Assembly: GCA_031082225.1 (NCBI GenBank)
Contig: JAVHLG010000010.1
Span: forward strand, 1 to 64,000
Direction: 5' to 3'
DNA length: 64,000 nucleotides
Source of the DNA: Desulfovibrionaceae bacterium
GTDB lineage: Bacteria > Desulfobacterota > Desulfovibrionia > Desulfovibrionales > Desulfovibrionaceae
Part shown: one piece after another, positions 1 through 64,000 of the stretch
How positions within the stretch are numbered: the first letter of the stretch is position 1
Layout of the letters: every line of letters begins with the position of its first letter
Notes under the pieces: generated by a model
Told to the model about the DNA's origin: nothing
Database searches by the model: none
The model's input: only the letters and a program-made list of their open reading frames with translations
Made by a program: the position numbers and the translations under genes

Positions 1-80
1 CCGATCCGCCACGGGGTAACGCGTTTTCGGGGAGAACAGCCGCACCCCCTTTCGAAGGGTTGCCGCGAGAGGACCGCATG

Positions 81-305
81 CCCAGACCGGACGAAGGGCT
101 GACGGAAACGCCGGACGGCAGCGCGAAGCATTGCTGGCGTCCGGCGGTCCCGAGTCCGGTACAACAACCCGGAGCTCTTGCCTCATATAGTTCCCCGGCG
201 CTGGCCCAAGCCCCCCAGACCGGACGAGGGACTGACGGGAATAAAGGACGGCAGCGCGAAGCATTGCTGGCGTCCTGTATTGCCCGGCGGCCCCGAGTCC
301 GGTAC
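81..305. repeat. Two imperfect copies of an ~85-bp intergenic repeat with a hairpin core
   Basis: Copy 1 covers about 81-162 and copy 2 about 214-305. A 30-nt core is identical in both (113-142 and 246-275). It begins GGACGGCAGC and ends GCTGGCGTCC, so it folds into a 10-bp stem with one mismatch around a 10-nt loop. In copy 1 the flanks extend the stem to GCCGGACG/CGTCCGGC. Both copies are flanked by a shared CCCAGACCGGACGA and CCGAGTCCGGTAC. No convincing gene covers them. A REP-like element or duplicated terminator is possible. Confidence 0.7.
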
Positions 306-366
306 GCATCAAAGCCCCCTCTTTCCTCTCCCCCATGCGCACAGAATTGACGATCTCCCGCCGCCA

Positions 367-396
367 TTGCCTTTTCCGATCATTTCCCCATATAAT
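367..396 (+). promoter_or_regulatory. Candidate sigma-70 promoter of the hybrid kinase
   Basis: A perfect -10 TATAAT at 391-396 follows a -35-like TTGCCT at 367-372 with an 18-nt spacer. Initiation near 403 would leave a leader of about 58 nt before the kinase start at 461. The kinase start has no clear Shine-Dalgarno sequence. The rest of 1-460 holds only the hairpin repeat and no gene I can support. Confidence 0.5.
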
Positions 397-460
397 GGAA
401 CTACTACCGCAACGCCCTGTCCCAGTCGTTTCAGGCAAACCGTCTCAATAGAAAAACATT

Positions 461-2866
461 ATGGACGACCGCAGCGACGACGCCCGACTCCTGGCCCAGG
501 CGAAGGCCCGCATCCGCGAACTCGAGGCCGAAAACGCCAGCCTGCGCGAAAGCTCCGATCGTTACGCCACGCTGCTCAACGAGGCCCCCCTGCCCATCCT
601 GGTGCATGCCGACTACCGCATCGTATTCATCAATCCGGCGGCCGTGCAGGCCTTTGGCGGGGCCTGCGCCGACGACTTCCTGGGAACGGACGTTCTGGAA
701 CGCATCGCCCCGCAGACCCGGGAACTGGTCAGACAGCGCATCCGGGACAACTACATCAAAAAGGGCCACTCCCGCCTGGCGAACAATCGGTACCGCCGTC
801 TGGACGGCTCCCTCTTCGAGGTGGAGATCATGGCCACCATGGCCGACTGGCAGGGCCGCCCGGCGGCCCAGGTGATCTTCCGGGACGTGACCGAGGAGCG
901 TCGCATCCAGGAAGAACTGCGCCAAAGCGAGGAGAAATACCGCCTGCTGGCGGAAAACGCCGCCGACGTCATCTGGACCATCAACGCCCAGGGCGAACTC
1001 ACCTACATAAGCCCCTCCATCCAGAAGTTGCGCGGCCTGACCTCCGAGGAGGCCATGGCCGAGACCATCCCCCAGACCATGACCCCGGCCTCCTACGCCG
1101 AGGTACTCCGCCAGTCCGAGGCGCACGCCCGCAAAGGCGGCCGGGACGACCTGCACCTGGAACTCGAGCAATACCGCAAAGACGGCTCCACGGTCTGGGT
1201 GGAGATGGTCATCCGCCCCTTGTTCGACGCCTCGGGGCACAAGGCCGGGTTCCTGGGCGTCTCCCGCGACGTCACCCGCCGCCGGGCCGCCCAGGAGGCC
1301 CTGCGCCAAAGCGAGGAGCGCTTCCGGGCCTTTTTCGACAACGTGGAGGACATGATCTACTCCCAAGGCCTGGACGGCAGCCTGTCCATGCTCAACCGGG
1401 CCAGTTCGGTCATCACCGGCTATCCTGCTGCAGACTTCGAGAAAGACCCCCAATTGTGGCGGCGCATCATCCACCCCGACGACGTGCGCGACGCCGACGA
1501 TTTTTTTCGCCGCTATCCAGGCGGCGTGCCGTATTACGAGGTCACCTACCGGCTGCAGACCAGGGGCGGCCAGACCAGATGGATCGAATCGCGCATGTAC
1601 GGGGCCAGTGACGCGTCCGGGAAATTCACCGGCTACCACTGCATCGACCGGGACGTGACCGAACGCACGGCCCTGGAGCGTTCCCTCGTCCAGGCCCGGG
1701 ACCGGGCCGAGGAGGCCAGCCGGGCCAAAAACGCCTTTTTGGCCACCATGAGCCACGAAATCCGAACGCCCTTAAACGGCATCATGGGCATGCTCCAACT
1801 GGCAGAATTCACGGATCTTTCCGCCGAGCAGACGGACTACGTCGCAGGCGCCCTCACCTCCTGTCGCAGCCTCATGCAGGTCTTAAACGACATCCTGGAC
1901 ATCTCGCGCATCGAGGCCGGGGCACTGGGACTTGTGGACGAGGAATTCCCCCTCGCCACCGTCTTCGAACCGGTCATGGAGCTTGTGACGCACGAGGCCA
2001 GGCGCAAGGGGCTGGCCCTGTCCCTGGACATGGCCCCGGACGTCCCGGCCATGGTGCGCGGCGATCCCGGGCGTTTGCGCCAGGTGCTCTTCAACCTGGT
2101 GGGCAACGCCGTGAAGTACACCGAAACGGGCTCCGTGCGGGTCGCGGTCGCCCGGCTGCCGTATTGTCCGCTGCCCGGCGGGGTATGCCTGTATGTGGCC
2201 ATCGCCGACACCGGCATCGGCATCCCCGAAGACAGACTGGGCCATGTCTTCGAGCCCTTCACCCAGTTGGAGATGGCGCTGTGCCGCAAATACGGCGGAT
2301 CGGGACTTGGCCTGTCCATCGTGCGCCGCCTGCTGTCCCTGATGCGGGCGCCCTGCGCGGTGGAATCCCAGGTCGGCCAGGGAACCGTGTTCCATCTGTC
2401 CATCCCTCTGGCCCCAAGCCTGGCGGACCTTCCCGGCAGCTGTCCCGTGTCCCTCCCGGAGACGGTCCAGGCCCGGATCCTGGTGGCCGAGGACGATCCC
2501 GTCAATCTCTTCACCACCATGCGGTTTCTGGAAAAGCTCGGGCATGCGCCGCGCGGGGCCGCGAACGGCCGGGAGGCCCTGGCGCTTTTGCGCTCGGAAC
2601 CCTTCGACTGCGTGCTCATGGACATCCAGATGCCCGGGCGCAACGGCCTGGAGACCACCCGGGACATCCGGTCCTCCACGTCCGGGGAGTTCGATCCGGC
2701 CATTCCCATCGTGGCCCTGACCGCCCATGCCATGGTGGGCGACCGGGAGATGTTCCTGGAGGCCGGAATGGACGCCTACCTGTCCAAACCCGTGGACGTG
2801 GAGGCCCTGGCCGCGACATTGGCCGAGGTTCTGCGCCGGAAGGCGAACGAGGGTTGCGACCCTTGA
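461..2866 (+). CDS. Three-PAS hybrid sensor histidine kinase/response regulator
   Basis: This is a soluble two-component phosphorelay protein of 801 residues. A short coiled coil is followed by three PAS domains (about 35-150, 155-280 and 285-410), each with PAC-like ends such as [10 protein letters not shown] HisKA domain follows with [11 protein letters not shown], whose phospho-acceptor is His432. The HATPase_c domain has the N box [18 protein letters not shown] and [11 protein letters not shown]-terminal receiver (about 670-795) carries [11 protein letters not shown] with Asp721, and the conserved Lys of YLSKPVD. There is no transmembrane segment, so sensing is cytoplasmic, perhaps through a PAS-bound cofactor. 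The partner is unknown, and the next gene runs convergently. The family call is firm; the signal is not known. Confidence 0.93.
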
Positions 2867-2999
2867 CAAACACGTCCGTTTTTTATTGATAAAAATAATT
2901 ATTTCGATATATTATCATGCGATTCGCAGGCAACGCCCCCGGGAGCACGGCATGAGACGACAGGGCCGTAGCTGACCAATACGGCGGTCCGTCCCCGCT

Positions 3000-4466
3000 T
3001 CAGGCCGGGCCGGAGGCGTCGCCGTGCGGACACTGCGCCGACACCCGGTTGCGGCCGAGATCCTTGGCGCCGTAAAGGGCCTCGTCGGCCAGTCGGAGCA
3101 CCTCGTCCAGATTGCGGCAGTCCTCGCAAACCGACACCCCGATGCTGATGCTGCGGGTCACCATGAATTCGCCCACCGGGACGCGCAGTTCCTCCATGGC
3201 CCGGCGCAGCTTTCCGGCCGCCGCCAGAGCCCCCTGCAGGTCCGTATCCGCCAAAAGGACCAGAAACTCCTCGCCGCCCCACCGGCACACCATGTCCCCG
3301 GCCCGGACGGCAGTCTCGAGCACCCGGGCAGTCGCCCGCAGGAATTCATCCCCGGCCTCATGGCCGAAGGCGTCATTGACCGACTTGAACCGGTCCAGGT
3401 CGCATAAAAGCACCGCGAACGGTCTTCCGCCGCGCGCCACCCGGGCCGCCTGGGCCTCCAAGTGCCGCTCCATGGCCCGGCGGTTGGGCAGCCCGGTCAG
3501 GGAATCGGTCATGGCCGCCTGGAAAAGCGCCTCCTCGGCCCGCTTGCGCTCCTCGATCTCATGTACCAAGAGTCCATTGAGGCGGGAGAGTTCGCCGGTG
3601 CGCTCCCGCACCCGGGCCTCCAACTCGTCCCGGGAACGCATAAGTTCCGTCTCGGCCTCGGCCCGCCGGGCCTCGTTCTCCTCCAGCCGCTCGGACATGT
3701 CGTTGATGGCCGCAGCCAGCCGCTCCAGTTCGTCGCCGGTGCGCACGTCCACCCGCGCCCCGCCCCGGCCCTCGGCCACAGCGGCGCAGGCGTCCACGAA
3801 AAGCCGCAGGGAGCTGTTGATGCGCCGGGCCAGCACCGTGGCGAAGACGAAGGCCAGTCCCAGGGACAGACCCAGAGACACCAGCCCCGAGATGCGCAGA
3901 TTTCTCAGTTTGCGGCCAACCTCTGTGTCGCGCATGTCGATGCCCAGAAGATAGGCGTCGTCGCTTCCGCCAAGAGGGGCATACCCTGACATGAACACCC
4001 CCCAGGCGTCCTCGTACAGGCGGTCGTCCACGGACGCGGCCTCGAATCCGGCCAGGAGTGGGGCGGGGGCGTCGGGATAGGCCCTGCCCGGCGGGGCCTG
4101 CCTGTCGGTCTCGTCCGAATCGACCACGAAACGCACCCCGTCGCCGCTTCGGCGCATGACGTAGAGGTAGGCGATGTCCGGATTGCTGGACGTAAGCCGC
4201 CGCAGGGTGGCCAGGGTCGCCGTGTAGGCGGGCAGCCCCATGTCGTCCGGATTTTGCACGGCGTCGAGAGCCGTCACGTCCACGGACAAGGCAGCCATGG
4301 CCGCCGTGTTCATCAGCCGCGTCTTGAGGTTGTCCAGGACGCTGTCCACCGCACTCAGGTAGAAGTACGTTCCGATGCTCCCAGAGACGAGAAGAACGGC
4401 TAGAAAATGGCTCAGAAAGAACCTTGTCTTGATGGAAATACGCATAGATTTTTCATGCCGGGCCAT
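3000..4466 (-). CDS. Membrane diguanylate cyclase (sensor-HAMP-GGDEF)
   Basis: This protein is predicted to make cyclic-di-GMP from two GTP. At 488 residues it has an N-terminal transmembrane helix (about 14-33), a periplasmic sensor region to about 190, a second helix (about 195-218), a HAMP segment, a coiled coil with DELEARVRERTGELSRL, and a GGDEF domain from about 325. The active-site signature is GGEEF, and the RAGD five residues before it is an intact inhibitory I-site (RxxD). The start at 4466 has GGAG too close to be ideal; an ATG at 4445 is an alternative. The gene faces the kinase end to end and diverges from the AraC gene. Confidence 0.93.
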   Translation of the reverse strand: MARHEKSMRISIKTRFFLSHFLAVLLVSGSIGTYFYLSAVDSVLDNLKTRLMNTAAMAALSVDVTALDAVQNPDDMGLPAYTATLATLRRLTSSNPDIAYLYVMRRSGDGVRFVVDSDETDRQAPPGRAYPDAPAPLLAGFEAASVDDRLYEDAWGVFMSGYAPLGGSDDAYLLGIDMRDTEVGRKLRNLRISGLVSLGLSLGLAFVFATVLARRINSSLRLFVDACAAVAEGRGGARVDVRTGDELERLAAAINDMSERLEENEARRAEAETELMRSRDELEARVRERTGELSRLNGLLVHEIEERKRAEEALFQAAMTDSLTGLPNRRAMERHLEAQAARVARGGRPFAVLLCDLDRFKSVNDAFGHEAGDEFLRATARVLETAVRAGDMVCRWGGEEFLVLLADTDLQGALAAAGKLRRAMEELRVPVGEFMVTRSISIGVSVCEDCRNLDEVLRLADEALYGAKDLGRNRVSAQCPHGDASGPA

Positions 4467-4792
4467 GCTCCGGCTCTGCTTTGTTTCCTCACTGGGCCTT
4501 CATGACGATCATTCTTCCAGTCTCTCCACACGGTGTCGTGGCGCACTATTCCATCGCGATGTGACATGCCGCATGCCGCCTGTAAAGCATCAATCGTTCC
4601 CGGCCGTATCCTCTCAAATGGGCATGGCCATATGGCCCATCCCCGGCCCCCCGACCTCTGCAGCCCAACGACACTCCCTCGGCATTTCAAAATTTTCACG
4701 GTTTTTCGGCATTTTCCGGGTTCTCGGCGGCCAGGGCCTGCGGCATGACGGCTTGATCGTTCCCGGCAAACGGGTAGAGTGCCGGAAACGCC
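4467..4792. other. Divergent intergenic region between diguanylate cyclase and AraC genes
   Basis: These 326 bases separate two divergently transcribed genes and must hold both promoters. I see no strong -35/-10 pair. The one striking element is the perfect 12-bp palindrome GGCCATATGGCC at 4626-4637, nested in an ATGGGC...GCCCAT arm pair (4618-4640). It could be a regulator site, for example for the AraC protein, but nothing else supports that. Confidence 0.4.
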
Positions 4793-5626
4793 ATGGCCAG
4801 AACCCCCCTGCACTCCCACGTGGTCTTTCGCCGCGAGCCGGACCTGCCCGGCTTCGAGGTCCGCTATTCCCGCTACGGGGGCTACGCCTTCCGCAAGCAC
4901 ACCCACGCCGCCTATTGCGTGGGGGTGGTGGAGTCCGGGGAAAGCGACTTTTATCTGGACGGGCGCGTCCTGCGCACCAAGCCCGGGGACGTGGTGTGCA
5001 TCAATCCCGGCCAGGTCCACGCCTGCAACCCCGACCCCGGTTCGGCCATGATCTACCGCATGGCCTACATCTCCCCCCTGTGGATCGCCAGGGTGGGCGA
5101 AGATCTCTTCGGCCCCGGGGCCGGGACGTTTTGTTTCGCCTGTCCGGTGCTTGACGACCGGGACATTGCCGTGGCCTTCGAGACCCTGTTCGCCGCCACG
5201 GCCCGGCAGGGGGCGATGGCCGCCGACGTCCTGGAGAAGGAAAGCCTCCTGGTGTCGGCCCTGGGGCGGCTCATGAGCCGGTTTTCGGATGTCGCCACGC
5301 CCGCAGACGTGGGCGGAAACGACCCGGCCAGGGCCGTGCGCGCCCTTCTGGACGCCGATCCGGCAGGCAGGCACAGCCTGGACGATCTGGCCCGGGCCGC
5401 CGGGCACGGACGGTTCCACACCCTGCGCCTTTTCCGCGAGGCCTACGGCCTGCCGCCCCATGCCTACCGCACCCAGCTCCGGGTGGAGATGGCCAAGGCC
5501 CTGCTCGCCCGGGGCGCATCCATCGCCGACACGGCCCAGGAGACGGGCTTTGTCGATCAGAGCCACTTCACCCGGGTCTTTCGGGAACACACCGGGGCCA
5601 CGCCCAACCAGTACCAGGCCGGATGA
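4793..5626 (+). CDS. AraC-family transcriptional regulator with N-terminal cupin
   Basis: A 277-residue AraC/XylS regulator. Residues about 15-110 form an AraC-binding cupin: RKHTHAAYCVGVVESGE, then KPGDVVCINPGQVHACNP. This type of domain senses a small molecule. Residues about 180-275 form the double helix-turn-helix, with the family signature ADTAQETGFVDQSHFTRVFR followed by GATPNQYQ at the C-terminus. The next gene in the same direction is an EamA-type exporter, a common arrangement for AraC regulators that control a neighbouring efflux gene. That link is inference; the ligand cannot be told from the sequence. Confidence 0.92.
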   Translation: MARTPLHSHVVFRREPDLPGFEVRYSRYGGYAFRKHTHAAYCVGVVESGESDFYLDGRVLRTKPGDVVCINPGQVHACNPDPGSAMIYRMAYISPLWIARVGEDLFGPGAGTFCFACPVLDDRDIAVAFETLFAATARQGAMAADVLEKESLLVSALGRLMSRFSDVATPADVGGNDPARAVRALLDADPAGRHSLDDLARAAGHGRFHTLRLFREAYGLPPHAYRTQLRVEMAKALLARGASIADTAQETGFVDQSHFTRVFREHTGATPNQYQAG

Positions 5627-5811
5627 CGTCGGCCGCCGCATAAAAACCTCCCGCCACGGCAATATCCTGCCATACGCCCTCCCCGGCCCCGGACTACACC
5701 CCGGGCACGACGCGCATCGTCCGACATCCGGCGACGTCCCGCCGGGCCCATCCGCCCAGGGGTTTGCCGGGCGGGCCGGGGCGCGTCCCATGTCGCCGGA
5801 AGGAGGGAGTC

Positions 5812-6762
5812 GTGCCGAACCGGAGCACATCCGCCATACCCACGTTGTGTCTGGCCGGGGCCGTGATCCTGTGGGGATCGAGTTTCGTGGCCGCCAAACA
5901 GGCCCTGACCGCCTTTGCCCCCCTGGCCCTGGTGTTTGTGCGCATGGCCCTGGCGGCGGCCGTTTTCGCCTGCGCCGGGCCGCTTCTGCGGCCAAGCCGC
6001 CCGGCCCCGGGGGACTGGAAATGGCTGGCCCTTTTGTGCCTGTTCCAGCCCTGCCTGTATTTCATCTTCGAGGCCCACGCCCTGACCCTGACCACGGCCT
6101 CCCAGGCCGGGGTCATCTCGTCGCTGGTGCCGCTTCTGGTCACGGTGGGGGCCAGGGTGTTTTTCGCCGAGCCCCTTTCGTCGCGCACGGCGGCGGGGCT
6201 CGTCCTGTGCCTGGCCGGGGTGGCCGGGCTGTCCCTGGGGGCCGGCAGCGAGGCCGAGGCCCCACACCCCGTCCTGGGCAATGTCCTGGAGCTTGCGGCC
6301 ATGGCCTGCGCCGCCGGATACATGCTGGTGGTCAAACATTTATGCGCCCGCCACGACACTTGGCGGCTGACGGCCCTGCAATGCTACGCCGGGGCGATCT
6401 TTTTTTTCCCGGCCGCCCTGGCCGCGCCCGCCGACATGTGGCGCGCGGCCAGCGCCCCGGCCTGGGCCTCGGCCGCCTATCTGGGCCTTGGGGTGACCAT
6501 AGGGGCCTTCGGGCTCTACAACATGGCCATGGCCCGCATGCCCGCCGGGCGGGCCTCCATGGCCATCAATCTGGTGCCTCCGGCCGCCCTGGCCGCTGGC
6601 GTCGTCTGCCGGGGGGACATGCTCACCCCGGGGCAGATGCTGGCCTGCGCGGTCATCGCCGCCGGGGTGCTCCTGGGCCGGTCGCCAGACGCCTCCAGAG
6701 GCGGCGTCCGCACAAAATCCCGCCCGGCGCAGGGCGCGTCCAGCGCACACCGTGTCCCTTGA
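5812..6762 (+). CDS. EamA/DMT-family drug-metabolite transporter
   Basis: An inner-membrane protein of 316 residues with about ten hydrophobic helices in two EamA repeats. The first starts with LAGAVILWGSSFVAAKQAL and the second around ELAAMACAAGYMLVVKHL. The family exports amino acids, metabolites or drugs; the substrate here is unknown. I place the start at the GTG of VPNRSTSA because AGGAGGG lies five bases upstream (5801-5807). An upstream in-frame ATG at 5764 has no such site and would add a charged, non-membrane leader. The gene lies 185 bp after the AraC gene, so it may be its target. Confidence 0.88.
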   Translation: MPNRSTSAIPTLCLAGAVILWGSSFVAAKQALTAFAPLALVFVRMALAAAVFACAGPLLRPSRPAPGDWKWLALLCLFQPCLYFIFEAHALTLTTASQAGVISSLVPLLVTVGARVFFAEPLSSRTAAGLVLCLAGVAGLSLGAGSEAEAPHPVLGNVLELAAMACAAGYMLVVKHLCARHDTWRLTALQCYAGAIFFFPAALAAPADMWRAASAPAWASAAYLGLGVTIGAFGLYNMAMARMPAGRASMAINLVPPAALAAGVVCRGDMLTPGQMLACAVIAAGVLLGRSPDASRGGVRTKSRPAQGASSAHRVP

Positions 6763-7092
6763 GAAACACACCCCGGATATGTACTGACAGCATTTCCCTC
6801 GAATTCTCCGTCCTGCTGGTCCTGCCCCCGATGCCTACGCCACCGCACAAAGAGCGCATCCGCTATGAAATACTTTGAAAAATGCAACCCCATGGCCAAA
6901 AACGACCCCGCTACACCACCGCCCTTTTTGGAATTTGAGATAATGCGCAACAGCAGCGCGGCCTTGTCTCCAGAAGGCGCGATTTCCGCTTTACTTGCCG
7001 CCCCGTCCCCACTACAGGGGGGAAAGTGATCCGTACATTCCCATACTCCGGCTGTGTCCTGCCGCAACCACACGTTCCCGTGGAGGATGGCC
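6763..7092. other. Intergenic region upstream of the 299-residue exported protein
   Basis: 330 bases without a supportable gene. There is no T-tailed hairpin after the transporter. A -10-like GATAAT occurs at about 6938-6943 without a good -35. A short CCCC-ACTACA-GGGG hairpin lies near 7010. No operator-like symmetry stands out. Confidence 0.35.
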
Positions 7093-7992
7093 ATGATGAC
7101 AGATGCATGGAGATGCCCGAAAAAACGATACCGGAAAAACGGCTTCCACTTCCCGCCTCTGTTCCAGCAACCTGAAAAAACGCCGCCCAAAGGCCAATGG
7201 CTCCGGCTTCTGCTCCTTGCCGTTTCCCTGGTCCTTGTGGCCGCGCCGACGCATGCCGCCGGGCTGGTCGTGGACCACACCTCCGCCAACGCCTTCGCAA
7301 CCATCCCCCAAAGCGGCCTCGCCGCCGCCCGGCAAAAGACCGTGGCCTGGTACACCCACACCTCCCACGGCAGCCAGCTCTACACGGGCCTGAACATGCT
7401 CGTGGACGAGGGCTACGCCCTGCCCCCGGGGTTTACCGACAACTACGCCACCGATCTCGGCAATGACAACTGGGATGTCCTCACCCGCACCTGGCTTGAC
7501 GCCCACCCCGAGACCAACCTGGTCATGTGGTCCTGGTGCGGCCAGCTCTCCTGGATGTCCGACTCCGAGGTGGACGCCTACCTGTACAAGATGCAGACCC
7601 TGGAGACCGAATATCCCGGGGTGGTCTTCGTGTACATGACCGGCCACCTGGACGGTTCCGGACCATCCGGTACCCTGTATCGGAACAACGACCGCATCCG
7701 GGCCTATTGCCGCGAACACGCCAAGGTGCTCTTCGATTTCGCCGACATCGAGAGCTACAACCCGGACGGAACCTACTTTCCGGACGAAACGGACGCCTGC
7801 GGTTGGTGCCAGACGTGGTGCGAGGGCCATGCCTGCCCCACGAACTGCAACGAGGGCGACTGCGCCCATTCCCACTGCTTCAACTGCTACCGCAAGGGGC
7901 TGGCCACCTGGTATATGCTGGCCCGTCTGGCCGGCTGGAGCCCTGCCGGGGGCGTGGCGCCCGCAAACTCGCTGCTGCTTGAGGGTCAATGA
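7093..7992 (+). CDS. Exported protein of unknown function, Cys- and Trp-rich, SGNH-hydrolase-like features
   Basis: I do not recognise this family with certainty. The chosen ATG follows GGAGG by six bases; the frame is open further upstream. A positively charged N-terminus precedes a hydrophobic stretch (LRLLLLAVSLVLVAAPTHAA), a signal peptide cut near AHAA, so the protein is periplasmic or secreted. The mature part has HTSHGSQLYTGL early, NNDRIRAYC and LFDFADIESYNPDG later, and a C-terminal cluster CGWCQTWCEGHACPTNC...CAHSHCFNC. The NNDRIR/FDFADIE layout recalls SGNH-type hydrolases, but no catalytic set is proven. The Cys cluster could bind metal or form disulfides. Confidence 0.75.
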   Translation: MMTDAWRCPKKRYRKNGFHFPPLFQQPEKTPPKGQWLRLLLLAVSLVLVAAPTHAAGLVVDHTSANAFATIPQSGLAAARQKTVAWYTHTSHGSQLYTGLNMLVDEGYALPPGFTDNYATDLGNDNWDVLTRTWLDAHPETNLVMWSWCGQLSWMSDSEVDAYLYKMQTLETEYPGVVFVYMTGHLDGSGPSGTLYRNNDRIRAYCREHAKVLFDFADIESYNPDGTYFPDETDACGWCQTWCEGHACPTNCNEGDCAHSHCFNCYRKGLATWYMLARLAGWSPAGGVAPANSLLLEGQ

Positions 7993-8315
7993 TCCCTTTT
8001 GCCCTGACGCCGGAAACAACGCCTCCCCGGAAGTGACGTCCGCGAACGCGTCGCGGCCGGGGGGGCGATGATCTTTTGCGCCACGACGCCCGAAACAGCA
8101 TCCGACAAGGCTTTTCCTTCATCCCAAGTCAGGATAGCATGGCCAATCCTGCGCGTTGCGGCGGCCTGCCCCCCGGGCCGTGGCCGGGCGCGTGTCGCGC
8201 CGGGAAGCGGATGCGGCAGCGGGCATCGGCCTCATGCTCATTGCCGGGATTTTCACCAGAAACCGGGCCGGGCGACGCCCCCGTTCCCGCCCCGCAACCT
8301 GTCCGGAGGATGCCC
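7993..8315. other. Intergenic region between two exported-protein genes
   Basis: 323 bases without a supportable gene. The frame of the downstream gene stays open back to 8076, but that leader is Arg/Pro-rich and has no ribosome binding site. A 6-bp perfect stem CCGCGA/TCGCGG (8040-8056) follows the upstream gene but has no T-tract. The segment 8305-8310 is the Shine-Dalgarno of the next gene. Confidence 0.35.
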
Positions 8316-9074
8316 ATGAACCCTGTTGCGCCTTGCCGCAGCGCCTGTCTTGTCCTGATGCTCGTACTCGCCATGGCCGCCGGATGCCAGAATTCCTCCA
8401 TGCGCGCCGCGCCCGCCGCCGGGACGGGATTCGTGCCCATGTCCGAGCTTTCCCCCAACCCCGATCTGCCGTTCAACAAGGTCTGGTTCAAGGACGGGGT
8501 GGATTTCTCCGCGTATAGCAGCATCTACGTCCCCGGGATCAACACCCGCTACATGCTGCAAAGCTCCTCCTGGTGGCAATCCAAAATCCGGGGCGACCAG
8601 ATGCAAAAGGACGTGCAGACCGTGGCCGCCTACATGCGCCAGCACCTGATCGACGCCATCAAAAACGATCCGAAGAAACGCTTCCAGGTGGCGGACGCCG
8701 CCGGTCCGGGCGTCCTGGTGCTGGATGTGGCCCTGACGGAACTGGTTCCCAGCGATCCGGTCGTCGCGGCCCTGACCATGGCCGCGCCCTACGGATCAGG
8801 GCTCGCGGTGGAGGCGGTGGCGCGCAAGAGCGGCGACGTGGCCACCGTAGCCTTCGAGGCCCGCCTGATCGACGGGGCCACGGGCGACACCGTGGCCATG
8901 TTCGCCGACCGGGAGCATGCCAAGGCCTCCTACATCGATCTCAACGCCCTGACCTGGTACAGTGAGGCCCACGTGATCATCGGCGAATGGTCCACCCAGT
9001 TCGTGGCGGTTCTGGAGCGTCAGCCCGGGGAGGTGGTCAAGCCCGCCCCGTCCTTCACCATCCTGGCCTGGTAG
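8316..9074 (+). CDS. DUF3313-like lipoprotein
   Basis: A 252-residue predicted lipoprotein. The N-terminus is a short charged start, a hydrophobic core (LVLMLVLAMAAGC) and a lipobox MAAGC, with the lipidated Cys at about residue 24. GGAGGA at 8305-8310 fixes the ATG start. The mature part contains FKDGVDFSAYSSIYVPGINT and a long amphipathic region with a C-terminal domain around VALTELVPSDP and EARLIDGATGD. This pattern matches the DUF3313 lipoproteins of Gram-negative bacteria, whose role is unknown. Membrane attachment is well supported; anything beyond that is not. Confidence 0.78.
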   Translation: MNPVAPCRSACLVLMLVLAMAAGCQNSSMRAAPAAGTGFVPMSELSPNPDLPFNKVWFKDGVDFSAYSSIYVPGINTRYMLQSSSWWQSKIRGDQMQKDVQTVAAYMRQHLIDAIKNDPKKRFQVADAAGPGVLVLDVALTELVPSDPVVAALTMAAPYGSGLAVEAVARKSGDVATVAFEARLIDGATGDTVAMFADREHAKASYIDLNALTWYSEAHVIIGEWSTQFVAVLERQPGEVVKPAPSFTILAW

Positions 9075-9220
9075 GCGCGGCGACCCGGCAGGGGGCCGTC
9101 CGGCCCCGGCCCGCGCATCCCGGCCACGGGATGTGCCTGTCCGGGGTGTGCGGCGAACGCCTTGCGCCGCGTCCGCCCTGGCAGGCCTGTCGGGGCATCC
9201 GGCAAGGGCGCAACGAAAAA

Positions 9221-9253
9221 GCCCCCGTCCGACAGCGGCAACCGGACGGGGGC
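9221..9253 (-). terminator. Intrinsic terminator after ribD
   Basis: A perfect 11-bp stem GCCCCCGTCCG/CGGACGGGGGC with an 11-nt loop is followed, read leftwards, by TTTTT (9216-9220). It lies 35 bases beyond the ribD stop and closes the long minus-strand operon. It may also stop readthrough from the lipoprotein gene. Confidence 0.85.
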
Positions 9254-9288
9254 CTTCATATTCCTGGCGGCGCAGACGCCGCCCGGGC

Positions 9289-10428
9289 TCAGTTCCCGGG
9301 CCGGAAGGCGACGAGCAGATCCTCGCCCAGGCGTTCCGTGGCCGCCAGGCGCAGGCAAAGGGCCTGATCCATGGTCTCGGCCCGGCGGCCGGAAAAAAGC
9401 GGCACGGCCAATTCGTCGCCCAGGATCTTAGGGGCGTAGAAAAGCAAAAATTCGTCGACCAGGCCCGCCGCCAGCAGGGACAGCCCGAGCCTCCCGCCGC
9501 CCTCGCACAGAACCGTGTAGCACCCGGCCTCGGCGCGAAGGGCCGTCAACGCCGCCTGAAGCGACAGCCTGCCGGGTTCGCCCACGGCCATGACCCGCAC
9601 GCCCGTCTCGCGCAGGCCTGCGGCGGTTTCGGAGGCAGCGGCCTCGGCGTCCGTGAGAAATATCGTCTGCCCGGGACGCTGGCGCACAAGCGTCACGTCC
9701 GCCCCGGGCTCGGGAAGCCGACTGGTCAGCACCACGGCCAGGGGATTTTTGGCCCAGTCCGGGGCCGGGGAGAGGCGCGGGTCCAGGCCCGGGTTGTCGG
9801 CCCGGAAGGTTTCGCCGCCCACCAGCACCGCGTCGCAGCGGGCGCGCAGCTCATGCACCCTGCGTCTGGCGGCCTGGCCGGTGATCCACTGGGAATGCCC
9901 GGTGCGGCAGGCGATGCGGCCGTCCAGGGTGGCGGCCAGCTTGAGCTGCACGTAGGGTCGGTCGGTTGTCTTCCAGACGAAAAAATCCGCGATCATGTCC
10001 CGGCATTCGCGCTCCAGCACCCCCACGGCCACGGACACGCCGCGCTCGCGCAAAAACGCCGCGCCATTCCCGGCCACATCAGGGTTGGGGTCCGGGCAGC
10101 CCACGTAGAGGCGCTTGATTCCGGCGGCCAGGAGGGCCTGGGTGCAGGGGGGGGTCTTGCCGTGGTGGTTGCAGGGCTCAAGCGTCACGTACATGGCGCA
10201 GGACGCCGGGTCGACGCTGCGCCTCCGGGCGTCCTCCAGACAGGCCACCTCGGCGTGGGGGCCGCCGCAGCATTCGTGCCGCCCGGCGGCCATCACCTGG
10301 TCATCCTTCACCAGGACCGCGCCCACGGCCGGGTTGGGGGCCGTCAGGCCGCGTGATTTCGCGGCCTGGGCCAGGGCCTCGCGCATGAAGCGCGCGTCGC
10401 GGTCAGAAAGAACCGGTGAGCAGTTCAA
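9289..10428 (-). CDS. ribD: Bifunctional riboflavin biosynthesis deaminase/reductase RibD
   Basis: RibD carries out the second and third steps of riboflavin synthesis from GTP: deamination of the diaminopyrimidine, then NADPH reduction of the ribosyl chain. At 379 residues the length is typical. The N-terminal zinc deaminase has [13 protein letters not shown] and [15 protein letters not shown] (His, two Cys). The reductase domain begins near [15 protein letters not shown] and includes [14 protein letters not shown]. The longest frame starts with TTG at 10428, six bases after GGGGA and overlapping the upstream deaminase gene by 26 nt. The ATG at 10386 is an alternative that removes 14 residues. 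Last gene of the operon; no FMN riboswitch is evident because no separate leader exists. Confidence 0.95.
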
Positions 10429-10858
10429 AGCCGATCCCCGCTTCCGCCACCATGGCCTCGGAAAGCTCGTCCGGATAGGCCTGGGCGAAGTAGATGTGTT
10501 TGACCTTGCAGTTAATCAGCATCTTGGCGCAGATGAGGCAGGGCTGGGTGGTGCAGTAGATGTCCGCGCCCTCGATGCTGATGCCGTGCACCGCCGCCTG
10601 GATGATGACGTTTTGTTCGGCGTGCAGGCCCCGGCACAGTTCGTGGCGCTGCCCCGAGGGGATGCCGAGCTGTTCGCGCAGGCAGCCCACGTCCAGGCAG
10701 TGGGCGATGCCCGAGGGGACGCCGTTGTAGCCCGTGGCCAGCATGCGCTTGTCGCGCACGGCCACGGCCCCGACCTTGCGGCGCAGGCAGGTGCTGCGCT
10801 CGGCCACCAGGTGGGCGATGCGCATGAAGTAGTCGGGCCAGGGGAGCCGGTTGTCCAT
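10403..10858 (-). CDS. dCMP deaminase (ComEB-type cytidine/deoxycytidylate deaminase)
   Basis: A zinc-dependent deaminase of 151 residues predicted to convert dCMP to dUMP, feeding dTMP synthesis. The zinc site is formed by [14 protein letters not shown] (His-Ala-Glu) and [12 protein letters not shown] (two Cys). An extra metal or substrate loop is visible in [18 protein letters not shown] eight bases before the ATG fixes the start. The gene overlaps ribD, whose deaminase domain belongs to the same superfamily, and follows glyA, so one-carbon, thymidylate and flavin functions are co-expressed. A role in DNA uptake, as the ComEB name suggests, is not implied. Confidence 0.92.
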
Positions 10859-10899
10859 TGGTATGACCTCCGACGTGACAGGCCTGTGATAGAAAGAAT

Positions 10900-10925
10900 C
10901 GGGGGCGGACGGACGACCGCCCCCG
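10900..10925 (-). terminator. GC-rich stem-loop after glyA
   Basis: A 9-bp perfect stem CGGGGGCGG/CCGCCCCCG with an 8-nt loop lies just beyond the glyA stop. The following T-tract is poor (GATTCTTTC), so it may only partly terminate or may stabilise the upstream message, leaving the deaminase and ribD in the same transcript. Confidence 0.5.
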
Positions 10926-10935
10926 CGTGAGGGTT

Positions 10936-12174
10936 CTACCAGGCAAACAGCGGGAACTGGCGGGCGAAGCCCTCGACCTCGACGCGTATCTCGTCCAGCC
11001 GCGTCTCGTTGTCCCGGGCCTTGATGGCCGCGTCGATCCAGACCACGATGCGCTCCATGTCGGCCTCGCCCATGCCCCGGGTGGTCAGGGCCGGGGAGCC
11101 CAGGCGGATGCCCGAGGTCACAAACGGCGAGCGGGTCTCAAACGGCACGGTATTCTTGTTCACCGTGATCCCGGCCTTGTCCAGGGCGATCTCCGCTTCC
11201 TTGCCGGTCACGTCGGTATTGGTCAGGTCCATGAGCATGAGGTGGTTGTCCGTGCCGCCGGACACCAGATCGTAGCCCAGGCCCGTCAGGCCCCTGGCCA
11301 GCACCTGGGCGTTTTTCACCACCTGTCCCTGATAGGTTTTGAACTCCGGCCGCAAGGCCTCGCCAAAGGCCACGGCCTTGGCCGCGATGACGTGCATCAA
11401 GGGGCCGCCCTGGATGCCCGGGAAGATCTGGGAATTGAGCGTCTTGCCGAACTCCTCCGAGGACAGGATGAGCCCGCCCCGGGGACCGCGCAGGGTCTTG
11501 TGGGTGGTGGAGGTGGTGAAGTGGGCATGGCCGATGGGCGAGGGATGGTGCCCCGTGGCCACAAGCCCGGCGATGTGGGCCATGTCCACCATGAGCCTGG
11601 CCCCCACCTCGTCGGCGATGGCCCGGAAACGCGGGAAGTCGATGATCCGGGGATAGGCCGAGGCCCCGGCGATGATCATTTTCGGGCGGTGCTCCCGGGC
11701 CAGACGGGCCACTTCCTCGTAGTCGATGGTCCCGGTCTCTTTTTGCACATGGTAAAACACGACCTTGTACAGGCGTCCCGAGAAATTGACCGGGGAGCCG
11801 TGGGTCAGGTGGCCGCCGTGGGACAGGTCCATGCCCAGGATGGTGTCGCCGGGGGTGAGCGCCCCGAAGCACACGGCCATGTTGGCCTGGGAGCCGGAAT
11901 GGGGCTGCACGTTGGCATAGTCGGCCCCGAAAAGGGCCTTGACCCGGTCCCGGGCCAGATCCTCGGCCACGTCCACATATTCGCAGCCGCCGTAGTAGCG
12001 CTTTCCGGGATAGCCCTCGGCGTACTTGTGGGTCATGACGCTGCCCTGGGCCTGGCGCACGGCCGTGGACACGAAGTTCTCCGAGGCGATCATCTCGAGC
12101 TTGCCGGTCTGGCGCTCGATCTCCAGGGCCACCGCCCTGCCGACTTCCGGGTCCGAAATGAGCAGTTCGTCCAT
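10936..12174 (-). CDS. glyA: Serine hydroxymethyltransferase
   Basis: A pyridoxal-phosphate enzyme that converts serine and tetrahydrofolate to glycine and methylene-tetrahydrofolate in the cytoplasm. It has 412 residues, as is usual. The PLP lysine lies in [15 protein letters not shown]. Other family blocks are [39 protein letters not shown] and [11 protein letters not shown]. It sits between fabF and the dCMP deaminase gene in the long minus-strand operon, where methylene-tetrahydrofolate links to thymidylate synthesis. A hairpin in the 121-bp gap from fabF may tune its share of the message. Confidence 0.97.
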
Positions 12175-12214
12175 GTTCGTTGCAGTCCTTGGATACGTAT
12201 CGTTTTATTGCAAT

Positions 12215-12254
12215 CCCGCCGCGCGCCCTCTAAGCCGATGACTGACGCGGCGGG
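12215..12254 (-). promoter_or_regulatory. Stem-loop between fabF and glyA
   Basis: A 9-bp perfect stem CCCGCCGCG/CGCGGCGGG encloses a 22-nt loop in the 121-bp fabF-glyA gap. In the direction of transcription it is followed by ATTGCAATAAAACG, which is not a T-tract. It looks like an attenuator-like or RNA-processing hairpin rather than a full terminator. Confidence 0.45.
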
Positions 12255-12295
12255 CCTTCCCTGGAAAAATCCGGATGGTGTCTCCTGCCGCGCCG

Positions 12296-13540
<1,245 letters not shown>

Positions 13541-13629
13541 AAAAACCCCTTCCCGCCGTCCCGAATCCAGGGCCTGCCCTGTGCCGGACGGGTAATGATG
13601 ATGAGACGTGGTCGGTGGCGATGAAAAGA

Positions 13630-13661
13630 GGACGTCCCGAACGCTGCCGAACGGGACGTCC
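13630..13661. promoter_or_regulatory. Paired GGACGTCC palindromes upstream of fabF
   Basis: GGACGTCCCG at 13630-13639 and CGGGACGTCC at 13652-13661 form a perfect 10-bp inverted repeat with a 12-nt loop. Each arm also contains the self-complementary octamer GGACGTCC, 24 bp apart, and GGACGTCCCGAA occurs as a direct repeat. It lies in the 263-bp gap between acpP and fabF. It could be a transcription-factor site or an RNA hairpin; no T-tract follows. Confidence 0.5.
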
Positions 13662-13803
13662 CGAAGAGTGCTCGGTGTTTCCGCCTTCCCCCCGCGCAAC
13701 CCGTGGCGCATCCCAGGCATGGGAACAGGATGGCCCGGATCCGGCAGGCGGTCGCGTCATGCCGCGCATGCCGCACACGCCCAGACCCTGGGGGGGAAAG
13801 ACC

Positions 13804-14037
13804 CTAGGCCTTCTTTTTCTCAATGAAATTAACGGCATCCTTGACCATGAGGATCTGCTGGGCGTCCTCGTCGGAGATCTCCACGCCGAACTCCTCTTCC
13901 ATGGCCATGATCAGCTCGGTCAGGTCCAGGGAGTCCGCGCCCAGATCCTCCACGAATTTGGCGTCCGCGACGACTTCCTTTTCATCCACGCCCAACTGGT
14001 CGACAATGATTTCCTTGACTTTTTCCGCGACAGACAT
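13804..14037 (-). CDS. acpP: Acyl carrier protein
   Basis: The cytoplasmic carrier of growing fatty acyl chains, 77 residues and acidic. The phosphopantetheine site is Ser36 in [12 protein letters not shown]. Helix 2 ([17 protein letters not shown]) and the EDAQ segment match the family. A purine-rich Shine-Dalgarno (TTGGAGGGAAAGC) precedes the ATG. It lies 30 bp after fabG, the usual order, and upstream of fabF. Confidence 0.98.
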
Positions 14038-14067
14038 GCTTTCCCTCCAAGATAGAGCGCTATTTTT

Positions 14068-14811
14068 TTACAGGTACATTCCGCCGTTGACCGCCAGCAC
14101 CTGCCCCGTGACGTAGGCGGCGGCGTCCGAGGCCAGATAGGCCACGGCGCCCGCCACATCGTCGGCGGTTCCGGCGCGTTTCAAGGGAATGCGGTCAGCG
14201 TAGGAGGTCTTGACCGCGTCGGGCAGGACGGCGGTCATATCCGTTTCGATAAACCCCGGGGCCACGGCGTTGACCGTGATGCCTCGCGGGGCGAGTTCCA
14301 GGGCGGCGGACTTGGTCAACCCGATGAGTCCGGCCTTGGCCGCCACGTAATTGGCCTGGCCCGCATTGCCGGACTGGGCGACCACGGAGACGATGTTCAC
14401 GATGCGGCCGCTTTTGCGCTTCATCATGAGCTTGGCCGCCTCGCGCAGGCAGGCGAACGCCCCGAACAGGTTTACCCGAACCACATTTTCAAAGTCCTCA
14501 TCGCGCAGGCGCACGATGAGTCCATCCTTGGTGATGCCCGCGTTGTTGACTAAAACGTGCAGGTCCACCTTGTCCTTGACGTGCTCGGCGAAAAAGGCGG
14601 TCACGGCCGCCATGTCGCCCACATCCAGGTGCAGGGCGTCGGCCCGCCCCCCGGCGGCGGCGATCTCGTCGCACACGGCCTGGGCCTTCTCGGGCTTGCT
14701 CACAGAGGTCAGAAGGACATGCAGGCCGTCCGCCGCCAGCTTCCTGGCCACGGCCGCGCCAATGCCCCGGGAGCCTCCCGTGACAAGGGCCGCTTTGGTC
14801 ATCTCGCTCAT
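14068..14811 (-). CDS. fabG: 3-oxoacyl-[acyl-carrier-protein] reductase
   Basis: An NADPH-dependent short-chain dehydrogenase that reduces 3-oxoacyl-ACP. It has 247 residues with the nucleotide motif TGGSRGIGAAVA, the NNAG motif in LVNNAGITKDG, the catalytic Ser in VSVVAQSG and YxxxK in NYVAAKAG. The fatty-acid role is taken from its position between fabH and acpP. A 282-bp gap separates it from fabH, with small inverted repeats but no clear promoter. Confidence 0.97.
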   Translation of the reverse strand: MSEMTKAALVTGGSRGIGAAVARKLAADGLHVLLTSVSKPEKAQAVCDEIAAAGGRADALHLDVGDMAAVTAFFAEHVKDKVDLHVLVNNAGITKDGLIVRLRDEDFENVVRVNLFGAFACLREAAKLMMKRKSGRIVNIVSVVAQSGNAGQANYVAAKAGLIGLTKSAALELAPRGITVNAVAPGFIETDMTAVLPDAVKTSYADRIPLKRAGTADDVAGAVAYLASDAAAYVTGQVLAVNGGMYL

Positions 14812-15093
14812 GGATATTCCGTCTCAAGCTCCCCGGAGGGCGAAAAGCCCCCAGGAGGTTTACCCGGCCGCACCCTGCCGGTCCTTTGCGCAGGAGGTTG
14901 GTCGCGGACGCGCGGGACGCATTCGAAGTCGATTTTTCCTATCGTACTTGCCGCCAAACGGCAAACACGATTTCCGCCCCCGCCCGCAGCGTGAGTCCCG
15001 GCTGGGGCCAAAAAAACGTCCCTCTTCAGGGAAAAATACGTATCTTCAGCAGTTCGCCGCAAAACCCGGACACCCGGATGGCGGGAGACGACC

Positions 15094-16092
15094 TTAAAAT
15101 TCCAGGAGCGCCGCGCCCCAGGTGAATCCGCCGCCGAAGGCCGACAACAGCACCTTGTCCCCGGGCTTGATCTTCCCGGTCTGGAAGGATTCGGCCAGCC
15201 CCATGGCCACCGAGGAGGCCGAGGTGTTGCCGTAGCGGGCCACCGTGGCGCAGACCTTCTCAATGGGCAGGCCGAGCTTTTTGGCCACGGCCTCCATGAT
15301 GCGCCAGTTGGCCTGATGCGGGATGAAATAATCGATGTCCGCGCCGGTCAGGCCGTTGGCGGCCAACACGTCCTCGCACACCGAGACCATGTTGCGCACG
15401 GCGTGCTTGAAGACCTCCTGGCCGCTCATCTGCACGAAAAAGTCGTCGCCCACCACGTCGCCCAGGCGCATGGGGGATCCCGATCCGCCGCCCTTGACCG
15501 TGAGCAGATGCCCCAGCGAGCCGTCGCTCAAAAGCCGCACGTCTTTTATGGCCGCATCGCCGGGACGTCTGGCCGCATCGCCCGAGGTGACCACCACCGC
15601 CCCGGCCCCGTCGCCAAAAAGCACGCAGGTCCGGCGGTCGGCCCAGTTGGTACGCGAGGTGAGCACGTCGCAGGCGCACACCAATACCTTGGCCGCCGGG
15701 GTCATGCAGATCACGGCCCGGGCCATGTCCAGGCCGAACAGGAAGCCGGAGCAGGCGGCGTTCAAATCCATGGCCGCCTTGCCGCGCACCCCGAGCTTTT
15801 CCTCAAGGATGCAGGCCGCCGGGGGGCAGTAGGCGTCAGGGGTCAGGGTGCACAGGAAAAGATGGGTGAGCTCCTCGGGGGCCATGCCCGCATCGGCCAG
15901 GGCCGCCTTGGAGGCCTCCAGGGACAGGTCGCTGGTGGCCTGGCCCGGGGCGGCCACCCGCCGCTCCTTGATGCCGGTGCGGGAGGTGATCCACTCGTCG
16001 GAGGTCTCCACCATGCGTTCCATCTCGGCGTTGGTCAAAACCCGTTCCGGGACGTAATACCCAAGGCCGCGAATAAGGGGATATGTTTTCAT
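15094..16092 (-). CDS. fabH: 3-oxoacyl-[acyl-carrier-protein] synthase III
   Basis: This enzyme starts fatty acid synthesis by condensing acetyl-CoA (or another short acyl-CoA) with malonyl-ACP. It has 332 residues. The catalytic Cys114 lies in NAACSGFLFGLDMA, with His in IPHQANWRIMEAV and Asn in GNTSASSVAMGL. The N-terminal block SDEWITSRTGIKERR is typical. It follows plsX by 18 bp and is clearly co-transcribed. Substrate preference (straight or branched primer) cannot be read here. Confidence 0.97.
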   Translation of the reverse strand: MKTYPLIRGLGYYVPERVLTNAEMERMVETSDEWITSRTGIKERRVAAPGQATSDLSLEASKAALADAGMAPEELTHLFLCTLTPDAYCPPAACILEEKLGVRGKAAMDLNAACSGFLFGLDMARAVICMTPAAKVLVCACDVLTSRTNWADRRTCVLFGDGAGAVVVTSGDAARRPGDAAIKDVRLLSDGSLGHLLTVKGGGSGSPMRLGDVVGDDFFVQMSGQEVFKHAVRNMVSVCEDVLAANGLTGADIDYFIPHQANWRIMEAVAKKLGLPIEKVCATVARYGNTSASSVAMGLAESFQTGKIKPGDKVLLSAFGGGFTWGAALLEF

Positions 16093-16110
16093 GAGATCAA
16101 ACGGAAGGGG

Positions 16111-17217
16111 TTACGACGTCTGGTCCAAAACGGCCGCTTCGCCCGTCTCGGCCGTCCCGCTGGGTGCGGCCGGTTCGGTATGGCGTGATTTTTTCCGGGC
16201 CACCGTCAGGTTGATATTGGCGGCAATGTCTGCGACCAGATGCTCGTTGGCGTTGCCGTCCACGAACCGGGCGGCCATGTTCACGGCGTTGGCGATGGCC
16301 TTGCTGTTGGAGGCCCCGTGGCACACCAGACAGATGCCCTCAAGCCCCAGAAACGGCGCGCCGCCGTATTCGGCATAGTCCACGAGCCGGGAGAAGCGCT
16401 TGAGCGAGCTTAAGGCCAGCATGGTGCCGATCTTGCCGAAAAAGCCGCGCCGCAGCTCGCCCTTGAGCAGACGCCCAAGCGACGAGGCCAGCCCCTCGGA
16501 CTGCTTGAGCACCACGTTGCCCACAAAGCCGTCGCAGACCACCACGTCCACGTCGCCGGTGAAAAGGTCGCGGCCTTCCACGTTGCCCACGAAATTGAGC
16601 GAGCTCATGCGCATGAGCTCGAAGGCCTCCTTGACCTGGAGGTTGCCCTTGCCCTGTTCCTCGCCGATGGACAAAAGCGCCACCCGGGGATTGGGGATGC
16701 CGAGCATGGACCGGGCCAGGACGTCGGCCATGATGCCGAACTGGAGCAGATGGAAGGGCCTGCAGTCCACGTTGGCCCCCACGTCGATGAGCACGAAGTG
16801 GGATTTTTCCGTGGGCATGAAGGTGGCCAGGGCCGGACGCTCAACGCCGGGCACCCGGCCGATGGTGAACATGGCGCTGGCCAGGGTGGCCCCGGAATTT
16901 CCAGCACTTATCACCCCGTCGGCCAGTTTGTCGCGCACGAGGTTCACCGCCACCTGGATGGAGGAGTCCTTCTTTTTGCGAAGGGCCTCGGAGGGTTTCT
17001 CCTCCATCTCCACCATCTGGGGGGCGTGAACGATCTCCACGCCCTGGCCCTTGAAGCCACGCGCGTCCAGCTCCGCCTCAATGCGGGACTGATCGCCGAC
17101 CAGGACGACGTCGATCTTCTTGGTCTTGGCGGCGTGCAGGGCGCCGGGGATGACCACGTGGGGACCAAAGTCCCCGCCCATGGCATCCACGGCGATGCGC
17201 GGCCTTCTATTCGCCAT
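16111..17217 (-). CDS. plsX: Phosphate acyltransferase PlsX
   Basis: PlsX makes acyl-phosphate from acyl-ACP for phospholipid synthesis. It has 368 residues, slightly longer than usual because of a polar C-terminal tail (KSRHTEPAAPSGTAETGE). Family motifs are AVDAMGGDFGPHVVIPGA, AGNSGATLASAMF, DVGANVDCRP and VCDGFVGNVVLKQSEG. Its start overlaps the end of rpmF by 11 nt, so the two are probably translationally coupled. The order rpmF-plsX-fabH is widely conserved. Confidence 0.96.
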   Translation of the reverse strand: MANRRPRIAVDAMGGDFGPHVVIPGALHAAKTKKIDVVLVGDQSRIEAELDARGFKGQGVEIVHAPQMVEMEEKPSEALRKKKDSSIQVAVNLVRDKLADGVISAGNSGATLASAMFTIGRVPGVERPALATFMPTEKSHFVLIDVGANVDCRPFHLLQFGIMADVLARSMLGIPNPRVALLSIGEEQGKGNLQVKEAFELMRMSSLNFVGNVEGRDLFTGDVDVVVCDGFVGNVVLKQSEGLASSLGRLLKGELRRGFFGKIGTMLALSSLKRFSRLVDYAEYGGAPFLGLEGICLVCHGASNSKAIANAVNMAARFVDGNANEHLVADIAANINLTVARKKSRHTEPAAPSGTAETGEAAVLDQTS

Positions 17218-17389
17218 CTTCCTGCCTGAGCATCTGGCGGCCCCGGTAGGTACCGCAGCTCGGGCAGACGCGGTGCGGCAAGGTCGGCTCGCCGCATTGG
17301 CAAAGGATCACGGTGGGGATGGCCACCTTGTCGTGGGAGCGACGCATGCCCTTTCGGGACTTGGAAATTTTTCTATTAGGTACCGCCAT
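17207..17389 (-). CDS. rpmF: 50S ribosomal protein L32
   Basis: A 60-residue ribosomal protein of the large subunit. The N-terminus MAVPNRKISKSRKGMRRSHD is diagnostic, and a zinc ribbon is formed by CQCGEP and CPSCG. It is the four-Cys (C+) form. It lies between the DUF177 gene and plsX in the classical order and overlaps plsX by 11 nt. Confidence 0.98.
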   Translation of the reverse strand: MAVPNRKISKSRKGMRRSHDKVAIPTVILCQCGEPTLPHRVCPSCGTYRGRQMLRQEDGE

Positions 17390-17457
17390 CTTCTTTCAAC
17401 CTCGACGTATGGTTTTCTCGTCACCGCCACGCCCAAAAGGGGCGCGCGGAACCCGCA

Positions 17458-17997
17458 CTAGTTCGTCGGCTTCGTGACCCGAAGCCCGCGCAAGGGGGCA
17501 AGTCGCGGATCGCCTTCCGGTTCGTCGCAGGTGCACGATCCGGCGTTGAGATTGCGTCCGCATTTGGGGCACAGCCCCAGGCAGCCATCGGAGCACAGGG
17601 GTTTGACCGGCATGGCCAGGACGAACTGCTCCCAGACAAGCCCGCCCACATCCAATTCCAGCACCTTGCCCCGGCGACGCACCAGGGCCGTCTCCAGGGA
17701 CGTCTCCCCTGGCCTGGGCAGTTCTTCGTACAATTCGAAGGGGCTGTCCAGGGGGATCATCGTGTCCTCGGCGCACCGGTCGCAGGGGGTGATCACCCGG
17801 CCCGAAAGCCTGCCCCGCACAAGCACGCCGTCTTTTTGCGGGGCCACGGCCAGCTCCGCCACGGGAAGGGCCTCGGGATCGAACCGGTACGGCAGGCCGT
17901 AGTCGCGGATCGGCTCTTCCCATATGGCCGGGTCCGAAAAAGAAAAGTCCCGGCCGGTGGCCGGGATGTCGGTGATATCCAGCCAAAGTTCGGTCAT
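17458..17997 (-). CDS. DUF177 (YceD-type) protein
   Basis: A 179-residue DUF177 protein. Bacterial relatives encoded beside rpmF (YceD) are linked to 23S rRNA accumulation and large-subunit assembly. The sequence shows [18 protein letters not shown] and a C-terminal Cys cluster [16 protein letters not shown]...[11 protein letters not shown], as in the family. The start is the ATG of MTELWLDI, preceded by GGGGGA; a longer frame to 18012 adds only MRGGT. It is the first gene of the rpmF-plsX-fab operon and reads away from rpmB. Confidence 0.92.
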
Positions 17998-18020
17998 GGT
18001 TCCCCCGCGCAAGGAAACCG

Positions 18021-18049
18021 TAGCTATCTGCGAACGCGGTCCTTGTCAA
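18021..18049 (-). promoter_or_regulatory. Candidate promoter of the DUF177-rpmF-plsX-fab operon
   Basis: Read leftwards, a consensus -35 TTGACA (18044-18049) is followed after 17 nt by TAGCTA (18021-18026), a weak -10. Initiation near 18014 would give a leader of about 17 nt with the GGGGGA ribosome site. It lies in the 193-bp divergent region shared with rpmB. Confidence 0.45.
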
Positions 18050-18190
18050 GAAAAAGCTTGCGAAACCGGCTTTGGGCGTGTATCAGGCGAAGTTCTTCAC
18101 GCACGAAAGGTCGGGTGCGCCGGGACGCAGCCCCAAACGACTCAAAAAACGCTTTCCGCAAAAGCGGATACGATATCCGGAGGGTTCCCC

Positions 18191-18400
18191 ATGTCCAAGA
18201 TGTGCGACAAGTGCGGCAAAAAGCCCCAGAGCGGCAACAACGTCAGCCACGCCAACAACAAAAGCAAGCGCCGGTTCAAGCCCAACCTGTTTTCGGTGCG
18301 GGCCCAGCTGCCTTCGGGCGAGGTGAAGACGATCACCGTGTGCACCCGCTGCCTGCGTTCGGGCGAGGTGGTCAAGCCCAAGGCCAAGACCGCCATCTAG
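18191..18400 (+). CDS. rpmB: 50S ribosomal protein L28
   Basis: A 69-residue large-subunit protein starting [20 protein letters not shown], with a second CxxC in [11 protein letters not shown], so it is the zinc-binding form. GGAGGG at 18179-18184, six bases upstream, selects this ATG over the longer open frame. It stands alone, diverging from the DUF177-rpmF operon, and is followed by a strong terminator. Confidence 0.97.
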
Positions 18401-18424
18401 GCCCGCAGTCACTGCGCTTTTCAC

Positions 18425-18464
18425 GCTCCCCTGCCCGGCCGCGCGCCCGGCGGGGGAGCCTTTC
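18425..18464 (+). terminator. Terminator after rpmB
   Basis: GCTCCCC (18425-18431) pairs with GGGGAGC (18453-18459), with further GCC/GGC pairing in the loop, and is followed by CTTTCTTTG. It sits 24 bp after rpmB and also faces the end of the LysR gene. Confidence 0.75.
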
Positions 18465-18475
18465 TTTGTGTCCGG

Positions 18476-19375
18476 TCAACACGCGTCCGTCCCGTCCCCC
18501 CACACCTTTTCCAAAACGCCGCACACGGCCCGGATCACCGGATCGTTCTCCCGCGTGCGGCGGTACAGAAACGACAGGGCCAAGCTCATGGGCTCGCGCT
18601 CCCACACGCAGACATCCCCGGCGGCGCAGGCGTCCAGTGCGTCGTCACGGCGTAAAAGCGTCAATCCGCACCCCGCCGCCACCAGGGCCCGCAGGGTGGA
18701 ATCGTTGTCGCCCACGATGACCTTGTTCAAGGAAAACCCCTTGTGGGCGAAGGTCTCCTCCAGAAGGAACTGGAACGGACACCGCTCCGGGAACCACACC
18801 CAGGGCATGCCCGACAACTCCCCCCAGTCCGCCTCCTCGATGCGTCCCCGCCAGGAGGCCGGTCCCACGATGGCCATGTCCACCCGGCACAGGGGCAACC
18901 CCTTCAGTTCGGCCACCGGGTCATTCGCCGTCTCATAGGCGAAGGCCGCGTCGAGCTCGCCGGTCACAAGGCCGTCCAGGGCGTCGGCCGTGCTGTACTG
19001 CATGAGATGCAGTTCGATGCGCGGATTTTCCGAGCGCATGCGGGCCAGAAATTCCGTCATGCGCAGCCGGCCCGGCTCGTTGTTGAGCCCGATGCGGGCC
19101 ACGCCCACGGCCTCGGCGCGAAACGACCCGGCCGCGGACAGAAGTTCCCCGGCCGCCTCCAGGGTCCGCCTGGCCCGTCCGGCCAGTTCCCGCCCGGCAT
19201 CCGTCAGGCTCATGCCCCTGGTCGTGCGCACAAAAAGCTCCAGCCCCAGTTCTTCCTCCAGGGCCTTGATCTGGGCGCTCACCGCTGGCCCGCTGGCATT
19301 GATGCGCTGGGCCGCCCGGGTCAGGTTGCCGGTCTCGGCCACGGTCACGAAGGTGCGCAGTTGGTACAGTTCCAT
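18476..19375 (-). CDS. LysR-family transcriptional regulator
   Basis: A 299-residue LysR regulator. The winged helix-turn-helix occupies residues 1-60: MELYQLRTFVTVAETGNLTR, then AAQRINASGPAVSAQIKALE. An effector-binding periplasmic-binding-protein-like fold follows. The start is taken at MELYQL because family members begin there; the frame is open 31 codons further. It diverges from the small Cys-rich gene at 19551, and the GCGTTTCG direct repeats in the gap (near 19398 and 19421) may be its site. Target and ligand are unknown. Confidence 0.93.
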   Translation of the reverse strand: MELYQLRTFVTVAETGNLTRAAQRINASGPAVSAQIKALEEELGLELFVRTTRGMSLTDAGRELAGRARRTLEAAGELLSAAGSFRAEAVGVARIGLNNEPGRLRMTEFLARMRSENPRIELHLMQYSTADALDGLVTGELDAAFAYETANDPVAELKGLPLCRVDMAIVGPASWRGRIEEADWGELSGMPWVWFPERCPFQFLLEETFAHKGFSLNKVIVGDNDSTLRALVAAGCGLTLLRRDDALDACAAGDVCVWEREPMSLALSFLYRRTRENDPVIRAVCGVLEKVWGDGTDAC

Positions 19376-19550
19376 ATCGTCTGATCCCGTCGCCTGAAGC
19401 GTTTCGTTTTTCCGAACACCGCGTTTCGAACATGCGATTGGATTTGTCCGCCGTTTTCGTCCTACCACCTATCCGTCCACCCGCTCCCATGGCACACCAG
19501 CCGTCCGGCGTAAAGCTGCAAAGAGACGGCGCAACGCAGGAGAAACCGGC

Positions 19551-19877
19551 ATGTTCACCACAAAGCAACTGGCCGCCATCGCCGCCATCGCCGTCTGTCT
19601 GGTGGCCCTTTTGGCCGGAAAACCCGAAGGAGACGCCTCGATCTCCCCGCCCCGGCCGGACGCGGCAACACGTCCCGACATGACGCCGGGGACGGGAAGC
19701 CCCGCAGGGGCCGCACACGCCGAGGCGGTGTTCGCGGCCCGCTACGCCGCCGCTTTCGAGAAGGGAATCTATCCGGGGCTGCCCGTGACCATGTGCGAGG
19801 CCAAGCTTTTGGAGTGCCGGGGCCTGGGATATGCGGCCTGCCGGGAGGCCTGCCGCCAGGCCTGCGGCCTAAAATGA
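19551..19877 (+). CDS. Small exported/anchored Cys-rich protein, unknown function
   Basis: I do not recognise this 108-residue protein. An N-terminal hydrophobic helix (LAAIAAIAVCLVALLAG) acts as signal anchor or signal peptide, followed by a Pro/Asp/Thr-rich linker. The C-terminal 45 residues have five Cys in CEAKLLECRGLGYAACREAC and CRQACG, suggesting disulfides or metal binding in the periplasm. GGAG lies seven bases before the ATG. It is divergent from the LysR gene and lies upstream of the chrB cluster in the same direction, separated by a 116-bp gap with an operator. Confidence 0.7.
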   Translation: MFTTKQLAAIAAIAVCLVALLAGKPEGDASISPPRPDAATRPDMTPGTGSPAGAAHAEAVFAARYAAAFEKGIYPGLPVTMCEAKLLECRGLGYAACREACRQACGLK

Positions 19878-19966
19878 CGCAGCTCGGGACATGATCCGTC
19901 CCCGGGGAAGCATCGCCCGCCTTGTGCGTCAACGCCCCGGTATTTTCTCGAACTCCCCTTGACTTT

Positions 19967-20002
19967 GTTATTTATATAGCTAAAAAACGCTATATGAATA
20001 AC
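19967..20002. promoter_or_regulatory. Inverted-repeat operator overlapping the chrB start codon
   Basis: GTTATTTATATAGC (19967-19980) and GCTATATGAATAAC (19989-20002) are inverted repeats of 14 bp with one mismatch, separated by the 8-nt TAAAAAAC. The right arm contains the chrB ATG (19994). A -35-like TTGACT (19959-19964) lies 16 nt before TAAAAA (19981-19986). That would place initiation at or just before the ATG, so the message could be leaderless; no Shine-Dalgarno is visible. The AT-rich arms stand out in GC-rich DNA. A likely binder is ChrB itself. Confidence 0.75.
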
Positions 20003-20926
20003 AAAAACTGGCTTGTATTTTCCTTTTCCGTCCCGGCCAAGCATCAGGGCTTCCGGGTGAAGATCTGGCGCAAGCTCAATGCCCTCGGGGCCGTACAGGT
20101 CAAAAACGCCCTGTATCTTTTGCCTGCGGGCGAGCACCACCAGGAGCAACTCACCTGGCTGGCCAAGGAGACCGAAGACCAGGGCGGCGAGGCCGTCATC
20201 CTGGCCGGGGGCGAACTGTTGCACACCCCGGACGCCCAGATTCGGACCATGTTCACCCGCGCCCGCGACGAAGACTACCAGCGGCTGGAAGAAGAGGTCC
20301 GGTCCACCCTCGCCAACCCCGAATCCGGGGACATCCAGGCCTGCCTGCGCAAATTCGGCCGCAGACTGGAGGCAATCCGGGCCATCGACTTTTTCCCCAG
20401 TGGCCGGGGGCAGGCTCTTTTGCGCATGCTGGAAGAAGTCGGCCGCCATCCGCAAGAGACGCCCCCGGTCATCCCCCGCCGCGATCCCGCCACCGTTCAG
20501 GGAAAAACCTGGGTGACCAGAACCAATCCCTATGTGGACCGCCTGTCTTCCTTCTGGCTCGTGCGCCGCTATCTGGACCCCGGGGCGCGGATCGCCTTCC
20601 TGCCGCCAGGGGAAGCCATCCCAAGGCAGGCGGACACCGTGGTTTTCGACATGGCCGAGGCCGATTTCACCCACACCGGGGGACTCATCACCTTCGAGGT
20701 CATCGCCGAGGCCTTCGGCCTGACGGACGCCATCCCGCTGCCCATGCGCCGGGTGCTGCGGGCCATCGACCTGGAGGAGTTCGAAACCGCGCCCGAGGAG
20801 GCCCGGGGCGTCAAGCGGATGCTCGACGGCCTGGTGGCCGCCTGCCCGGACGACCGGCAGCGCATGGAACTCGCCCTGGCCTTTTTCGACACGCTGCTGG
20901 CCTCCTACACCGCAACCCACAAGTGA
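19994..20926 (+). CDS. chrB: ChrB-like chromate-responsive regulator
   Basis: A 310-residue ChrB-type protein. The N-terminal half (MNNKNWLVFSFSVPAKHQGF onward, with VKNALYLLPAGE) matches the ChrB N-terminal domain. The C-terminal half starts at TWVTRTNPYVDRLSSFWLVR and contains FDMAEADFTHTGGLITFEVI, the ChrB C-terminal domain. In studied bacteria ChrB is a chromate-sensing regulator of chrA. The start at MNNKNW fits the family; the frame is open 24 codons upstream, across the operator. It leads an apparent operon with the DUF2148, MFS and chrA genes. Confidence 0.88.
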   Translation: MNNKNWLVFSFSVPAKHQGFRVKIWRKLNALGAVQVKNALYLLPAGEHHQEQLTWLAKETEDQGGEAVILAGGELLHTPDAQIRTMFTRARDEDYQRLEEEVRSTLANPESGDIQACLRKFGRRLEAIRAIDFFPSGRGQALLRMLEEVGRHPQETPPVIPRRDPATVQGKTWVTRTNPYVDRLSSFWLVRRYLDPGARIAFLPPGEAIPRQADTVVFDMAEADFTHTGGLITFEVIAEAFGLTDAIPLPMRRVLRAIDLEEFETAPEEARGVKRMLDGLVAACPDDRQRMELALAFFDTLLASYTATHK

Positions 20927-20934
20927 GACCGGAC

Positions 20935-21486
20935 ATGAAAGACATCGCCATCCACGTGGCCCAGCTCATGGCCGCATCGGCCCGTACCGCCCCCAAGGCC
21001 GGGGGCAAGGACTTCCTGGAAATCGCCGTGATATCCCGGGACGAGGATTTGAAGGACATTGCCCGGGCCATGCGGGACCACGCCCCCCACAGCACCAACG
21101 AGGCCTTCTGGCTCAGGGACGCGGCCAACATCGAAAACTGCCAGGCCCTGGTCCTGGTGGGGCTTGGGAGGTCGCTGGCCGCAGGCTACGACTGCGGCGC
21201 CTGCGGCTATCCAACCTGCGCCGAGTTCCTGAAAAACCGCCAGATGCAGGAAAAAGACATGGGCTATTCCGGGCCGCACTGCGTCATGCGCATGATGGAC
21301 ATCGGAGCGGCCCTGGTCTCCGCCGCCAAGACCGCAAGCCTGCTCAACTTGGACAACCGGGTGCAGCAACGTGTGGGGGCGGCGGCCCGGGCCCTGGGCT
21401 GCATCAAGGCCGAAGTGGCCATGGGCATCCCCGTGGGTTATTACGGCAAGTCCATCTTCTTCGACCGGGCCGCGCCCAAACACTAA
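20935..21486 (+). CDS. DUF2148 ferredoxin-like protein
   Basis: A 183-residue protein of the DUF2148 family, expected to bind an iron-sulfur cluster through AAGYDCGACGYPTCAEF. Other features are a conserved start (IHVAQLMAASARTAPKAGG) and a C-terminal AMGIPVGYYGKSIFFDR. Relatives are found in anaerobes, often with redox genes, but their reaction is unknown. I use ATG 20935; a GTG at 20923 overlapping the chrB stop is an alternative. Its location inside a chromate cluster suggests a redox function toward the oxyanion, which is inference. Confidence 0.85.
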   Translation: MKDIAIHVAQLMAASARTAPKAGGKDFLEIAVISRDEDLKDIARAMRDHAPHSTNEAFWLRDAANIENCQALVLVGLGRSLAAGYDCGACGYPTCAEFLKNRQMQEKDMGYSGPHCVMRMMDIGAALVSAAKTASLLNLDNRVQQRVGAAARALGCIKAEVAMGIPVGYYGKSIFFDRAAPKH

Positions 21487-21537
21487 GCCGACTGCCCCGG
21501 GACGGGCAATGGTCCGTCCCGGGCCCTCGAGGTCGCC

Positions 21538-22737
21538 ATGACCGTCTTTTCCAATCTGTGCGCGGTGGGGTTCCTGGCCCGGTTTTCCTACGCCCTGGCC
21601 CGCAACCCGGTCCTGCCGCTGTTCGCCCTGTTCCTGGGGGCCGGTCCCGAGGCCATCGGGCTGGCCGTGGGCATCTCCACGGTCACGGGCATCTTCTTCA
21701 AGCTCCCGGCCGGGGCCCTCTCCGACGTGATCGGCCGCCGCCGCACCATGCTGGCGGGGCTTTGCGTCTTCGGCCTGATGCCGTTTTTCTACCTGCTTAT
21801 AGATTCCTATTCCGCCCTGATCCTTGTGCGCTTCCTGCACGGCTTGGCCACGGCCATCTACGGCCCCGTGGCCATGGCCGTGGTGGCGGACGTGGCCGGA
21901 GAGCGCAAGGGCGAGATGCTGTCCTGGTTCTCCTCCGTGGGCATCATCGGCACGCTCCTGGGCGCTCCGCTGGGGGGCCTTCTCCTCGACGCCGGGACAA
22001 CCGGCGGCCCGGTGGCCTGGCAGTTCCGCATGGTTTTCGCGGTCAGCGCGGTATCGGGCATGGCGGCCCTGATCCTCGGCCTGAGGTCGCTTGGGATCTC
22101 GGAGAAAATCGAGACGGGGGTGGGATTTCGGACTCGGCTGACCCGCTTTCGGGAGGGCATCCGCGAGGTGCTTTCGGATCGGCGGATCGTGACCACCTCG
22201 TCCATGGAGGGCGTCCAGAACATGGCCATGGGCGCCCTGGAGGCCTTTTTGCCGATCTATGCGGTCACCGTGGCCGGACTGACCGAATTCCAGGCGGGTC
22301 TCCTCTGGGGCGCGCAGATCGTGGTCACCATGCTGGCCAAGCCGCTCATGGGCCGGATGTCCGACGCCCGGGGCCGTCGCTCCCTCATCGTGGCGGGTCT
22401 GATCCTGTGCGGGCTGTCCTTTGCCGCTGTCCCCTTTCTGCACGGCTTTTTCCCGCTCATGGCGGCCTGTCTGGTCTTCGGACTGGGAGAGGCCCTGGTG
22501 ACCTCGTCGTCCGCCGCCCTGGTGGCGGACATGTGCCAGGCCCGTCATTTCGGATCGGCCATGGGGGCCTTTGGAACCATCTTCGACATCGGCCACGCCT
22601 GCGGCCCCATTCTAGGCGGACTTCTGGTGGGCTGGCTGGGATTCCAGACCAGCTTTCCGCTTATGGCGCTTCTCCTTTTTGCGGCGATCCCGGTGTTTCT
22701 CGCCTCCGTCCCGGAAAAAAAGGCTGTGCCCCTGTAA
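21538..22737 (+). CDS. Major facilitator superfamily transporter
   Basis: A 399-residue inner-membrane transporter with about twelve helices. The MFS motif A is seen as GALSDVIGRRRTMLAG between helices 2 and 3, and again as KPLMGRMSDARGRRSLIV in the second half. It resembles the drug-efflux type. The gene lies between the DUF2148 and chrA genes with short gaps (51 and 28 bp), so it is probably co-transcribed. The substrate is unknown; an MFS gene is not part of the classic chr locus. Confidence 0.9.
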   Translation: MTVFSNLCAVGFLARFSYALARNPVLPLFALFLGAGPEAIGLAVGISTVTGIFFKLPAGALSDVIGRRRTMLAGLCVFGLMPFFYLLIDSYSALILVRFLHGLATAIYGPVAMAVVADVAGERKGEMLSWFSSVGIIGTLLGAPLGGLLLDAGTTGGPVAWQFRMVFAVSAVSGMAALILGLRSLGISEKIETGVGFRTRLTRFREGIREVLSDRRIVTTSSMEGVQNMAMGALEAFLPIYAVTVAGLTEFQAGLLWGAQIVVTMLAKPLMGRMSDARGRRSLIVAGLILCGLSFAAVPFLHGFFPLMAACLVFGLGEALVTSSSAALVADMCQARHFGSAMGAFGTIFDIGHACGPILGGLLVGWLGFQTSFPLMALLLFAAIPVFLASVPEKKAVPL

Positions 22738-22765
22738 CCCCAGCGCCTCACAAGAAAGGATGAGC

Positions 22766-24049
22766 ATGGAAACCGGACGCATCCCCTTCTCCCGGGCCTT
22801 CGCCTACTGGTTCAAGCTCGGCTTCATCAACTTCGGCGGCCCGGCCGGACAGATCGCCATGATGCACAAGGACATGGTGGACGACCGAAAATGGATCGAC
22901 GAGAAGATGTTTTTGCGGGCGCTCAACTTCTGCATGCTTTTGCCCGGGCCGGAGGCGCATCAACTCGCCGTGTACATCGGTTGGCGGCTCAACGGATATC
23001 TTGGCGGGCTCGCGGCGGGTTTCTGCTTTCTCGGGCCGTCCATGGCGCTCATGCTGTTTCTGTCCTGGCTTGCCGCCTCGCAGGGACAGTTTGCCGCCGT
23101 GTCCGGCATCTTCCACGGCATCTCGGCCGCCGTGGTGGCCATCGTCATCGAGGCCCTGTTCCGGCTGTCCCGCAAATCCTTGAAGCACGGCGCGCTCTAT
23201 GTGTTTGCCGGGGCGGCCTTCGTGCTGGGGCAGTTTTTCAAAGTCCCGTTCCCGGCCATCGTGCTGCTCGCCGGAGCAGCGGGCACGTTGCTTTACCGGG
23301 TACGTCCGGAGGTGTTCTGCCACCGGGCCGCCGGGTCCAGGGAATGCGTCATGGACGCGCCCGCTGCGCCGGGCAGGCTTCCATCCGCCACCCATGTCCT
23401 GACGGTCGTCCTGTGGTTCGCCGCCATCTGGGCGGCAGTGGCCCTGCCCGTGTTTTTGTGGGGCGGCGTACAGCACACCTTCTCCCAGATCCTGGTCTTT
23501 TTCACCAAGGCGGCCTTTGTCACCTTCGGGGGGGCCTATGCGGTCTTGGCCTACATAGCGGACAATGCGCTGCAGTTCGGCTGGCTGGCGGAAAAAGACA
23601 TGCTTCTGGGCCTGGGGCTGGCCGAAACCACCCCCGGGCCACTGATCATGGTCACCCAGTTCGTCGGTTTTTTCGCCGCCTGGAACAACCCCGGTTCATG
23701 GTCCCCCCTGGCCGCCGGAGTCGCGGGGGGCCTTTTGACTACCTTCGCCACCTTTTTGCCCAGCTTCATGTTCATCTTCGCCGGGGCGCCGTTCATCGAG
23801 GCCATCACCTCCAACGTCCGGTTCGCGGCCGCCCTGACGGGCATATCCGCCGCCGTGGTGGGCGTCGTGCTCAAGCTGGGGGTCTTTTTCGCCTGGCACA
23901 CCTTCCTGCCGGACGGCCGCGTGGACGTTTTCGCGGTCCTGGTGGCGGCGGCCGCGCTTTTCGCGCTATTGCGGCTCAAGATGTCCATGCATCTTCTGGT
24001 GGCCCTCAGCGGCCTGGCCGGACTTGTGTGGCGGCTGGCCATGCCATAA
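22766..24049 (+). CDS. chrA: Chromate efflux transporter ChrA (two-domain)
   Basis: A 427-residue member of the CHR family. Two chromate-transporter domains are visible. The first has FKLGFINFGGPAGQIAMMHK and LPGPEAHQLAVYIGWRL; the second has FVTFGGAYAVLAYIADNALQ and ETTPGPLIMVTQFVGF. About ten to twelve helices place it in the inner membrane, where the family exports chromate. ATG 22766 follows AGGA by five bases; the ATG at 22760 overlaps that site. It closes the chrB cluster and meets prfC tail to tail with a 27-bp gap. Confidence 0.92.
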   Translation: METGRIPFSRAFAYWFKLGFINFGGPAGQIAMMHKDMVDDRKWIDEKMFLRALNFCMLLPGPEAHQLAVYIGWRLNGYLGGLAAGFCFLGPSMALMLFLSWLAASQGQFAAVSGIFHGISAAVVAIVIEALFRLSRKSLKHGALYVFAGAAFVLGQFFKVPFPAIVLLAGAAGTLLYRVRPEVFCHRAAGSRECVMDAPAAPGRLPSATHVLTVVLWFAAIWAAVALPVFLWGGVQHTFSQILVFFTKAAFVTFGGAYAVLAYIADNALQFGWLAEKDMLLGLGLAETTPGPLIMVTQFVGFFAAWNNPGSWSPLAAGVAGGLLTTFATFLPSFMFIFAGAPFIEAITSNVRFAAALTGISAAVVGVVLKLGVFFAWHTFLPDGRVDVFAVLVAAAALFALLRLKMSMHLLVALSGLAGLVWRLAMP

Positions 24050-24076
24050 GGCAGGCCCTGGCGAGCCTCTCAGGAT

Positions 24077-25687
24077 TTACGACACGCACTCCCGGGCGGT
24101 CAAAAAGGTCACCTGGGGCCATTCCTCCATGGCCTTCTCCAGCCGCCACTCGTTGGCGAAGGACATGGCCGGAAGGCCGTCGGAGTCGGTGAGCATGGCG
24201 CTTGCGTTCTCACGGCGCATGCGGTCCAGGACCGCCGTCTCGCCGGAAAGCCAGCGCACGGCGGCGATGTTCACCGGCTCCACCGCGATGTGCACGTCGT
24301 ATTCCCCCCGCAGCCGTTCGGTGATGACATCGAACTGCAACACCCCCACCGCGCCGAGGATGTGCTCGCGTCCGGTGATGGGCCGAAAAAGCTGGATGGC
24401 CCCTTCCTCGGTGAGTTGTTGCAGGCCCTTTTCCATCTGCTTGGCCTTGAAGGGGTTTTTGAGGATCACCCGGCGGAAGTGCTCGGGCGCGAAATGGGGA
24501 ATGCCCAGGTAGCGCAGGGGCTCGCGGCCGCACAGGGTGTCGCCGATGCGCAGGGTGCCGTGGTTGGGGATGCCGATGATGTCGCCCGGCCAGGCCTCCT
24601 CGGCGTGGGCCCGGTCCTGGGCCATGAAGATGGTGGCGTTGTGCACCAGCATGTCCTTGCCCGTGCGCTGGTGGGCCACCCGCGTCCCCCGGGTGAAGCA
24701 GCCGGAATTGACGCGCAAAAAGGCCATGCGGTCCCGGTGGGCCGGGTCCATGTTGGCCTGGATCTTAAAAACCACCCCGGAGAAGGGCTCCTCCAGGGGC
24801 GAGACCTCCCGGGTTTCGGTCTGCCTCGGCCGTGGGGCCGGGGCGTGGCGCAAAAAGGCGTCCAGAAGCTCGCGCACCCCGAAGTTGTTCACGGCGCTGC
24901 CGAAAAAGACCGGGGTCTGCTTGCCCGCCAGGTACCGCCCATGATCGAAGGGATAGCCCGCGCCTTCAAGCAGTTCGATGTCGTGGCGCAGGCCGTCCGC
25001 GGCCTGGGCCCCCACCTGGCGGTCCAGTTCCGGATCGTCAAGACCCTGCACCAGCACCGATTCCCGGGGCCTTGTCCCCTTGTCCTCACCGGCCTGGAAA
25101 AAGCGCAGCATCTTTTGCGGGATGTCGTAGACGCCCTGGAAGCCCTTGCCCATGCCGATGGGCCAGGTCATGGCCGCGCATTCGATGCCGAGACTGCCCT
25201 CGATGTCGTCGAAAAGCTCGAACGGCGACATGCCGTCCCGGTCCAGCTTGTTGATGAACGTCATGATCGGGGTGTCGCGCATGCGGCAGACGTCCATGAG
25301 CTTTTTGGTCTGGGTCTCCACGCCCTTGACGCTGTCGATGACCATCAGCGCCGAGTCCACGGCCGTGAGCACCCGGTAGGTGTCCTCGGAAAAGTCCTGG
25401 TGGCCCGGGGTGTCCAAAAGATTGACGGCGTATCCGTCGTAGTCGAACTGCATGACCGAGGAGGTCACGGAGATGCCGCGCTCCTTCTCGATGGCCATCC
25501 AGTCCGAGGTGGCGTGGCGGGAGGCCTTCTTGGCCTTGACCGCCCCGGCCATGCGGATGGCCCCGCCGAAAAGGAGCAGCTTCTCGGTCAGGGTGGTCTT
25601 GCCCGCGTCGGGGTGGCTGATGATGGCGAAGGTGCGGCGGCGCATAACCTCGCGTCGCAGGCGGGTCATGAAGGCGATGTCGGACAT
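24077..25687 (-). CDS. prfC: Peptide chain release factor 3
   Basis: A GTPase that recycles RF1/RF2 after translation termination. From [20 protein letters not shown] it has 536 residues, as expected. The G motifs are [13 protein letters not shown], the switch region with [21 protein letters not shown] and FINKLDRDG. The domain with [20 protein letters not shown] distinguishes RF3 from EF-G. The start at 25687 matches the family; the frame is open to 25774. It lies downstream of the phosphorylase gene, with a hairpin between. Confidence 0.96.
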
Positions 25688-25781
25688 GATGGTCTCGTCG
25701 TGCCGGATGGCCGGACTTGGTTGTCGTTGGCGGGTCGAAGCGGGTGGGTATCCGCCTTTCACCCGTCCCGTCAACGCATGA

Positions 25782-25809
25782 CGGCGGGGGAGGCCTCCCT
25801 CCCCCGCCG
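25782..25809 (-). terminator. Stem-loop between phosphorylase and prfC
   Basis: A 12-bp perfect stem CGGCGGGGGAGG/CCTCCCCCGCCG with a four-base loop lies 36 bases beyond the phosphorylase stop. No T-tract follows in the minus direction, so it may be a weak terminator or an mRNA 3'-end stabiliser. Confidence 0.55.
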
Positions 25810-25844
25810 CCGTCCACGGCCAGGCCGCGGGTCATTGCTCGATA

Positions 25845-28412
25845 TCAGTTCTGGGCCCAGCGGATCAGACCCAGGGAATGGGAATCCAGGAGCAGGGGAT
25901 GGTGCGGCAGGATGCGCACCGTGAACCCGAACCGCCCGGCCTCGCCCGGGGTGATCTCGCCCGTGAACACGTGCCAGCCGTCACCTGTGGTGGAGGTGGG
26001 CTTCATGACCGTGGTCTCGCGCTGGGCGAATTTGCCCTCGTAGTTGAGCCGTCCGGAATAGATCTGGACCTCCACGTCCTGGGGCCGGATGCCGTTTAAA
26101 TGAACCTCGGCGCTCACGGTCACGGCGTCGCCCACGTGCAACTGGTCCGGCTCGCCGGTCTGGATGTTGCGGATGTCCAGGTTGCTCCACTTGGTCATCA
26201 TGTCCATGCGCCAGGAGGCCAGATCCTTGGCGGCGGCGAAGTCGTTTTTCACCAGCCGGTTGTAGTTGTCCAGGGCCGGGACGTAGGCGATGCGGGCGTA
26301 GTCCTCCACCATGCGGTGGGAGTTGTAGACGGGCGACAGGGAACTGATGGACTCCTTCATCTTGCGGATCCAGTTGCGGGGCAGGTTGCCGTGGCCGCGA
26401 TCATAGAAGGTGGGGATGACCTCGTTTTCGATGATGTTGTAGGTGGTCTGGCTCTCCACGAAATCCTGATAGGCCGCGTCCTCGTATTCCTCGCCCTGGC
26501 CGATGGCCCAGCCCACGCTGTTGTCCGGCTGCCAGGCCTCGGCCCACCAGCCGTCCAGGGTGCTCAAATTGAGAACCCCGTTGCACATGGCCTTCATGCC
26601 GCTGGTGCCGCAGGCCTCAAGCGGACGGCGCGGGGTGTTGAGCCACACGTCGCAGCCCTGCACCAAAAGGCTTGCCACCTCCATGTCGTAGTCCTCGAGA
26701 AAGACCATGCAGTAGCGGCACTCGGGCGAGGTGCACAACTGCACCAGCTCCTGAATGATCTTTTTGCCCTCGTTGTCGTGGGGGTGGGCCTTGCCCGCAA
26801 AAATGAACTGCACGGGCCGGGGGGAGTCGCTGATGATCTTGATGAGGCGCTCCTTGTCCTGAAGGAGCATGTTGGCCCGCTTGTAGGTGGCGAAGCGCCG
26901 GGCGAACCCGATGGTCAGGGCCTGGGGATCGAGCACCTCCTCGGACATCTGGAGTTCCTTGCGCTTGGCCCCCCGGGCCAGGAGCTGTTCACGCAGCTTG
27001 ACGCGCACGTAGCCCACCAGGCGTTCCCGCAGGCGTTCGTGGGTGCGCCACAGTTCGGCGTCGGAGATGGCGTGGGCCTGGGAAAAGACCCGGGGGCAGT
27101 CCGGATCCTCGCGCCAGTTGGCCCCCAGATAGCGGTCATAAAGGGCGCCGATGTCCTGGGCCACCCAGGTGGGCACGTGCACCCCGTTGGTGATGGCCCC
27201 GATGGGCACGTCCTCCACGGGATACTGGCTCCAGACCCGGTTCCACATCTTGCGCGAGACCACGCCGTGCAACTGGCTGACCCCGTTGTTGAACCGGGAG
27301 AGCTTCAGCGCCAGGACCGGCATGCAGAAATGCTCGGCGTCGTTGCGCGGATCTTCGCGGCCAAGGGCCAAAAAGACCTTGAAGGCCAGGCCCAGCTTTT
27401 TGGCGTAGTCCTCGAAATAGGGCTGCATGAGCTCCGGCGGGAAGCGGTCGTTTCCGGCCGGGACCGGGGTGTGGGTGGTAAAGACGCTGCTCGAGGCGGC
27501 CAGTTCCAGCGCGGCCTCGAAGGACAGGCCGTTTTGACGCATGAAGTTGCCGATGCGCTCAAGGCCCGCAAAGGCCGAATGGCCCTCGTTCATGTGGATG
27601 ACCCGGGGGGACAGCCCCAGGGCCGTCAGCGCCCGGATGCCGCCGATGCCCAGCAGGTATTCCTGGCGCACGCGCATCTCCAGGTCGCCGCCGTAAAGCC
27701 GGGTGGTGATCTGGCGGGAATGGGGCTGGTTTTCGGGCACGTTGGAGTCCAGAAGATACAGCGACACCCGACCCACCTGGGCCTTCCAGATCTGGGCGAA
27801 GACCTTTTCGCCGCGCAGGTCCACGGAGACCAGGATGCGGCCGCCGAGCTGGTCCTTGCACAGGGTCAGGGGCAGTTGCTCAAAATCGTAGAGGGGATAG
27901 CGCTCCTGCTGCCAGCCGTCCGGGGTCAGGTACTGGCGGAAATACCCCTGCTGGTAGCACAGGCCGATGCCCGCCAGGGGGACGTTCAAGTCGCTGGCGG
28001 ATTTGAGATGGTCCCCGGCCAGGATGCCCAGGCCCCCGGAATAGACCGGCAGGCACAGGGAGATGCCGTATTCCAGGCTGAAATAGGCCACCACGGGCTC
28101 GCCGGTCTTGTCCGGAAAGGGGATGGAGGTGGTCTTGCGGGCCAGATAGGCGGCCAGGCGCTGACGCAGATCGCCCAGGCGCTCCAGGAAAAAATCGTCC
28201 TCGGCCAGGCTTTCCAGGGTTTTCTGGGGCAGGCGGTTCAGGAAGGCGATGGGATTGCCGTAGCATTCCCGCCACAGCTTGTGGTCCACCTGGGCAAAAA
28301 GCGACATGATTTCGGTATTCCAGGAAAACCAGTAATTGTAGGCCAGCTCCCACAGCGGTTTGAGCTTGGGGGGGAGCTTGGGCACGACGCTGTAGACGCG
28401 AAGAGGCTGCAT
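25845..28412 (-). CDS. glgP: Alpha-glucan (glycogen/starch) phosphorylase, GT35
   Basis: This enzyme releases glucose-1-phosphate from glycogen-type glucans. It has 855 residues. It begins with a DUF3417-type N-terminal domain (LPPKLKPLWELAYNYWFSW). The GT35 core contains AYFSLEYGISLCLPVYSGGL, HMNEGHSAFAG, HTPVPAGND and ITNGVHVPTW. The PLP lysine lies in EACGTSGMKAMCNGVLN. The family is the short, maltodextrin-tolerant archaeal/bacterial type rather than the E. coli GlgP/MalP type. GGAGG seven bases upstream supports the start. It diverges from rplU. Confidence 0.95.
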   Translation of the reverse strand: MQPLRVYSVVPKLPPKLKPLWELAYNYWFSWNTEIMSLFAQVDHKLWRECYGNPIAFLNRLPQKTLESLAEDDFFLERLGDLRQRLAAYLARKTTSIPFPDKTGEPVVAYFSLEYGISLCLPVYSGGLGILAGDHLKSASDLNVPLAGIGLCYQQGYFRQYLTPDGWQQERYPLYDFEQLPLTLCKDQLGGRILVSVDLRGEKVFAQIWKAQVGRVSLYLLDSNVPENQPHSRQITTRLYGGDLEMRVRQEYLLGIGGIRALTALGLSPRVIHMNEGHSAFAGLERIGNFMRQNGLSFEAALELAASSSVFTTHTPVPAGNDRFPPELMQPYFEDYAKKLGLAFKVFLALGREDPRNDAEHFCMPVLALKLSRFNNGVSQLHGVVSRKMWNRVWSQYPVEDVPIGAITNGVHVPTWVAQDIGALYDRYLGANWREDPDCPRVFSQAHAISDAELWRTHERLRERLVGYVRVKLREQLLARGAKRKELQMSEEVLDPQALTIGFARRFATYKRANMLLQDKERLIKIISDSPRPVQFIFAGKAHPHDNEGKKIIQELVQLCTSPECRYCMVFLEDYDMEVASLLVQGCDVWLNTPRRPLEACGTSGMKAMCNGVLNLSTLDGWWAEAWQPDNSVGWAIGQGEEYEDAAYQDFVESQTTYNIIENEVIPTFYDRGHGNLPRNWIRKMKESISSLSPVYNSHRMVEDYARIAYVPALDNYNRLVKNDFAAAKDLASWRMDMMTKWSNLDIRNIQTGEPDQLHVGDAVTVSAEVHLNGIRPQDVEVQIYSGRLNYEGKFAQRETTVMKPTSTTGDGWHVFTGEITPGEAGRFGFTVRILPHHPLLLDSHSLGLIRWAQN

Positions 28413-28728
28413 ATCCTATCCTCCGAAAGCGTGGCGTTGGGAAAATGCGTGGGGAATCGGCCTCCCGCTCGGCGTGACGCGGCAAAACCACGGCCCCGTT
28501 GTCCTTCTAGCCGCAAGGCGCAACAAAACGCAAGCCCGGAAAACCGGCCCGGGAAATCGGGCGGCAGCCGGAATGTCCGGCCCAAATAGCACAGGGGAAG
28601 AATCGAATCACGAAGATTCGATGGCGTTTTGCCTCTCCAAAAAAACACATCCCCATCGCCGCAACGGGGGTTGACGAGCTACCAGGATTGGAGTAGACGA
28701 CACCTCTTCTTTTGCGGAGGGAAAATTC
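28413..28728. other. Divergent region with an 8-bp inverted repeat upstream of rplU
   Basis: 316 bases between the phosphorylase and rplU. The notable element is ATCGAATC-ACGAA-GATTCGAT (28602-28622), perfect 8-bp arms around five bases, about 50 bp upstream of the rplU -35. It could be an operator or an RNA hairpin on a longer transcript. The remainder shows no gene. Confidence 0.55.
28671..28699 (+). promoter_or_regulatory. Candidate rplU-rpmA promoter
   Basis: TTGACG at 28671-28676 and TAGACG at 28694-28699 are separated by 17 nt. The predicted start near 28706 leaves a short leader containing the GGAGGG ribosome site before rplU. The -10 is weak, so confidence is moderate. Confidence 0.5.
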
Positions 28729-29040
28729 ATGTACGCGATCATCGAGACCGGCGGAAAGCAATATCGGGTTCAGGAAGGCAACAAGATCCAGGTGGAGAAA
28801 CTCCCGGTGGAAACCGGGGGGGAACTGACCCTGGACAAGGTGCTCATGGTGGGCGGCGAGACCGGAGTCAAGATCGGCGCGCCCTATGTCGAAGGCGCGG
28901 CCGTGACCTGCGTGGTCAGCGGCCAGGCCCGGGGACCCAAGATCGTGGTCTTTCACAAGTGGCGGCGCAACGACTCCCACAAGAAAACCGGCCACCGCCA
29001 GGACTACACCACCCTGGAAGTGAAATCCATCCGGGCCTAA
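28729..29040 (+). CDS. rplU: 50S ribosomal protein L21
   Basis: A 103-residue large-subunit protein that begins MYAIIETGGKQYRVQEGNKI. Conserved blocks include VVFHKWRRNDSHKKTGHRQD and YTTLEVKSI near the C-terminus. A GGAGGG sequence precedes the ATG. It forms a two-gene unit with rpmA, 24 bp downstream. Confidence 0.98.
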   Translation: MYAIIETGGKQYRVQEGNKIQVEKLPVETGGELTLDKVLMVGGETGVKIGAPYVEGAAVTCVVSGQARGPKIVVFHKWRRNDSHKKTGHRQDYTTLEVKSIRA

Positions 29041-29064
29041 CACCCGGCAGCAAGGAGGCCCATC

Positions 29065-29328
29065 ATGGCTCATAAAAAAGCAGGCGGAAGCTCCAGAAAC
29101 GGACGCGACAGCGCCGGGCAACGGCGTGGCGTGAAGCGCTTCGGCGGACAGCAGGTGCTGGCCGGCAACATCCTGGTGCGCCAGCTCGGCACCAAGTTCC
29201 ATCCCGGCGAGAACGTCGGCATGGGCCGCGACTACACCCTGTTCGCGCTCATCGACGGTGTGGTGAAGTTCGAAAAGTACACCCGCCGCAACAAGGTCAA
29301 GACCCGGGTGGCCGTACTTCCGGCCTAA
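29065..29328 (+). CDS. rpmA: 50S ribosomal protein L27
   Basis: An 87-residue large-subunit protein with [39 protein letters not shown] and [20 protein letters not shown], all diagnostic. It starts with MAHKKAGG directly, without the cleaved N-terminal extension seen in Firmicutes. In many bacteria obgE follows; here a strong terminator and motB follow instead. Confidence 0.98.
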
Positions 29329-29352
29329 CCGATCGAAAAAGCGTCTTTTTTT

Positions 29353-29385
29353 GGGGAACGGGCATCACCCGTTCCCCTTTTTTTT
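29353..29385 (+). terminator. Intrinsic terminator after rpmA
   Basis: A perfect 10-bp stem GGGGAACGGG/CCCGTTCCCC with a five-base loop is followed by eight T residues (29378-29385). It lies 24 bp after rpmA and is a textbook factor-independent terminator. Confidence 0.95.
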
Positions 29386-29434
29386 GGTCTTGCCTCCGGG
29401 GCCGCTCCCGGGTACACCAGCATAACACGTTAAA

Positions 29435-29455
29435 TTGGCACGGGTTTTGTATAAT
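29435..29455 (+). promoter_or_regulatory. Sigma-54-like promoter with overlapping TATAAT, upstream of motB
   Basis: TTGGCACG-GGTT-TTGTA (29435-29451) matches the -24/-12 sigma-54 pattern with correct GG-N10 spacing, but has GT instead of GC at -12. A perfect TATAAT (29450-29455) overlaps the end with no good -35. Initiation near 29461 would leave a 40-nt leader before motB. Either sigma could be used. Flagellar genes are often sigma-54 dependent in this group. Confidence 0.5.
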
Positions 29456-29500
29456 TTTTCCCCAAACGGCCGCCCAGGGCGGCCGGGGACGCGGTGAGGC

Positions 29501-30478
29501 ATGGCGGAACAGGGACACAAGGCCCCGATCATCATCAAGAAGATCAAAAAGGGTGGCGGCGCGGCGCACGGCGGCCAGTGGAAGGTGGCCTACGCCGATT
29601 TCGTGACGGCCATGATGGCCTTTTTCCTGCTTATGTGGCTCCTCAATATGACGCCCAAGGAGAAGCAGGAAGAGGTTGCCGCCTATTTCCGCGAGTTCAG
29701 CCTGTTCGAGGCCCCGGGCCCCGGGGCCATCCCCCTGGAGACCGGGGGCCTGGGGCCGCCTGCGGTGGTCAGCAGCTCGTCCGAGCGCCCCGACGGCCCG
29801 GCTGCGGCGGTGGGCGGCGGCGCCGAGGATGGACCCGACGAGGGCGGCGCAAACGCCGAACAAAAACGCGTGGCCGAGATGGTCCAGGCCCAGTTGCGCA
29901 CGGCCCTGCCGGAACTGGCCGACCAGGTGACGGTGGTGGCCGAGGAAGGCAAGGTGCGCATCGAGATCATGGACAAGCTCGACCGCCCCATCTTCGAACG
30001 CGGCCGGGCCGTCTTGACCTCCGACGCCCAGCGCATCCTGGCCACCCTCACCGGGGTGCTCCGAAAGGACGACCTGAAGGTGGTCGTGGAGGGCCACACC
30101 GACGCCGCCCCTTACGGCACCGAGGCCTACACCAACTGGGAGCTGTCCACGGACCGGGCCCAGGCCGCCCGTCGACTCATGCTCAGGGACGGCTTCCCCC
30201 CCAAAAACATCGTCATGGTGGCCGGATTCGCCGCCACCATGCCCTATGTCCCCTCCGATCCCCTGGACGCCAGAAACCGGCGCATCAGCCTGTTGCTCTT
30301 CCAGGAGCCGCAGCCTGGACAACAGGATCTAAACGGGAACGGATCGGCCCCGGACCGGGCCGGAAACGGCCGAAAGACCGAGGTCGCGCCCGCGCCGCCG
30401 CCCCTGCCCTCGGCCAACGAACTTCTTGAACGGGAAATCGACAAAATATATGAAAAGGCCACTGAGAAACAGTTCTGA
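29501..30478 (+). CDS. motB: Flagellar motor stator protein MotB
   Basis: A 325-residue stator subunit that anchors the proton channel to peptidoglycan. The single transmembrane helix is near residues 27-50 (WKVAYADFVTAMMAFFLLMW), and the Asp of YADFVTAMMAFF is the proton-carrying residue. After an acidic Gly/Ala-rich linker, the OmpA-like domain (about 155-270) has VVEGHTDAAPYGT, SNWELS-like TNWELSTDRAQAARR and NRRISLLL. A proline-rich tail (VAPAPPPLPSANELLERE) ends the protein. motA lies 60 bp downstream, the reverse of the usual order. Confidence 0.95.
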   Translation: MAEQGHKAPIIIKKIKKGGGAAHGGQWKVAYADFVTAMMAFFLLMWLLNMTPKEKQEEVAAYFREFSLFEAPGPGAIPLETGGLGPPAVVSSSSERPDGPAAAVGGGAEDGPDEGGANAEQKRVAEMVQAQLRTALPELADQVTVVAEEGKVRIEIMDKLDRPIFERGRAVLTSDAQRILATLTGVLRKDDLKVVVEGHTDAAPYGTEAYTNWELSTDRAQAARRLMLRDGFPPKNIVMVAGFAATMPYVPSDPLDARNRRISLLLFQEPQPGQQDLNGNGSAPDRAGNGRKTEVAPAPPPLPSANELLEREIDKIYEKATEKQF

Positions 30479-30538
30479 CGCGGCAGGACGGTCCACCCGG
30501 CCCCTGCCCGGCGTCCACCTCGACCATCCGGCGGAACC

Positions 30539-31405
30539 ATGTTCGTCATAATCGGCGTCGTCATCGTGCTTGGGGCCGTGGGCCTGGGCTTTTTCTTTGA
30601 AAAGGGCAACTTCTCCCTGCTTTTTTCCGCCGCCCCGGCGGAAATGCTGATCATCTTCGGCGGGGCCTTCGGCTCCCTGATCATCAGCTCCCCCAAGGAC
30701 ATCCTGGGGCATATCTTCAAAAGCTTCTTCGCCATCTTCGGGTCCATGAAGACCAGCAAGGCCTACTATCTGGAGATGCTCACGGTGCTCTCCATGCTGT
30801 TCATGAAGATCCGCCGCGAGGGTCTGGTGGCCATCGAAAAGGACATCGAACACCCCACGGAGAGCCCCATCTTCAGCGCTTTCGCCAAAAACAAGGACAA
30901 CGCCGCCGTGGTCAGCTTCGTGTGCGACACCATGCGCATCTTCTCCACGGTCAACATCGAGCAGCACGAGTTCGACAACATCATGGACGCCGACATCGAG
31001 GCCTCGGCCCACGAGGCCATGGTCGCTGCCCACACCATGAACAAGACCGCCGACGCCCTGCCGGGTCTGGGCATCGTGGCCGCCGTGCTCGGCGTGGTCA
31101 TCACCATGGGCAAGCTCAACGAGCCGCCCGAGGTGCTGGGGCACTCCATCGGCGCGGCCCTGGTGGGCACCATGCTCGGCGTGCTCGGCTGTTACGGATT
31201 TTTGGGCCCCATGGCCGCGAACATGGAACACCGGGCCAAGGAAGTGGAGGCCACGCTGTTGGTGGTCAAGGCCGCCCTTGGGGCCTTTGTGGGCGGCAAC
31301 CCGCCGCCCGTGGCCCTGGAGGCCGGACGCCGGGCCATCCCCACCGGCCACCGCCCCACCTTCGAGGAACTGGAAGAGGCCATCAAGGCCTCCAAGGGCA
31401 AGTAA
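30539..31405 (+). CDS. motA: Flagellar motor stator protein MotA
   Basis: A 288-residue inner-membrane protein with four helices: two near the N-terminus (MFVIIGVVIVLGAVGLGFFF, then MLIIFGGAFGSLIIS) and two in the second half around ADALPGLGIVAAVLGVVITM and GAALVGTMLGVLGCYGFLGP. The cytoplasmic loop contains IRREGLVAIEKDIE, where the Arg and Glu interact with the rotor in the family. The conserved Pro in DALPGLGIVAAVLG is present. The length and loop are of the E. coli proton type. It is co-transcribed with motB. Confidence 0.95.
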   Translation: MFVIIGVVIVLGAVGLGFFFEKGNFSLLFSAAPAEMLIIFGGAFGSLIISSPKDILGHIFKSFFAIFGSMKTSKAYYLEMLTVLSMLFMKIRREGLVAIEKDIEHPTESPIFSAFAKNKDNAAVVSFVCDTMRIFSTVNIEQHEFDNIMDADIEASAHEAMVAAHTMNKTADALPGLGIVAAVLGVVITMGKLNEPPEVLGHSIGAALVGTMLGVLGCYGFLGPMAANMEHRAKEVEATLLVVKAALGAFVGGNPPPVALEAGRRAIPTGHRPTFEELEEAIKASKGK

Positions 31406-31606
31406 GGCGACCCTTGTTTCCGCTTCCGCATCTCTTGCGGATGGCCGCCTTGCGGCCAAGGACGTCAGGGCGGGGGACGGGTCGCCGGAAACGGACGGCA
31501 GCGACGTGGAGCGAAGCGCAATTCGTCGCGGCCGGACGTTTGCCGCCGACCCCGAGCCCGGCGGCCAGGGGACGCGCGGGAAGGGATGTGCCCCCCCGTC
31601 TCCCCG

Positions 31607-32902
31607 TCACGCGACAGGCGAGGCCAGCACCCGGTCGATGCGCCGCCCGTCCATGTCCACGATCTCGAAGCGCCATCCGGCGTGTTCGATCACCTCACCC
31701 ATGGCGGGCGCGTGGTGCAGCCGGGCCAGAACGAATCCGGCCAGGGTGCGGTGGGCCTCCTCCGGGGGGACCATGCCCAGCCCCAGGTGGTCGAAGGCCT
31801 CGTCCACGGGCATAAGCCCGTCCAGGAGCCAGGAGCCGTCCTCCCGGCGTACGGCCTCCGGTTCCCCGACCTCGTCCGGGGCGGGAATGTCCCCCACCAC
31901 GGCCTCCAGGATGTCGCCCAAGGTAACGATGCCCTGCACGTCGCCGTATTCGTCCACCACCACGGCAAACCGCATGCCCGGCCTGGTCCGGAACCGTTCC
32001 AGAAGGGTCAGCACCCGGGTGCTCTCCAGGACGTAGACCGGATCGTGGGCCATTTTCGCCAGGTCCGGCGTCTCCCCGGCGGCCAGGGCGGCCAGGAACT
32101 CCTTGGCCCGCACCACCCCCATGATGGCGCTGATGTCCTCCCGGGCCAGGGGATAGCGCGAATAGGGGTTGTCCGTGACCACGCGCAGGTTGTGCTCCAG
32201 GGAGGCCTGGGCGTCGAGCCAGCGCACCTTCAGGCGGTGGGTCATGCACAGCCCCACCCGGCGGTCCCCCAGGCGCATGATGCGCTCCACCATGCGCCGC
32301 TCCCCCTGCTCCAGCACCCCGGTCCTGGCCGCCTCGGACAAAAGGCCGCGCAGGTCCTCCTCGGTCATCTCCCGGGTCGTGGTCCGGGACACGCCGAAAA
32401 GCCGCAGCACAAGCTCCGTGGAGCCGCCCAGAAGCCGCACCACCGGGGTGGCCCCGATCATCAGCCCGGACATGACCGGGGCGCAGGCCACGGCCAGCCG
32501 CTCCGGATGGGCGAAGGCCAACCGCTTGGGGGCAAGCTCCCCCACGACGATGGACAGGTAGGTCAGGCCAGCCACCACGATCCCCAGCGAAAGGCTGGCG
32601 GCATATCCGGCCAGGACCGGGACGCCCGCAAAATATCCGGCCAGGGTCGTGGCCAGGGTGGCCCCGCCGAAGGCCCCGGTGAACACCCCCACCAGGGTGA
32701 TGCCCACCTGCACCGTGGGGAAAAAGGCCTCGGGACGGTCAAGCAGTTCCAGGGCCCTGGCCGCCCCCCGGCTTCCGGCCCTGGCCATGGCCAGAAGACG
32801 CAGGCGGTTGGCGGACACCAGGGCCATCTCCGACAGGGCGAAAAAACCGTTGAGCAGGATGCACAGCAAAACCACGCCGATTTCAACGACAAGCATGTCC
32901 AT
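31607..32902 (-). CDS. CNNM/CorC-type transporter (DUF21, CBS pair, CorC_HlyC)
   Basis: A 431-residue inner-membrane protein of the family often called hemolysin-like. Residues about 1-190 form a DUF21 domain with four hydrophobic segments (LLCILLNGFFALSEMALVSA, then GGATLATTLAGYFAGV). A CBS pair spans about 205-330 (RVGLCMTHRLKVRWLD, PVYVLESTRVLTLLERF). The C-terminal CorC_HlyC domain (about 345-425) has WLLDGLMPVDEAFDHLGL and GWRFEIVDMDGRRIDRVLAS. Relatives affect magnesium or cobalt homeostasis. The start is the ATG of MDMLVVEIG, six bases after GAGG; the GTG at 32914 is less likely. Confidence 0.92.
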   Translation of the reverse strand: MDMLVVEIGVVLLCILLNGFFALSEMALVSANRLRLLAMARAGSRGAARALELLDRPEAFFPTVQVGITLVGVFTGAFGGATLATTLAGYFAGVPVLAGYAASLSLGIVVAGLTYLSIVVGELAPKRLAFAHPERLAVACAPVMSGLMIGATPVVRLLGGSTELVLRLFGVSRTTTREMTEEDLRGLLSEAARTGVLEQGERRMVERIMRLGDRRVGLCMTHRLKVRWLDAQASLEHNLRVVTDNPYSRYPLAREDISAIMGVVRAKEFLAALAAGETPDLAKMAHDPVYVLESTRVLTLLERFRTRPGMRFAVVVDEYGDVQGIVTLGDILEAVVGDIPAPDEVGEPEAVRREDGSWLLDGLMPVDEAFDHLGLGMVPPEEAHRTLAGFVLARLHHAPAMGEVIEHAGWRFEIVDMDGRRIDRVLASPVA

Positions 32903-32962
32903 GCGCGGCCTCACGGGGATGGGACGTGGTGGAACGGGAAGGGGCCGGGGCGGCCCGCCGGG

Positions 32963-33505
32963 TCACAGCGAAGCGGGGAGGAACAGGGCCATGCAGGCCA
33001 CGCAGGGCGTTCCTGCGGCGATGCGGGCCGCCGTGGTCTGGTCGCCCAGGTATTTGGCGTGATAGCCCGTGGCCGAAAAGGCCTCGATGACGCTCTCCGC
33101 CAGAGTCGCGGCCCCGTCGCCCTGCACGACGAAGATCAGGGAGACGAAGACCCGGGCGGCGGGTCTGACCTCGGCCCCCACCGGGGGACACGGGGCCGCG
33201 CCCCGGGCCACGTCGTATTCGGCCGCGAAGCGGACGATGGTCCGCTGCTGCTCGTCCACGTAGGTTTCCCAGACCGGGTTCGAAAAAAAGGCGTAGGCGG
33301 ACAGGGCCTGCTCCACGGTCGTGCCCGAGTCCGGAAGGAAGCGGGCCTTTTTGACCCTGGACACGGGATCGTCGCCCTGTGCGCCGCAGGAGGCGCTCAG
33401 GGCCACCAGGACCAGGAGGGCCATCCCCAGGGCGTGGCGCGGCGTCGCGTCCGGCCCCCGGCGGAAAAAGAGGCCGCCGCCGGGTCGGGAAAGATCGGAT
33501 TTCAC
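32963..33505 (-). CDS. Predicted exported protein coupled to the REC-GGDEF gene
   Basis: I do not recognise the family. The 180-residue product starts with GTG at 33505, overlapping the stop of the diguanylate cyclase gene by four bases (GTGA), with GGGAGG seven bases upstream: a clear sign of translational coupling. A hydrophobic segment ALGMALLVLVALSASC ends in a possible, imperfect lipobox (SASC). The mature part has YVDEQQRTIVRFAAEYDVAR and RVFVSLIFVVQGDGAATLAE, and two Cys near the end (GTPCVACMALF). Coupling to a c-di-GMP synthase suggests an envelope role in the same response, which is inference. Confidence 0.72.
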   Translation of the reverse strand: MKSDLSRPGGGLFFRRGPDATPRHALGMALLVLVALSASCGAQGDDPVSRVKKARFLPDSGTTVEQALSAYAFFSNPVWETYVDEQQRTIVRFAAEYDVARGAAPCPPVGAEVRPAARVFVSLIFVVQGDGAATLAESVIEAFSATGYHAKYLGDQTTAARIAAGTPCVACMALFLPASL

Positions 33506-34467
33506 GGAACCTCCCGTTTCTCCACCCGGTCGCGGCCGTTGCTCTTGGCCTGATACAGGGCCGCGTCCGAGGCCTGGAGCAGGGACTTGGCCGTCAGGTC
33601 CGCCCGGGGGATCAGGCTGGCCACGCCGATGCTCACCGTGACCCGTTCGGCGGCCAGGGAAGTGGCGTGTTCGATGTCCAGGCTGCGCACGTTCTCGCGG
33701 ATGTCCTCGGCGATGACCAAGGCCCCGGCCTCGCCCGTACCGGGCAGGATGACCACGAATTCCTCGCCGCCGAAGCGGGCCACAAAATCCCCGGGACGCT
33801 TGAGCACAATGCAGATGGCCTCGGCCACGGCCTTGAGGCAGCAATCGCCCCTGAGATGACCGTAGGTGTCGTTAAAGGCCTTGAAGCAATCGATATCGAT
33901 CATGAGCAGGGACAGGGGCGAACCGTCCCGCTTGGCCCGCAGCCACTCCTTCTCGTAGACCTCCTCGAAACGGCGTCGGTTGCTGACGGAGGTCAGGCCG
34001 TCCTGGTTGGAGAGCTGCTCCAGCCGTTCGGTCAGGGCCTCAAGCTCGCGCTCCCGGGCCTTGCGGCGGTCGATCTCCTCCTTGAGCCGCAACACCGAGC
34101 GCACCCGGGCGCACAGTTCCAGGCGGTTGACGGGCTTGCTGATGTAGTCGTTGGCCCCGGCCTCCAGGGCCCGCTCCAGGCTTGCCACCTCATCGCGCAC
34201 CGTGACCATGATCACCGGCACGTCGCGAAAACGCTCGTCGGCCTTGAGCCGCTTGGTGGCCTCGATGCCGTCCATGCCGGGCATGACGATGTCCATGAGG
34301 ATCAGGTCCACATCCGGGTCGCCGTCCCGGCCCACGCCGTTCTCCAGCGTGTTCAGGGCGGCTGCGGCGTCGTGGGCCTCGACAATGTTGGCATATCCCG
34401 CCTGACGCAGGATCCCGGTCAAAAGCATGGCCTGGGATATGGAGTCGTCCACAACAAGTATCTTCAT
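33502..34467 (-). CDS. Response regulator diguanylate cyclase (REC-GGDEF)
   Basis: A 321-residue PleD-like cyclase. The receiver (residues 1-120) has VVDDS with the acidic pocket, DLILMDIVMPGMDG with the phospho-acceptor Asp, and the conserved Lys in NDYISKPVNR. A coiled coil (EEIDRRKARERELEALTERL) links it to a GGDEF domain with DGLTSVSNRRRFEE and RFGGEEFVVILPGTGE. RPGD five residues before GGEEF is an intact I-site. It should make c-di-GMP when phosphorylated. The cognate kinase is not adjacent; the exported protein gene follows with a four-base overlap. Confidence 0.95.
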   Translation of the reverse strand: MKILVVDDSISQAMLLTGILRQAGYANIVEAHDAAAALNTLENGVGRDGDPDVDLILMDIVMPGMDGIEATKRLKADERFRDVPVIMVTVRDEVASLERALEAGANDYISKPVNRLELCARVRSVLRLKEEIDRRKARERELEALTERLEQLSNQDGLTSVSNRRRFEEVYEKEWLRAKRDGSPLSLLMIDIDCFKAFNDTYGHLRGDCCLKAVAEAICIVLKRPGDFVARFGGEEFVVILPGTGEAGALVIAEDIRENVRSLDIEHATSLAAERVTVSIGVASLIPRADLTAKSLLQASDAALYQAKSNGRDRVEKREVP

Positions 34468-34725
34468 AGTCGCTCATGCGCGGGATGCCGCGATCTTCTT
34501 GGTCTGTCTTGCGGCGCTGGGGTCGCCGGGTGATCCGCCAACATCCGTACAATACGCTTGATATCGGAAAAAAGAAACTCTCCGAGTGCGGATTCCGGCA
34601 ACGGATCAGATGAAAAACAGCGCAGGACGGTTTGACGCCAGCAGGATCCGGTTTTTGCTGAACCCGGGTCTTGTGCGATCCCCCCGGCCTGCCTCCCGCA
34701 GGGGCCGGGGCTGGCGACGCTGGCC

Positions 34726-35505
34726 TCAGCCCCCGGAGGGATCGATGCGTTTTCCGTCCATGAGCCCCTTGAGGCGTTGCAGGGTGGGCGCATCGGTGAA
34801 GTCGAAGCGCAAGGGGGTCAGGGTGATGTGCCCCTGGGTCAGAAGATCCCGGTCCGTGCCCGGGGACACGCTTTTACCCGGAATGACCCCGTCGAGCCAA
34901 TAATAGATGCGGCCGCGCGGGTCCGTGCGCTCGTCGAACCAATCCTTGTAGGTGGCCTGGGTCTGGGGGCACAGTCGAAGCTCCAGGGTCTCGGGCATGG
35001 GGCGGCGGGGAAAGTTCAGGTTGAGCACGCAGCCGCGCGGCACCTCGTCCCAGGGCACGACGGCGGCGAAATCCGAAGCCCAGGCCCCCTGGCCCGAGAG
35101 ATCGACCGGCGCGTAGTCGTCCACGGACACGGCCAGGGCCGGATAGCCCGCCAGGGCCCCTTCCGTGGCGGCGGACACGGTGCCGGAATAGAGGATGTCC
35201 ACCCCCACGTTGGCCCCGCTGTTGATGCCGGACATGACCAGATCCGGAGGTTCGATCAGAAGCGCGGACAGGGCCAGTTTCACGCAGTCGGCCGGGGTTC
35301 CCGACACCCCGAGACCGAAGAAGCCGTTTTCCTTGAATTCCTTCACCCGAAGCGGCGAGGCCAGGGTCACGGCGTGCCCCACGGCCGACTGCTCGGTGAT
35401 GGGGGCCACCACATGCACCTCGTGCCCGGCCTCGCAAAGGGCCTTGTACAAGGCCCGGATGCCCACGGCCTGGATGCCGTCGTCGTTGGTCAGAAGAATC
35501 TTCAT
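34726..35505 (-). CDS. surE: 5'/3'-nucleotidase SurE
   Basis: A divalent-metal phosphatase acting on nucleoside monophosphates, 259 residues. The start MKILLTNDDGIQAVGI carries the two metal-binding Asp residues. AVGHAVTLASPLR and MSGINSGANVGVDILYSGTV are family signatures, and FGLGVSGTPADCVKLAL follows. The frame is open to 35679, but SurE proteins begin at MKIL and GGGACAGG precedes this ATG. It diverges from the HD-domain gene and is not coupled to pcm as in enterics. Confidence 0.95.
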   Translation of the reverse strand: MKILLTNDDGIQAVGIRALYKALCEAGHEVHVVAPITEQSAVGHAVTLASPLRVKEFKENGFFGLGVSGTPADCVKLALSALLIEPPDLVMSGINSGANVGVDILYSGTVSAATEGALAGYPALAVSVDDYAPVDLSGQGAWASDFAAVVPWDEVPRGCVLNLNFPRRPMPETLELRLCPQTQATYKDWFDERTDPRGRIYYWLDGVIPGKSVSPGTDRDLLTQGHITLTPLRFDFTDAPTLQRLKGLMDGKRIDPSGG

Positions 35506-35682
35506 GGCCTGTCCCGTAACCTTATCCCGTGACGTTTCGGCGACGGCCCATCGTCGGCCGCACCCGTTTCGCGTCCTGCCTTCGCACGGCGACGCCCGGA
35601 TTGACAAGCGCCCGGCATCAAGGCAGGCTTTCCGGGTCAAAAAACGCCGATACGGCCACATGCCCCATGGATTGAGCACACC

Positions 35683-36714
35683 GTGAGCGGAAAAAACGCC
35701 TTCGTCAAGGATCTCGTCCCTGGCCGTCCCGTGGACGACCTGTTCGTCATCGCCGACGCCAAGTCCGGCCAGGCGAAAAACGGCCCGTTTTGGACCCTGA
35801 CCCTGGAGGACGCCACCGGGGCCGTGGAAGGCCGCATCTGGAGCCCGGCCAGCCAGATGTATCAGGACATCCGGCCCGGTTCCCTGGTGCGGGTGGCGGG
35901 CATGGCCGGAAGCTACCGGGACAAGACCCAGATCTCCGTGGACCGCCTGGAATTTCTGCCCGACGAGGAGCTGGCCCCGCTTCTGCCGCTTTTTACGGCC
36001 TCAAGCGCCGTGCCTCCGGAGGAGCTGCTGGCGGAACTGGAGGCCCTGTGCCGGGACACCATCCGCCACGCCCCCTGGCGGCGGTTGTGCCGCAAGGTGC
36101 TCACCGACCCCGGGGTGCGCTCCAGGCTCCTGGCCGCGCCCGGGGCCAAGAGCGTGCACCACGCCTACGTGGGCGGCCTTTTGGAGCACACCCTGTCCGT
36201 GTGCGGCCTGGTCCTGGCCATCGGCGGCCGCTACCCGACCCTGGACATGGACACCCTTTTGCCCGCCGCCGCGTTCCACGACCTGGGCAAGGCCTGGGAG
36301 CTGTCGTCGGGATTTCCCCGGGACTACACCGATCCCGGGCGGCTCCTGGGGCACATCGTTTTGGGCATGGAGATCCTGGAGCCCTTTTTCCGCAAGGCCA
36401 AAGACCTGGACCCCGAACTCATTTTGCACTTCAAGCACATCATGGTCAGCCACCACGGCGAATACGCCTTCGGCTCCCCCAAGCGGCCCAAGACCCCCGA
36501 GGCCTTTGTGTTGCACTTCGCCGACAACATCGACGCCAAGCTCAACCAGACCCTGGGGATCTTCGCCGAGGACGAGCCCGAGGCCGCCTGGTCGCCCTAC
36601 GTACGCACCCTGGAGCGCTATCTCTACAACCCCCGCCGGACCCCGCGTCAGGACGAGGCAAAAAAAACCGACGAAAAAGGGGCCGCCCAGTGTTTGTTAC
36701 CTTTGAAGGCATAG
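35683..36714 (+). CDS. OB-fold/HD-domain protein (YhaM-like 3'-5' exoribonuclease family)
   Basis: A 343-residue cytoplasmic protein. The N-terminal OB-fold (about 10-95) has [20 protein letters not shown] and [20 protein letters not shown], the pattern of nucleic-acid-binding domains in YhaM. The HD domain (about 150-300) has [17 protein letters not shown] and [14 protein letters not shown], then a later [15 protein letters not shown] and FADNIDAKL. YhaM relatives degrade RNA from the 3' end with Mn2+. The start is a GTG at 35683 with only a weak ribosome site. It overlaps tmk by 25 nt. Confidence 0.88.
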
Positions 36715-37331
36715 AGGGCACCGGAAAAACCACCCAGATCGGGCTTCTGGCCGAGGAGCTGACCCGGCTGGGAAAACGCGTGGTCGTCACCCGCGAACCC
36801 GGCGGCAGCCGGATCGGCCGGGAACTGCGGCGCATCCTGTTGAGCCTTGAGACCAAAGGCCTGTGCGACCGGGCGGAACTGTTCCTGTATCTGGCCGACC
36901 GGGCCCAGCACGTGGCCGAGGTGGTGCGCCCGGCCCTGGCGGACGGCATGGCGGTGCTGTGCGACCGCTTCACCGACTCCACCGTGGCCTACCAGGGCTA
37001 CGGCCGGGGCCTGAGTCCGGACCTTTTGCGTCAGCTCAACGACACGGCCACCGGAGGGCTCTCCCCGGACCTGACCATCGTGCTGGACATCGACCCGGAG
37101 GTCGGCCTGCGCCGGGCCCTTGCCCGCAACCTGGAAACGGGCGCCCAGGTGAGCGAGGGCCGCTTCGAGGCCGAAAGCCTGGCCTTCCATGCCCGGGTGC
37201 GCCAGGGCTATCTGGCCATGGCCGCTACGGACCGGCGACGCTACCGGGTGGTCGCCGCCGACGCCGCCCCCCGGGAGGTCTTCGCCTTGGTGCTCGCCGC
37301 CTGCCAGGAGGCCGCCGCCCGGCGCGGCTGA
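36690..37331 (+). CDS. tmk: Thymidylate kinase
   Basis: Phosphorylates dTMP to dTDP. The 213-residue protein starts [20 protein letters not shown] with the P-loop [22 protein letters not shown] is the DR(E)PGG motif, and [17 protein letters not shown] is the thymidine-binding DRY-like block. The GTG start at 36690 has AAGGGG seven bases upstream and lies inside the end of the HD gene (25-nt overlap), implying coupled translation. The frame is open far upstream, but only this start gives a normal-length kinase. Confidence 0.96.
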
Positions 37332-37419
37332 CCCTCCCCTCACGACGCGCCGCCTGCCCGGGACCGGCCCGGGATAGCGCGGATCATCCCTCCCACCGCA
37401 ACCGTCATGGAGGTTTCGC

Positions 37420-38247
37420 ATGATCCGTCTCATCCGCATCATCCTCACGTCCTTTGTGGCCCTGACCCTGTGCTGCGGCGTCTGCCTAGCCAAACCCGCG
37501 TCCGCCGCCGTCGGTCCGTACGACATCGCCTCCGGCAGCACCCTGGCGGCCATCATCGCCCGCGGCAAACTGGTGGTGGGCATGGAGCTCAAATTCTGGC
37601 CCTTCGAATACGTGACCGAGAAAGGCGAACCCGTGGGCTTCGACGTGGACATCGCCCGGCAGATCGCCAAAGAGCTCGGGGTGGAACTGGACATCAAGGA
37701 CATGGAGTGGACCGGGCTCATCCCGGCGCTTCAGGCCGGGAAAATCGACCTGATCATCTCCGGCATCACCGGCACCCTGGAACGGGCCAAGACCATCACC
37801 TTCTCCCGACCCTATTTCACCACCGGCCTGTGCGCCCTGATAAGCAGGAAAAAGTCCCCGGGCATCGCCTCCGTGGCCGCCCTGGACGATCCCGCCCGGA
37901 TCATCGCCGTCAAGACCGGCACCACCGCCGACCTGGTGGCCTCCAAACGCTTTCCCAAGGCCCACATCAACCGCTACAAGGAAGAAACCGCCTGCGTCCA
38001 GGAGGTGGTCAGCGGCCGGGCCGACGCCTTTTTCTACGATCAGATCTCCATCGCCAAGCACCACAAACAAAACCCCGACACCACCAAGGCCCTGTTGACC
38101 CCCTTCACTTACGAGCCGTTTTGCATCGGCATGCCAAAGGGCGACTTCGACCTGTGGCAGTGGCTGGACATGTTTCTGGAGCTCTCCAAGGCCAACGGGA
38201 CGCTGGACGAATTGCGCCGGAAGCACTTCGGCGAACTGCTGCAGTAG
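37420..38247 (+). CDS. Periplasmic amino-acid-type ABC transporter substrate-binding protein
   Basis: A 275-residue extracellular solute-binding protein, family 3. The signal peptide covers about residues 1-30 (RIILTSFVALTLCCGVCLA). The mature part has GKLVVGMELKFWPFEYVTEK, GFDVDIARQIAKELGVELDI and LIISGITGTLERAKTITFSR, all typical of polar amino acid binders. No permease or ATPase gene is beside it, so it works with components encoded elsewhere or as a sensor ligand-binder. GGAGG precedes the ATG. Substrate unknown. Confidence 0.92.
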   Translation: MIRLIRIILTSFVALTLCCGVCLAKPASAAVGPYDIASGSTLAAIIARGKLVVGMELKFWPFEYVTEKGEPVGFDVDIARQIAKELGVELDIKDMEWTGLIPALQAGKIDLIISGITGTLERAKTITFSRPYFTTGLCALISRKKSPGIASVAALDDPARIIAVKTGTTADLVASKRFPKAHINRYKEETACVQEVVSGRADAFFYDQISIAKHHKQNPDTTKALLTPFTYEPFCIGMPKGDFDLWQWLDMFLELSKANGTLDELRRKHFGELLQ

Positions 38248-38855
38248 CGCCGCGAACCGGGAAAAGACGTTCGTATTTTCAAAGAGGCGTTTCGTTCAAG
38301 CCGTTTTTTCATGATCCTTGTTCGCCGGTTGTGCGGGCACGACACGAGATGATGGCGCGCGCGAGGCGGCCGCCCCGGCGGGGGGGCGGCCACCCGCTGA
38401 CGTTGCGGGTCGGATCAGGCCGAATCGCGGCGCTTGAAGTGCCCGGCCACGGTCTGCAGGACAGCGGCGAGTTCCTCGGCCTTGGCCGGGGGAACGTTGC
38501 GCTTGTTTGTCTCGTATTCGCTGATGTGGCTCTGCGGCACGCCGATTTTCCCATTGCCCCGCAGCAGCCGTTCCCGTCTTCGGCACGGGAACGTGAAAAA
38601 TTTCACGGACCGCCGCCTCCCCTCTCGACGAGAGGTCCGGCATCGGATAGGGTGCGCTGCGCGCGTGACCGGAACCGACCGCAGACCATGCTGGACGACG
38701 TGTTTTTCAACGGTGCGCGGCGCACGTGACCCGGACCGACCATGCCCCGTTCCGGATCGGCCAGGGCGCCGCTGATCGCCGCCCCGGACTCCGCCATGCC
38801 GCTGTCTCGCCCGTGACCGAAACAAACGAACCGCAACCCATTTCCCAGCCAACAC
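38248..38855. other. Long intergenic stretch with regulator relic and repeats
   Basis: 608 bases between the binding protein and the LuxR gene. It contains an XRE-type relic on the minus strand (38415-38606) and two inverted repeats, CGTGAAA-AA-TTTCACG (38592-38607) and CCTCTC-GAC-GAGAGG (38621-38635). It also has a pair of related segments starting GTGCGC and running through CGTGACC to CCGACC and ATG (about 38650-38690 and 38712-38743). The pattern looks like decayed mobile or regulatory DNA. No other gene is supportable. Confidence 0.55.
38415..38606 (-). pseudogene. Relic or minimal XRE/Cro-type helix-turn-helix protein
   Basis: The frame ends with IGVPQSHISEYETNKRNVPP followed by AKAEELAAVLQT, a clear C-terminal half of an HTH_3 domain (recognition helix and the two helices after it). 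Before IGV the sequence is RRRERLLRGNGK, which does not fit helices 1-2, so the first half of the domain is lost or scrambled. The longest plausible start is a GTG at 38606, giving 63 residues, within the inverted repeat 38592-38607. I read it as a broken regulator; a functional mini-protein is less likely. Confidence 0.55.
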
Positions 38856-40382
38856 ATGCGAAGAGAGCATTTCCTGCCGCTTCTCGGAACGGCCCTGTTT
38901 TTTACGTTCGAATACGTCTGCTACGCCGCCGGGCGGGCCTTCGCCGGGCTTGCGCACCCCTTTGCGCCGCTTCTGGCCGCCAATGTCGTGGGCGTGCTGG
39001 CCGCCTCGCTTCTTCGCGTTCCCGATCCAGCCGATCCGGCCCAAGACCCCGCTGACGCCCGGCGGATCGTGCGCCGCATCGCCCTTGCCCTGACGGCCCT
39101 GTCGTGCCTGGGCGGGACGTTGTGCATCCTGTCCCCGGGGAGCGGGGATGCCGCCAGCATCCTGTTCACGGCCTCGGCCCTTTTGGCGGGCGTCCCCCTG
39201 CCGCTGCTTTTGCGGACCTTTTTCTCGAACGTACCGGGCCAGCACCTGGGCCTGGCCCTGGGATCGTGCCTGGCGGCGGCGGAGATGGCCTGGATCTTCC
39301 TGCATGTCGACCAGGGCGCCGCCGTGGACGCCTTCACCCTGCACGCCTTTCTGGGCGTGGTGCAGATCGCCACGGGGCTCGCCACGGCCCTGGCCCTTGC
39401 GGCACGCGCGCCGTCCGCCGTCCGGCCCCTGCGCCCGGCCCTGGCCCCGTGCCCGAAGCGCCTGGCCATGCAGACCCTGGGCTATCTGGCGCTCATTGCC
39501 GCCGTCTTTTTCCTTTTGGACTCCATCATCGACCTCATTTTCTTTCGCTATGACAGCGCCACCCAGCCCATACCCCGGGGAATCAGCCTGTACATCTGGA
39601 TCGCCTACCCGTTTTTGGGACATTATCTGGACCGGAAAGGGGCAGGGGCCGGTTTCTTTCTGGCCTGCCTGGGGCTTTGCATCGTCTCCCCGGCCCTGAC
39701 GGTGCTGTCCCAGAGCACGCCCATGTACTGGCTCATCTTCGGCCTGGACATCATCGGCAGGCACGGGGCCTTCCTGTTTCTCACCCTGGTGTTCGCCCGC
39801 CAGGCCGACCGGATGCCCTGGCCGGGTCTGGTCGTCTGCACCCCCTACCTGCTCCAGCATGCGGCCTATCTGACCATGTGGTTTTTTTTCAACGCCTACC
39901 ACCCGGGTTCGGCGTTCATCCTTCTCATCTCCTCGTTTCTGTGCGCCTCCTTCGGCCTTCTGTCGTCGCGGGTGCGCTACGCCCTGAGCCTGACCGGACA
40001 CGTCGCAACCGTCGCAGCCCTGCCAGGGGCCTCACCGCCGCCCGTCCGTCCCCTGGCGGAACTTCTGCCCGCAGACACGGCGGACCCCACTGCGGCGCGG
40101 ATCAGTCAGGCCACAGGAGCGGATACGGCCACGGACGCGCCGACCGTCGCCGGTGCCCAGCCATGCCGCAGCAAACAGGCCGTGTTTGTGGAAAAGTACG
40201 GGCTTTCGGCCCGGGAATCGGAGGTGCTGACGCACATTCTGGGAGGAGCGGGCGCGTCAGCCATGGCCGAGGCCCTGCATATCTCGGAGAGCACCATCAA
40301 GACGCACATCAAAAACATCCTGCGCAAGACCGACACCGCCAGCCGTACCGTGCTCATGGCCCTGTACATGGGCGAAGAATAG
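38856..40382 (+). CDS. Membrane-bound LuxR-family regulator
   Basis: A 508-residue protein with an unusual layout. Residues 1 to about 385 are strongly hydrophobic, with roughly ten to twelve helices in an MFS-like arrangement (TALFFTFEYVCYAAGRAFAG, LGYLALIAAVFFLLDSIIDL, FLTLVFARQADRM). A Pro/Ala/Thr-rich linker follows (about 390-435). The end is a LuxR-type helix-turn-helix (GLSARESEVLTHILGG, then HISESTIKTHIKNILRK). It may sense something in or across the membrane and act on nearby DNA. The exact size of the membrane domain is my estimate. No Shine-Dalgarno is obvious at this ATG. Confidence 0.88.
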   Translation: MRREHFLPLLGTALFFTFEYVCYAAGRAFAGLAHPFAPLLAANVVGVLAASLLRVPDPADPAQDPADARRIVRRIALALTALSCLGGTLCILSPGSGDAASILFTASALLAGVPLPLLLRTFFSNVPGQHLGLALGSCLAAAEMAWIFLHVDQGAAVDAFTLHAFLGVVQIATGLATALALAARAPSAVRPLRPALAPCPKRLAMQTLGYLALIAAVFFLLDSIIDLIFFRYDSATQPIPRGISLYIWIAYPFLGHYLDRKGAGAGFFLACLGLCIVSPALTVLSQSTPMYWLIFGLDIIGRHGAFLFLTLVFARQADRMPWPGLVVCTPYLLQHAAYLTMWFFFNAYHPGSAFILLISSFLCASFGLLSSRVRYALSLTGHVATVAALPGASPPPVRPLAELLPADTADPTAARISQATGADTATDAPTVAGAQPCRSKQAVFVEKYGLSARESEVLTHILGGAGASAMAEALHISESTIKTHIKNILRKTDTASRTVLMALYMGEE

Positions 40383-40405
40383 TCCGGGTTTCCGCCCTGA
40401 CGCGG

Positions 40406-40446
40406 CCGGACGTTCGAAGGCGACGGACGCCCGGCCCAACGTCCGG
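40406..40446 (+). terminator. Stem-loop after the LuxR gene
   Basis: CCGGACGTT (40406-40414) pairs perfectly with AACGTCCGG (40438-40446) across a 23-nt loop that can form inner pairs. It lies 24 bp after the LuxR stop in a convergent region, but there is no T-tract. Possible terminator. Confidence 0.45.
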
Positions 40447-40577
40447 AAACGCGCCGCGCGGGGTCGGATGCCGGGTCATGCCAGAGGGAAGGACGGCCGC
40501 CCCTGGCCGGAGACGATGCACAGCATCGCCTTGACCATCATATTGGCATGAGGACGCCCGCGCCTGGCCGGGGACGA

Positions 40578-41009
40578 TCACTTCTCGGGAAAGATGGGGC
40601 GTCCGTCGATGCAGCACACCCGCGCCAGATCGGGACGCAGCACGCGCAGTTTGCGGCTAAACGGCACGGAGCGGGCCCCGAAACCGCAATACACAAGCAC
40701 GTTTTTTCCCTGGGGTATTTCGTCCAGGCGCTTTTCCACCTCGAAGGCAGGGATGTGCACCGCGCCGGGCAGGTGGCTGACCTCGAACTCGCGATTGGTG
40801 CGCAGATCGATGATGAACAGGTCCGGCGTGGCCAGACGGTGGCGCTCGGCCTCCTGCGGCGTGAAGCGACAGTCCTCTTCGGCCCGGGCAGGCGTCCCCC
40901 ACAGCCAGACCACGGCGCATAAAACCGCCAGGGACATCCGCACGGCGCGCCCCCCGGCCGTCCCGGCGCACCAGGCCCGGGCCTCTCCGACCAAACCCTC
41001 GATTCCCAT
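40578..41009 (-). CDS. Exported rhodanese-domain protein
   Basis: A 143-residue protein with one rhodanese (sulfurtransferase) domain. The N-terminus has a hydrophobic segment (MSLAVLCAVVWLWGTPARAE) that looks like a signal peptide cut after ARA, so the domain is probably periplasmic. The domain shows LFIIDLRTNREFEVSHLPGA, AVHIPAFEVE and the active-site loop VLVYCGFGARS with its Cys. The ATG at 41009 follows GAGGGGGAG. In the loop, CGFGARS is an unusual form of the CxxGxR consensus. Sulfur transfer or cyanide/thiosulfate handling is possible, not shown. Confidence 0.87.
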   Translation of the reverse strand: MGIEGLVGEARAWCAGTAGGRAVRMSLAVLCAVVWLWGTPARAEEDCRFTPQEAERHRLATPDLFIIDLRTNREFEVSHLPGAVHIPAFEVEKRLDEIPQGKNVLVYCGFGARSVPFSRKLRVLRPDLARVCCIDGRPIFPEK

Positions 41010-41434
41010 GCTCCCCCTCGCAGTATCCCCTGCCGACGGCGGCGGTCGCCCATCCTGAAGGGGACCGGCCCGGACCGCGTCAAAGATGTCGTGAAATGAC
41101 GACGCCCACAGTGTGCGCGCCCGTTTTGCCGCACGGCGGTTGAGCACCGGCGAAACGCCCCGGCCCGGCCGATTGCGCCGCAGCAGCCGGAAAAAACGCT
41201 AGTGCACGTCTGGCGCACTGTCAAGATAGTCTCATATTTCAAGCCTGTTACGCCACGGATCATCCTTTCGGCGGATGCCGTTTTCCCCATAAAATCATCC
41301 TTTTGGCGGATTGTTCAAAGCAGGTTTTCCATGATTGCGTCCCGGGCACGAAACTGTGGATGGCCTTGGAGCGGCAGGCGGCATGGGCCGCAATGAACCT
41401 GGAAAAAAAACCTCGCCGAAACGGAGCTTATTTC
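41010..41434. other. 425-bp intergenic region, divergent, with direct repeats
   Basis: This stretch separates the rhodanese gene (minus) from a small secreted protein gene (plus) and contains the direct repeats described separately (41259-41311). The left part (41010-41210) is GC-rich and has no element I can name. A -10-like CATAAAAT overlaps 41288-41295. No gene is supportable. Confidence 0.4.
41259..41311. repeat. Two 18-nt direct repeats upstream of the small secreted protein gene
   Basis: ATCATCCTTTCGGCGGAT (41259-41276) and ATCATCCTTTTGGCGGAT (41294-41311) differ in one base and are spaced 35 bp start to start. Each also has outer ATCC/GGAT symmetry. They lie 124 bp before the 41435 gene. 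Tandem same-face-type spacing is common for activator or response-regulator sites. Confidence 0.7.
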
Positions 41435-41782
41435 ATGCTGAAGAACACTTTTTTCACGAAGATGATTCTGGCGGCGGCTTTGACCGTGCTGTTGGCCGGA
41501 ACGGCCATGGCCAAAGAGATCGTGGTCATGAACGGCACGGGATTCGAGATCCACGCCCTGGCCTTGTCGCCCAGCGAATCGGGCAACTGGGGCCCGGACC
41601 TTTTGGGCAACGACGTCCTCAAACCCGGAGAAGGCCTGAAGATCAACATCTCCGGCGACGCCAACAACTGGGATCTGGGCGCCCAGGACGGCGACGGCGG
41701 TCAGGTGACCTTTGAGAACCTGGATTTCCGCAACGCCAGCCAGATCACGCTGCACGCCGACGGCACCGGCACCCTGCAGTAA
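41435..41782 (+). CDS. Small secreted protein (family of unknown function)
   Basis: A 115-residue protein with a signal peptide (TKMILAAALTVLLAGTAMA, cut before KEIVV). The mature part of about 90 residues contains NGTGFEIHALALSPSESGN, WGPDLLGNDVLKPGEGLKIN and a Gly/Asp-rich end. This pattern belongs to a family of small exported proteins, some of which carry a mistaken argininosuccinate lyase name in databases. GGAG eight bases before the ATG sets the start, inside a longer open frame. It follows direct repeats and is closed by a hairpin, so it is likely a single-gene unit. Role unknown. Confidence 0.8.
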   Translation: MLKNTFFTKMILAAALTVLLAGTAMAKEIVVMNGTGFEIHALALSPSESGNWGPDLLGNDVLKPGEGLKINISGDANNWDLGAQDGDGGQVTFENLDFRNASQITLHADGTGTLQ

Positions 41783-41803
41783 CGCCCCGCGCAGGACATG
41801 GAA

Positions 41804-41839
41804 AACGCCCCAGCCCGGTTGACATCGGGCCGGGGCGTT
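41804..41839 (+). terminator. Stem-loop after the small secreted protein gene
   Basis: AACGCCCC pairs with GGGGCGTT and, across one mismatch, GCCCG with CGGGC, around an 8-nt loop. It starts 22 bp after the stop. There is no T-tract, so termination strength is uncertain. Confidence 0.6.
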
Positions 41840-42013
41840 GAGGCGGTCGGCAACGGCACACGCTTCGAAAATCACGTTCAGGTCGAGGCGAAGCCGCGCT
41901 GTAACCGATTTTTTTTCGTGCCTTTCCGCCCGGCGGCTCTGCCGCCGTTGGCGACGCAAAACCCCGTCAGGGGCTGTGTCATCAGTCTGGCCCCACTCAC
42001 GGTTCGGGGTCTG

Positions 42014-42268
42014 CTATTTGTAAACGTCGCCCCGGTATCCGGCCTTGTACATGAAAAACTTCCCGGCGTCGGATGTGCATACAATCCGTACGCCGCCGAT
42101 CCGCAGCCGGTAATCGTGGGGGTGGGGCTTGCGCTTTTTGATATCCAGTCCCTGGACATCACCCGCCATACGCCTGGAAACGGCCTGCTTGATTTATGCG
42201 CGTTGCGCGCCTGGCAAGGCAAGGATGAGGGCCTGGGCCTTCTTGGAAATGACCAGTTCGCGACCCAT
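42014..42268 (-). pseudogene. RelE/ParE-type toxin gene with an in-frame stop
   Basis: The frame encodes MGRELVISKKAQALILALPG, then AQRA, a TAA stop at codon 25 (42194-42196), and continues in the same frame with IKQAVSRRMAGDVQGLDIKK, then YRLRIGGVRIVCTSDAGKFF and MYKAGYRGDVYK to a TAG at 42014-42016. The part after the stop has the typical RelE-superfamily C-terminal pattern (DYRLRIGGVRI...F.YKAGYRGD.Y). An original CAA (Gln) mutated to TAA would explain it. The gene begins five bases after the antitoxin stop. It is an inactivated type II toxin unless the stop is suppressed. Confidence 0.85.
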
Positions 42269-42273
42269 GTGCC

Positions 42274-42474
42274 CTACCAGTCGGCCATGGCCCGGCAAAG
42301 ATCCAGGCTCTCCCCGGCGGCCAGTTCGGCATACGCCTCGCGGCGATCCGCCTCGTCCTGGACCGACAGGACGGCCTCGCCGCGCAGCTCGGACTGGATG
42401 GCCTCCCATTGGGCCACGGGAATAACCACCGCCACCTTTCTGCCCGACTCGTCCGTCATGTACTGCACGCTCAT
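42274..42474 (-). CDS. Phd/YefM-like antitoxin (partner of a broken toxin)
   Basis: A 66-residue protein that fits the short Phd/YefM or prevent-host-death type: MSVQYMTDESGRKVAVVIPV, then AQWEAIQSELRG, with an acidic helical C-terminus (EADRREAYAELAAGESLDLC). In such pairs the N-terminal part binds DNA and the C-terminal part blocks the toxin. It lies immediately upstream of the RelE-like frame with the usual antitoxin-then-toxin order. Because the toxin is interrupted, this looks like an orphan antitoxin. Low sequence similarity makes the family name moderate. Confidence 0.7.
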   Translation of the reverse strand: MSVQYMTDESGRKVAVVIPVAQWEAIQSELRGEAVLSVQDEADRREAYAELAAGESLDLCRAMADW

Positions 42475-42547
42475 GCGGTCCTCCCGGCAGCGACCGGCTG
42501 CCTGCCGCCAGACATAACCAAGCTCCGCATGCGGAACAAGGGCGCAA

Positions 42548-42583
42548 AAACGCCCGGCCTGGATTCGACCAGACCGGGCGTTT
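42548..42583 (-). terminator. Intrinsic terminator after trpS
   Basis: A 10-bp perfect stem AAACGCCCGG/CCGGGCGTTT with a 16-nt loop that contains further TGG/CCA pairing. Read leftwards it ends in GTTTTTGCG. It lies 18 bp beyond the trpS stop and isolates trpS from the toxin-antitoxin module. Confidence 0.85.
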
Positions 42584-42601
42584 CATGACAGGGGGCGCTC
42601 C

Positions 42602-43600
42602 CTAGAAATTGAAGTTCAGCCGCTCCTTGAGCTCCGTCAGGTTGCGCTCGGCCACGGCCTTGGCCCGGGCGTTGCCCGCGGCCAGGATGTCCCGCACCAT
42701 GTCCGGATTTTTGTCCAGTTCCACCCGTTTGGCGTGGATCGGTTCCAGAAACGCCGTCAGGTTCTCCACTAAAAGCTTCTTGCAGTCCCCGCAGCCCCAG
42801 GTGGCGTTCACGCAGCCGTCCACGATCTCCGGCAGCCGGGCCTTGTCCGTCAGAAGCTCATGGTACGGATAGAGGTTGCACTCCTTGGGGTCGCCCGGGT
42901 CTTTGAGGCGCGCCCTTTTGGCGCAGGTCAGCATGCCCATGACCTTTTTTTTCATGGACGCCGGATCTTCCCCCAGGGCGATGGAGTTGCCGTAACTCTT
43001 GCTCATCTTGCGGCCGTCCAGGCCCGGCATCTTGGGGGACGGGGTCAGAACCGCGGCCGGTTCCGGGAAAAACTCTCCGTAGAGGTAGTTGAAGCGGCGG
43101 GCGATCTCCCGGGTCAGTTCCAGGTGCGGCAACTGGTCCTGGCCCACAGGCACCGCCCCGGGGCGGTACAGCAGGATATCCGAGGCCATGAGCACCGGAT
43201 AGCCGAGGAAGCCGTAGGTGCTTAAGTCCTTGGCTGCAAGCTCCTTGACCATGTCCTTGTAGGTGGGACAGCGCTCAAGCCAGGACACGGGCGTGATCAT
43301 GGACAGGAACAGGTTGAGCTCCACATGCCCGGGCACCTGGGACTGCTGGAACAGCACGCACTTCTCCGGGTCGAGCCCGCCCGCCACCCAGTCCTTGACC
43401 AGTTCCGGCACAAATCCCTTGATCCGCGACGGATCGGCGTATTCCGTGGTCAGCGCGTGCCAGTCGGCCACGAAGAAAAAACAGTCGTGGTCCCGCTCAA
43501 GGGCCACCCAGTTGGCCAGGACGCCGAAATAGTGCCCCAGATGAAGCGGCCCGGTGGGCCGCATGCCGGATACGATGCGGGTGTTCGTCGTTTCGCCCAT
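42602..43600 (-). CDS. trpS: Tryptophanyl-tRNA synthetase
   Basis: A class I aminoacyl-tRNA synthetase of 332 residues. The HIGH motif appears as GPLHLGHYFG and KMSKS as GRKMSKSYGNSI. VPVGQDQLPHLELTREIARR and the C-terminal WGCGDCKKLLVENL are family features. The start at MGETTNTRIVSGMRPTG has GGGAGAGC upstream; the frame is open to 43870. The M50 protease gene precedes it by 38 bp in the same direction, so the two are probably co-transcribed. Confidence 0.97.
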   Translation of the reverse strand: MGETTNTRIVSGMRPTGPLHLGHYFGVLANWVALERDHDCFFFVADWHALTTEYADPSRIKGFVPELVKDWVAGGLDPEKCVLFQQSQVPGHVELNLFLSMITPVSWLERCPTYKDMVKELAAKDLSTYGFLGYPVLMASDILLYRPGAVPVGQDQLPHLELTREIARRFNYLYGEFFPEPAAVLTPSPKMPGLDGRKMSKSYGNSIALGEDPASMKKKVMGMLTCAKRARLKDPGDPKECNLYPYHELLTDKARLPEIVDGCVNATWGCGDCKKLLVENLTAFLEPIHAKRVELDKNPDMVRDILAAGNARAKAVAERNLTELKERLNFNF

Positions 43601-43638
43601 GCTCTCCCGTCCAAAGTGGTTTACGGTGACCTGCGGCC

Positions 43639-44283
43639 CTAGAGGATCAGGCCGCGCAAAAAGATGATGGCCGGGAACAGGAGCTTGCCCAAAATCCCGG
43701 TCAGCGCCAGAAGGATGACCAAAAAAAAGCCGTACCGCTCGTAACGCAGATAGGCATGCGCAGCCTGGGGCGGCAAAAGCCCGGCCACGATGCGGCTGCC
43801 GTCCAGGGGCGGAATGGGCAACAGGTTGAACAGCCCGATGGCCAGGTTCACCGTCACCCCGGCCAGACACATGTAGGCCAGGGGCTCCCAGATCATGGCC
43901 GCCACGCTCCCCCGCTCGGCCGCCACGGCCAGCCCGCCCGCCACCCGGAACAACACCGAGAACGCCACGGCCAGGATGAAGTTCATGACCGGCCCGGCCA
44001 CCGAGACCAGGATCATCCCCCGGGCCGGATCCTTGAAGTACCGGGGGTCCACGGGAACCGGCTTGGCCCAGCCGATCATCCGGGTCAGCAGGAAGGCCAG
44101 AACCCCCATGGGGTCCAGGTGTTTTATGGGATTAAGCGTCAACCGCCCCGCAGCCTTGGCCGTGGGGTCGCCCAAAAGATAGGCCACATAGCCGTGGGCC
44201 ACCTCGTGAAAGGTCACGGCCACCAGAAGCGGCACGGCCAGAAGCGCGATCTCGCGCACATAGGAGGCGATATCAAAGGACAT
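43639..44283 (-). CDS. Site-2 protease family (M50) membrane metalloprotease
   Basis: A 214-residue multi-pass protein of the short S2P group. The zinc motif is TFHEVAHGYVA (HExxH), and the second metal site is LLPIPPLDGSRIVAG. Helices are visible around ALLAVPLLVAV, MILVSVAGPVMNFILAVAF and YGFFLVILLALTGILG. Such proteases cut within the membrane; many relatives in this group have no known substrate. ATG 44283 is used; ATG 44289 is equally possible since no ribosome site is clear. It sits just upstream of trpS. Confidence 0.92.
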   Translation of the reverse strand: MSFDIASYVREIALLAVPLLVAVTFHEVAHGYVAYLLGDPTAKAAGRLTLNPIKHLDPMGVLAFLLTRMIGWAKPVPVDPRYFKDPARGMILVSVAGPVMNFILAVAFSVLFRVAGGLAVAAERGSVAAMIWEPLAYMCLAGVTVNLAIGLFNLLPIPPLDGSRIVAGLLPPQAAHAYLRYERYGFFLVILLALTGILGKLLFPAIIFLRGLIL

Positions 44284-44346
44284 GGGCATGGCGGCTAGCA
44301 CGAACCATCCGGGCGGGCAAGCAAAACCCGCCGCAAAAATAACGAC

Positions 44347-44371
44347 GCGCCGGGGAGCGATGCCCCGGCGC
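44347..44371 (-). terminator. Terminator after the response regulator gene
   Basis: A 9-bp perfect stem GCGCCGGGG/CCCCGGCGC with a 7-nt loop is followed leftwards by GTCGTTATTTTTGCGG, a fair T-rich tail. It lies 27 bp past the receiver gene stop. Confidence 0.75.
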
Positions 44372-44397
44372 GCCGCCAATGGCCATGTCCGAAAGCC

Positions 44398-44772
44398 CTA
44401 GGCCGAGGCCCTGGACTTCTCCAAGGCCAGCGCCACCTTTCCCTTGAGCTCGCCCAGATCCACGGACTTGACCACGTAGTAGTCCGCCGCGATGGACTTC
44501 AGGTCATGCTGGAAGCTGTCGTAGGCTGTGCTGAGGATCACCGGCAGGGCCTGATCCTGGCCGCGAATCTCCTGAAGCAGGTCGAGCCCGGACCGGTTGG
44601 GTCCAAGCTTGATGTCCAAAACCACCACCTCGGGTTTGACCCGGGCCAGAAGCTCCAGGATGTCTTCCTCGCCGTCCGAGGTCACCACCTGGTAGCCTTC
44701 GCCTTCAAGCTCTTCCTGGTACAGCATCCGTATGTGTTTTTCGTCGTCCACAACCAATACTTTACCGCCCAT
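44398..44772 (-). CDS. Single-domain response regulator
   Basis: A 124-residue stand-alone receiver. VLVVDDEKHIRMLYQ supplies the acidic pocket, VVVLDIKLGPNRSGLDLL the phospho-acceptor Asp, STAYDS the Thr-type switch residue, and DYYVVKSVD the conserved Lys. There is no output domain, so it acts by binding a partner or as a phosphorelay step. AAGGAGC six bases upstream sets the start inside a longer frame. It diverges from the ThiS/MoaD-like gene and has its own terminator. Confidence 0.93.
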   Translation of the reverse strand: MGGKVLVVDDEKHIRMLYQEELEGEGYQVVTSDGEEDILELLARVKPEVVVLDIKLGPNRSGLDLLQEIRGQDQALPVILSTAYDSFQHDLKSIAADYYVVKSVDLGELKGKVALALEKSRASA

Positions 44773-44894
44773 GGCATGCTCCTTGCGGTTTTTTGTCGCA
44801 CACATCTCACGTTCATGTTATGGGGCAAAAAATCCGGCCGGTCAACACCGTTTTCTCCTTGCGCTTCAAAGCCCCCGGAGGCTACCACCGCCCC

Positions 44895-45092
44895 ATGATC
44901 ACCGTGCACATGGAGCCCAAACGCTCGACCCTCACATTCCCCAGGCTCAACACCGTGCTCCAGCTTCTGGGCAGGCTGGGCCTTCGCACCAACGACGCCC
45001 TGATCATCCGGGGCGACGAACTGCTCACCCCGGATCGCCGCCTGCATTACGGCGATACCATTACCGTCCGTCTGGTCATGTCGCGCGGGTGA
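44895..45092 (+). CDS. MoaD/ThiS-like (TtuB-like) sulfur carrier-type protein
   Basis: A 65-residue beta-grasp protein, MITVHMEPKRSTLTFPRLNT then VLQLLGRLGLRTNDALIIRG and LLTPDRRLHYGDTITVRLVM. The ThiS pattern of a turn-rich LLTPD...GD followed by a beta strand is clear. It ends SRG, not the GG that sulfur carriers need for thiocarboxylate formation. A TtuA-like thiolase gene follows 805 bp downstream, and such carriers usually sit directly next to it. The start is ATG 44895; GGAGG is 13 bases upstream, rather far. The first 34 codons of the longer frame do not look like the family. Confidence 0.75.
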   Translation: MITVHMEPKRSTLTFPRLNTVLQLLGRLGLRTNDALIIRGDELLTPDRRLHYGDTITVRLVMSRG

Positions 45093-45296
45093 CGCCGGAG
45101 AGACAGAACGGTCATGCGCACCGGAAGCGGAGACGGCCGCTTCGGTGGGTGCGGACGGCTTTTCCGCCGGGCGGGAAGGCCTGGAATGCGGCAGGACGCG
45201 AGGCCGACCGCCCGGGGTGCGTCTGGCCCGGCAGTTCCCCCCCCTCCGGGCGGGTCACGGCGGCCGGGGTTGACGCGGACCTCTTCAGGCATTATC

Positions 45297-45315
45297 TGGG
45301 CTACATTGTAGCCCA
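45297..45315. promoter_or_regulatory. Palindromic operator of the RelB/YafQ-type module
   Basis: TGGGCTACA-T-TGTAGCCCA is a perfect 9-bp inverted repeat around one base. It lies 15 bp before the antitoxin ATG, between a -35-like TTGACG (45270-45275) with a CATTAT (45290-45295) and the start codon. This position fits autorepression by an antitoxin, as in RelB and DinJ systems. Confidence 0.7.
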
Positions 45316-45330
45316 AAAGGACGTGCTCTC

Positions 45331-45594
45331 ATGGCTGAAAACGCAGTGGTCCGGGCCCGGATCGACGGGCGCATCAAAGAGGAGGCCGCGACGGTCCTGG
45401 CCTCCATGGGGCTTACCGTGTCCGACGCCTTCCGGCTCCTGCTGACCCGGGTGGCTCGGGAAAAGACCCTGCCCTTCGAACCGCTGGCCCCCAACTCGGA
45501 GACCATCGAGGCCATGCGCGAGGCGCGGCGGGGCAAACTCGCCTCATTCGCCACAGTGGATGATCTCATGGCGGATCTGGATGCGGACGATTGA
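45331..45594 (+). CDS. RelB/DinJ-family antitoxin
   Basis: An 87-residue antitoxin. The N-terminal ribbon-helix-helix reads NAVVRARIDGRIKEEAATVL, followed by ASMGLTVSDAFRLLLTRVAR, the RelB/DinJ signature. The acidic C-terminus (TVDDLMADLDADD) would wrap around the toxin. AGGA lies nine to ten bases upstream and the palindrome 45297-45315 immediately before. The stop overlaps the toxin start by 14 nt. The pair is inserted between the ThiS-like and TtuA-like genes. Confidence 0.9.
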   Translation: MAENAVVRARIDGRIKEEAATVLASMGLTVSDAFRLLLTRVAREKTLPFEPLAPNSETIEAMREARRGKLASFATVDDLMADLDADD

Positions 45595-45862
45595 GCGAAC
45601 CTCACGGTTCAAGCGCGACTTCAAACGCGAGGCCGCGGGGCCATATGGCGGCACGCTTCATGACGACCTGCGCACCGTCCTGACCCTTTTGGCCGCCGAC
45701 CTGCCCTTGCCCGTACAATACCGGGATCACGCCCTCGCAGGGGAATGGAAGGACCACCGGGACTGCCATATCCGGCCCGATTTGGTGCTCATCTACCGAA
45801 CGCCCGACGCGGGAACGCTGCAACTGGTCCGTCTGGGCTCCCACAGCGAGCCTGGCCTCTGA
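45581..45862 (+). CDS. YafQ-family mRNA interferase toxin
   Basis: A 93-residue RelE-superfamily toxin of the YafQ type, expected to cut mRNA on the ribosome. Residues aligned with the E. coli YafQ catalytic set are visible: His50 (YRDHALAGEW), His63 and Asp67 (DCHIRPDLVLIY) and His88 (LGSHSEPGL). The N-terminus is basic (RTSRFKRDFKRE). ATG 45581 overlaps the antitoxin end by 14 nt, implying coupled translation. The reading frame appears intact. Confidence 0.9.
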   Translation: MRTIERTSRFKRDFKREAAGPYGGTLHDDLRTVLTLLAADLPLPVQYRDHALAGEWKDHRDCHIRPDLVLIYRTPDAGTLQLVRLGSHSEPGL

Positions 45863-45896
45863 TCGTCCCATCCCTCACCCTCCAAGGAGCACGCCC

Positions 45897-46838
45897 ATGA
45901 AATGCCGCCGCTGCGGCGAGGTGGCCCAGGTGGCCCTGCCGAGCCACCATACGGGTTTTTGTCCCACGTGTTTTCTGGACTTCTTTCGGGCCCAGGTGGC
46001 CCGCGCCATCCGCCGTCACCGCATGTTCGGCCCGGACGAGCGGGTGCTGGTGGCCGTGTCCGGGGGCAAGGACTCCCTGGCCCTTGTGCACGTGCTGGGG
46101 GAGATGGGCTATCCGGTGGAGGCCATGCACATCGACCTGGGGATAACCGGCTCATCGGAACCGATCCGGGCCTTCGTCGAAGACTATTGCCGCACCCGGG
46201 GCCATGTCCTGCATGTGGTGGAGACGGCCAAAGACGGCCTGGCCATCCCGGGCGTGAAACGCGCCGTGCGCCGCCCCATCTGTTCCGTATGCGGCAAGAT
46301 CAAGCGCCACTGGTTCAACCGCTTCGCCTTCGAGCACGGCTTTGCAGCCATGGCCACGGGCCACAACCTGGACGACGAGGTCTCGCGGCTTTTCGCCAAC
46401 ACCCTGCGCTGGGACGCGGCCTACCTGGGCGGCCAGGGACCGACGCTGCCCGGCGAAGGGAAATTCGTGCGCAAGGTCAAGCCGCTGTGCCGCCTGACGG
46501 AATTCGAAACCGCGGCCTACTGTTTTTTCCAGGGCATCACCCACTGGCACGAGGCCTGTCCCTACAGCGGCGGGGCCAGCTTCACCAGCCACAAGCGCCT
46601 TCTGGCCGACCTGGAACAGACGAGCCCCGGGACGAAAACGGCCTTCTACGAAAATTTCCTGCACACCGGCCGACCGGCCTTTGCCGCAGCGGGCAAGGCG
46701 GGCTACGGCGAGCTTCAGGCCTGCGCCGAATGCGGCTATCCGTCCTCCGGGGAGATCTGCGGGGTGTGCCGGGTGCGGCGCATGGTGGCCGGGACGGCCG
46801 ATACGGTCGCCGCGCCCGACCGGGCCACGGACAGCTAG
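45897..46838 (+). CDS. TtuA/TtcA-like tRNA thiolation ATPase
   Basis: A 313-residue PP-loop protein. SGGKDS at 55-60 binds ATP. Cys129 and Cys132 (ICSVCG) and Cys221 (EACPYS) match the [4Fe-4S] set of TtuA/TtcA enzymes. Zinc-ribbon Cys pairs lie at the N-terminus (KCRRCG, FCPTC) and C-terminus (ACAECGYP, ICGVCR), as in TtuA, which thiolates tRNA position 54 with the carrier TtuB. TtuA is favoured over TtcA by the ribbons. The ThiS-like gene upstream would be its carrier, but the YafQ module lies between them. Confidence 0.85.
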   Translation: MKCRRCGEVAQVALPSHHTGFCPTCFLDFFRAQVARAIRRHRMFGPDERVLVAVSGGKDSLALVHVLGEMGYPVEAMHIDLGITGSSEPIRAFVEDYCRTRGHVLHVVETAKDGLAIPGVKRAVRRPICSVCGKIKRHWFNRFAFEHGFAAMATGHNLDDEVSRLFANTLRWDAAYLGGQGPTLPGEGKFVRKVKPLCRLTEFETAAYCFFQGITHWHEACPYSGGASFTSHKRLLADLEQTSPGTKTAFYENFLHTGRPAFAAAGKAGYGELQACAECGYPSSGEICGVCRVRRMVAGTADTVAAPDRATDS

Positions 46839-46960
46839 ACATTGCGCAGGCGTCCGCGCCAGGCCCGGGCAGACGGCCGGGACCGCCGCCTGGGGACGCT
46901 GTGGGACGGAGCCGCTGTCGGGCGGATTCCCTTGACCCTGACCGTTGTCAGGCATATTGT

Positions 46961-46974
46961 TAGTACACTTACTA
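46961..46974. promoter_or_regulatory. Palindrome and candidate promoter before the MarR gene
   Basis: TAGTA-CACT-TACTA (46961-46974) is a perfect 5-bp-arm repeat in a short AT-rich patch. TACTAT (46970-46975) may be a -10, with TTGTCA (46945-46950) 19 nt upstream as a -35. Overlap of operator and -10 would fit MarR-type self-repression; the stop of the TtuA-like gene is 120 bp away. Confidence 0.5.
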
Positions 46975-47026
46975 TTTCGCGGATACGTCTTGTCGCGTCA
47001 GCACGCAATTCCCAACGAGGTGACCC

Positions 47027-47518
47027 ATGAGCCAGGACCGGCCCCGGATTGACGACATCTACCTCTACGATCCGGAAAAAGCCCCGGGGTTTCTCATCAG
47101 CCGCACGGCCATGCGCCTGAGGCTCGGACTGCGGCGGGTCTTTGTGGAACACGGCCAGGACGTGACCCCGGAGCAGTGGGGGGTGCTTTTATGCCTGTGG
47201 CGCGAGGAGGGCCTGACCCAAAGCGAACTGGCGGATCGGACCATCAAGGACCGCACCACCATCACCCGCATCCTGGACCTGCTGGAAAAAAAGGGACTGG
47301 CCACGCGGCGCAAGGACGCAAGCGACCGGCGCACGTTCCGCATCCACCTGACCGAGGCCGGACATCAGGCCCGGGAGGTGCTGTTTCCCCTGGTGCGGGG
47401 CTATGCGGAGAGGATCTACGCCGATCTGCTCGATGCGGAATACGCCGCGCTCCAGGCGATTCTGGAGAAAATCAACGGCAGGCTGGACGAACTGGAAGGG
47501 GATGCGGCATCGTCTTGA
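47027..47518 (+). CDS. MarR-family transcriptional regulator
   Basis: A 163-residue winged-helix regulator. The DNA-binding core has VTPEQWGVLLCLWREEGLTQ, SELADRTIKDRTTITRILDL and LEKKGLATRRKDASDRRTFR, the classical MarR pattern including the DxRxxxI-type wing. GAGG six bases before the ATG sets the start. It likely binds the palindrome just upstream. No target gene follows directly. Confidence 0.93.
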   Translation: MSQDRPRIDDIYLYDPEKAPGFLISRTAMRLRLGLRRVFVEHGQDVTPEQWGVLLCLWREEGLTQSELADRTIKDRTTITRILDLLEKKGLATRRKDASDRRTFRIHLTEAGHQAREVLFPLVRGYAERIYADLLDAEYAALQAILEKINGRLDELEGDAASS

Positions 47519-47892
47519 CGAGATGCTGCCCGGCCTGCGCCACACGCCCTGTTCGCTCGCCACCAGCCGCCCCGCGACCAATGTCATGCACCGTTATCCC
47601 GGGCGGCGAGGCGGCGGCTATGGCCTTTTACGCCCAGGCGGTGATATTTCCGGCGCTTTGCGCGCGCAGGTGGATCATGCGGCGGCCGCCCAATGGGGGC
47701 GGGATGCCCCAGGGGGGCATTGAAAAATACCTCTCACGATACGACAGGAAAGAACCTTCTCCACGCACCGCCACGTGATCTTTTCTCAATTTATAGTAGT
47801 TTTTGAATGTGATATTTACAGATCTGGGCACGGTTTATCATGAAGTGCCACAATCGCCCCTGCGACGCCCCCGGGAAGGGATCACGCCCCGA
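47519..47892. other. Intergenic region between MarR and the HigA-like gene
   Basis: 374 bases between a plus-strand and a minus-strand gene (convergent). The middle (47790-47830) is AT-rich. A CCCGATTACGGG palindrome (47888-47899) straddles the antitoxin stop and may be part of its terminator. I see no gene. Confidence 0.4.
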
Positions 47893-48183
47893 TTACGGGT
47901 GTCCCTGCTTCCTTTTCACCCCCAGGGGCGCCCCGAGGGCCCTGGTGATCTTCATGATGGTGTCGAAGCGCGGCTTCGAGCCCGGGGAAAGCGTTTTGTA
48001 GAGGCTTTCCCGGCCAAGCCCGGTCACCCTGGCCAACCGGGTGATGCCCCGCGCCCGGGCCACATCGGACAGGGCGGCCAAAAACACGTCCGGGTTCGGG
48101 TCTTCCATGGCAGCGGAAAGATATTCGGCAATCATCTCTTCGCTGTCCAGATAGTGGGCCGCATCAAATGTGCTGATTTTCAT
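47893..48183 (-). CDS. HigA-like addiction-module antidote protein
   Basis: A 96-residue antitoxin of the putative addiction module antidote type. A helix-turn-helix is seen in ALSDVARARGITRLARVTGL then GRESLYKTLSPGSKPRFDTI, followed by a short basic tail. The N-terminal STFDAAHYLDSEEMIAEYLS is typical of this family. It overlaps the upstream toxin gene by 20 nt, in toxin-first order as in HigBA pairs. It should bind the operator at 48497-48512 and neutralise the toxin. Confidence 0.88.
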   Translation of the reverse strand: MKISTFDAAHYLDSEEMIAEYLSAAMEDPNPDVFLAALSDVARARGITRLARVTGLGRESLYKTLSPGSKPRFDTIMKITRALGAPLGVKRKQGHP

Positions 48184-48487
48184 CGCGAATCGCCTCCTCC
48201 ACCTCGCGCCGCAAGGACATGGCCCGCTTGATGTCGCGTTTCTGGGAACTTTTATCGCCACCGGCCAGCAGCCAATAGATCCGGCTCTCCTGCTTCCAGA
48301 AATACACGCGGTATCCCGGGCCGAAATGCAGGCGCATCTCCGAAACGCCTTCCCCCACAGGGGCGCAGTCACCGAAATTGCCAAGCTCCGCCGCCCTGAT
48401 CCGGACCAGTATCCTCGCCTTCGCCTGAATATCTTCAAGTTTCTCCAGCCACCTGGAAAATATGTCGGTTTGCCGGAACAGATACAT
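48164..48487 (-). CDS. HigB/Gp49-like toxin (RelE/ParE superfamily)
   Basis: A 107-residue toxin, MYLFRQTDIFSRWLEKLEDI then AKARILVRIRAAELGNFGDC and SEMRLHFGPGYRVYFWKQES and IYWLLAGGDKSSQKRDIKRA. The conserved RIRAAELGNFGD, GYRVYF and GGDKSSQ.RDI blocks identify the addiction-module killer family. The start has no Shine-Dalgarno; a promoter with a TTGACA -35 places the transcript start at or very near the ATG, so the message may be leaderless. Confidence 0.9.
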   Translation of the reverse strand: MYLFRQTDIFSRWLEKLEDIQAKARILVRIRAAELGNFGDCAPVGEGVSEMRLHFGPGYRVYFWKQESRIYWLLAGGDKSSQKRDIKRAMSLRREVEEAIRDENQHI

Positions 48488-48493
48488 GAGATG

Positions 48494-48522
48494 CTAGTAT
48501 CCATCTGGATACAACATGTCAA
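48494..48522 (-). promoter_or_regulatory. HigBA promoter with internal operator
   Basis: Read leftwards: consensus TTGACA (48517-48522), 17 nt, TACTAG (48494-48499). The spacer contains GTATCC-ATCT-GGATAC (48497-48512), a perfect 6-bp inverted repeat. Initiation about 7 nt after the -10 coincides with the toxin ATG at 48487. An antitoxin bound here would block the polymerase. Confidence 0.75.
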
Positions 48523-48656
48523 GACCTTCCGTGGGGGCCCGCTTGCCGACTCAGGCGGCAACCGCCTTGTCCACCCTGGCCGCGCCGTCTGGCGCGCACG
48601 CGCAAAGCATGCGCGAGATGCGAAAAACCTCCAGGAGCCCCCGGCCCGAAAAAATG

Positions 48657-48693
48657 AAAACCCGGCCGGAGCGCCACGCCCCGGCCGGGTTTT
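48657..48693 (-). terminator. Intrinsic terminator after serA
   Basis: A perfect 13-bp stem, AAAACCCGGCCGG with CCGGCCGGGTTTT, around an 11-nt loop. Read leftwards it ends in a T-rich run (TTTTCATTTTTT). It begins 27 bp past the serA stop. Confidence 0.92.
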
Positions 48694-48719
48694 GTCCAAT
48701 CTGGAAAGGCGGTGGCCAG

Positions 48720-49904
48720 CTAATACACGACCCTTTTCACGCCCTCGATGGCCCCGATGCGCTCGCAAATCTCGGGCGTGGGCTTCTGGTGCACCACATA
48801 GACGGTCTGCACGTGCTCGTTGAGCTTTCTGGAATTGTTCTCGCGGATGTTCACCCCCATCTCCCCGAACGCCATGCCGAACTTGCCGAACATGCCCGGC
48901 GTGTCCTCGTGGGTGATGAAGATGGTATAGATCTCCCGGCCCTCTTCCTCCACGGTCTGCCCGGCGTTCACCGACTGGTTGAAATCCCCCAGGCGCAGAT
49001 ACTTGGCCACCACCTCGGCGATCTCCAGGCCCGTGCGGCGCATGGCGTTGCGGGTGGAGGCACCCAGATGGGCGCTGAACACCACGCTGTCCAGTTCCAT
49101 GAGCTTGTTGGCGAAGGGCTCGCCCTCGCGCTTGGGCTCCTTGCGGTAGGTGTCCAGGGCCGCCCCGGCGATCCCGCCGCTTTTTAAGGCGTCGTACAGG
49201 GCGTCCTCGTCCACGTTCACGCCCCGGGAGGCGTTGATGAGGTAGGCCGTCTCCTTCATGAGCTTGAGTTCCCGGGCCCCGATGAGCGTCTCCCGGCCGC
49301 CGGTGTGCAGGGACAAAAAGTCGGCGGCCTTGAGCACGTCGTCCACGGTGTCCAGGTATTCCACGTCGGAATCCATCTTGCGGTAGACGTCAAAGCCCAC
49401 CACCTTCATGCCCAGGGCCTTGGCCTTGGCCGCCAGGGCCTGGCCGATGCGGCCGCAGCCGATGATGCCCAGGGTCTTGCCCATGAGCTCCACGCCCTGG
49501 AAACGCTTCTTGTGCCAGGTTCCGGCCTTGAGGGTGGCATGGGCAAACGGCACCTTGCGGGCCACGCCGAGCATGAGCCCCAGGGCGTGCTCCGCCGTGG
49601 CGTTGGTGTTGCCGTTGGGCGCGAACTTGACGATGACCCCGTTTTCCCGGGCGGCCACCAGGTCGATGTTGTCCGTGCCAACACCCCCCCGGCCCACGAC
49701 CTTGAGCTTGCCGCCGTTTTTGGTCCCGGCCTCAATGACCTCGCGGGTGACCTTGGTGGCGCTGCGCACCAAAAGGGCGTCGAAATCCTTGATGTCGCCG
49801 ATGAGGTCGTCGATGTCGCGCTTGACCGTGTCGACCTCGAAGCCCTCTTTGTGCAGATACTGAATCCCTTCCTCCACCAGACCGTCGTTGGCCAATATTT
49901 TCAT
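48720..49904 (-). CDS. serA: D-3-phosphoglycerate dehydrogenase
   Basis: The first enzyme of serine synthesis, oxidising 3-phosphoglycerate with NAD. At 394 residues it is the short form: a catalytic and NAD domain (GKTLGIIGCGRIGQALAAKA, SLHTGGRETLIG, ASTRNAMRRTGLEIAEV) followed by a single ACT-type regulatory domain at the C-terminus (YTIFITHEDTPGMFGKFGMA). The catalytic Arg-Glu-His set is not assigned in full. GGGGAG five bases before the ATG sets the start. The class V aminotransferase gene lies upstream in the same direction. Confidence 0.93.
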   Translation of the reverse strand: MKILANDGLVEEGIQYLHKEGFEVDTVKRDIDDLIGDIKDFDALLVRSATKVTREVIEAGTKNGGKLKVVGRGGVGTDNIDLVAARENGVIVKFAPNGNTNATAEHALGLMLGVARKVPFAHATLKAGTWHKKRFQGVELMGKTLGIIGCGRIGQALAAKAKALGMKVVGFDVYRKMDSDVEYLDTVDDVLKAADFLSLHTGGRETLIGARELKLMKETAYLINASRGVNVDEDALYDALKSGGIAGAALDTYRKEPKREGEPFANKLMELDSVVFSAHLGASTRNAMRRTGLEIAEVVAKYLRLGDFNQSVNAGQTVEEEGREIYTIFITHEDTPGMFGKFGMAFGEMGVNIRENNSRKLNEHVQTVYVVHQKPTPEICERIGAIEGVKRVVY

Positions 49905-50058
49905 GGATGCTCCCCGTCGTCGGTTGAATGTGCCTGTCGCAATCCGGACGATGCGCCCTGCGTCCGGTCACCCTCCCATTGAACGTCCTTGCGGCGGCCC
50001 GCATTTCGCCGCCCGCCGGTCCCTCTCCCCGGGATATGGCGGGCCGGACGCGGCGAAA

Positions 50059-50090
50059 AAACGGGCGTCGCCTTCTGGGGACGCCCGTTT
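50059..50090 (-). terminator. Intrinsic terminator after the aminotransferase
   Basis: A perfect 11-bp stem AAACGGGCGTC/GACGCCCGTTT with a 10-nt loop, ending leftwards in GTTTTTTCGCC. It lies 11 bp beyond the aminotransferase stop, so serA has at least partly separate expression. Confidence 0.88.
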
Positions 50091-50100
50091 CCCAAACCCT

Positions 50101-51237
50101 CTATGCCGTGGGCAGGGACGATTTCAGATCCGCAAGATAGGTTTCGAGCATCGCGGGCGTGATGTCGCCCATGTGCCCGATGCGGAAGATCGGCCGCTTG
50201 CCGTCCTTTTCAAGCTGCTCGTTGAGCTTGCCGTAGCCCGGATCGTACAGGTAGCCCTTGGCCCGCATGACTTCCTTGACGGCCTTCAAGTCCTTGACCG
50301 TGACGCCTTCCGGCACGCGCACCGTGGTCAGGGTGGCCGACCCATGCCCCTTCTGGGCGAAAAGCTCATAGCCGGACAGCCCGGACACGAAATCGGCCAC
50401 CATGTCCCGCATCTTCTCGTGGCGGGCGAAGCGGTTTTCGATGCCCTCTTCATTGACGATGTAGTCGAGCTGCACGAACATCTGGTTGGCCAGGGTGCAG
50501 TTGGGCGTGGTCAGGGTCTGGAACTTCCCGGCCCGGCCGAGCTGGCCCAGGATGTCCGAGGAATGCCCCCTGTTTTGCACCTTCCCGGCCTTGTCCACGG
50601 CCTCGGCCGTGACGAAGGCGAGGCCGAACCCGGCCGGAAGTCCCAGGGACTTCTGGGTGGCGGTGCTGTACATGGCGCAGCCCGATTCGGCGATGGGGCA
50701 GGCCGCGCCGCCGAAGATACTCACCCCGTCCACCAGGGCCAGTGCCCCGCTTTGGCGGATGATCTTGCAGGCGGCAACGATGTCGTTGGTCACGCCGGTG
50801 GAGGTCTCGTTGTGGGTGATGGTCGCCACGGCGGGCTTGTGCTCACTGAGGGCCGCCTCAAGGGCCGCCGGATCGATGGCCCGGCCGGGCTCGAACTTGA
50901 GCTGCACGGCCTTTTTGCCGTTGACCACGGCCATCTTGTGGTACAGGTCGCCAAAGGCCCCCACGGACACGTTGAGCACGGTCTCGCCGTCGGCCACCAG
51001 GGAACGGATGGAGGCCTCCATGGCCGTGGAGCCGCTGCCGTTGAAGATGATGACCTGATGGTCGTCGCCCACCCCGGCCAGTTTCTTGAGGTTGGTCATG
51101 ATGGGCTTGAAACGCAGGTTGTTTTCGGTATCGCGATGGCCGAACTCCGGCAGAAGCCCGGCCTGGCGGACCTGCGGCCGGATGAACGTGGGTCCGGTGA
51201 TGAAAAGGGTCAGATCGGCAAAGGAGGTATCCTTCAT
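50101..51237 (-). CDS. Class V pyridoxal-phosphate aminotransferase
   Basis: A 378-residue fold-type I enzyme of the alanine-glyoxylate/serine-pyruvate group. The PLP lysine lies in YSTATQKSLGLPAGF, with LFITGPTFIRPQVRQAG at the start and THNETSTGVTNDIVAA and DGVSIFGGAACPI in the core. Placed just upstream of serA, it is a candidate for the transamination step of serine synthesis, in place of classical SerC; this is inference. ATG 51237 is chosen because GGGAG stands eight bases upstream; ATG 51243 is too close to it. Confidence 0.9.
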   Translation of the reverse strand: MKDTSFADLTLFITGPTFIRPQVRQAGLLPEFGHRDTENNLRFKPIMTNLKKLAGVGDDHQVIIFNGSGSTAMEASIRSLVADGETVLNVSVGAFGDLYHKMAVVNGKKAVQLKFEPGRAIDPAALEAALSEHKPAVATITHNETSTGVTNDIVAACKIIRQSGALALVDGVSIFGGAACPIAESGCAMYSTATQKSLGLPAGFGLAFVTAEAVDKAGKVQNRGHSSDILGQLGRAGKFQTLTTPNCTLANQMFVQLDYIVNEEGIENRFARHEKMRDMVADFVSGLSGYELFAQKGHGSATLTTVRVPEGVTVKDLKAVKEVMRAKGYLYDPGYGKLNEQLEKDGKRPIFRIGHMGDITPAMLETYLADLKSSLPTA

Positions 51238-51544
51238 GTCCATGGCTCCCGGGGTTTGAAATGTGGTGGCGCACCCTATTCCAAAAATGTGGCCCGATCA
51301 ATTGCCCAGGCGCGCGCAATCCCATTTCCTCCCTGGAAGATGCCGGACAGCCCACCCCGTCCGCCGCTGCCCGCTGTCTATCGGCAAGCCCATCGTACGG
51401 CATGGTATTGGTTCTTTGACGGCGGGCGTGGAATGTAACCGCGTTGATTGCAGTCGTTTTGACATCCAGACATGCCGCGATTTCGCCAATTCGCTTGCGG
51501 CAACCCCGAAACGGCAGGCTTTGAGGCTCCACAACGCGCGCAAT
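51238..51544. other. Gap upstream of the aminotransferase with a candidate promoter
   Basis: 307 bases between the methyltransferase stop and the aminotransferase start. Read leftwards, TTGATC (51296-51301) and TAGGGT (51273-51278) are spaced 17 nt, a plausible but weak promoter for the aminotransferase. I see no gene or further symmetry in the rest. Confidence 0.45.
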
Positions 51545-52324
51545 TTATGGCTTTCGGGCGTGCAGGTGGCTCGGGCAGAGCTCTCCGCTGTCCAGCACCG
51601 CAATCATGCGCTCCCACATGCGGATGTTCTCGTCGATGATGTTCTGGCCAAACGCGGCGGCCATATCCCGTCCAACCGGCCCCTGAAGCCGCGCGAGTTC
51701 CTCGCGGGCCTGGCTGCGGTACCAGGCATTGCGGGAGGCAATGCGGATATCGACAAGCCCTGCCTTGTCCATGGCGTCACGATATCGCGCCGAACTGGCC
51801 ATCTCGAATCCCAGCCCCTCGGCCGCGATGTACTCCGCCATGGCCGGAGACGGCTGCTCGGTTCCCAGCAGCCAGTCCGAGGCCATGAACCGCCCGCCCG
51901 GCTTGAGAACCCGGAACACCTCGGCCATGAGGGCATGCTTGTCCTGGATGTGGATGATCGAGTCCTTGGAGAAGACCGCATCAAAACTCTTGTCGGGAAA
52001 GGACAGGTTCCCCGGCTTGACCTTGACCAGCTCGATCCTGCCATTGAGGCCCCGCGCCTGAACAAGGGCCCGCGCCCGGGCGAGTACGCCCTCCTCGACA
52101 TCTATGCCCGTCACCTTTGCGGCGTCGTGGTTTTCCACCAGGGCGATGTCGATGCCCCCGGCGCCGCAACCGATGTCGAGCAGACATTTTCCCCTCAGGC
52201 TCTGGCCTTCCAGGATGCGGGCGACCTCCTCGGGTCCTCCGGGCGAGAGAAAGCCTTCGCCCCAAAGGGCCTCCAGCATGCCGATCATGTCGTCGAGGTA
52301 TACATTCGTGTGGGGTGAGTCCAT
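51545..52324 (-). CDS. SAM-dependent methyltransferase
   Basis: A 259-residue class I methyltransferase. Motif I is CLLDIGCGAGGIDIALVE, motif II-like VTGIDVEEGVLARARAL, then FDAVFSKDSIIHIQDK and RVLKPGGRFMASDWLLG. The overall pattern is closest to small-molecule methyltransferases such as the phosphoethanolamine N-methyltransferase group, a suggestion only. ATG 52324 is used, about ten bases after GGGAG; earlier in-frame starts are at 52333 and 52372. It stands alone next to an insertion-sequence relic. Confidence 0.87.
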   Translation of the reverse strand: MDSPHTNVYLDDMIGMLEALWGEGFLSPGGPEEVARILEGQSLRGKCLLDIGCGAGGIDIALVENHDAAKVTGIDVEEGVLARARALVQARGLNGRIELVKVKPGNLSFPDKSFDAVFSKDSIIHIQDKHALMAEVFRVLKPGGRFMASDWLLGTEQPSPAMAEYIAAEGLGFEMASSARYRDAMDKAGLVDIRIASRNAWYRSQAREELARLQGPVGRDMAAAFGQNIIDENIRMWERMIAVLDSGELCPSHLHARKP

Positions 52325-53047
52325 TTCGCGCATTCTCCCGTCGTGGTTGTCGTCTTGAAACGATCGGATCATGCACCCCGGCTCGCGGCATCGCAGCGCG
52401 GGATCCTGAGACTTGCAACCTGCATACCTCAACCCGCCTGAGGCAGTCCACATCGAACAGAAGGCGTACGGCCATCCTTACGCCGACATCTTCCTGGACA
52501 TGGCGCAGAAGCGTCGCGTGGTGATTTTCGCGACTGACGGCAAAGACAAGAAGCCCTTCAGGGCTTTCGCCGCGTACACCTTGAGGCGCAGGGAAATCCC
52601 GCCAACATGATCCACGTCGTTTGCGACATGTGATCATCCCCCCTGGATGCGGCCGAGGAAACCTGCAGCAATGCCGCAGCCACTGAGGGGAGGGGACTTA
52701 CTGCTTTCACGCGCACGGCTGTACATCGCGTCCGGCTGGATGGACGCAATGACTTCGTCCAGGCCACCCGTTTTCTGGCCAGGGGCCACCGGAACGCGAC
52801 CTCCTTCCTCACCAGGATCTGCCTGAGCCCCCCCCCGCCGAACGTCCAAACAGGCCTACATCCTGCATGTCTCCGGCGATCAGGCTTGAGCCTGAGGGGG
52901 GAACCCCCGCCGGACTTTCAAACAGGGAATTTCCACAATAAACGCCGTAGTCCTTTGTTTTTTTGACTTATCCACAAAGCCGAGTGTTCGCATATATAAT
53001 CTTGCATGTTTTGTGCGCCCGGGCTATCTGTTTGCGATGGAGTTTGC
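52325..53047. other. Relic-bearing region between methyltransferase and hybrid kinase
   Basis: 723 bases containing the ISL3 remnant (52413-52830). The part after it (52831-53047) is AT-richer and leads into the kinase gene, with GGAG at 53039-53042 as its ribosome site. I see no further gene and no clear promoter pair. Confidence 0.5.
52413..52830 (+). pseudogene. ISL3-family transposase remnant
   Basis: A piece of an ISL3 transposase catalytic core. Frame 1 (52413-52576) reads EAVHIEQKAYGHPYADIFLD, then VVIFATDGKDKKPFRAFAAY. A -1 frameshift at about 52576 restores HLEAQGNPANMIHVVCDM, which matches the family block before the catalytic CDMS. An in-frame TGA at 52631-52633 follows CDM, and the frame then goes on with SPLDAAEETCSNAAAT and FTRTAVHRVRLDGRNDFVQA. 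The N-terminal zinc-finger part and the C-terminus are missing, as are any terminal repeats I can see. Old and inactive. Confidence 0.85.
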
Positions 53048-54325
53048 ATGACCCCGGAACACCCCCGAAGCGTTGCCGAACCATCCCCCCTGCTCGATTC
53101 CCTGCTCCGGGAAAACGCGGAGTTGAAAATTCGCCTGCGCGAATGCATCGACGACCCCGCCCAGCCCCTGGAAATCGCGCGAAGCGAATTTCTGGCCAAC
53201 ATCAGCCACGAACTGCGTACGCCCTTAAACGGCATCCTGGGCATGCTGCAGATCCTGGCCACCACGGAGATGACCGCCGAACAGCGCGACTGCGTGGAAA
53301 CGGCCCTGGACTCCAGCCGGACCCTGCTGTGGGTCTTAAACGACATCCTGGAATTCACCCGGGTGCGCTGCTCGGGTTTCGAAATCGTGCAAAGGCCCTT
53401 CAGCCCGCGCGATGTCGCCGAATCCGTGGTCCTGGCCTTCCGCCACCGGGCGACGCACAAGGGACTGTCCCTGACGGGCGTGGTCGACGACTCTGTCCCG
53501 GCCCGCCTGGTGGGCGACGGGGCCAGACTGCGCCAGATGCTGTTCCACCTCATGGGCAACGCGGTCAAATTCACGGACAGGGGGTCGGTGACCCTGGAGG
53601 TGCATGCCCTGCCCCATGGCCGCAAAGGGGAACAGATCAGCCTCCTTTTCATGGTCTCGGACACGGGCATCGGCATCCCCGACCACAAGCTGGCCGGGGT
53701 CTTCGTGCCGTTTATCCAGGCCGACGGCTCCCCGTCGCGCCGCCATCAGGGCCTGGGGCTGGGGCTGGCCGTGGTGCGGCGCATCGTGGAATGCCTGGGC
53801 GGTTCGGCGGCCCTGGAAAGCACGCCGGGCCAGGGCACCACGGTGTATCTCGGGTTGCCGTTTTTAATCCCCAACACCTCCCCCCTCCCGGGCCCGCCCG
53901 ATTCCTCGGGGGACGCGCCGCCCGCCGCCGTGCGCTGTCTGCGGGTGCTGGTGGTGGAGGACAACACCATAAACCGCCTGGTGACCCTGCGCATCCTGCG
54001 CCGCCTGGGGCACGATCCCCTGGGCGTGGCCCGGGGGACGGACGCCGTGAAGGCCCTGGAGGGCGCCGTCTTTGACGCCGTCTTCATGGACATCCGCATG
54101 CCCGGCATGGATGGGGTGGACACCACCAGGGCCATCCGCAGCGACCGGTCCGGATTTTTTTCCCCCGACATCCCCATCGTGGCCGTGACCGCCAACGCCA
54201 TGCCCGGGGCACGCCAGGAACTGCTGGCCCAGGGCTTTACCGACTACCTGAGCAAGCCCATGGCCATCTCCGACGTGGCCGAAACCCTGGAGCGCCTCTT
54301 CCCGGGGTCCGCCGCCTGCGTCTGA
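53048..54325 (+). CDS. Hybrid histidine kinase-receiver without a sensor domain
   Basis: A 425-residue cytoplasmic kinase. A short coiled coil (LLRENAELKIRLREC) precedes the HisKA domain with ISHELRTPLNG (His54). The HATPase_c domain has HLMGNAVKFTD, DTGIGIP and GLGLGLAVVRRI. A receiver (about 300-420) contains VVEDNTINRLV, FMDIRMPGMDG with Asp348 and YLSKPMAISD. With no PAS, HAMP or membrane segment, an input must come from a partner. GGAG five bases upstream places the start. Confidence 0.93.
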   Translation: MTPEHPRSVAEPSPLLDSLLRENAELKIRLRECIDDPAQPLEIARSEFLANISHELRTPLNGILGMLQILATTEMTAEQRDCVETALDSSRTLLWVLNDILEFTRVRCSGFEIVQRPFSPRDVAESVVLAFRHRATHKGLSLTGVVDDSVPARLVGDGARLRQMLFHLMGNAVKFTDRGSVTLEVHALPHGRKGEQISLLFMVSDTGIGIPDHKLAGVFVPFIQADGSPSRRHQGLGLGLAVVRRIVECLGGSAALESTPGQGTTVYLGLPFLIPNTSPLPGPPDSSGDAPPAAVRCLRVLVVEDNTINRLVTLRILRRLGHDPLGVARGTDAVKALEGAVFDAVFMDIRMPGMDGVDTTRAIRSDRSGFFSPDIPIVAVTANAMPGARQELLAQGFTDYLSKPMAISDVAETLERLFPGSAACV

Positions 54326-54493
54326 TCCGATAGCGCCATTTCCGCCTCCCCGCTGCCGTCCCGAGTCCGCCCGCACTGCCCGACCCCCAAAGGCACGGAC
54401 GCACCGGGCGCATTGGGCGGCGCCCACGCCGCACCATGCGGCGCGTGCGCCCGCCGGGTCGTTGTCGGCCGCTACGAAGCGCGGCCCGGCCGC

Positions 54494-55369
54494 CTATTTT
54501 CCCGTACCGACCTGCTCCCGGATGGGCGGGGCAAAGGCCGTGTAGGCGGCGGTCAGGCCCACGGCCACGGCCATGGCCGTGACCCCGATCCCCGGCCCCA
54601 CGAAGGCGGGCGCGGCCAGGGCCAGGCGGATCAGGAGCGTCACCAGGGCGAAGCCGGAGTTGCGGAACACGGCGTGGAATCCCGGCTGGTAGGCGTGGGA
54701 GACCAAAACGATGAGGATGTCGCTGAAGATAAGGACCGTGTAGAACACCTCGAAAAACACCTGGGGCTGTCCGGTGGACAGGCTCGATATGCCCACGTTC
54801 AGCCCGAGACCGGCGAAGACGACAAGAAGCACCAGGGACAGGAACTTTTTAGAGGCCACAAAGGCATAGAGGTTCGTGCCCCGGCTGCCTGCGGGCCGGG
54901 TGGCGTGCAGCCGGTAATACCAGCCCAGGCCGAAATAGATGGCCAGGGCCCCCACGCCGTCGGCCAGAAGGGGCAGAACCGGCTCGAACCCGTCGGACAG
55001 GGAGATGGGTTCGCTGAAATGCACCAGTTCCTTGAAGGCGTTGCGGATCAGGATCAGGCACAGGATTTCGAACTGCTTGCCCACGGCCTTGGTCACGGAG
55101 CAGGGCAGGATGAAGATGAGATCGATGACCTCCTGGATGAGCACCAGGGTAAACGCCAGGCTGATGGCGTAATAATGGCTGACGGGGGTGAGGCGGGCCA
55201 GCCCCGGGGGCAGGAGGCCGCGCCGGTTCAGCTCGATCCCGGCCACCCCGACCAGAAAGACCACCACCTGGATAAGCGCCACGGCCCGCCGGGTGGCTGT
55301 GCGCTCCCAGAAGGCGTGCAGGGGATCGAAGAGGTTGGTTGTGCATTCGTAGAATGTGGGCATGGCCAT
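54494..55369 (-). CDS. Multi-pass membrane protein of unknown function
   Basis: I do not recognise this 291-residue protein. About six to eight hydrophobic helices are visible: AVALIQVVVFLVGVAGIELN, YYAISLAFTLVLIQEVIDLI, VLPLLADGVGALAIYFGLGW, FLSLVLLVVFAGLGLNVGIS and AMAVAVGLTAAYTAFAPPIR. Conserved-looking polar groups are SEPISLSDGF and HAYQPGFHAVFRNSGFA. GGAG seven bases before the ATG at 55369 (MAMPTFYE) sets the start. It stands alone, divergent from a tiny lipoprotein gene. Confidence 0.8.
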   Translation of the reverse strand: MAMPTFYECTTNLFDPLHAFWERTATRRAVALIQVVVFLVGVAGIELNRRGLLPPGLARLTPVSHYYAISLAFTLVLIQEVIDLIFILPCSVTKAVGKQFEILCLILIRNAFKELVHFSEPISLSDGFEPVLPLLADGVGALAIYFGLGWYYRLHATRPAGSRGTNLYAFVASKKFLSLVLLVVFAGLGLNVGISSLSTGQPQVFFEVFYTVLIFSDILIVLVSHAYQPGFHAVFRNSGFALVTLLIRLALAAPAFVGPGIGVTAMAVAVGLTAAYTAFAPPIREQVGTGK

Positions 55370-55606
55370 GGCCGCACTCCTTCCTGGCGTCTCCAGCGGC
55401 CATCCCCGGGCGCATGGCCGCGCCGGGGTCGCCGCTGACGCGCCCACCATGAATCGGACGGCCGCAAAAGGCAACGCCGGGGCGGTGACGATACCATGCC
55501 CATGGGGCGTCAGTCGCCTGGACGGCCAATCCGGCATGTATCTTGCTTGATCTGGCGGCGGGGGAAGACCTTGCCGCCTCCCCGACCCCTTGCGGAGAAC
55601 CGAACC

Positions 55607-55783
55607 ATGCACCGCCTCGTCTGGCTCCTTGTCTTCATGTCCCTTGCGTCCTGCGCGCCGCTTTGCAGCGGGGAGCTCGAACGCCTCCAGGGCAGAAAGT
55701 CCCACGACGAACTGACCCAGGTTCCGGAACGGCAGGACTTCCGCACCCCCAGGCAAAAACTGCCCTCGTTCCTTCTGTTTTAG
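55607..55783 (+). CDS. Small lipoprotein
   Basis: A 58-residue predicted lipoprotein starting MHRLVWLLVFMSLASCAPLC. LASC is a perfect lipobox, with the lipidated Cys at residue 16. The short mature part is charged and Gln/Glu-rich (GELERLQGRKSHDELTQVPE). GGAG lies nine bases upstream. Divergent from the membrane protein gene and convergent with the next. Function unknown. Confidence 0.7.
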   Translation: MHRLVWLLVFMSLASCAPLCSGELERLQGRKSHDELTQVPERQDFRTPRQKLPSFLLF

Positions 55784-55891
55784 GGATTCCGGCTGCGGCC
55801 GACAACGCCCAACGGACGCCTCCCCCGGGGTCGCGCGCCGTGTCCATCCGCCTGCGCCGCGTCACAGCACACCCCGGCGTGACGGCGTCAC

Positions 55892-56872
55892 TTAGAAAGA
55901 CACGGGCGCTCCATGGCAGTTCGTCTCCCCCAGGGACGAAAAAAGCCCTGCAGGCGGCAGGATGGCCGCCCGCACCGGAAACCCGCCGGAATTCGCCGCA
56001 ACGCCGCACGCAATCTCCGGTTCCTTTGGGGAACGCCGCACCACCACCCTCCCCGGTTCAAAAGACACGGACATGGCCACGGGTTCGGTCTCGGAATTGC
56101 CGCACAGGCTTTCCCGAAAAGCCGGCAAAATCTCTCGCTCATTCCCCGCCTGGTCCTGGATGGTCAGCCTGGTGCGTACCGTGGCGACATGGGTCAGGCG
56201 GCCCGCCGGGTCGAACTGCAGGGAATTGACGTCGCCGGTGATGCCTGTGGCGTCCGGATCAAAGGCCAGCACCCGGCCTGCCGGGGTGGGGACTTCCGTG
56301 GGCCGTCCCGGCTCCACGGACCGCAGGGCCCCGTCCGGATAAAAGGCCGCGCCGATGCGCGTCGGCATGGTCCCAACGGGGGTGGGCAGGTCCACGATCT
56401 GGCCGGGAAACAGGGTGAGGCTGCGCAGCCTGCCGCACTTGTCAAAGGCCAGGGAGAGGAATTTGGCCGTGATGCAGCCAAGCGGCGTCGACACGCCAAA
56501 GGGCGCAAGCAGCCCGGCCTCGTCCTCCTGGGTCCAGTAGGCCGAGGTCCGGCCGCACAGGGGAAAGACACGCTTGATGGCCCCGCCTGGGTAAAACAGG
56601 ATCTGCTCGGCCAGCACCTTGCCTGCCGGGGTGGGCACGAGGGTGCGTTTTTCCAGGATGATGGAACGCAGCGCGCCGTCGCGATACCATTCCAGTGAGG
56701 CCCCGGTCTTGGTGCGCTCGTCCGTGGCCTCGCTGCGGGGGATGAAGGCCCCGTACGGGGTGGCGATGACGGTTCCCGGCGCGGGGATGACGGCCCGGAT
56801 CGAGCCGCCTCCGTAGCGCTCCACCATGTCCTGGACGCTGAAGGTTCCGAGGCGGGTCGTGATGGTTTGCAT
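55892..56872 (-). CDS. Internally repetitive protein of unknown function
   Basis: A 326-residue protein with imperfect repeats of about 40 residues. Each pairs a [YW]xDGALRS or GGAIKR strand with a [VL]xTPxGxV segment: YRDGALRSIILEKRTLVPTP, FYPGGAIKRVFPLCG, FYPDGALRSVEPGRPTEVPT and GRLRSLTLFPGQIVDLPTPV. There is no signal peptide or transmembrane segment. Beta-rich repeat proteins with this FYPDG-RxFPL pattern occur in anaerobes, but I know no established function. GGAGG five bases before MQTITTRLG sets the start. Confidence 0.8.
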   Translation of the reverse strand: MQTITTRLGTFSVQDMVERYGGGSIRAVIPAPGTVIATPYGAFIPRSEATDERTKTGASLEWYRDGALRSIILEKRTLVPTPAGKVLAEQILFYPGGAIKRVFPLCGRTSAYWTQEDEAGLLAPFGVSTPLGCITAKFLSLAFDKCGRLRSLTLFPGQIVDLPTPVGTMPTRIGAAFYPDGALRSVEPGRPTEVPTPAGRVLAFDPDATGITGDVNSLQFDPAGRLTHVATVRTRLTIQDQAGNEREILPAFRESLCGNSETEPVAMSVSFEPGRVVVRRSPKEPEIACGVAANSGGFPVRAAILPPAGLFSSLGETNCHGAPVSF

Positions 56873-57240
56873 GCTTTCCTCCACAAACATTGAGCAAATC
56901 CCATGCCTCGATTTTTTTCAATGAAACCAGGAGGGCCTAGGACATCAGACAATATTGTCGGTTCCTGGCCACAAAAATGTAGCCACGGGGTGATGCCAGG
57001 CCTGTCCATCCGGAACATCCTGTATCCGGAAACGCGGCCTCCCAAGTATTCCCTTTTCAACTACGTGCATATGCAACGGAAGGAACAAAGGTGCAGGTAT
57101 AAATTGCATATTATTTGCAAAACAATTCAACTCTGATATGAATACACTCCTCATTCGTTGTTTCTGCATTGACATTCCCCTGCGACTTTGGAACAAGCAG
57201 TGAATCGAAATCCCGTCTGCACACCACGGAGGCCTTCGTC
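56873..57240. other. AT-rich divergent region before the chemoreceptor
   Basis: 368 bases between two divergent genes, noticeably AT-richer than its surroundings. Contains the palindrome TGCATATGCA (57066-57075) and TTGCA-N7-TGCAA (57104-57120), plus a lone -35-like TTGACA (57169-57174) without a good -10. No sigma-28 or sigma-54 consensus was found for the chemoreceptor. No gene is supportable. Confidence 0.45.
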
Positions 57241-59076
57241 ATGAAACTTTCGACCAAGCTCATTGCATCCTTTGGCCTGCTCATCGTCCTGCTCCTGGTC
57301 AGCGGCGGGATATCATTCATCATGACCAGCGACATCTATGAAGACACGGAGGATCTGGCCAAAAACTGGCTGCCGAGCATCGAGACCCTCGGCCTGATCC
57401 AGAACAAATTCCAGGCCCTGCGCCGCAACGAACTCGTCCACATCACCACCACGGAACAGGCCGAGATGCGGGAATACGAGGCCGCCATGGAAAAGGAGAT
57501 CGCCGACCTCAAGGCCGCCCAGGCAACCTACGAGAAATTGATCTCCTCCCCCGAGGAGCGCACGGAATATGGAATATTCAAATCGGCGCTCGACGGATAC
57601 CTGGCCGCCCATCCCACCCTGATCCAGCATTCCCGCAAAAACGAAAACGACGCCGCCAAGGCCCTGATCCTCGGAGACTCCAGAAAATATTTCCGGGACG
57701 CTTACGCCTCTCTGGACAAGCTCATCGAGATGAACAACAAGGGTGCGGACGTCTCCGTGCACAAGGCTGAAGCGGAATACCATTCCAGCGTGAACTACAC
57801 CATCGCCATCCTGTCCTTCGCCCTCCTGGTGGGCATCGCCGCCGCCACCCTGGTCATCCGAGGGGTCACGCGCCAACTCGGCGAGGATCCCGGATACCTT
57901 TATGATATCGCCGGGAAGATCGCCGCAGGCGACCTCACCGTGGCCTTCCGGCCCCAGAAGACCGAGGGCGGGGTCTATGCCGTCTTAAAAAAGATGGTCG
58001 ACACCCTCAAGGCCAAGATTGCCGAGGCCGACGGCAAGGCTGCCGAGGCCGCCCAGAAGGAAAAGGAGGCCCTGGCGGCCATGCAGGAGGCCGAGCAGGC
58101 CAAGGCCCTGGCCGAGACCGCCAAGCGCGACGGCATGCTCCAGGCCGCCGCCCGCCTGGAGGGCGTGGTGGCCACCGTGTCCTCGGCCTCGGAAGAGCTT
58201 TCGGCCCAGATCGAGCAGTCCAGCCGGGGTTCCGAAAGCCAGGCCCAGCGGGTGGGCGAGACGGCCACGGCCATGGAGGAGATGAACGCCACGGTGCTCG
58301 AGGTGGCCAAAAACGCCTCCCAGGCCGCCGAGACCTCCGACACGGCCAAGAAAAAGGCCCAGGAAGGCTCCGGCGTGGTGGAGCAGGTCATCCGCGAGAT
58401 CGCCAACGTGCAAGAACAGGCCGTGACACTCAAAACCGACATGGACACCCTGGGCAAGCAGGCCGAGGGCATCGGCCGGATCATGAACGTCATCTCGGAC
58501 ATCGCCGACCAGACGAATCTTTTGGCCCTAAACGCCGCCATCGAGGCCGCCCGGGCCGGGGATGCGGGCCGCGGCTTCGCCGTGGTGGCCGACGAGGTCA
58601 GAAAACTGGCGGAGAAGACCATGACCGCCACCAAAGAGGTGGGCGAGGCCATAAGCGGCATCCAGCAGGGCACCAGGCGCAACATCGAAAACGTGGAGCG
58701 CTCCTCCCACTCCGTAGAGGAAGCCACGAAACTGGCCAAAAAATCCGGAGAATCCCTGACCGAGATCGTGAGCCTGGTGGATGCGGCCTCGGATCAGGTG
58801 CGCTCCATCGCCACGGCCTCGGAGCAGCAGTCCTCGGCCAGCGAGGAAATCAACCGCTCCATCGAGGAGATCAGCACCATCTCCTCGGAGACCAGCCAGG
58901 CCATGGGCCAGGCCGCCCAGGCCGTGTCCGAACTGGCCCGCCAGTCCCAGGAACTGCAAAGCCTTATCGAAGACATGCAGTCTGAAAACGGAGGGAGGGG
59001 GTCAAGCTCCCGGGCCATCGCAGGCAGCCCCCGCAAGCCCGGCGGCGCTGCCCGGCCCATGCGGGCCCTGGCCTGA
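57241..59076 (+). CDS. Methyl-accepting chemotaxis protein
   Basis: A 611-residue transmembrane chemoreceptor. TM1 is at about residues 8-30 ([20 protein letters not shown]), a four-helix-bundle-type periplasmic domain runs to about 190, TM2 is around 192-212 ([20 protein letters not shown]), then HAMP and a coiled coil. The cytoplasmic signalling hairpin tip is [20 protein letters not shown], fully conserved. No CheR-binding pentapeptide ends the protein (RALA). GGAGG eight bases upstream sets the start. The ligand is unknown. A strong terminator follows. Confidence 0.95.
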
Positions 59077-59198
59077 GCCTGAAACAGCCGTCCCCGGTCG
59101 CGTATGCGCCCGAAGGACAGGTCCGGCCTGGGTCGTCTGGCGTCGCGTAGCCAACCTCCCCTGCCGCGCCCGCGACCGGCAGGCACACAGATGACCGC

Positions 59199-59234
59199 AG
59201 GGCCGCTTCCGCAGCACAGGGAAGCGGCCCTTTT
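59199..59234 (+). terminator. Terminator after the chemoreceptor gene
   Basis: AGGGCCGCTTCC (59199-59210) pairs perfectly with GGAAGCGGCCCT (59220-59231) around nine bases, followed by TTT. It lies about 120 bp past the chemoreceptor stop. Confidence 0.8.
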
Positions 59235-59278
59235 ATGCGCCCTCCTGCCGCGTCCGGAAAAAGACCTCGGTGCCCGGC

Positions 59279-59443
59279 CTAGGCCAGTTCGTCGATATCG
59301 AGCGCCCGGCCGCAGCCCGGGCACGCCCCCCGACGCCTGCGGAAAAGCCGCCGCCCAAGGGAAAACACCGTGGTCCAGGACCGGCCGGAAAACCGGTATT
59401 CCACCAACACAGGCGCGCCGCAGGAACAATACCGCCGTTGCAT
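59279..59443 (-). CDS. Small zinc-ribbon protein
   Basis: A 54-residue basic protein, MQRRYCSCGAPVLVEYRFSG at the start and RRRRGACPGCGRALDIDELA at the end. The CxC and CxxC pairs would hold one zinc ion. GGAGG six bases before the ATG and an upstream -10-like TATACA (59457-59462 on the other strand) support expression. It follows the repressor gene in the same direction. Function unknown. Confidence 0.75.
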   Translation of the reverse strand: MQRRYCSCGAPVLVEYRFSGRSWTTVFSLGRRLFRRRRGACPGCGRALDIDELA

Positions 59444-59530
59444 GTTCGTCCTCCGCTGTATAAACAGTTGTTCATAATAATAAACACGTGGGACAAAAAA
59501 AATTTCCCCTTCCATCCCCGGCCTCCCGGC

Positions 59531-60205
59531 TTACAATTCCCGCCCCACCCAGACCACCCGGCCGATGACCCGCAAGCCCTCGATCTCCTGGCCGCGCAGT
59601 TCGATGGGCGCATAGTCCCGGTTGTCGCTTAAAAGCACCACCATGCCCGGACGTTTCTCCACCCGCTTGACCAGGACCGTGTCCTCCACGCCGAAGGCGT
59701 ACACCGCGTGGGCGAAGATGCGCGACTGGGACTGGTCGATGAGCACCATGTCCCCATGGCGTATCTCCGGCTCCATGCTCACCCCCACCACGTCCATGAG
59801 CACCATGCGCTCGGGCTGGCCCTTGCGCCGCAGCCACTGGGACCGGAAGGCGAAATATCCCGACACGTCCGACTCGGTCTCAAGCGACCCGCCCCCGGCG
59901 CTGACCCGGGCCCGGACCTTGGGCACCAATAAAAAACCCTCGGGCGCGGCCTGCTCCCCGCCATCGTAGTCCCCGGACTGGCCGCCCGGGCCGCCCGGTC
60001 CCCCGACGCCGGTCAGCAGCCACTGCGGATCCACGCCGAAAAGCCCGGAAAGGGTCAGGGCCCAGGATTTCGGCACCGAGTCCTTGTTCTTGGCCTGGGT
60101 CACGGCGGAACGGTGCACCCCCAGGAGCCCGGCCAGTTCGGACTGGCTCTTCACCCCGCAGGTCCGTCCGGCCCGCTGAAAAAAGGCGTCGAATTCGCCG
60201 TGCAC
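59531..60205 (-). CDS. CI/LexA-like repressor with S24 peptidase domain
   Basis: A 224-residue phage-type repressor. An N-terminal helix-turn-helix is seen in GVKSQSELAGLLGVHRSAVT. The C-terminal S24 domain has VVGVSMEPEIRHGDMVLIDQ with the catalytic Ser and VLVKRVEKRPG with the Lys; VRARVSAGGGS holds the AG bond typical of the self-cleavage site. It may respond to RecA or another trigger. The start is the GTG at 60205, preceded by GGGGGAA. No prophage is visible nearby, so it may control host genes or be a domesticated repressor. Confidence 0.88.
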   Translation of the reverse strand: MHGEFDAFFQRAGRTCGVKSQSELAGLLGVHRSAVTQAKNKDSVPKSWALTLSGLFGVDPQWLLTGVGGPGGPGGQSGDYDGGEQAAPEGFLLVPKVRARVSAGGGSLETESDVSGYFAFRSQWLRRKGQPERMVLMDVVGVSMEPEIRHGDMVLIDQSQSRIFAHAVYAFGVEDTVLVKRVEKRPGMVVLLSDNRDYAPIELRGQEIEGLRVIGRVVWVGREL

Positions 60206-60230
60206 GCTTCCCCCTTCGGCCCGTTTGCCT

Positions 60231-60266
60231 GTTGCGACAAATAAACAAAAGCGCAACGCAGGTCAA
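60231..60266 (-). promoter_or_regulatory. Self-operator and promoter of the CI-like repressor
   Basis: Read leftwards: TTGACC (60261-60266), 17 nt, TATTTG (60238-60243). The inverted repeat GTTGCG (60231-60236) with CGCAAC (60252-60257), 15 nt apart, spans the -10 and the spacer. It is AT-rich inside. Binding by the repressor would block its own promoter. Confidence 0.65.
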
Positions 60267-60290
60267 CAATAAAAATCCGGCCCGGGGGTC

Positions 60291-62231
60291 TTACGGCCTG
60301 GCTGGTTCGGGCAAGGCCTGGGGCGGGGCCGTGGGCAGGGTGACGATCAGGTGGGTTCCGTCGTCGGGACTGGAGGTGAAGCGGATCGATCCGCCGTGGG
60401 TCTCGGTGATGAGCCGGGCCACATACGTGCCCAGCCCCGTGCCGCCCTGCTTGCCCACGGTGTTGTAGCGTTCGAAGAACCTGGCCCGGGCCGCCTCGGG
60501 AATGATGCCCTGGTTGTGCACGTCCACGGTATGGGCCGTCTCCCCCAGGTGGATGGACACGGTGACCACGCTGTCCTCGGGGGCCGCCTCCACGGCGTTT
60601 TTGACCAGGTTGGCGAACAGGTTCTCCAGGTGGTCCTTTTCGCCGCGAAAGATGATGGGGCTGGTCAGGGAGATGTCCTGCCCGTCCATGGCGAAGCTTA
60701 CGCACACGGACTTGTTCACGGCCAGGGGCCGCAGGTCGTCGTGGATGCGCCGAAACACCCCGGCCATGTCCACATCCTGGGGCGCAAGCTGGTAGGAGCG
60801 CTGCTCCATCTTGAAATAATCCAGGGATTTCTTGATGAAATCCATCATCTGGCGGCCGCTGTTCTGAATGTAGGCCAGGTATTCGCGCTGCTTGTCCGTG
60901 AGGTTCTGGTTTTTCAGGAGGAGCTGGGCGAAGCCCACGATGCCGATCAGGGGCGTTTTCATGTCGTGGCGGGTGATGCGCTCCACATCCTCGCGCAGCC
61001 GCTCCAGGCGGCGGCGTTCGGTGATGTCCTGGGCGAAGATGGCCACCTTGTCCACGCCCCCGGCGTCGTCGAAGACCGGCGAGACCATGACGTCGTGCAC
61101 CGCCCCTTTGCGCTCGTCCTCGAAACGCACGGGACGCCGTTCGCAGCAGGCCTCCCACACCCGGGACATGCCCCGCTCGAAGAGATCCCACTCCTGGAAT
61201 TCGTGGAAATGCCGCCCGGTCAGGGACTCCGGCGTGCCGCCGAGCTGTCTGGCCCCGATGTCGTTGATGGCCAGGATGGTCCCGTCCACATCCACCAGAA
61301 AGGCCGATTCCGTGGTGGCGTTGAGAAGCGTCCGGGACACCCGCTCGCTGCGCCGCAATTCCTCTTCCATGCGCCGCCGTTCGGTGATGTCGTCCATGAG
61401 CCCGATAAGCGACACGACCTGCCCGTCCTCGCCGCGCACGGCCGAGACATGCAGCCTGCCGGTGAACCGGCCCCCGTCCCGGCGACGGAAAAGGGCCTCG
61501 TAGGTGATGCTGCCCCGGGTCTTCTCCAGGGCATCGAGAAGCCGCACCCGGCTTTGCGGGTCGTCGTAGATCTGCCGCCCGATGTCCGTGACCTCTTCCA
61601 TGGCCTGCTCGACGCTGGCGAAACCCAGCATGGCGGCCATGACCTGGTTGATCTCCTCGAACCGGCCGGAGGCCGTGGTCCGGAAAATCCCCAGAGGGGC
61701 GTTTTCGAAGATGGCCCGGTATTTTTCCTCGGCCCGGCGGTACCCCTCCATGGCCTCCTTGATGTCGGTCACGTCACGGCCCACGGCCTGGTATTCGACC
61801 ACGGCCCCGGCCTCGTCCATGATGGCCCGGTACAGCCATTCCTGCCAGCGCACCCGGCCGTCGGGCAGATTGGCCCGATGCACCAGGGCGGTCATGCTCC
61901 GGTTGGGACCCAGGCCGGAGATGGCCCGGCGCACCTCGCCGACCTCCGGATCCGTGGCCTGGACCGGAAAGGGCCTGCCCAAAAGCGATCCGGGGTTTTG
62001 GCCGTGGTAGCGGCAAAAGGCGGGATTGACGTAGGTGAGGTTGCCCTGGGGGTCGTAACGGCAGATGAGCTCGTCCTGATCCTCCACGATGTCCCGATAG
62101 CGGGCGTCCGCCTGTGCCGGGGCCGCTTCCTCCCGACGCCGGGCGGCCCCGAGGATGTCCGATTCCATGAACCGTCCGCGCAGGGACCGCAACTCCTGGA
62201 CGAGCAGGGCCTTGTCCTTTTTTCTGGGCAC
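60291..62231 (-). CDS. Three-PAS sensor histidine kinase
   Basis: A 646-residue soluble kinase. After a short N-terminal coil come three PAS domains (about 45-150, 165-280 and 295-405), with PAC ends such as GRDVTDIKEAMEGYRRAEEK, LMDDITERRRMEEELRRSER and FAQDITERRRLERL. The HisKA box is the variant TRHDMKTPLIGIVG (His422). The HATPase_c domain has NLVKNAVEAAPE, VDVHNQGIIPE and GTGLGTYVARLI; the G1 box is degenerate (HNQG instead of DxGxG). The start is a GTG at 62231 after GAGGAA. No receiver domain. Confidence 0.92.
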   Translation of the reverse strand: MPRKKDKALLVQELRSLRGRFMESDILGAARRREEAAPAQADARYRDIVEDQDELICRYDPQGNLTYVNPAFCRYHGQNPGSLLGRPFPVQATDPEVGEVRRAISGLGPNRSMTALVHRANLPDGRVRWQEWLYRAIMDEAGAVVEYQAVGRDVTDIKEAMEGYRRAEEKYRAIFENAPLGIFRTTASGRFEEINQVMAAMLGFASVEQAMEEVTDIGRQIYDDPQSRVRLLDALEKTRGSITYEALFRRRDGGRFTGRLHVSAVRGEDGQVVSLIGLMDDITERRRMEEELRRSERVSRTLLNATTESAFLVDVDGTILAINDIGARQLGGTPESLTGRHFHEFQEWDLFERGMSRVWEACCERRPVRFEDERKGAVHDVMVSPVFDDAGGVDKVAIFAQDITERRRLERLREDVERITRHDMKTPLIGIVGFAQLLLKNQNLTDKQREYLAYIQNSGRQMMDFIKKSLDYFKMEQRSYQLAPQDVDMAGVFRRIHDDLRPLAVNKSVCVSFAMDGQDISLTSPIIFRGEKDHLENLFANLVKNAVEAAPEDSVVTVSIHLGETAHTVDVHNQGIIPEAARARFFERYNTVGKQGGTGLGTYVARLITETHGGSIRFTSSPDDGTHLIVTLPTAPPQALPEPARP

Positions 62232-62352
62232 GCGTTCCTCGTTTGGCTTCGTGGCGTCATGGCGCGGACCGCCCGAAAGTTGGGGCTACCTTTTTTCCCG
62301 CCAGGGGTAAAGGCCCGCTTTGGCTGGCAGTCATGAAAATCGGCCTGGGCTC

Positions 62353-62380
62353 TAAAGTGCCGGGCACATCCGTCCGATAA
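62353..62380 (+). promoter_or_regulatory. Sigma-28 (FliA)-type promoter before the FlgM-like gene
   Basis: TAAAGTGC (62353-62360), 12 nt, TCCGATAA (62373-62380). The FliA consensus is TAAAGTTT-N11-GCCGATAA: the -35 agrees in six of eight positions, the -10 in seven of eight, and the spacer is one base longer. The start would be near 62387, giving a leader of about 50 nt before the gene at 62438. Placement right before an anti-sigma-28-like gene strengthens the call. Confidence 0.7.
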
Positions 62381-62437
62381 GGACTAAAACCTCCAAACCG
62401 GACTGCTTGGGGGACAACACGCAATCAGGATAAGATT

Positions 62438-62614
62438 GTGAGCAAGCGAGCTTCCCTGGCCGCCCCCATTTCCGTGCTCTCTGAGGAAGAAATCCTTGCA
62501 CGCTCCCGCAAGGTCGCGGAACTCAAGCGGAAGGTTCAATCAGGAACCTATCTCATTCGCCAGTACGACATCATCGAGGGCCTGCTCGACGCCTGGGCCA
62601 ATACCCAGAACTGA
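62438..62614 (+). CDS. flgM: FlgM-like anti-sigma-28 protein (short)
   Basis: A 58-residue protein starting with GTG. Its second half, ARSRKVAELKRKVQSGTYLI then DIIEGLLDAW, matches the C-terminal sigma-28-binding domain of FlgM (V-xx-LK-xxxx-SGTY-xx-xx-xI-xx-xLL). The N-terminal part of enteric FlgM (about 40 residues) is missing. AGGA lies seven bases before the GTG. Anti-sigma-28 proteins hold FliA inactive until the hook is built; here the gene itself sits behind a FliA-type promoter, giving negative feedback. Its end overlaps the RluA gene on the other strand by 75 bp. Confidence 0.65.
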   Translation: MSKRASLAAPISVLSEEEILARSRKVAELKRKVQSGTYLIRQYDIIEGLLDAWANTQN

Positions 62615-63646
62615 GCCGCCCCCCGGGCGGGACCACGGCGGATTGGAAACCGCCGTGAACCCTGGAAAGATGATGCGGGCATGGTGCAAAAAGAGGCGGC
62701 CGCCTCCTTCTGATGCATTTCCATACAGCGCGTCCCCCAGGATGGGATGGCCCATGGCGGCCAGGTGGGCCCGTATCTGGTGCCTGGCCCCCTTGGCGAT
62801 GACCGCCCGCACCAGGGTCAGGCCGGTTCCCGGATCGTGACCAAGGGGCGTGACCGCCGTGCGGCGCAGGGGGTCGTCCGTGTCCCGGTCGCGCACCCGG
62901 GTCTTCACCCGGTGCGCGGTATCCAGTTCCCTGGCCGTGGTGAACGGGGCCTCGATCCGGCCCTGCACCACGGCCAGATAGGTCTTTTCCGCCTCGCCCC
63001 GGTCCTCGGCCAGCCGGAACTGCCGGACCGCCTCCGGGCTGAAGGCCACGGCCACGATGCCCGAGGTGGCCGTGTCCAGCCGCCCCAGAAGCACGGGCTC
63101 CCGGCCGGGGAACAGCCCGCCCAGGTGGTCCTCCAGGCTCTCCTGCCCGCCCGGGCCGATGGACGCCGTGGCCAGCCCCCCGGGCTTGTCCACGGCCCCG
63201 TAGTCCGCTCCCTGGGCCAGCACCGCAAGCCCCGCAGGGACAGCCCCCGTGCCCGGGCGTACCACGCCCGGACGCAGGCGCACACGCACCTCGGCCCCGG
63301 CCCGGACCCGAAACGCCGCCTGACGCGCCCGTCCGTCCACCGTGACCTCGTTTTCCGCAAACACCCGGCGCAGCCGCCGCAGCCCCAGGCCCGGGAAGAC
63401 AAGGCCCAGCACCCGGTCCAGGCGTTGCCCGGCGGCGGCGGAGGGGATCGTCAGTGAAACGGGCGCGCCCGGCGCGTCCGGCGCGTTCATTTCGTCCATC
63501 TCGACCATTTCGCCCATTTCGTCCATTTGGTTTGAGACGTCCGGGATGTCCGTCCTGTTTGGGCCGGACTCGCCAGGCACGGCGTCGCCAGGCACGGCGT
63601 CGCCAGGCACGTCGCCCCATGGACGCCGATCAGGATTGTCGGGCAT
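62540..63646 (-). CDS. RluA-family pseudouridine synthase
   Basis: A 368-residue rRNA/tRNA pseudouridine synthase. An S4-like domain (LDRVLGLVFPGLGLRRLRRV) is followed by the catalytic core with LLGRLDTATSGIVAVAFS, whose Asp is the nucleophile, KTYLAVVQG and ARHQIRAHLAAMGHPILGDA. About 65 residues at the start are an unusual low-complexity extension (VPGDAVPGDAVPGE and QMDEMGEMVEMDEMN). GGAGGGG eight bases before the ATG shows this start is real. The 3' end runs into the FlgM-like gene. Target RNA position unknown. Confidence 0.93.
   Translation of the reverse strand: MPDNPDRRPWGDVPGDAVPGDAVPGESGPNRTDIPDVSNQMDEMGEMVEMDEMNAPDAPGAPVSLTIPSAAAGQRLDRVLGLVFPGLGLRRLRRVFAENEVTVDGRARQAAFRVRAGAEVRVRLRPGVVRPGTGAVPAGLAVLAQGADYGAVDKPGGLATASIGPGGQESLEDHLGGLFPGREPVLLGRLDTATSGIVAVAFSPEAVRQFRLAEDRGEAEKTYLAVVQGRIEAPFTTARELDTAHRVKTRVRDRDTDDPLRRTAVTPLGHDPGTGLTLVRAVIAKGARHQIRAHLAAMGHPILGDALYGNASEGGGRLFLHHARIIFPGFTAVSNPPWSRPGGGSVLGIGPGVEQALDDVVLANEIGS
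63488..63610 (-). repeat. Short coding repeats in the RluA N-terminus
   Basis: Two blocks. At 63571-63610 the 15-nt unit CGCCAGGCACGGCGT occurs twice perfectly and a third time in part. At 63488-63528 a 9-nt CATTTCGTC-like unit recurs about five times. They encode the DAVPG and EM/DEM repeats of the extension. Such units are prone to slippage in multiples of three, changing length without breaking the frame. Confidence 0.75.
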
Positions 63647-63782
63647 GGGAAAAACCCCTCCGGCGCAGGGCAGACGCCTGCCGGGATCGTCGCGCCTTGC
63701 CGGTCCCGGCCAAGGCGTCTATGATGCCAGAACACGCGTCCGGTGCAAACCGGACAATCCCGCGCGGCCAGGGAGGCCCGGC

Positions 63783-64000
63783 ATGATCGAACGGGTCAAG
63801 GCGTCCGCCGGGTCCGGCAAGACCCACCGCCTCACCGAGCGTTTCGTCTCGCTGCTCCTGTCCGCCTCGGAATCCGCGCCGCCCCCCTCCTGCGGCCGCG
63901 TCCCGGAAGACGCGGGCGATCCGGCCCCCTACGGGGCCGCCGACATCCTGGCCATCACCTTCACCAACAAGGCCGCCACGGAGATGAAGTCCCGGGTGGT
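63783..64000 (+). CDS. UvrD/AddA-type DNA helicase, N-terminal part (runs off the window)
   Basis: The first 72 codons of a superfamily I helicase. Walker A is seen as KASAGSGKTHRLTERF, and motif Ia as ILAITFTNKAATEMKSRV. This layout is typical of AddA/RecB-like or UvrD nucleases in double-strand break repair. Between the motifs is a polar Ser/Pro-rich insert. GGAGG six bases before the ATG sets the start. The rest lies outside the window, so the exact subfamily is open. It diverges from the RluA gene. Confidence 0.88.
   Translation, partial: MIERVKASAGSGKTHRLTERFVSLLLSASESAPPPSCGRVPEDAGDPAPYGAADILAITFTNKAATEMKSRV

Follow-up and report, generated by a model that had tools for sequence, protein, structure and literature searches.

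Why should a DUF2148 protein and an MFS transporter be encoded between chrB and chrA, the genes for a regulator and a chromate efflux transporter? The question is raised by a stretch of 64,000 nucleotides from a Desulfovibrionaceae bacterium (contig JAVHLG010000010.1; the whole of the DNA that was analysed, here called the window), in which four genes form a tight one-strand run, chrB-DUF2148-MFS-chrA, at 19994-24049. The initial annotation had proposed this run, and Pfam confirmed all four genes, which are separated by 8, 51 and 22 bp. The first gene, chrB (19994..20926, + strand), encodes a 310-residue regulator with both domains of the chr-operon regulator, ChrB_N (Pfam, 4e-12) and ChrB_C (3.7e-31). 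The second (20935..21486, + strand; a possible alternative GTG start at 20923 overlaps the chrB stop codon) encodes a 183-residue member of DUF2148 (PF09918), whose C-terminal DUF2148 domain scores 7.2e-27 and 93.6 bits (cut-off 25) and which also matches FeS (1.2e-5) and has its cysteines. The third (21538..22737, + strand) encodes a 399-residue MFS transporter (MFS_1, 1.9e-55) of a family that recurs beside DUF2148, and the fourth, chrA (22760..24049, + strand), a 429-residue protein of the chromate efflux transporter (CHR) family (Chromate_transp 2.5e-70 in Pfam; TIGR00937 in NCBIfam, with 232 bits where 171.7 are required). Thus, a CHR-family ChrA stands beside ChrB in the window; it is often missing in relatives. 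The gene that follows chrA (24077-25774) is on the opposite strand. The DUF2148-MFS gap holds a GC-rich inverted repeat (21496..21523, + strand; perfect 10-nt arms with 8 nt between), which perhaps serves in mRNA processing or attenuation.

The simplest explanation would be that a chr operon was broken by two unrelated genes, since both MFS and DUF2148 are general families, not confined to such loci. The distribution of the genes argues otherwise. DUF2148 and ChrB are adjacent in 9/9 genomes holding both among 119 relatives surveyed, and lie no more than 6 kb apart in 21 of the 24 genomes holding both among 295 from the phylum of a Nitrospira MAG; their co-occurrence in two genome sets gave Fisher p values of 2.6e-6 and 1.1e-10. 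Of 57 main DUF2148 loci, 52 have MFS nearby and 49 have ChrB nearby, and where both flanks reach 6.5 kb (n = 21), MFS is present in 20 and ChrB in 16. Among the matches listed in named genomes, ChrB-DUF2148-MFS occurs in Desulfovibrionaceae, Nitrospirota and Magnetococcales; culturable carriers include Fundidesulfovibrio agrisoli SG106 and Desulfovibrio sp. A2. In a tree of DUF2148 proteins, 86 of 103 rows fall into one clade (support 100/100), inside which is every chr-linked DUF2148 in the tree. Comparison by blastn of window positions 10000-32000 with the corresponding regions of two genomes of the same genus (G002 and G001) revealed that these lack exactly a block of 4.2 kb (19871..24080), which holds the cassette and little else, and have 112 bp (G002) and 164 bp (G001) in its place. 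Linkage across phyla, a single DUF2148 clade and a block that is either present or absent rule out a chance neighbourhood, to which next to no probability is assigned; the linkage counts and the two genus mates without the block are decisive. The initial annotation had described a chr cluster that contains additional genes and suggested a neighbourhood survey in which random partners would count against it; as DUF2148 and MFS are conserved partners, that objection fails. The run chrB-DUF2148-MFS-chrA is a conserved, movable unit.

A PPDK-like protein is also encoded in Nitrospirota chr loci, and DVU0246, within the Desulfovibrio nitrate-resistance cluster DVU0245-DVU0251, is presumably PPDK-like as well, which is why that cluster was considered as a possible link. 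It was set aside, the sections of PMC4001038 that were available giving no such link.

ChrA is not the centre of the cluster: only 19 of the 57 main loci have it less than 6.5 kb from DUF2148, and 15 of 26 selected genomes yielded no ChrA-family domain. The recurring core is therefore ChrB-DUF2148-MFS, with ChrA as an optional member, and the substrate may not be chromate. The initial annotation had spoken of a response in an anaerobe. This is too restrictive, since DUF2148 also accompanies ChrB_C and MFS in MAGs of Nitrospira and Magnetococcales, and these carriers are presumably not strict anaerobes. The cassette could serve some other compound sensed by ChrB (another oxyanion, a nitroaromatic or a quinone), the chrA of the window being an optional addition. 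The genomes in which no ChrA domain was found speak for this, as does the MFS transporter, which is a steadier partner of DUF2148 than ChrA is (52 versus 19 of 57); the presence of ChrA in the window speaks against it.

The regulator also bears on the nature of the substrate. In Ochrobactrum tritici ChrB, R180, R187 and H229 are needed for chromate induction, according to the relevant part of PMC3817168. Residues R18, R23, R180, R187 and H229 of that protein (PMC3817168, same part) correspond to R21, R26, R176, R183 and H227 of the window ChrB, in a mapping made via C. metallidurans ChrB1 and residue spacing. R176, R183 and H227 are present in 63/63 aligned rows. Thus, the residues that would match those for chromate induction are retained, as in the regulator of a chr operon, and their invariance argues against a different compound. 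At the putative chrB promoter, overlapping the chrB start codon, lies an AT-rich inverted repeat (19964..20005; 17-nt arms, 8-nt spacer), which is a candidate ChrB operator such as a chr operon might have: its arms are 94% complementary, and 0/30 shuffles equalled its score. A scan for a sigma-70-type promoter gave no match at the repeat. Palindromes near chrB starts are also present in part of the Nitrospirota loci; their motif differs from the window palindrome, and many loci have no repeat that scores above shuffles.

What, then, might the DUF2148 protein do? The four cysteines named in the initial annotation are there: C87, C90, C95 and C116 (CX2CX4CX20C) are invariant among 47 aligned relatives. 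The best AlphaFold2 model has a pLDDT of 91.5 (the five models range from 67 to 91.5, from a shallow input alignment), and a Foldseek search with it gave a best E of 4.2e-5 among the best 50 matches, which, judged by their titles, are taken to be nitroreductase-superfamily proteins. Comparison of the model with the nitroreductase fold by VIA gave a Z of 12.1 and an rmsd of 4.2 over 151 residues; hhalign aligned 103 DUF2148 rows with 28 nitroreductases over DUF2148 residues 2-168 (prob 86, P 4.9e-6), whereas eight control families gave prob 1.3 or less and P 0.04 or worse. Any sequence homology would be remote: the DUF2148 profile found no nitroreductases in the PDB sequences (hmmsearch, E 10), the single DUF2148 sequence did not match Pfam PF00881, and searching the PDB sequences with DUF2148 gave no relative. 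The protein is thus predicted to have an FMN-nitroreductase fold, in common with NfsA, NfsB, BluB, iodotyrosine deiodinase and the C-terminal domain of FbiB, and with a four-cysteine insert that sits at a gap of the nitroreductase profile. Its N-terminus corresponds to the second element of that fold, and the N-terminal arginine segment is seemingly missing; most nitroreductases, in which FMN sits at a homodimer interface, use this segment for FMN, which makes FMN binding by DUF2148 uncertain. The predicted fold together with the insert lends plausibility to the suggestion that redox chemistry accompanies efflux here. Nitroreductase folds act on many substrates, a point in favour of a compound other than chromate; enzymes of the NfsA and NfsB families are described in part of PMC3596305 as reducing Cr(VI) in vitro. 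The name DUF2148 had no mention in the full text of 5.39 million open papers.

The MFS transporter gives a divided answer. Its relatives in a 62-row alignment are 59-82% identical to it, and at least 95% of the rows share R15, R22, R98, H101 and H353; such residues would fit an anion, and in so far count against another compound, but they would fit other cargoes too. Its relatives in the PDB (40 sequences) are mostly amine and drug transporters, as might be expected if the cassette served another compound. All considered, that explanation is regarded as improbable.

The preferred reading, held with modest confidence as somewhat probable, is that the four genes form one movable, ChrB-controlled cassette for the detoxification of chromate or an oxyanion very much like it. 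ChrB would bind the AT-rich palindrome that overlaps the start of its own gene, and its state would change in the presence of the oxyanion, whereupon chrB-DUF2148-MFS-chrA would be expressed, presumably as a single transcript. ChrA would export the oxyanion. The DUF2148 protein, with its nitroreductase fold and an insert that probably holds a [4Fe-4S] cluster, would most likely act in the cytoplasm, taking electrons from ferredoxin or a reduced flavin to reduce the oxyanion itself or a reactive product derived from it; the MFS transporter would most likely export the oxyanion, its reduced product or a conjugate.

A more far-reaching version of this reading can be put forward only tentatively: ChrB-DUF2148-MFS could be a second, ChrA-independent defence against chromate or similar oxyanions, in which low-potential electrons allow an iron-sulfur enzyme of nitroreductase fold, using flavin, F420 or just its cluster, to convert the oxyanion, and the product leaves through an MFS carrier dedicated to it. 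The set of genes would have been passed in one piece between Desulfobacterota, Nitrospirota and Magnetococcia, with DUF2148 put to other use in some gammaproteobacteria.

Known chr systems suggest yet another role for DUF2148. The chr locus of C. metallidurans pMOL28 consists of chrI, chrB1, chrA1, chrC, chrE, chrF1, then chrO, chrN and chrP; the gene order was also observed on a C. metallidurans plasmid. The locus shares with the window ChrB, ChrA and a gene for an MFS permease (chrP). Thus, the MFS gene stands as a conserved partner of DUF2148 but is not new to a chr locus, chrP being a precedent, called chromate-induced without data given in the section concerned (PMC2864759). BLAST at E 1e-3 gave no match between the MFS proteins of C. 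metallidurans and the window, and the two ChrA proteins are 28% identical over 333 residues. The locus has a superoxide dismutase gene (ChrC) beside chrB-chrA, and its annotated 12.9 kb contain no DUF2148; superoxide dismutase, the rhodanese ChrE, a short ChrB_C protein and MFS surround chrB-chrA on the plasmid (PMC2864759, in part), and such rhodanese genes (loci L037, L107 and L166) and short ChrB_C genes (L062 and L093) recur in relatives of the window cassette. By analogy, DUF2148 might not reduce the oxyanion at all but repair or protect, dealing with the redox stress that Cr(VI) causes; detoxification would then fall to ChrA and MFS. Twelve gammaproteobacterial DUF2148 proteins of the same clade, with no ChrB, MFS or ChrA of these families nearby, would also fit such a role; the neighbours examined (metallophosphoesterase, DUF1499, DnaJ-related and thioredoxin-like) gave no functional lead. 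That DUF2148 replaces superoxide dismutase is, however, an impression, and a repair function is considered unlikely.

Other known loci differ from the cassette in gene content. Ochrobactrum tritici TnOtChr consists of chrB, chrA, chrC and chrF, is on a transposon, unlike the window cassette, and has no DUF2148 or MFS gene named in the abstract that describes it; the accessory genes chrJ, chrK and chrL are likewise distinct from DUF2148 and MFS, as far as described in the relevant part of PMC2751784. Several desulfovibrios and a Nitratidesulfovibrio vulgaris plasmid have ChrB and MFS without DUF2148. On plasmid pDEVAL01 of N. vulgaris RCH1, chrA, chrB, a rhodanese gene and a 93-codon gene are on one strand, and an MFS gene, whose product is 68% identical to the window MFS, is on the other; there is no DUF2148 in the annotated stretch. 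Searches by locus tag found no papers about these plasmid loci of D. vulgaris; PMC10146906 names a chrBA operon from a plasmid of that species, in a passage without DUF2148 or MFS.

If the preferred reading is true, the DUF2148 family would acquire a function and a fold, and ChrB could govern a chromate-type response where no ChrA domain is found, so that annotation by chrA only would miss such bacteria. Bioremediation makes use of the reduction of Cr(VI) by desulfovibrios, for which the responsible enzymes are incompletely understood, according to the relevant part of PMC5847207; the cassette provides named candidate genes.

Outside the chr clade, DUF2148 keeps different company. A search of plasmids with the DUF2148 protein gave three distant matches only, and on these three plasmids (Peptoclostridium, Parabacteroides and Bacteroides) its neighbours are unlike those of the cassette; the same holds for seven Nitrospirota loci with a DUF2148 that is 39-43% identical.

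The genome around the window (4.08 Mb, 150 contigs) is Desulfovibrionaceae-like and, by domain searches, has one copy each of DUF2148, ChrB and ChrA, the two ChrA-domain matches belonging to a single gene. The genes chrB, DUF2148, MFS and chrA (19994-24049) lie on one strand with gaps of 8, 51 and 22 bp, i.e., the one tight run described in the initial annotation. The gap between the DUF2148 and MFS genes contains a GC-rich inverted repeat with perfect 10-nt arms (21496-21523).

Two genomes of the window's genus, G001 and G002, match the window collinearly on either side of the cassette, and neither genome has a match to ChrB_C or DUF2148. In place of window positions 19871-24080, G002 (about 91% DNA identity) has 112 bp and G001 has 164 bp. 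Thus, the cassette was gained or lost as a unit. Directly before it (19551-19877) is the gene for a 108-aa protein that matches no Pfam family and has a hydrophobic N-terminal stretch and four cysteines towards the C-terminus; since its DNA is retained in both genus mates, this gene is outside the movable block.

Among 119 relatives, ChrB_C was matched in 18 and DUF2148 in 13, with both ChrB and DUF2148 in 9 (Fisher p 2.6e-6). The two genes adjoin in all 9, on the same strand in three (the window, G011 and G051) and with DUF2148 divergent from chrB in six. Wider flanks were inspected for 16 of the 18 ChrB genomes, leaving out G079 and G118 (partial or weak matches): an MFS gene product at least 67% identical to that of the window adjoins ChrB in 13 of the 16 (window counted), including four genomes without DUF2148. 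A second sample comprised 295 genomes from the phylum to which a Nitrospira MAG (L060, the same genome as G119) belongs. DUF2148 is present in 37 of these, ChrB_C in 59 and both in 24 (Fisher p 1.1e-10); in 21 of the 24 the two share a contig and are at most 6 kb apart, and in the remaining three (G195, G280, G333) they are on separate contigs, with a match at a contig end in two. DUF2148 without ChrB_C was found in 13 genomes, ten of which were fetched: seven have a more distant DUF2148 (39-43% identity) and no cassette gene, and three have a cassette-type DUF2148 next to MFS, accompanied in one case by ChrA and HD genes. The neighbourhood survey proposed in the initial annotation finds DUF2148 and MFS recurring beside ChrB, both among the 119 relatives and in another phylum. 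In Nitrospirota chr loci, a protein of about 1060 aa (PPDK_N and PEP-utilizers domains, lectin-like tail) is also recurrent, often adjoining ChrA or MFS (L060, L064, L073, L080, L082 and others).

Named genomes were scanned using nine aligned chr-linked DUF2148 proteins as the query, giving 161 pattern matches and 101 relatives in a capped sample biased to this subfamily. From the best 80 loci, L133-L135 (43-48% identical, no cassette gene) were dropped, leaving a main group of 57, 8 from Magnetococcales and 12 from gammaproteobacteria. In the main group, MFS lies no more than 6.5 kb from DUF2148 in 52/57 loci, ChrB in 49/57, ChrA in 19/57 and HD in 14/57; for main-group loci with both flanks reaching 6.5 kb, the counts are 20/21, 16/21, 7/21 and 7/21, respectively. 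The Magnetococcales loci have a ChrB_C match in 7/8, MFS in 6/8 and ChrA in 0/8 over the same distance, and their ChrB_C is mostly a short gene of its own, as if the sensor and DNA-binding parts had been split. This short ChrB_C-only gene lies by DUF2148, mostly followed by MFS, in L093, L096, L099, L100, L103, L108 and L110. None of the 12 gammaproteobacterial loci has ChrB, MFS or ChrA within 6.5 kb; several share DUF1499, DnaJ-related, metallophosphoesterase and thioredoxin-like neighbours.

A DUF2148 tree of 103 rows (without L128, L132 and L176, whose match was too short) has one clade of 86 on a long stem with support of 100/100, in a bootstrap that had not settled and with a program warning that some long branches meet. 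All chr-linked DUF2148 proteins included fall inside this clade. Nested in it are the gammaproteobacterial proteins (L113-L116, L118-L121, L125-L127, L129), which therefore seem to have lost the chr link.

Other genes were seen at these loci. An HD-domain gene comes after MFS in 14 of the 57 main-group loci, among them L070 (7183-7758), L107 (6087-6920, fused with a rhodanese domain) and L123 (9847-10386). Desulfovibrionales chr loci repeatedly have, next to ChrB or MFS, a protein of some 92 aa that matches no Pfam family (L035 10385-10654; L037 7417-7695; L047 7794-8072; also L043, L036 and L038). L056, a contig from a MAG labelled Spirochaetia, has the four-gene set; its DUF2148 shares 86% identity with that of the window, and either mis-binning of a desulfovibrio contig or recent transfer may account for it.

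By domain content, ChrA is an optional member. Its domain was absent from 15 of the 26 genomes searched. This is not a frequency: the genomes were hand-chosen (all nine DUF2148-ChrB relatives, G023 with ChrB-MFS and without DUF2148, and others selected in part because ChrB and DUF2148 leave little space between them), G120 duplicates G011, and many of the set are MAGs whose completeness is not stated. One genome without the domain, G017, consists of two contigs and is 99% complete.

The top AlphaFold2 model of DUF2148, from a shallow alignment of 47 rows, has a mean pLDDT of 91.5 (67 to 91.5 over five models). The 50 PDB matches listed by Foldseek are, judged by their titles, nitroreductases, iodotyrosine deiodinases, BluB-like proteins, FbiB and relatives of these, with a best E of 4.2e-5 and TM of 0.47-0.60 by query, and VIA-align against 3gfa_B gave Z 12.1 and rmsd 4.2 over 151 residues. 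As a model-independent check, hhalign was run against 28 nitroreductases from related genomes: the 47-row alignment gave prob 65 (P 6e-5, 46 columns) and the 103-row alignment prob 86 (P 4.9e-6, 128 columns), compared with prob at most 1.3 and P at least 0.04 for eight other families as controls. The nitroreductase segment AR.APS..N.QP aligned to DUF2148 residues ARTAPKAGGKD, and the four cysteines correspond to a gap region of the nitroreductase profile. Speaking against this homology, the DUF2148 profile had no match to PDB sequences at E 10, nor did the window's DUF2148 sequence alone match PF00881.

In the proposed working, ChrB would sense chromate or a like oxyanion and open the operon; DUF2148, with a nitroreductase fold and a likely [4Fe-4S] cluster, would pass low-potential electrons to the oxyanion or a damaging product; and the MFS carrier, plus ChrA where present, would provide export. 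In vitro reduction of Cr(VI) is reported for flavoenzymes of the NfsA and NfsB families (PMC3596305), so a reduction step by DUF2148 is chemically reasonable, and we infer that DUF2148 may carry it out. The working as a whole is given slightly better than even chances, with more confidence in the existence of the unit and less in the substrate. An MFS gene within a chr locus is already known, namely chrP of C. metallidurans (PMC2864759), although its protein has no BLAST similarity to the window's MFS. The word DUF2148 is absent from the full text of 5.39 million open papers, and no description of the ChrB-DUF2148-MFS-ChrA set was found in the literature searched, some of it available as excerpts.

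For O. tritici ChrB, PMC3817168 reports that chromate induction requires R180, R187 and H229, and that R18 and R23 apparently act in DNA binding. In the window's ChrB, R176, R183 and H227 are kept in 63/63 aligned rows, and R21 and R26 in 98% and 95%, some rows being one genome counted twice. The start of the window's chrB lies within an inverted repeat whose arms are 17 nt long; the repeat of O. tritici is at -37 to -4. Many fetched loci have no repeat beating shuffles. A second palindrome, TGTAACA-N(0-3)-TGTTACA (at most one mismatch), from which the window's own differs in sequence, occurs 22 times in 98 fetched loci versus 0.67 in simple shuffles, counts that are descriptive rather than a blind test because the motif was derived from the same loci. 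Sixteen of the 22 lie upstream of a ChrB match at a distance of at most 260 bp, and five of the other six are about 280-385 bp before ChrB. The sixth, at L058 3464-3479 in a Nitrospirota chr locus, precedes by 8 bp the multihaem cytochrome c gene located after ChrB, a hint that the cytochrome may belong to the same response.
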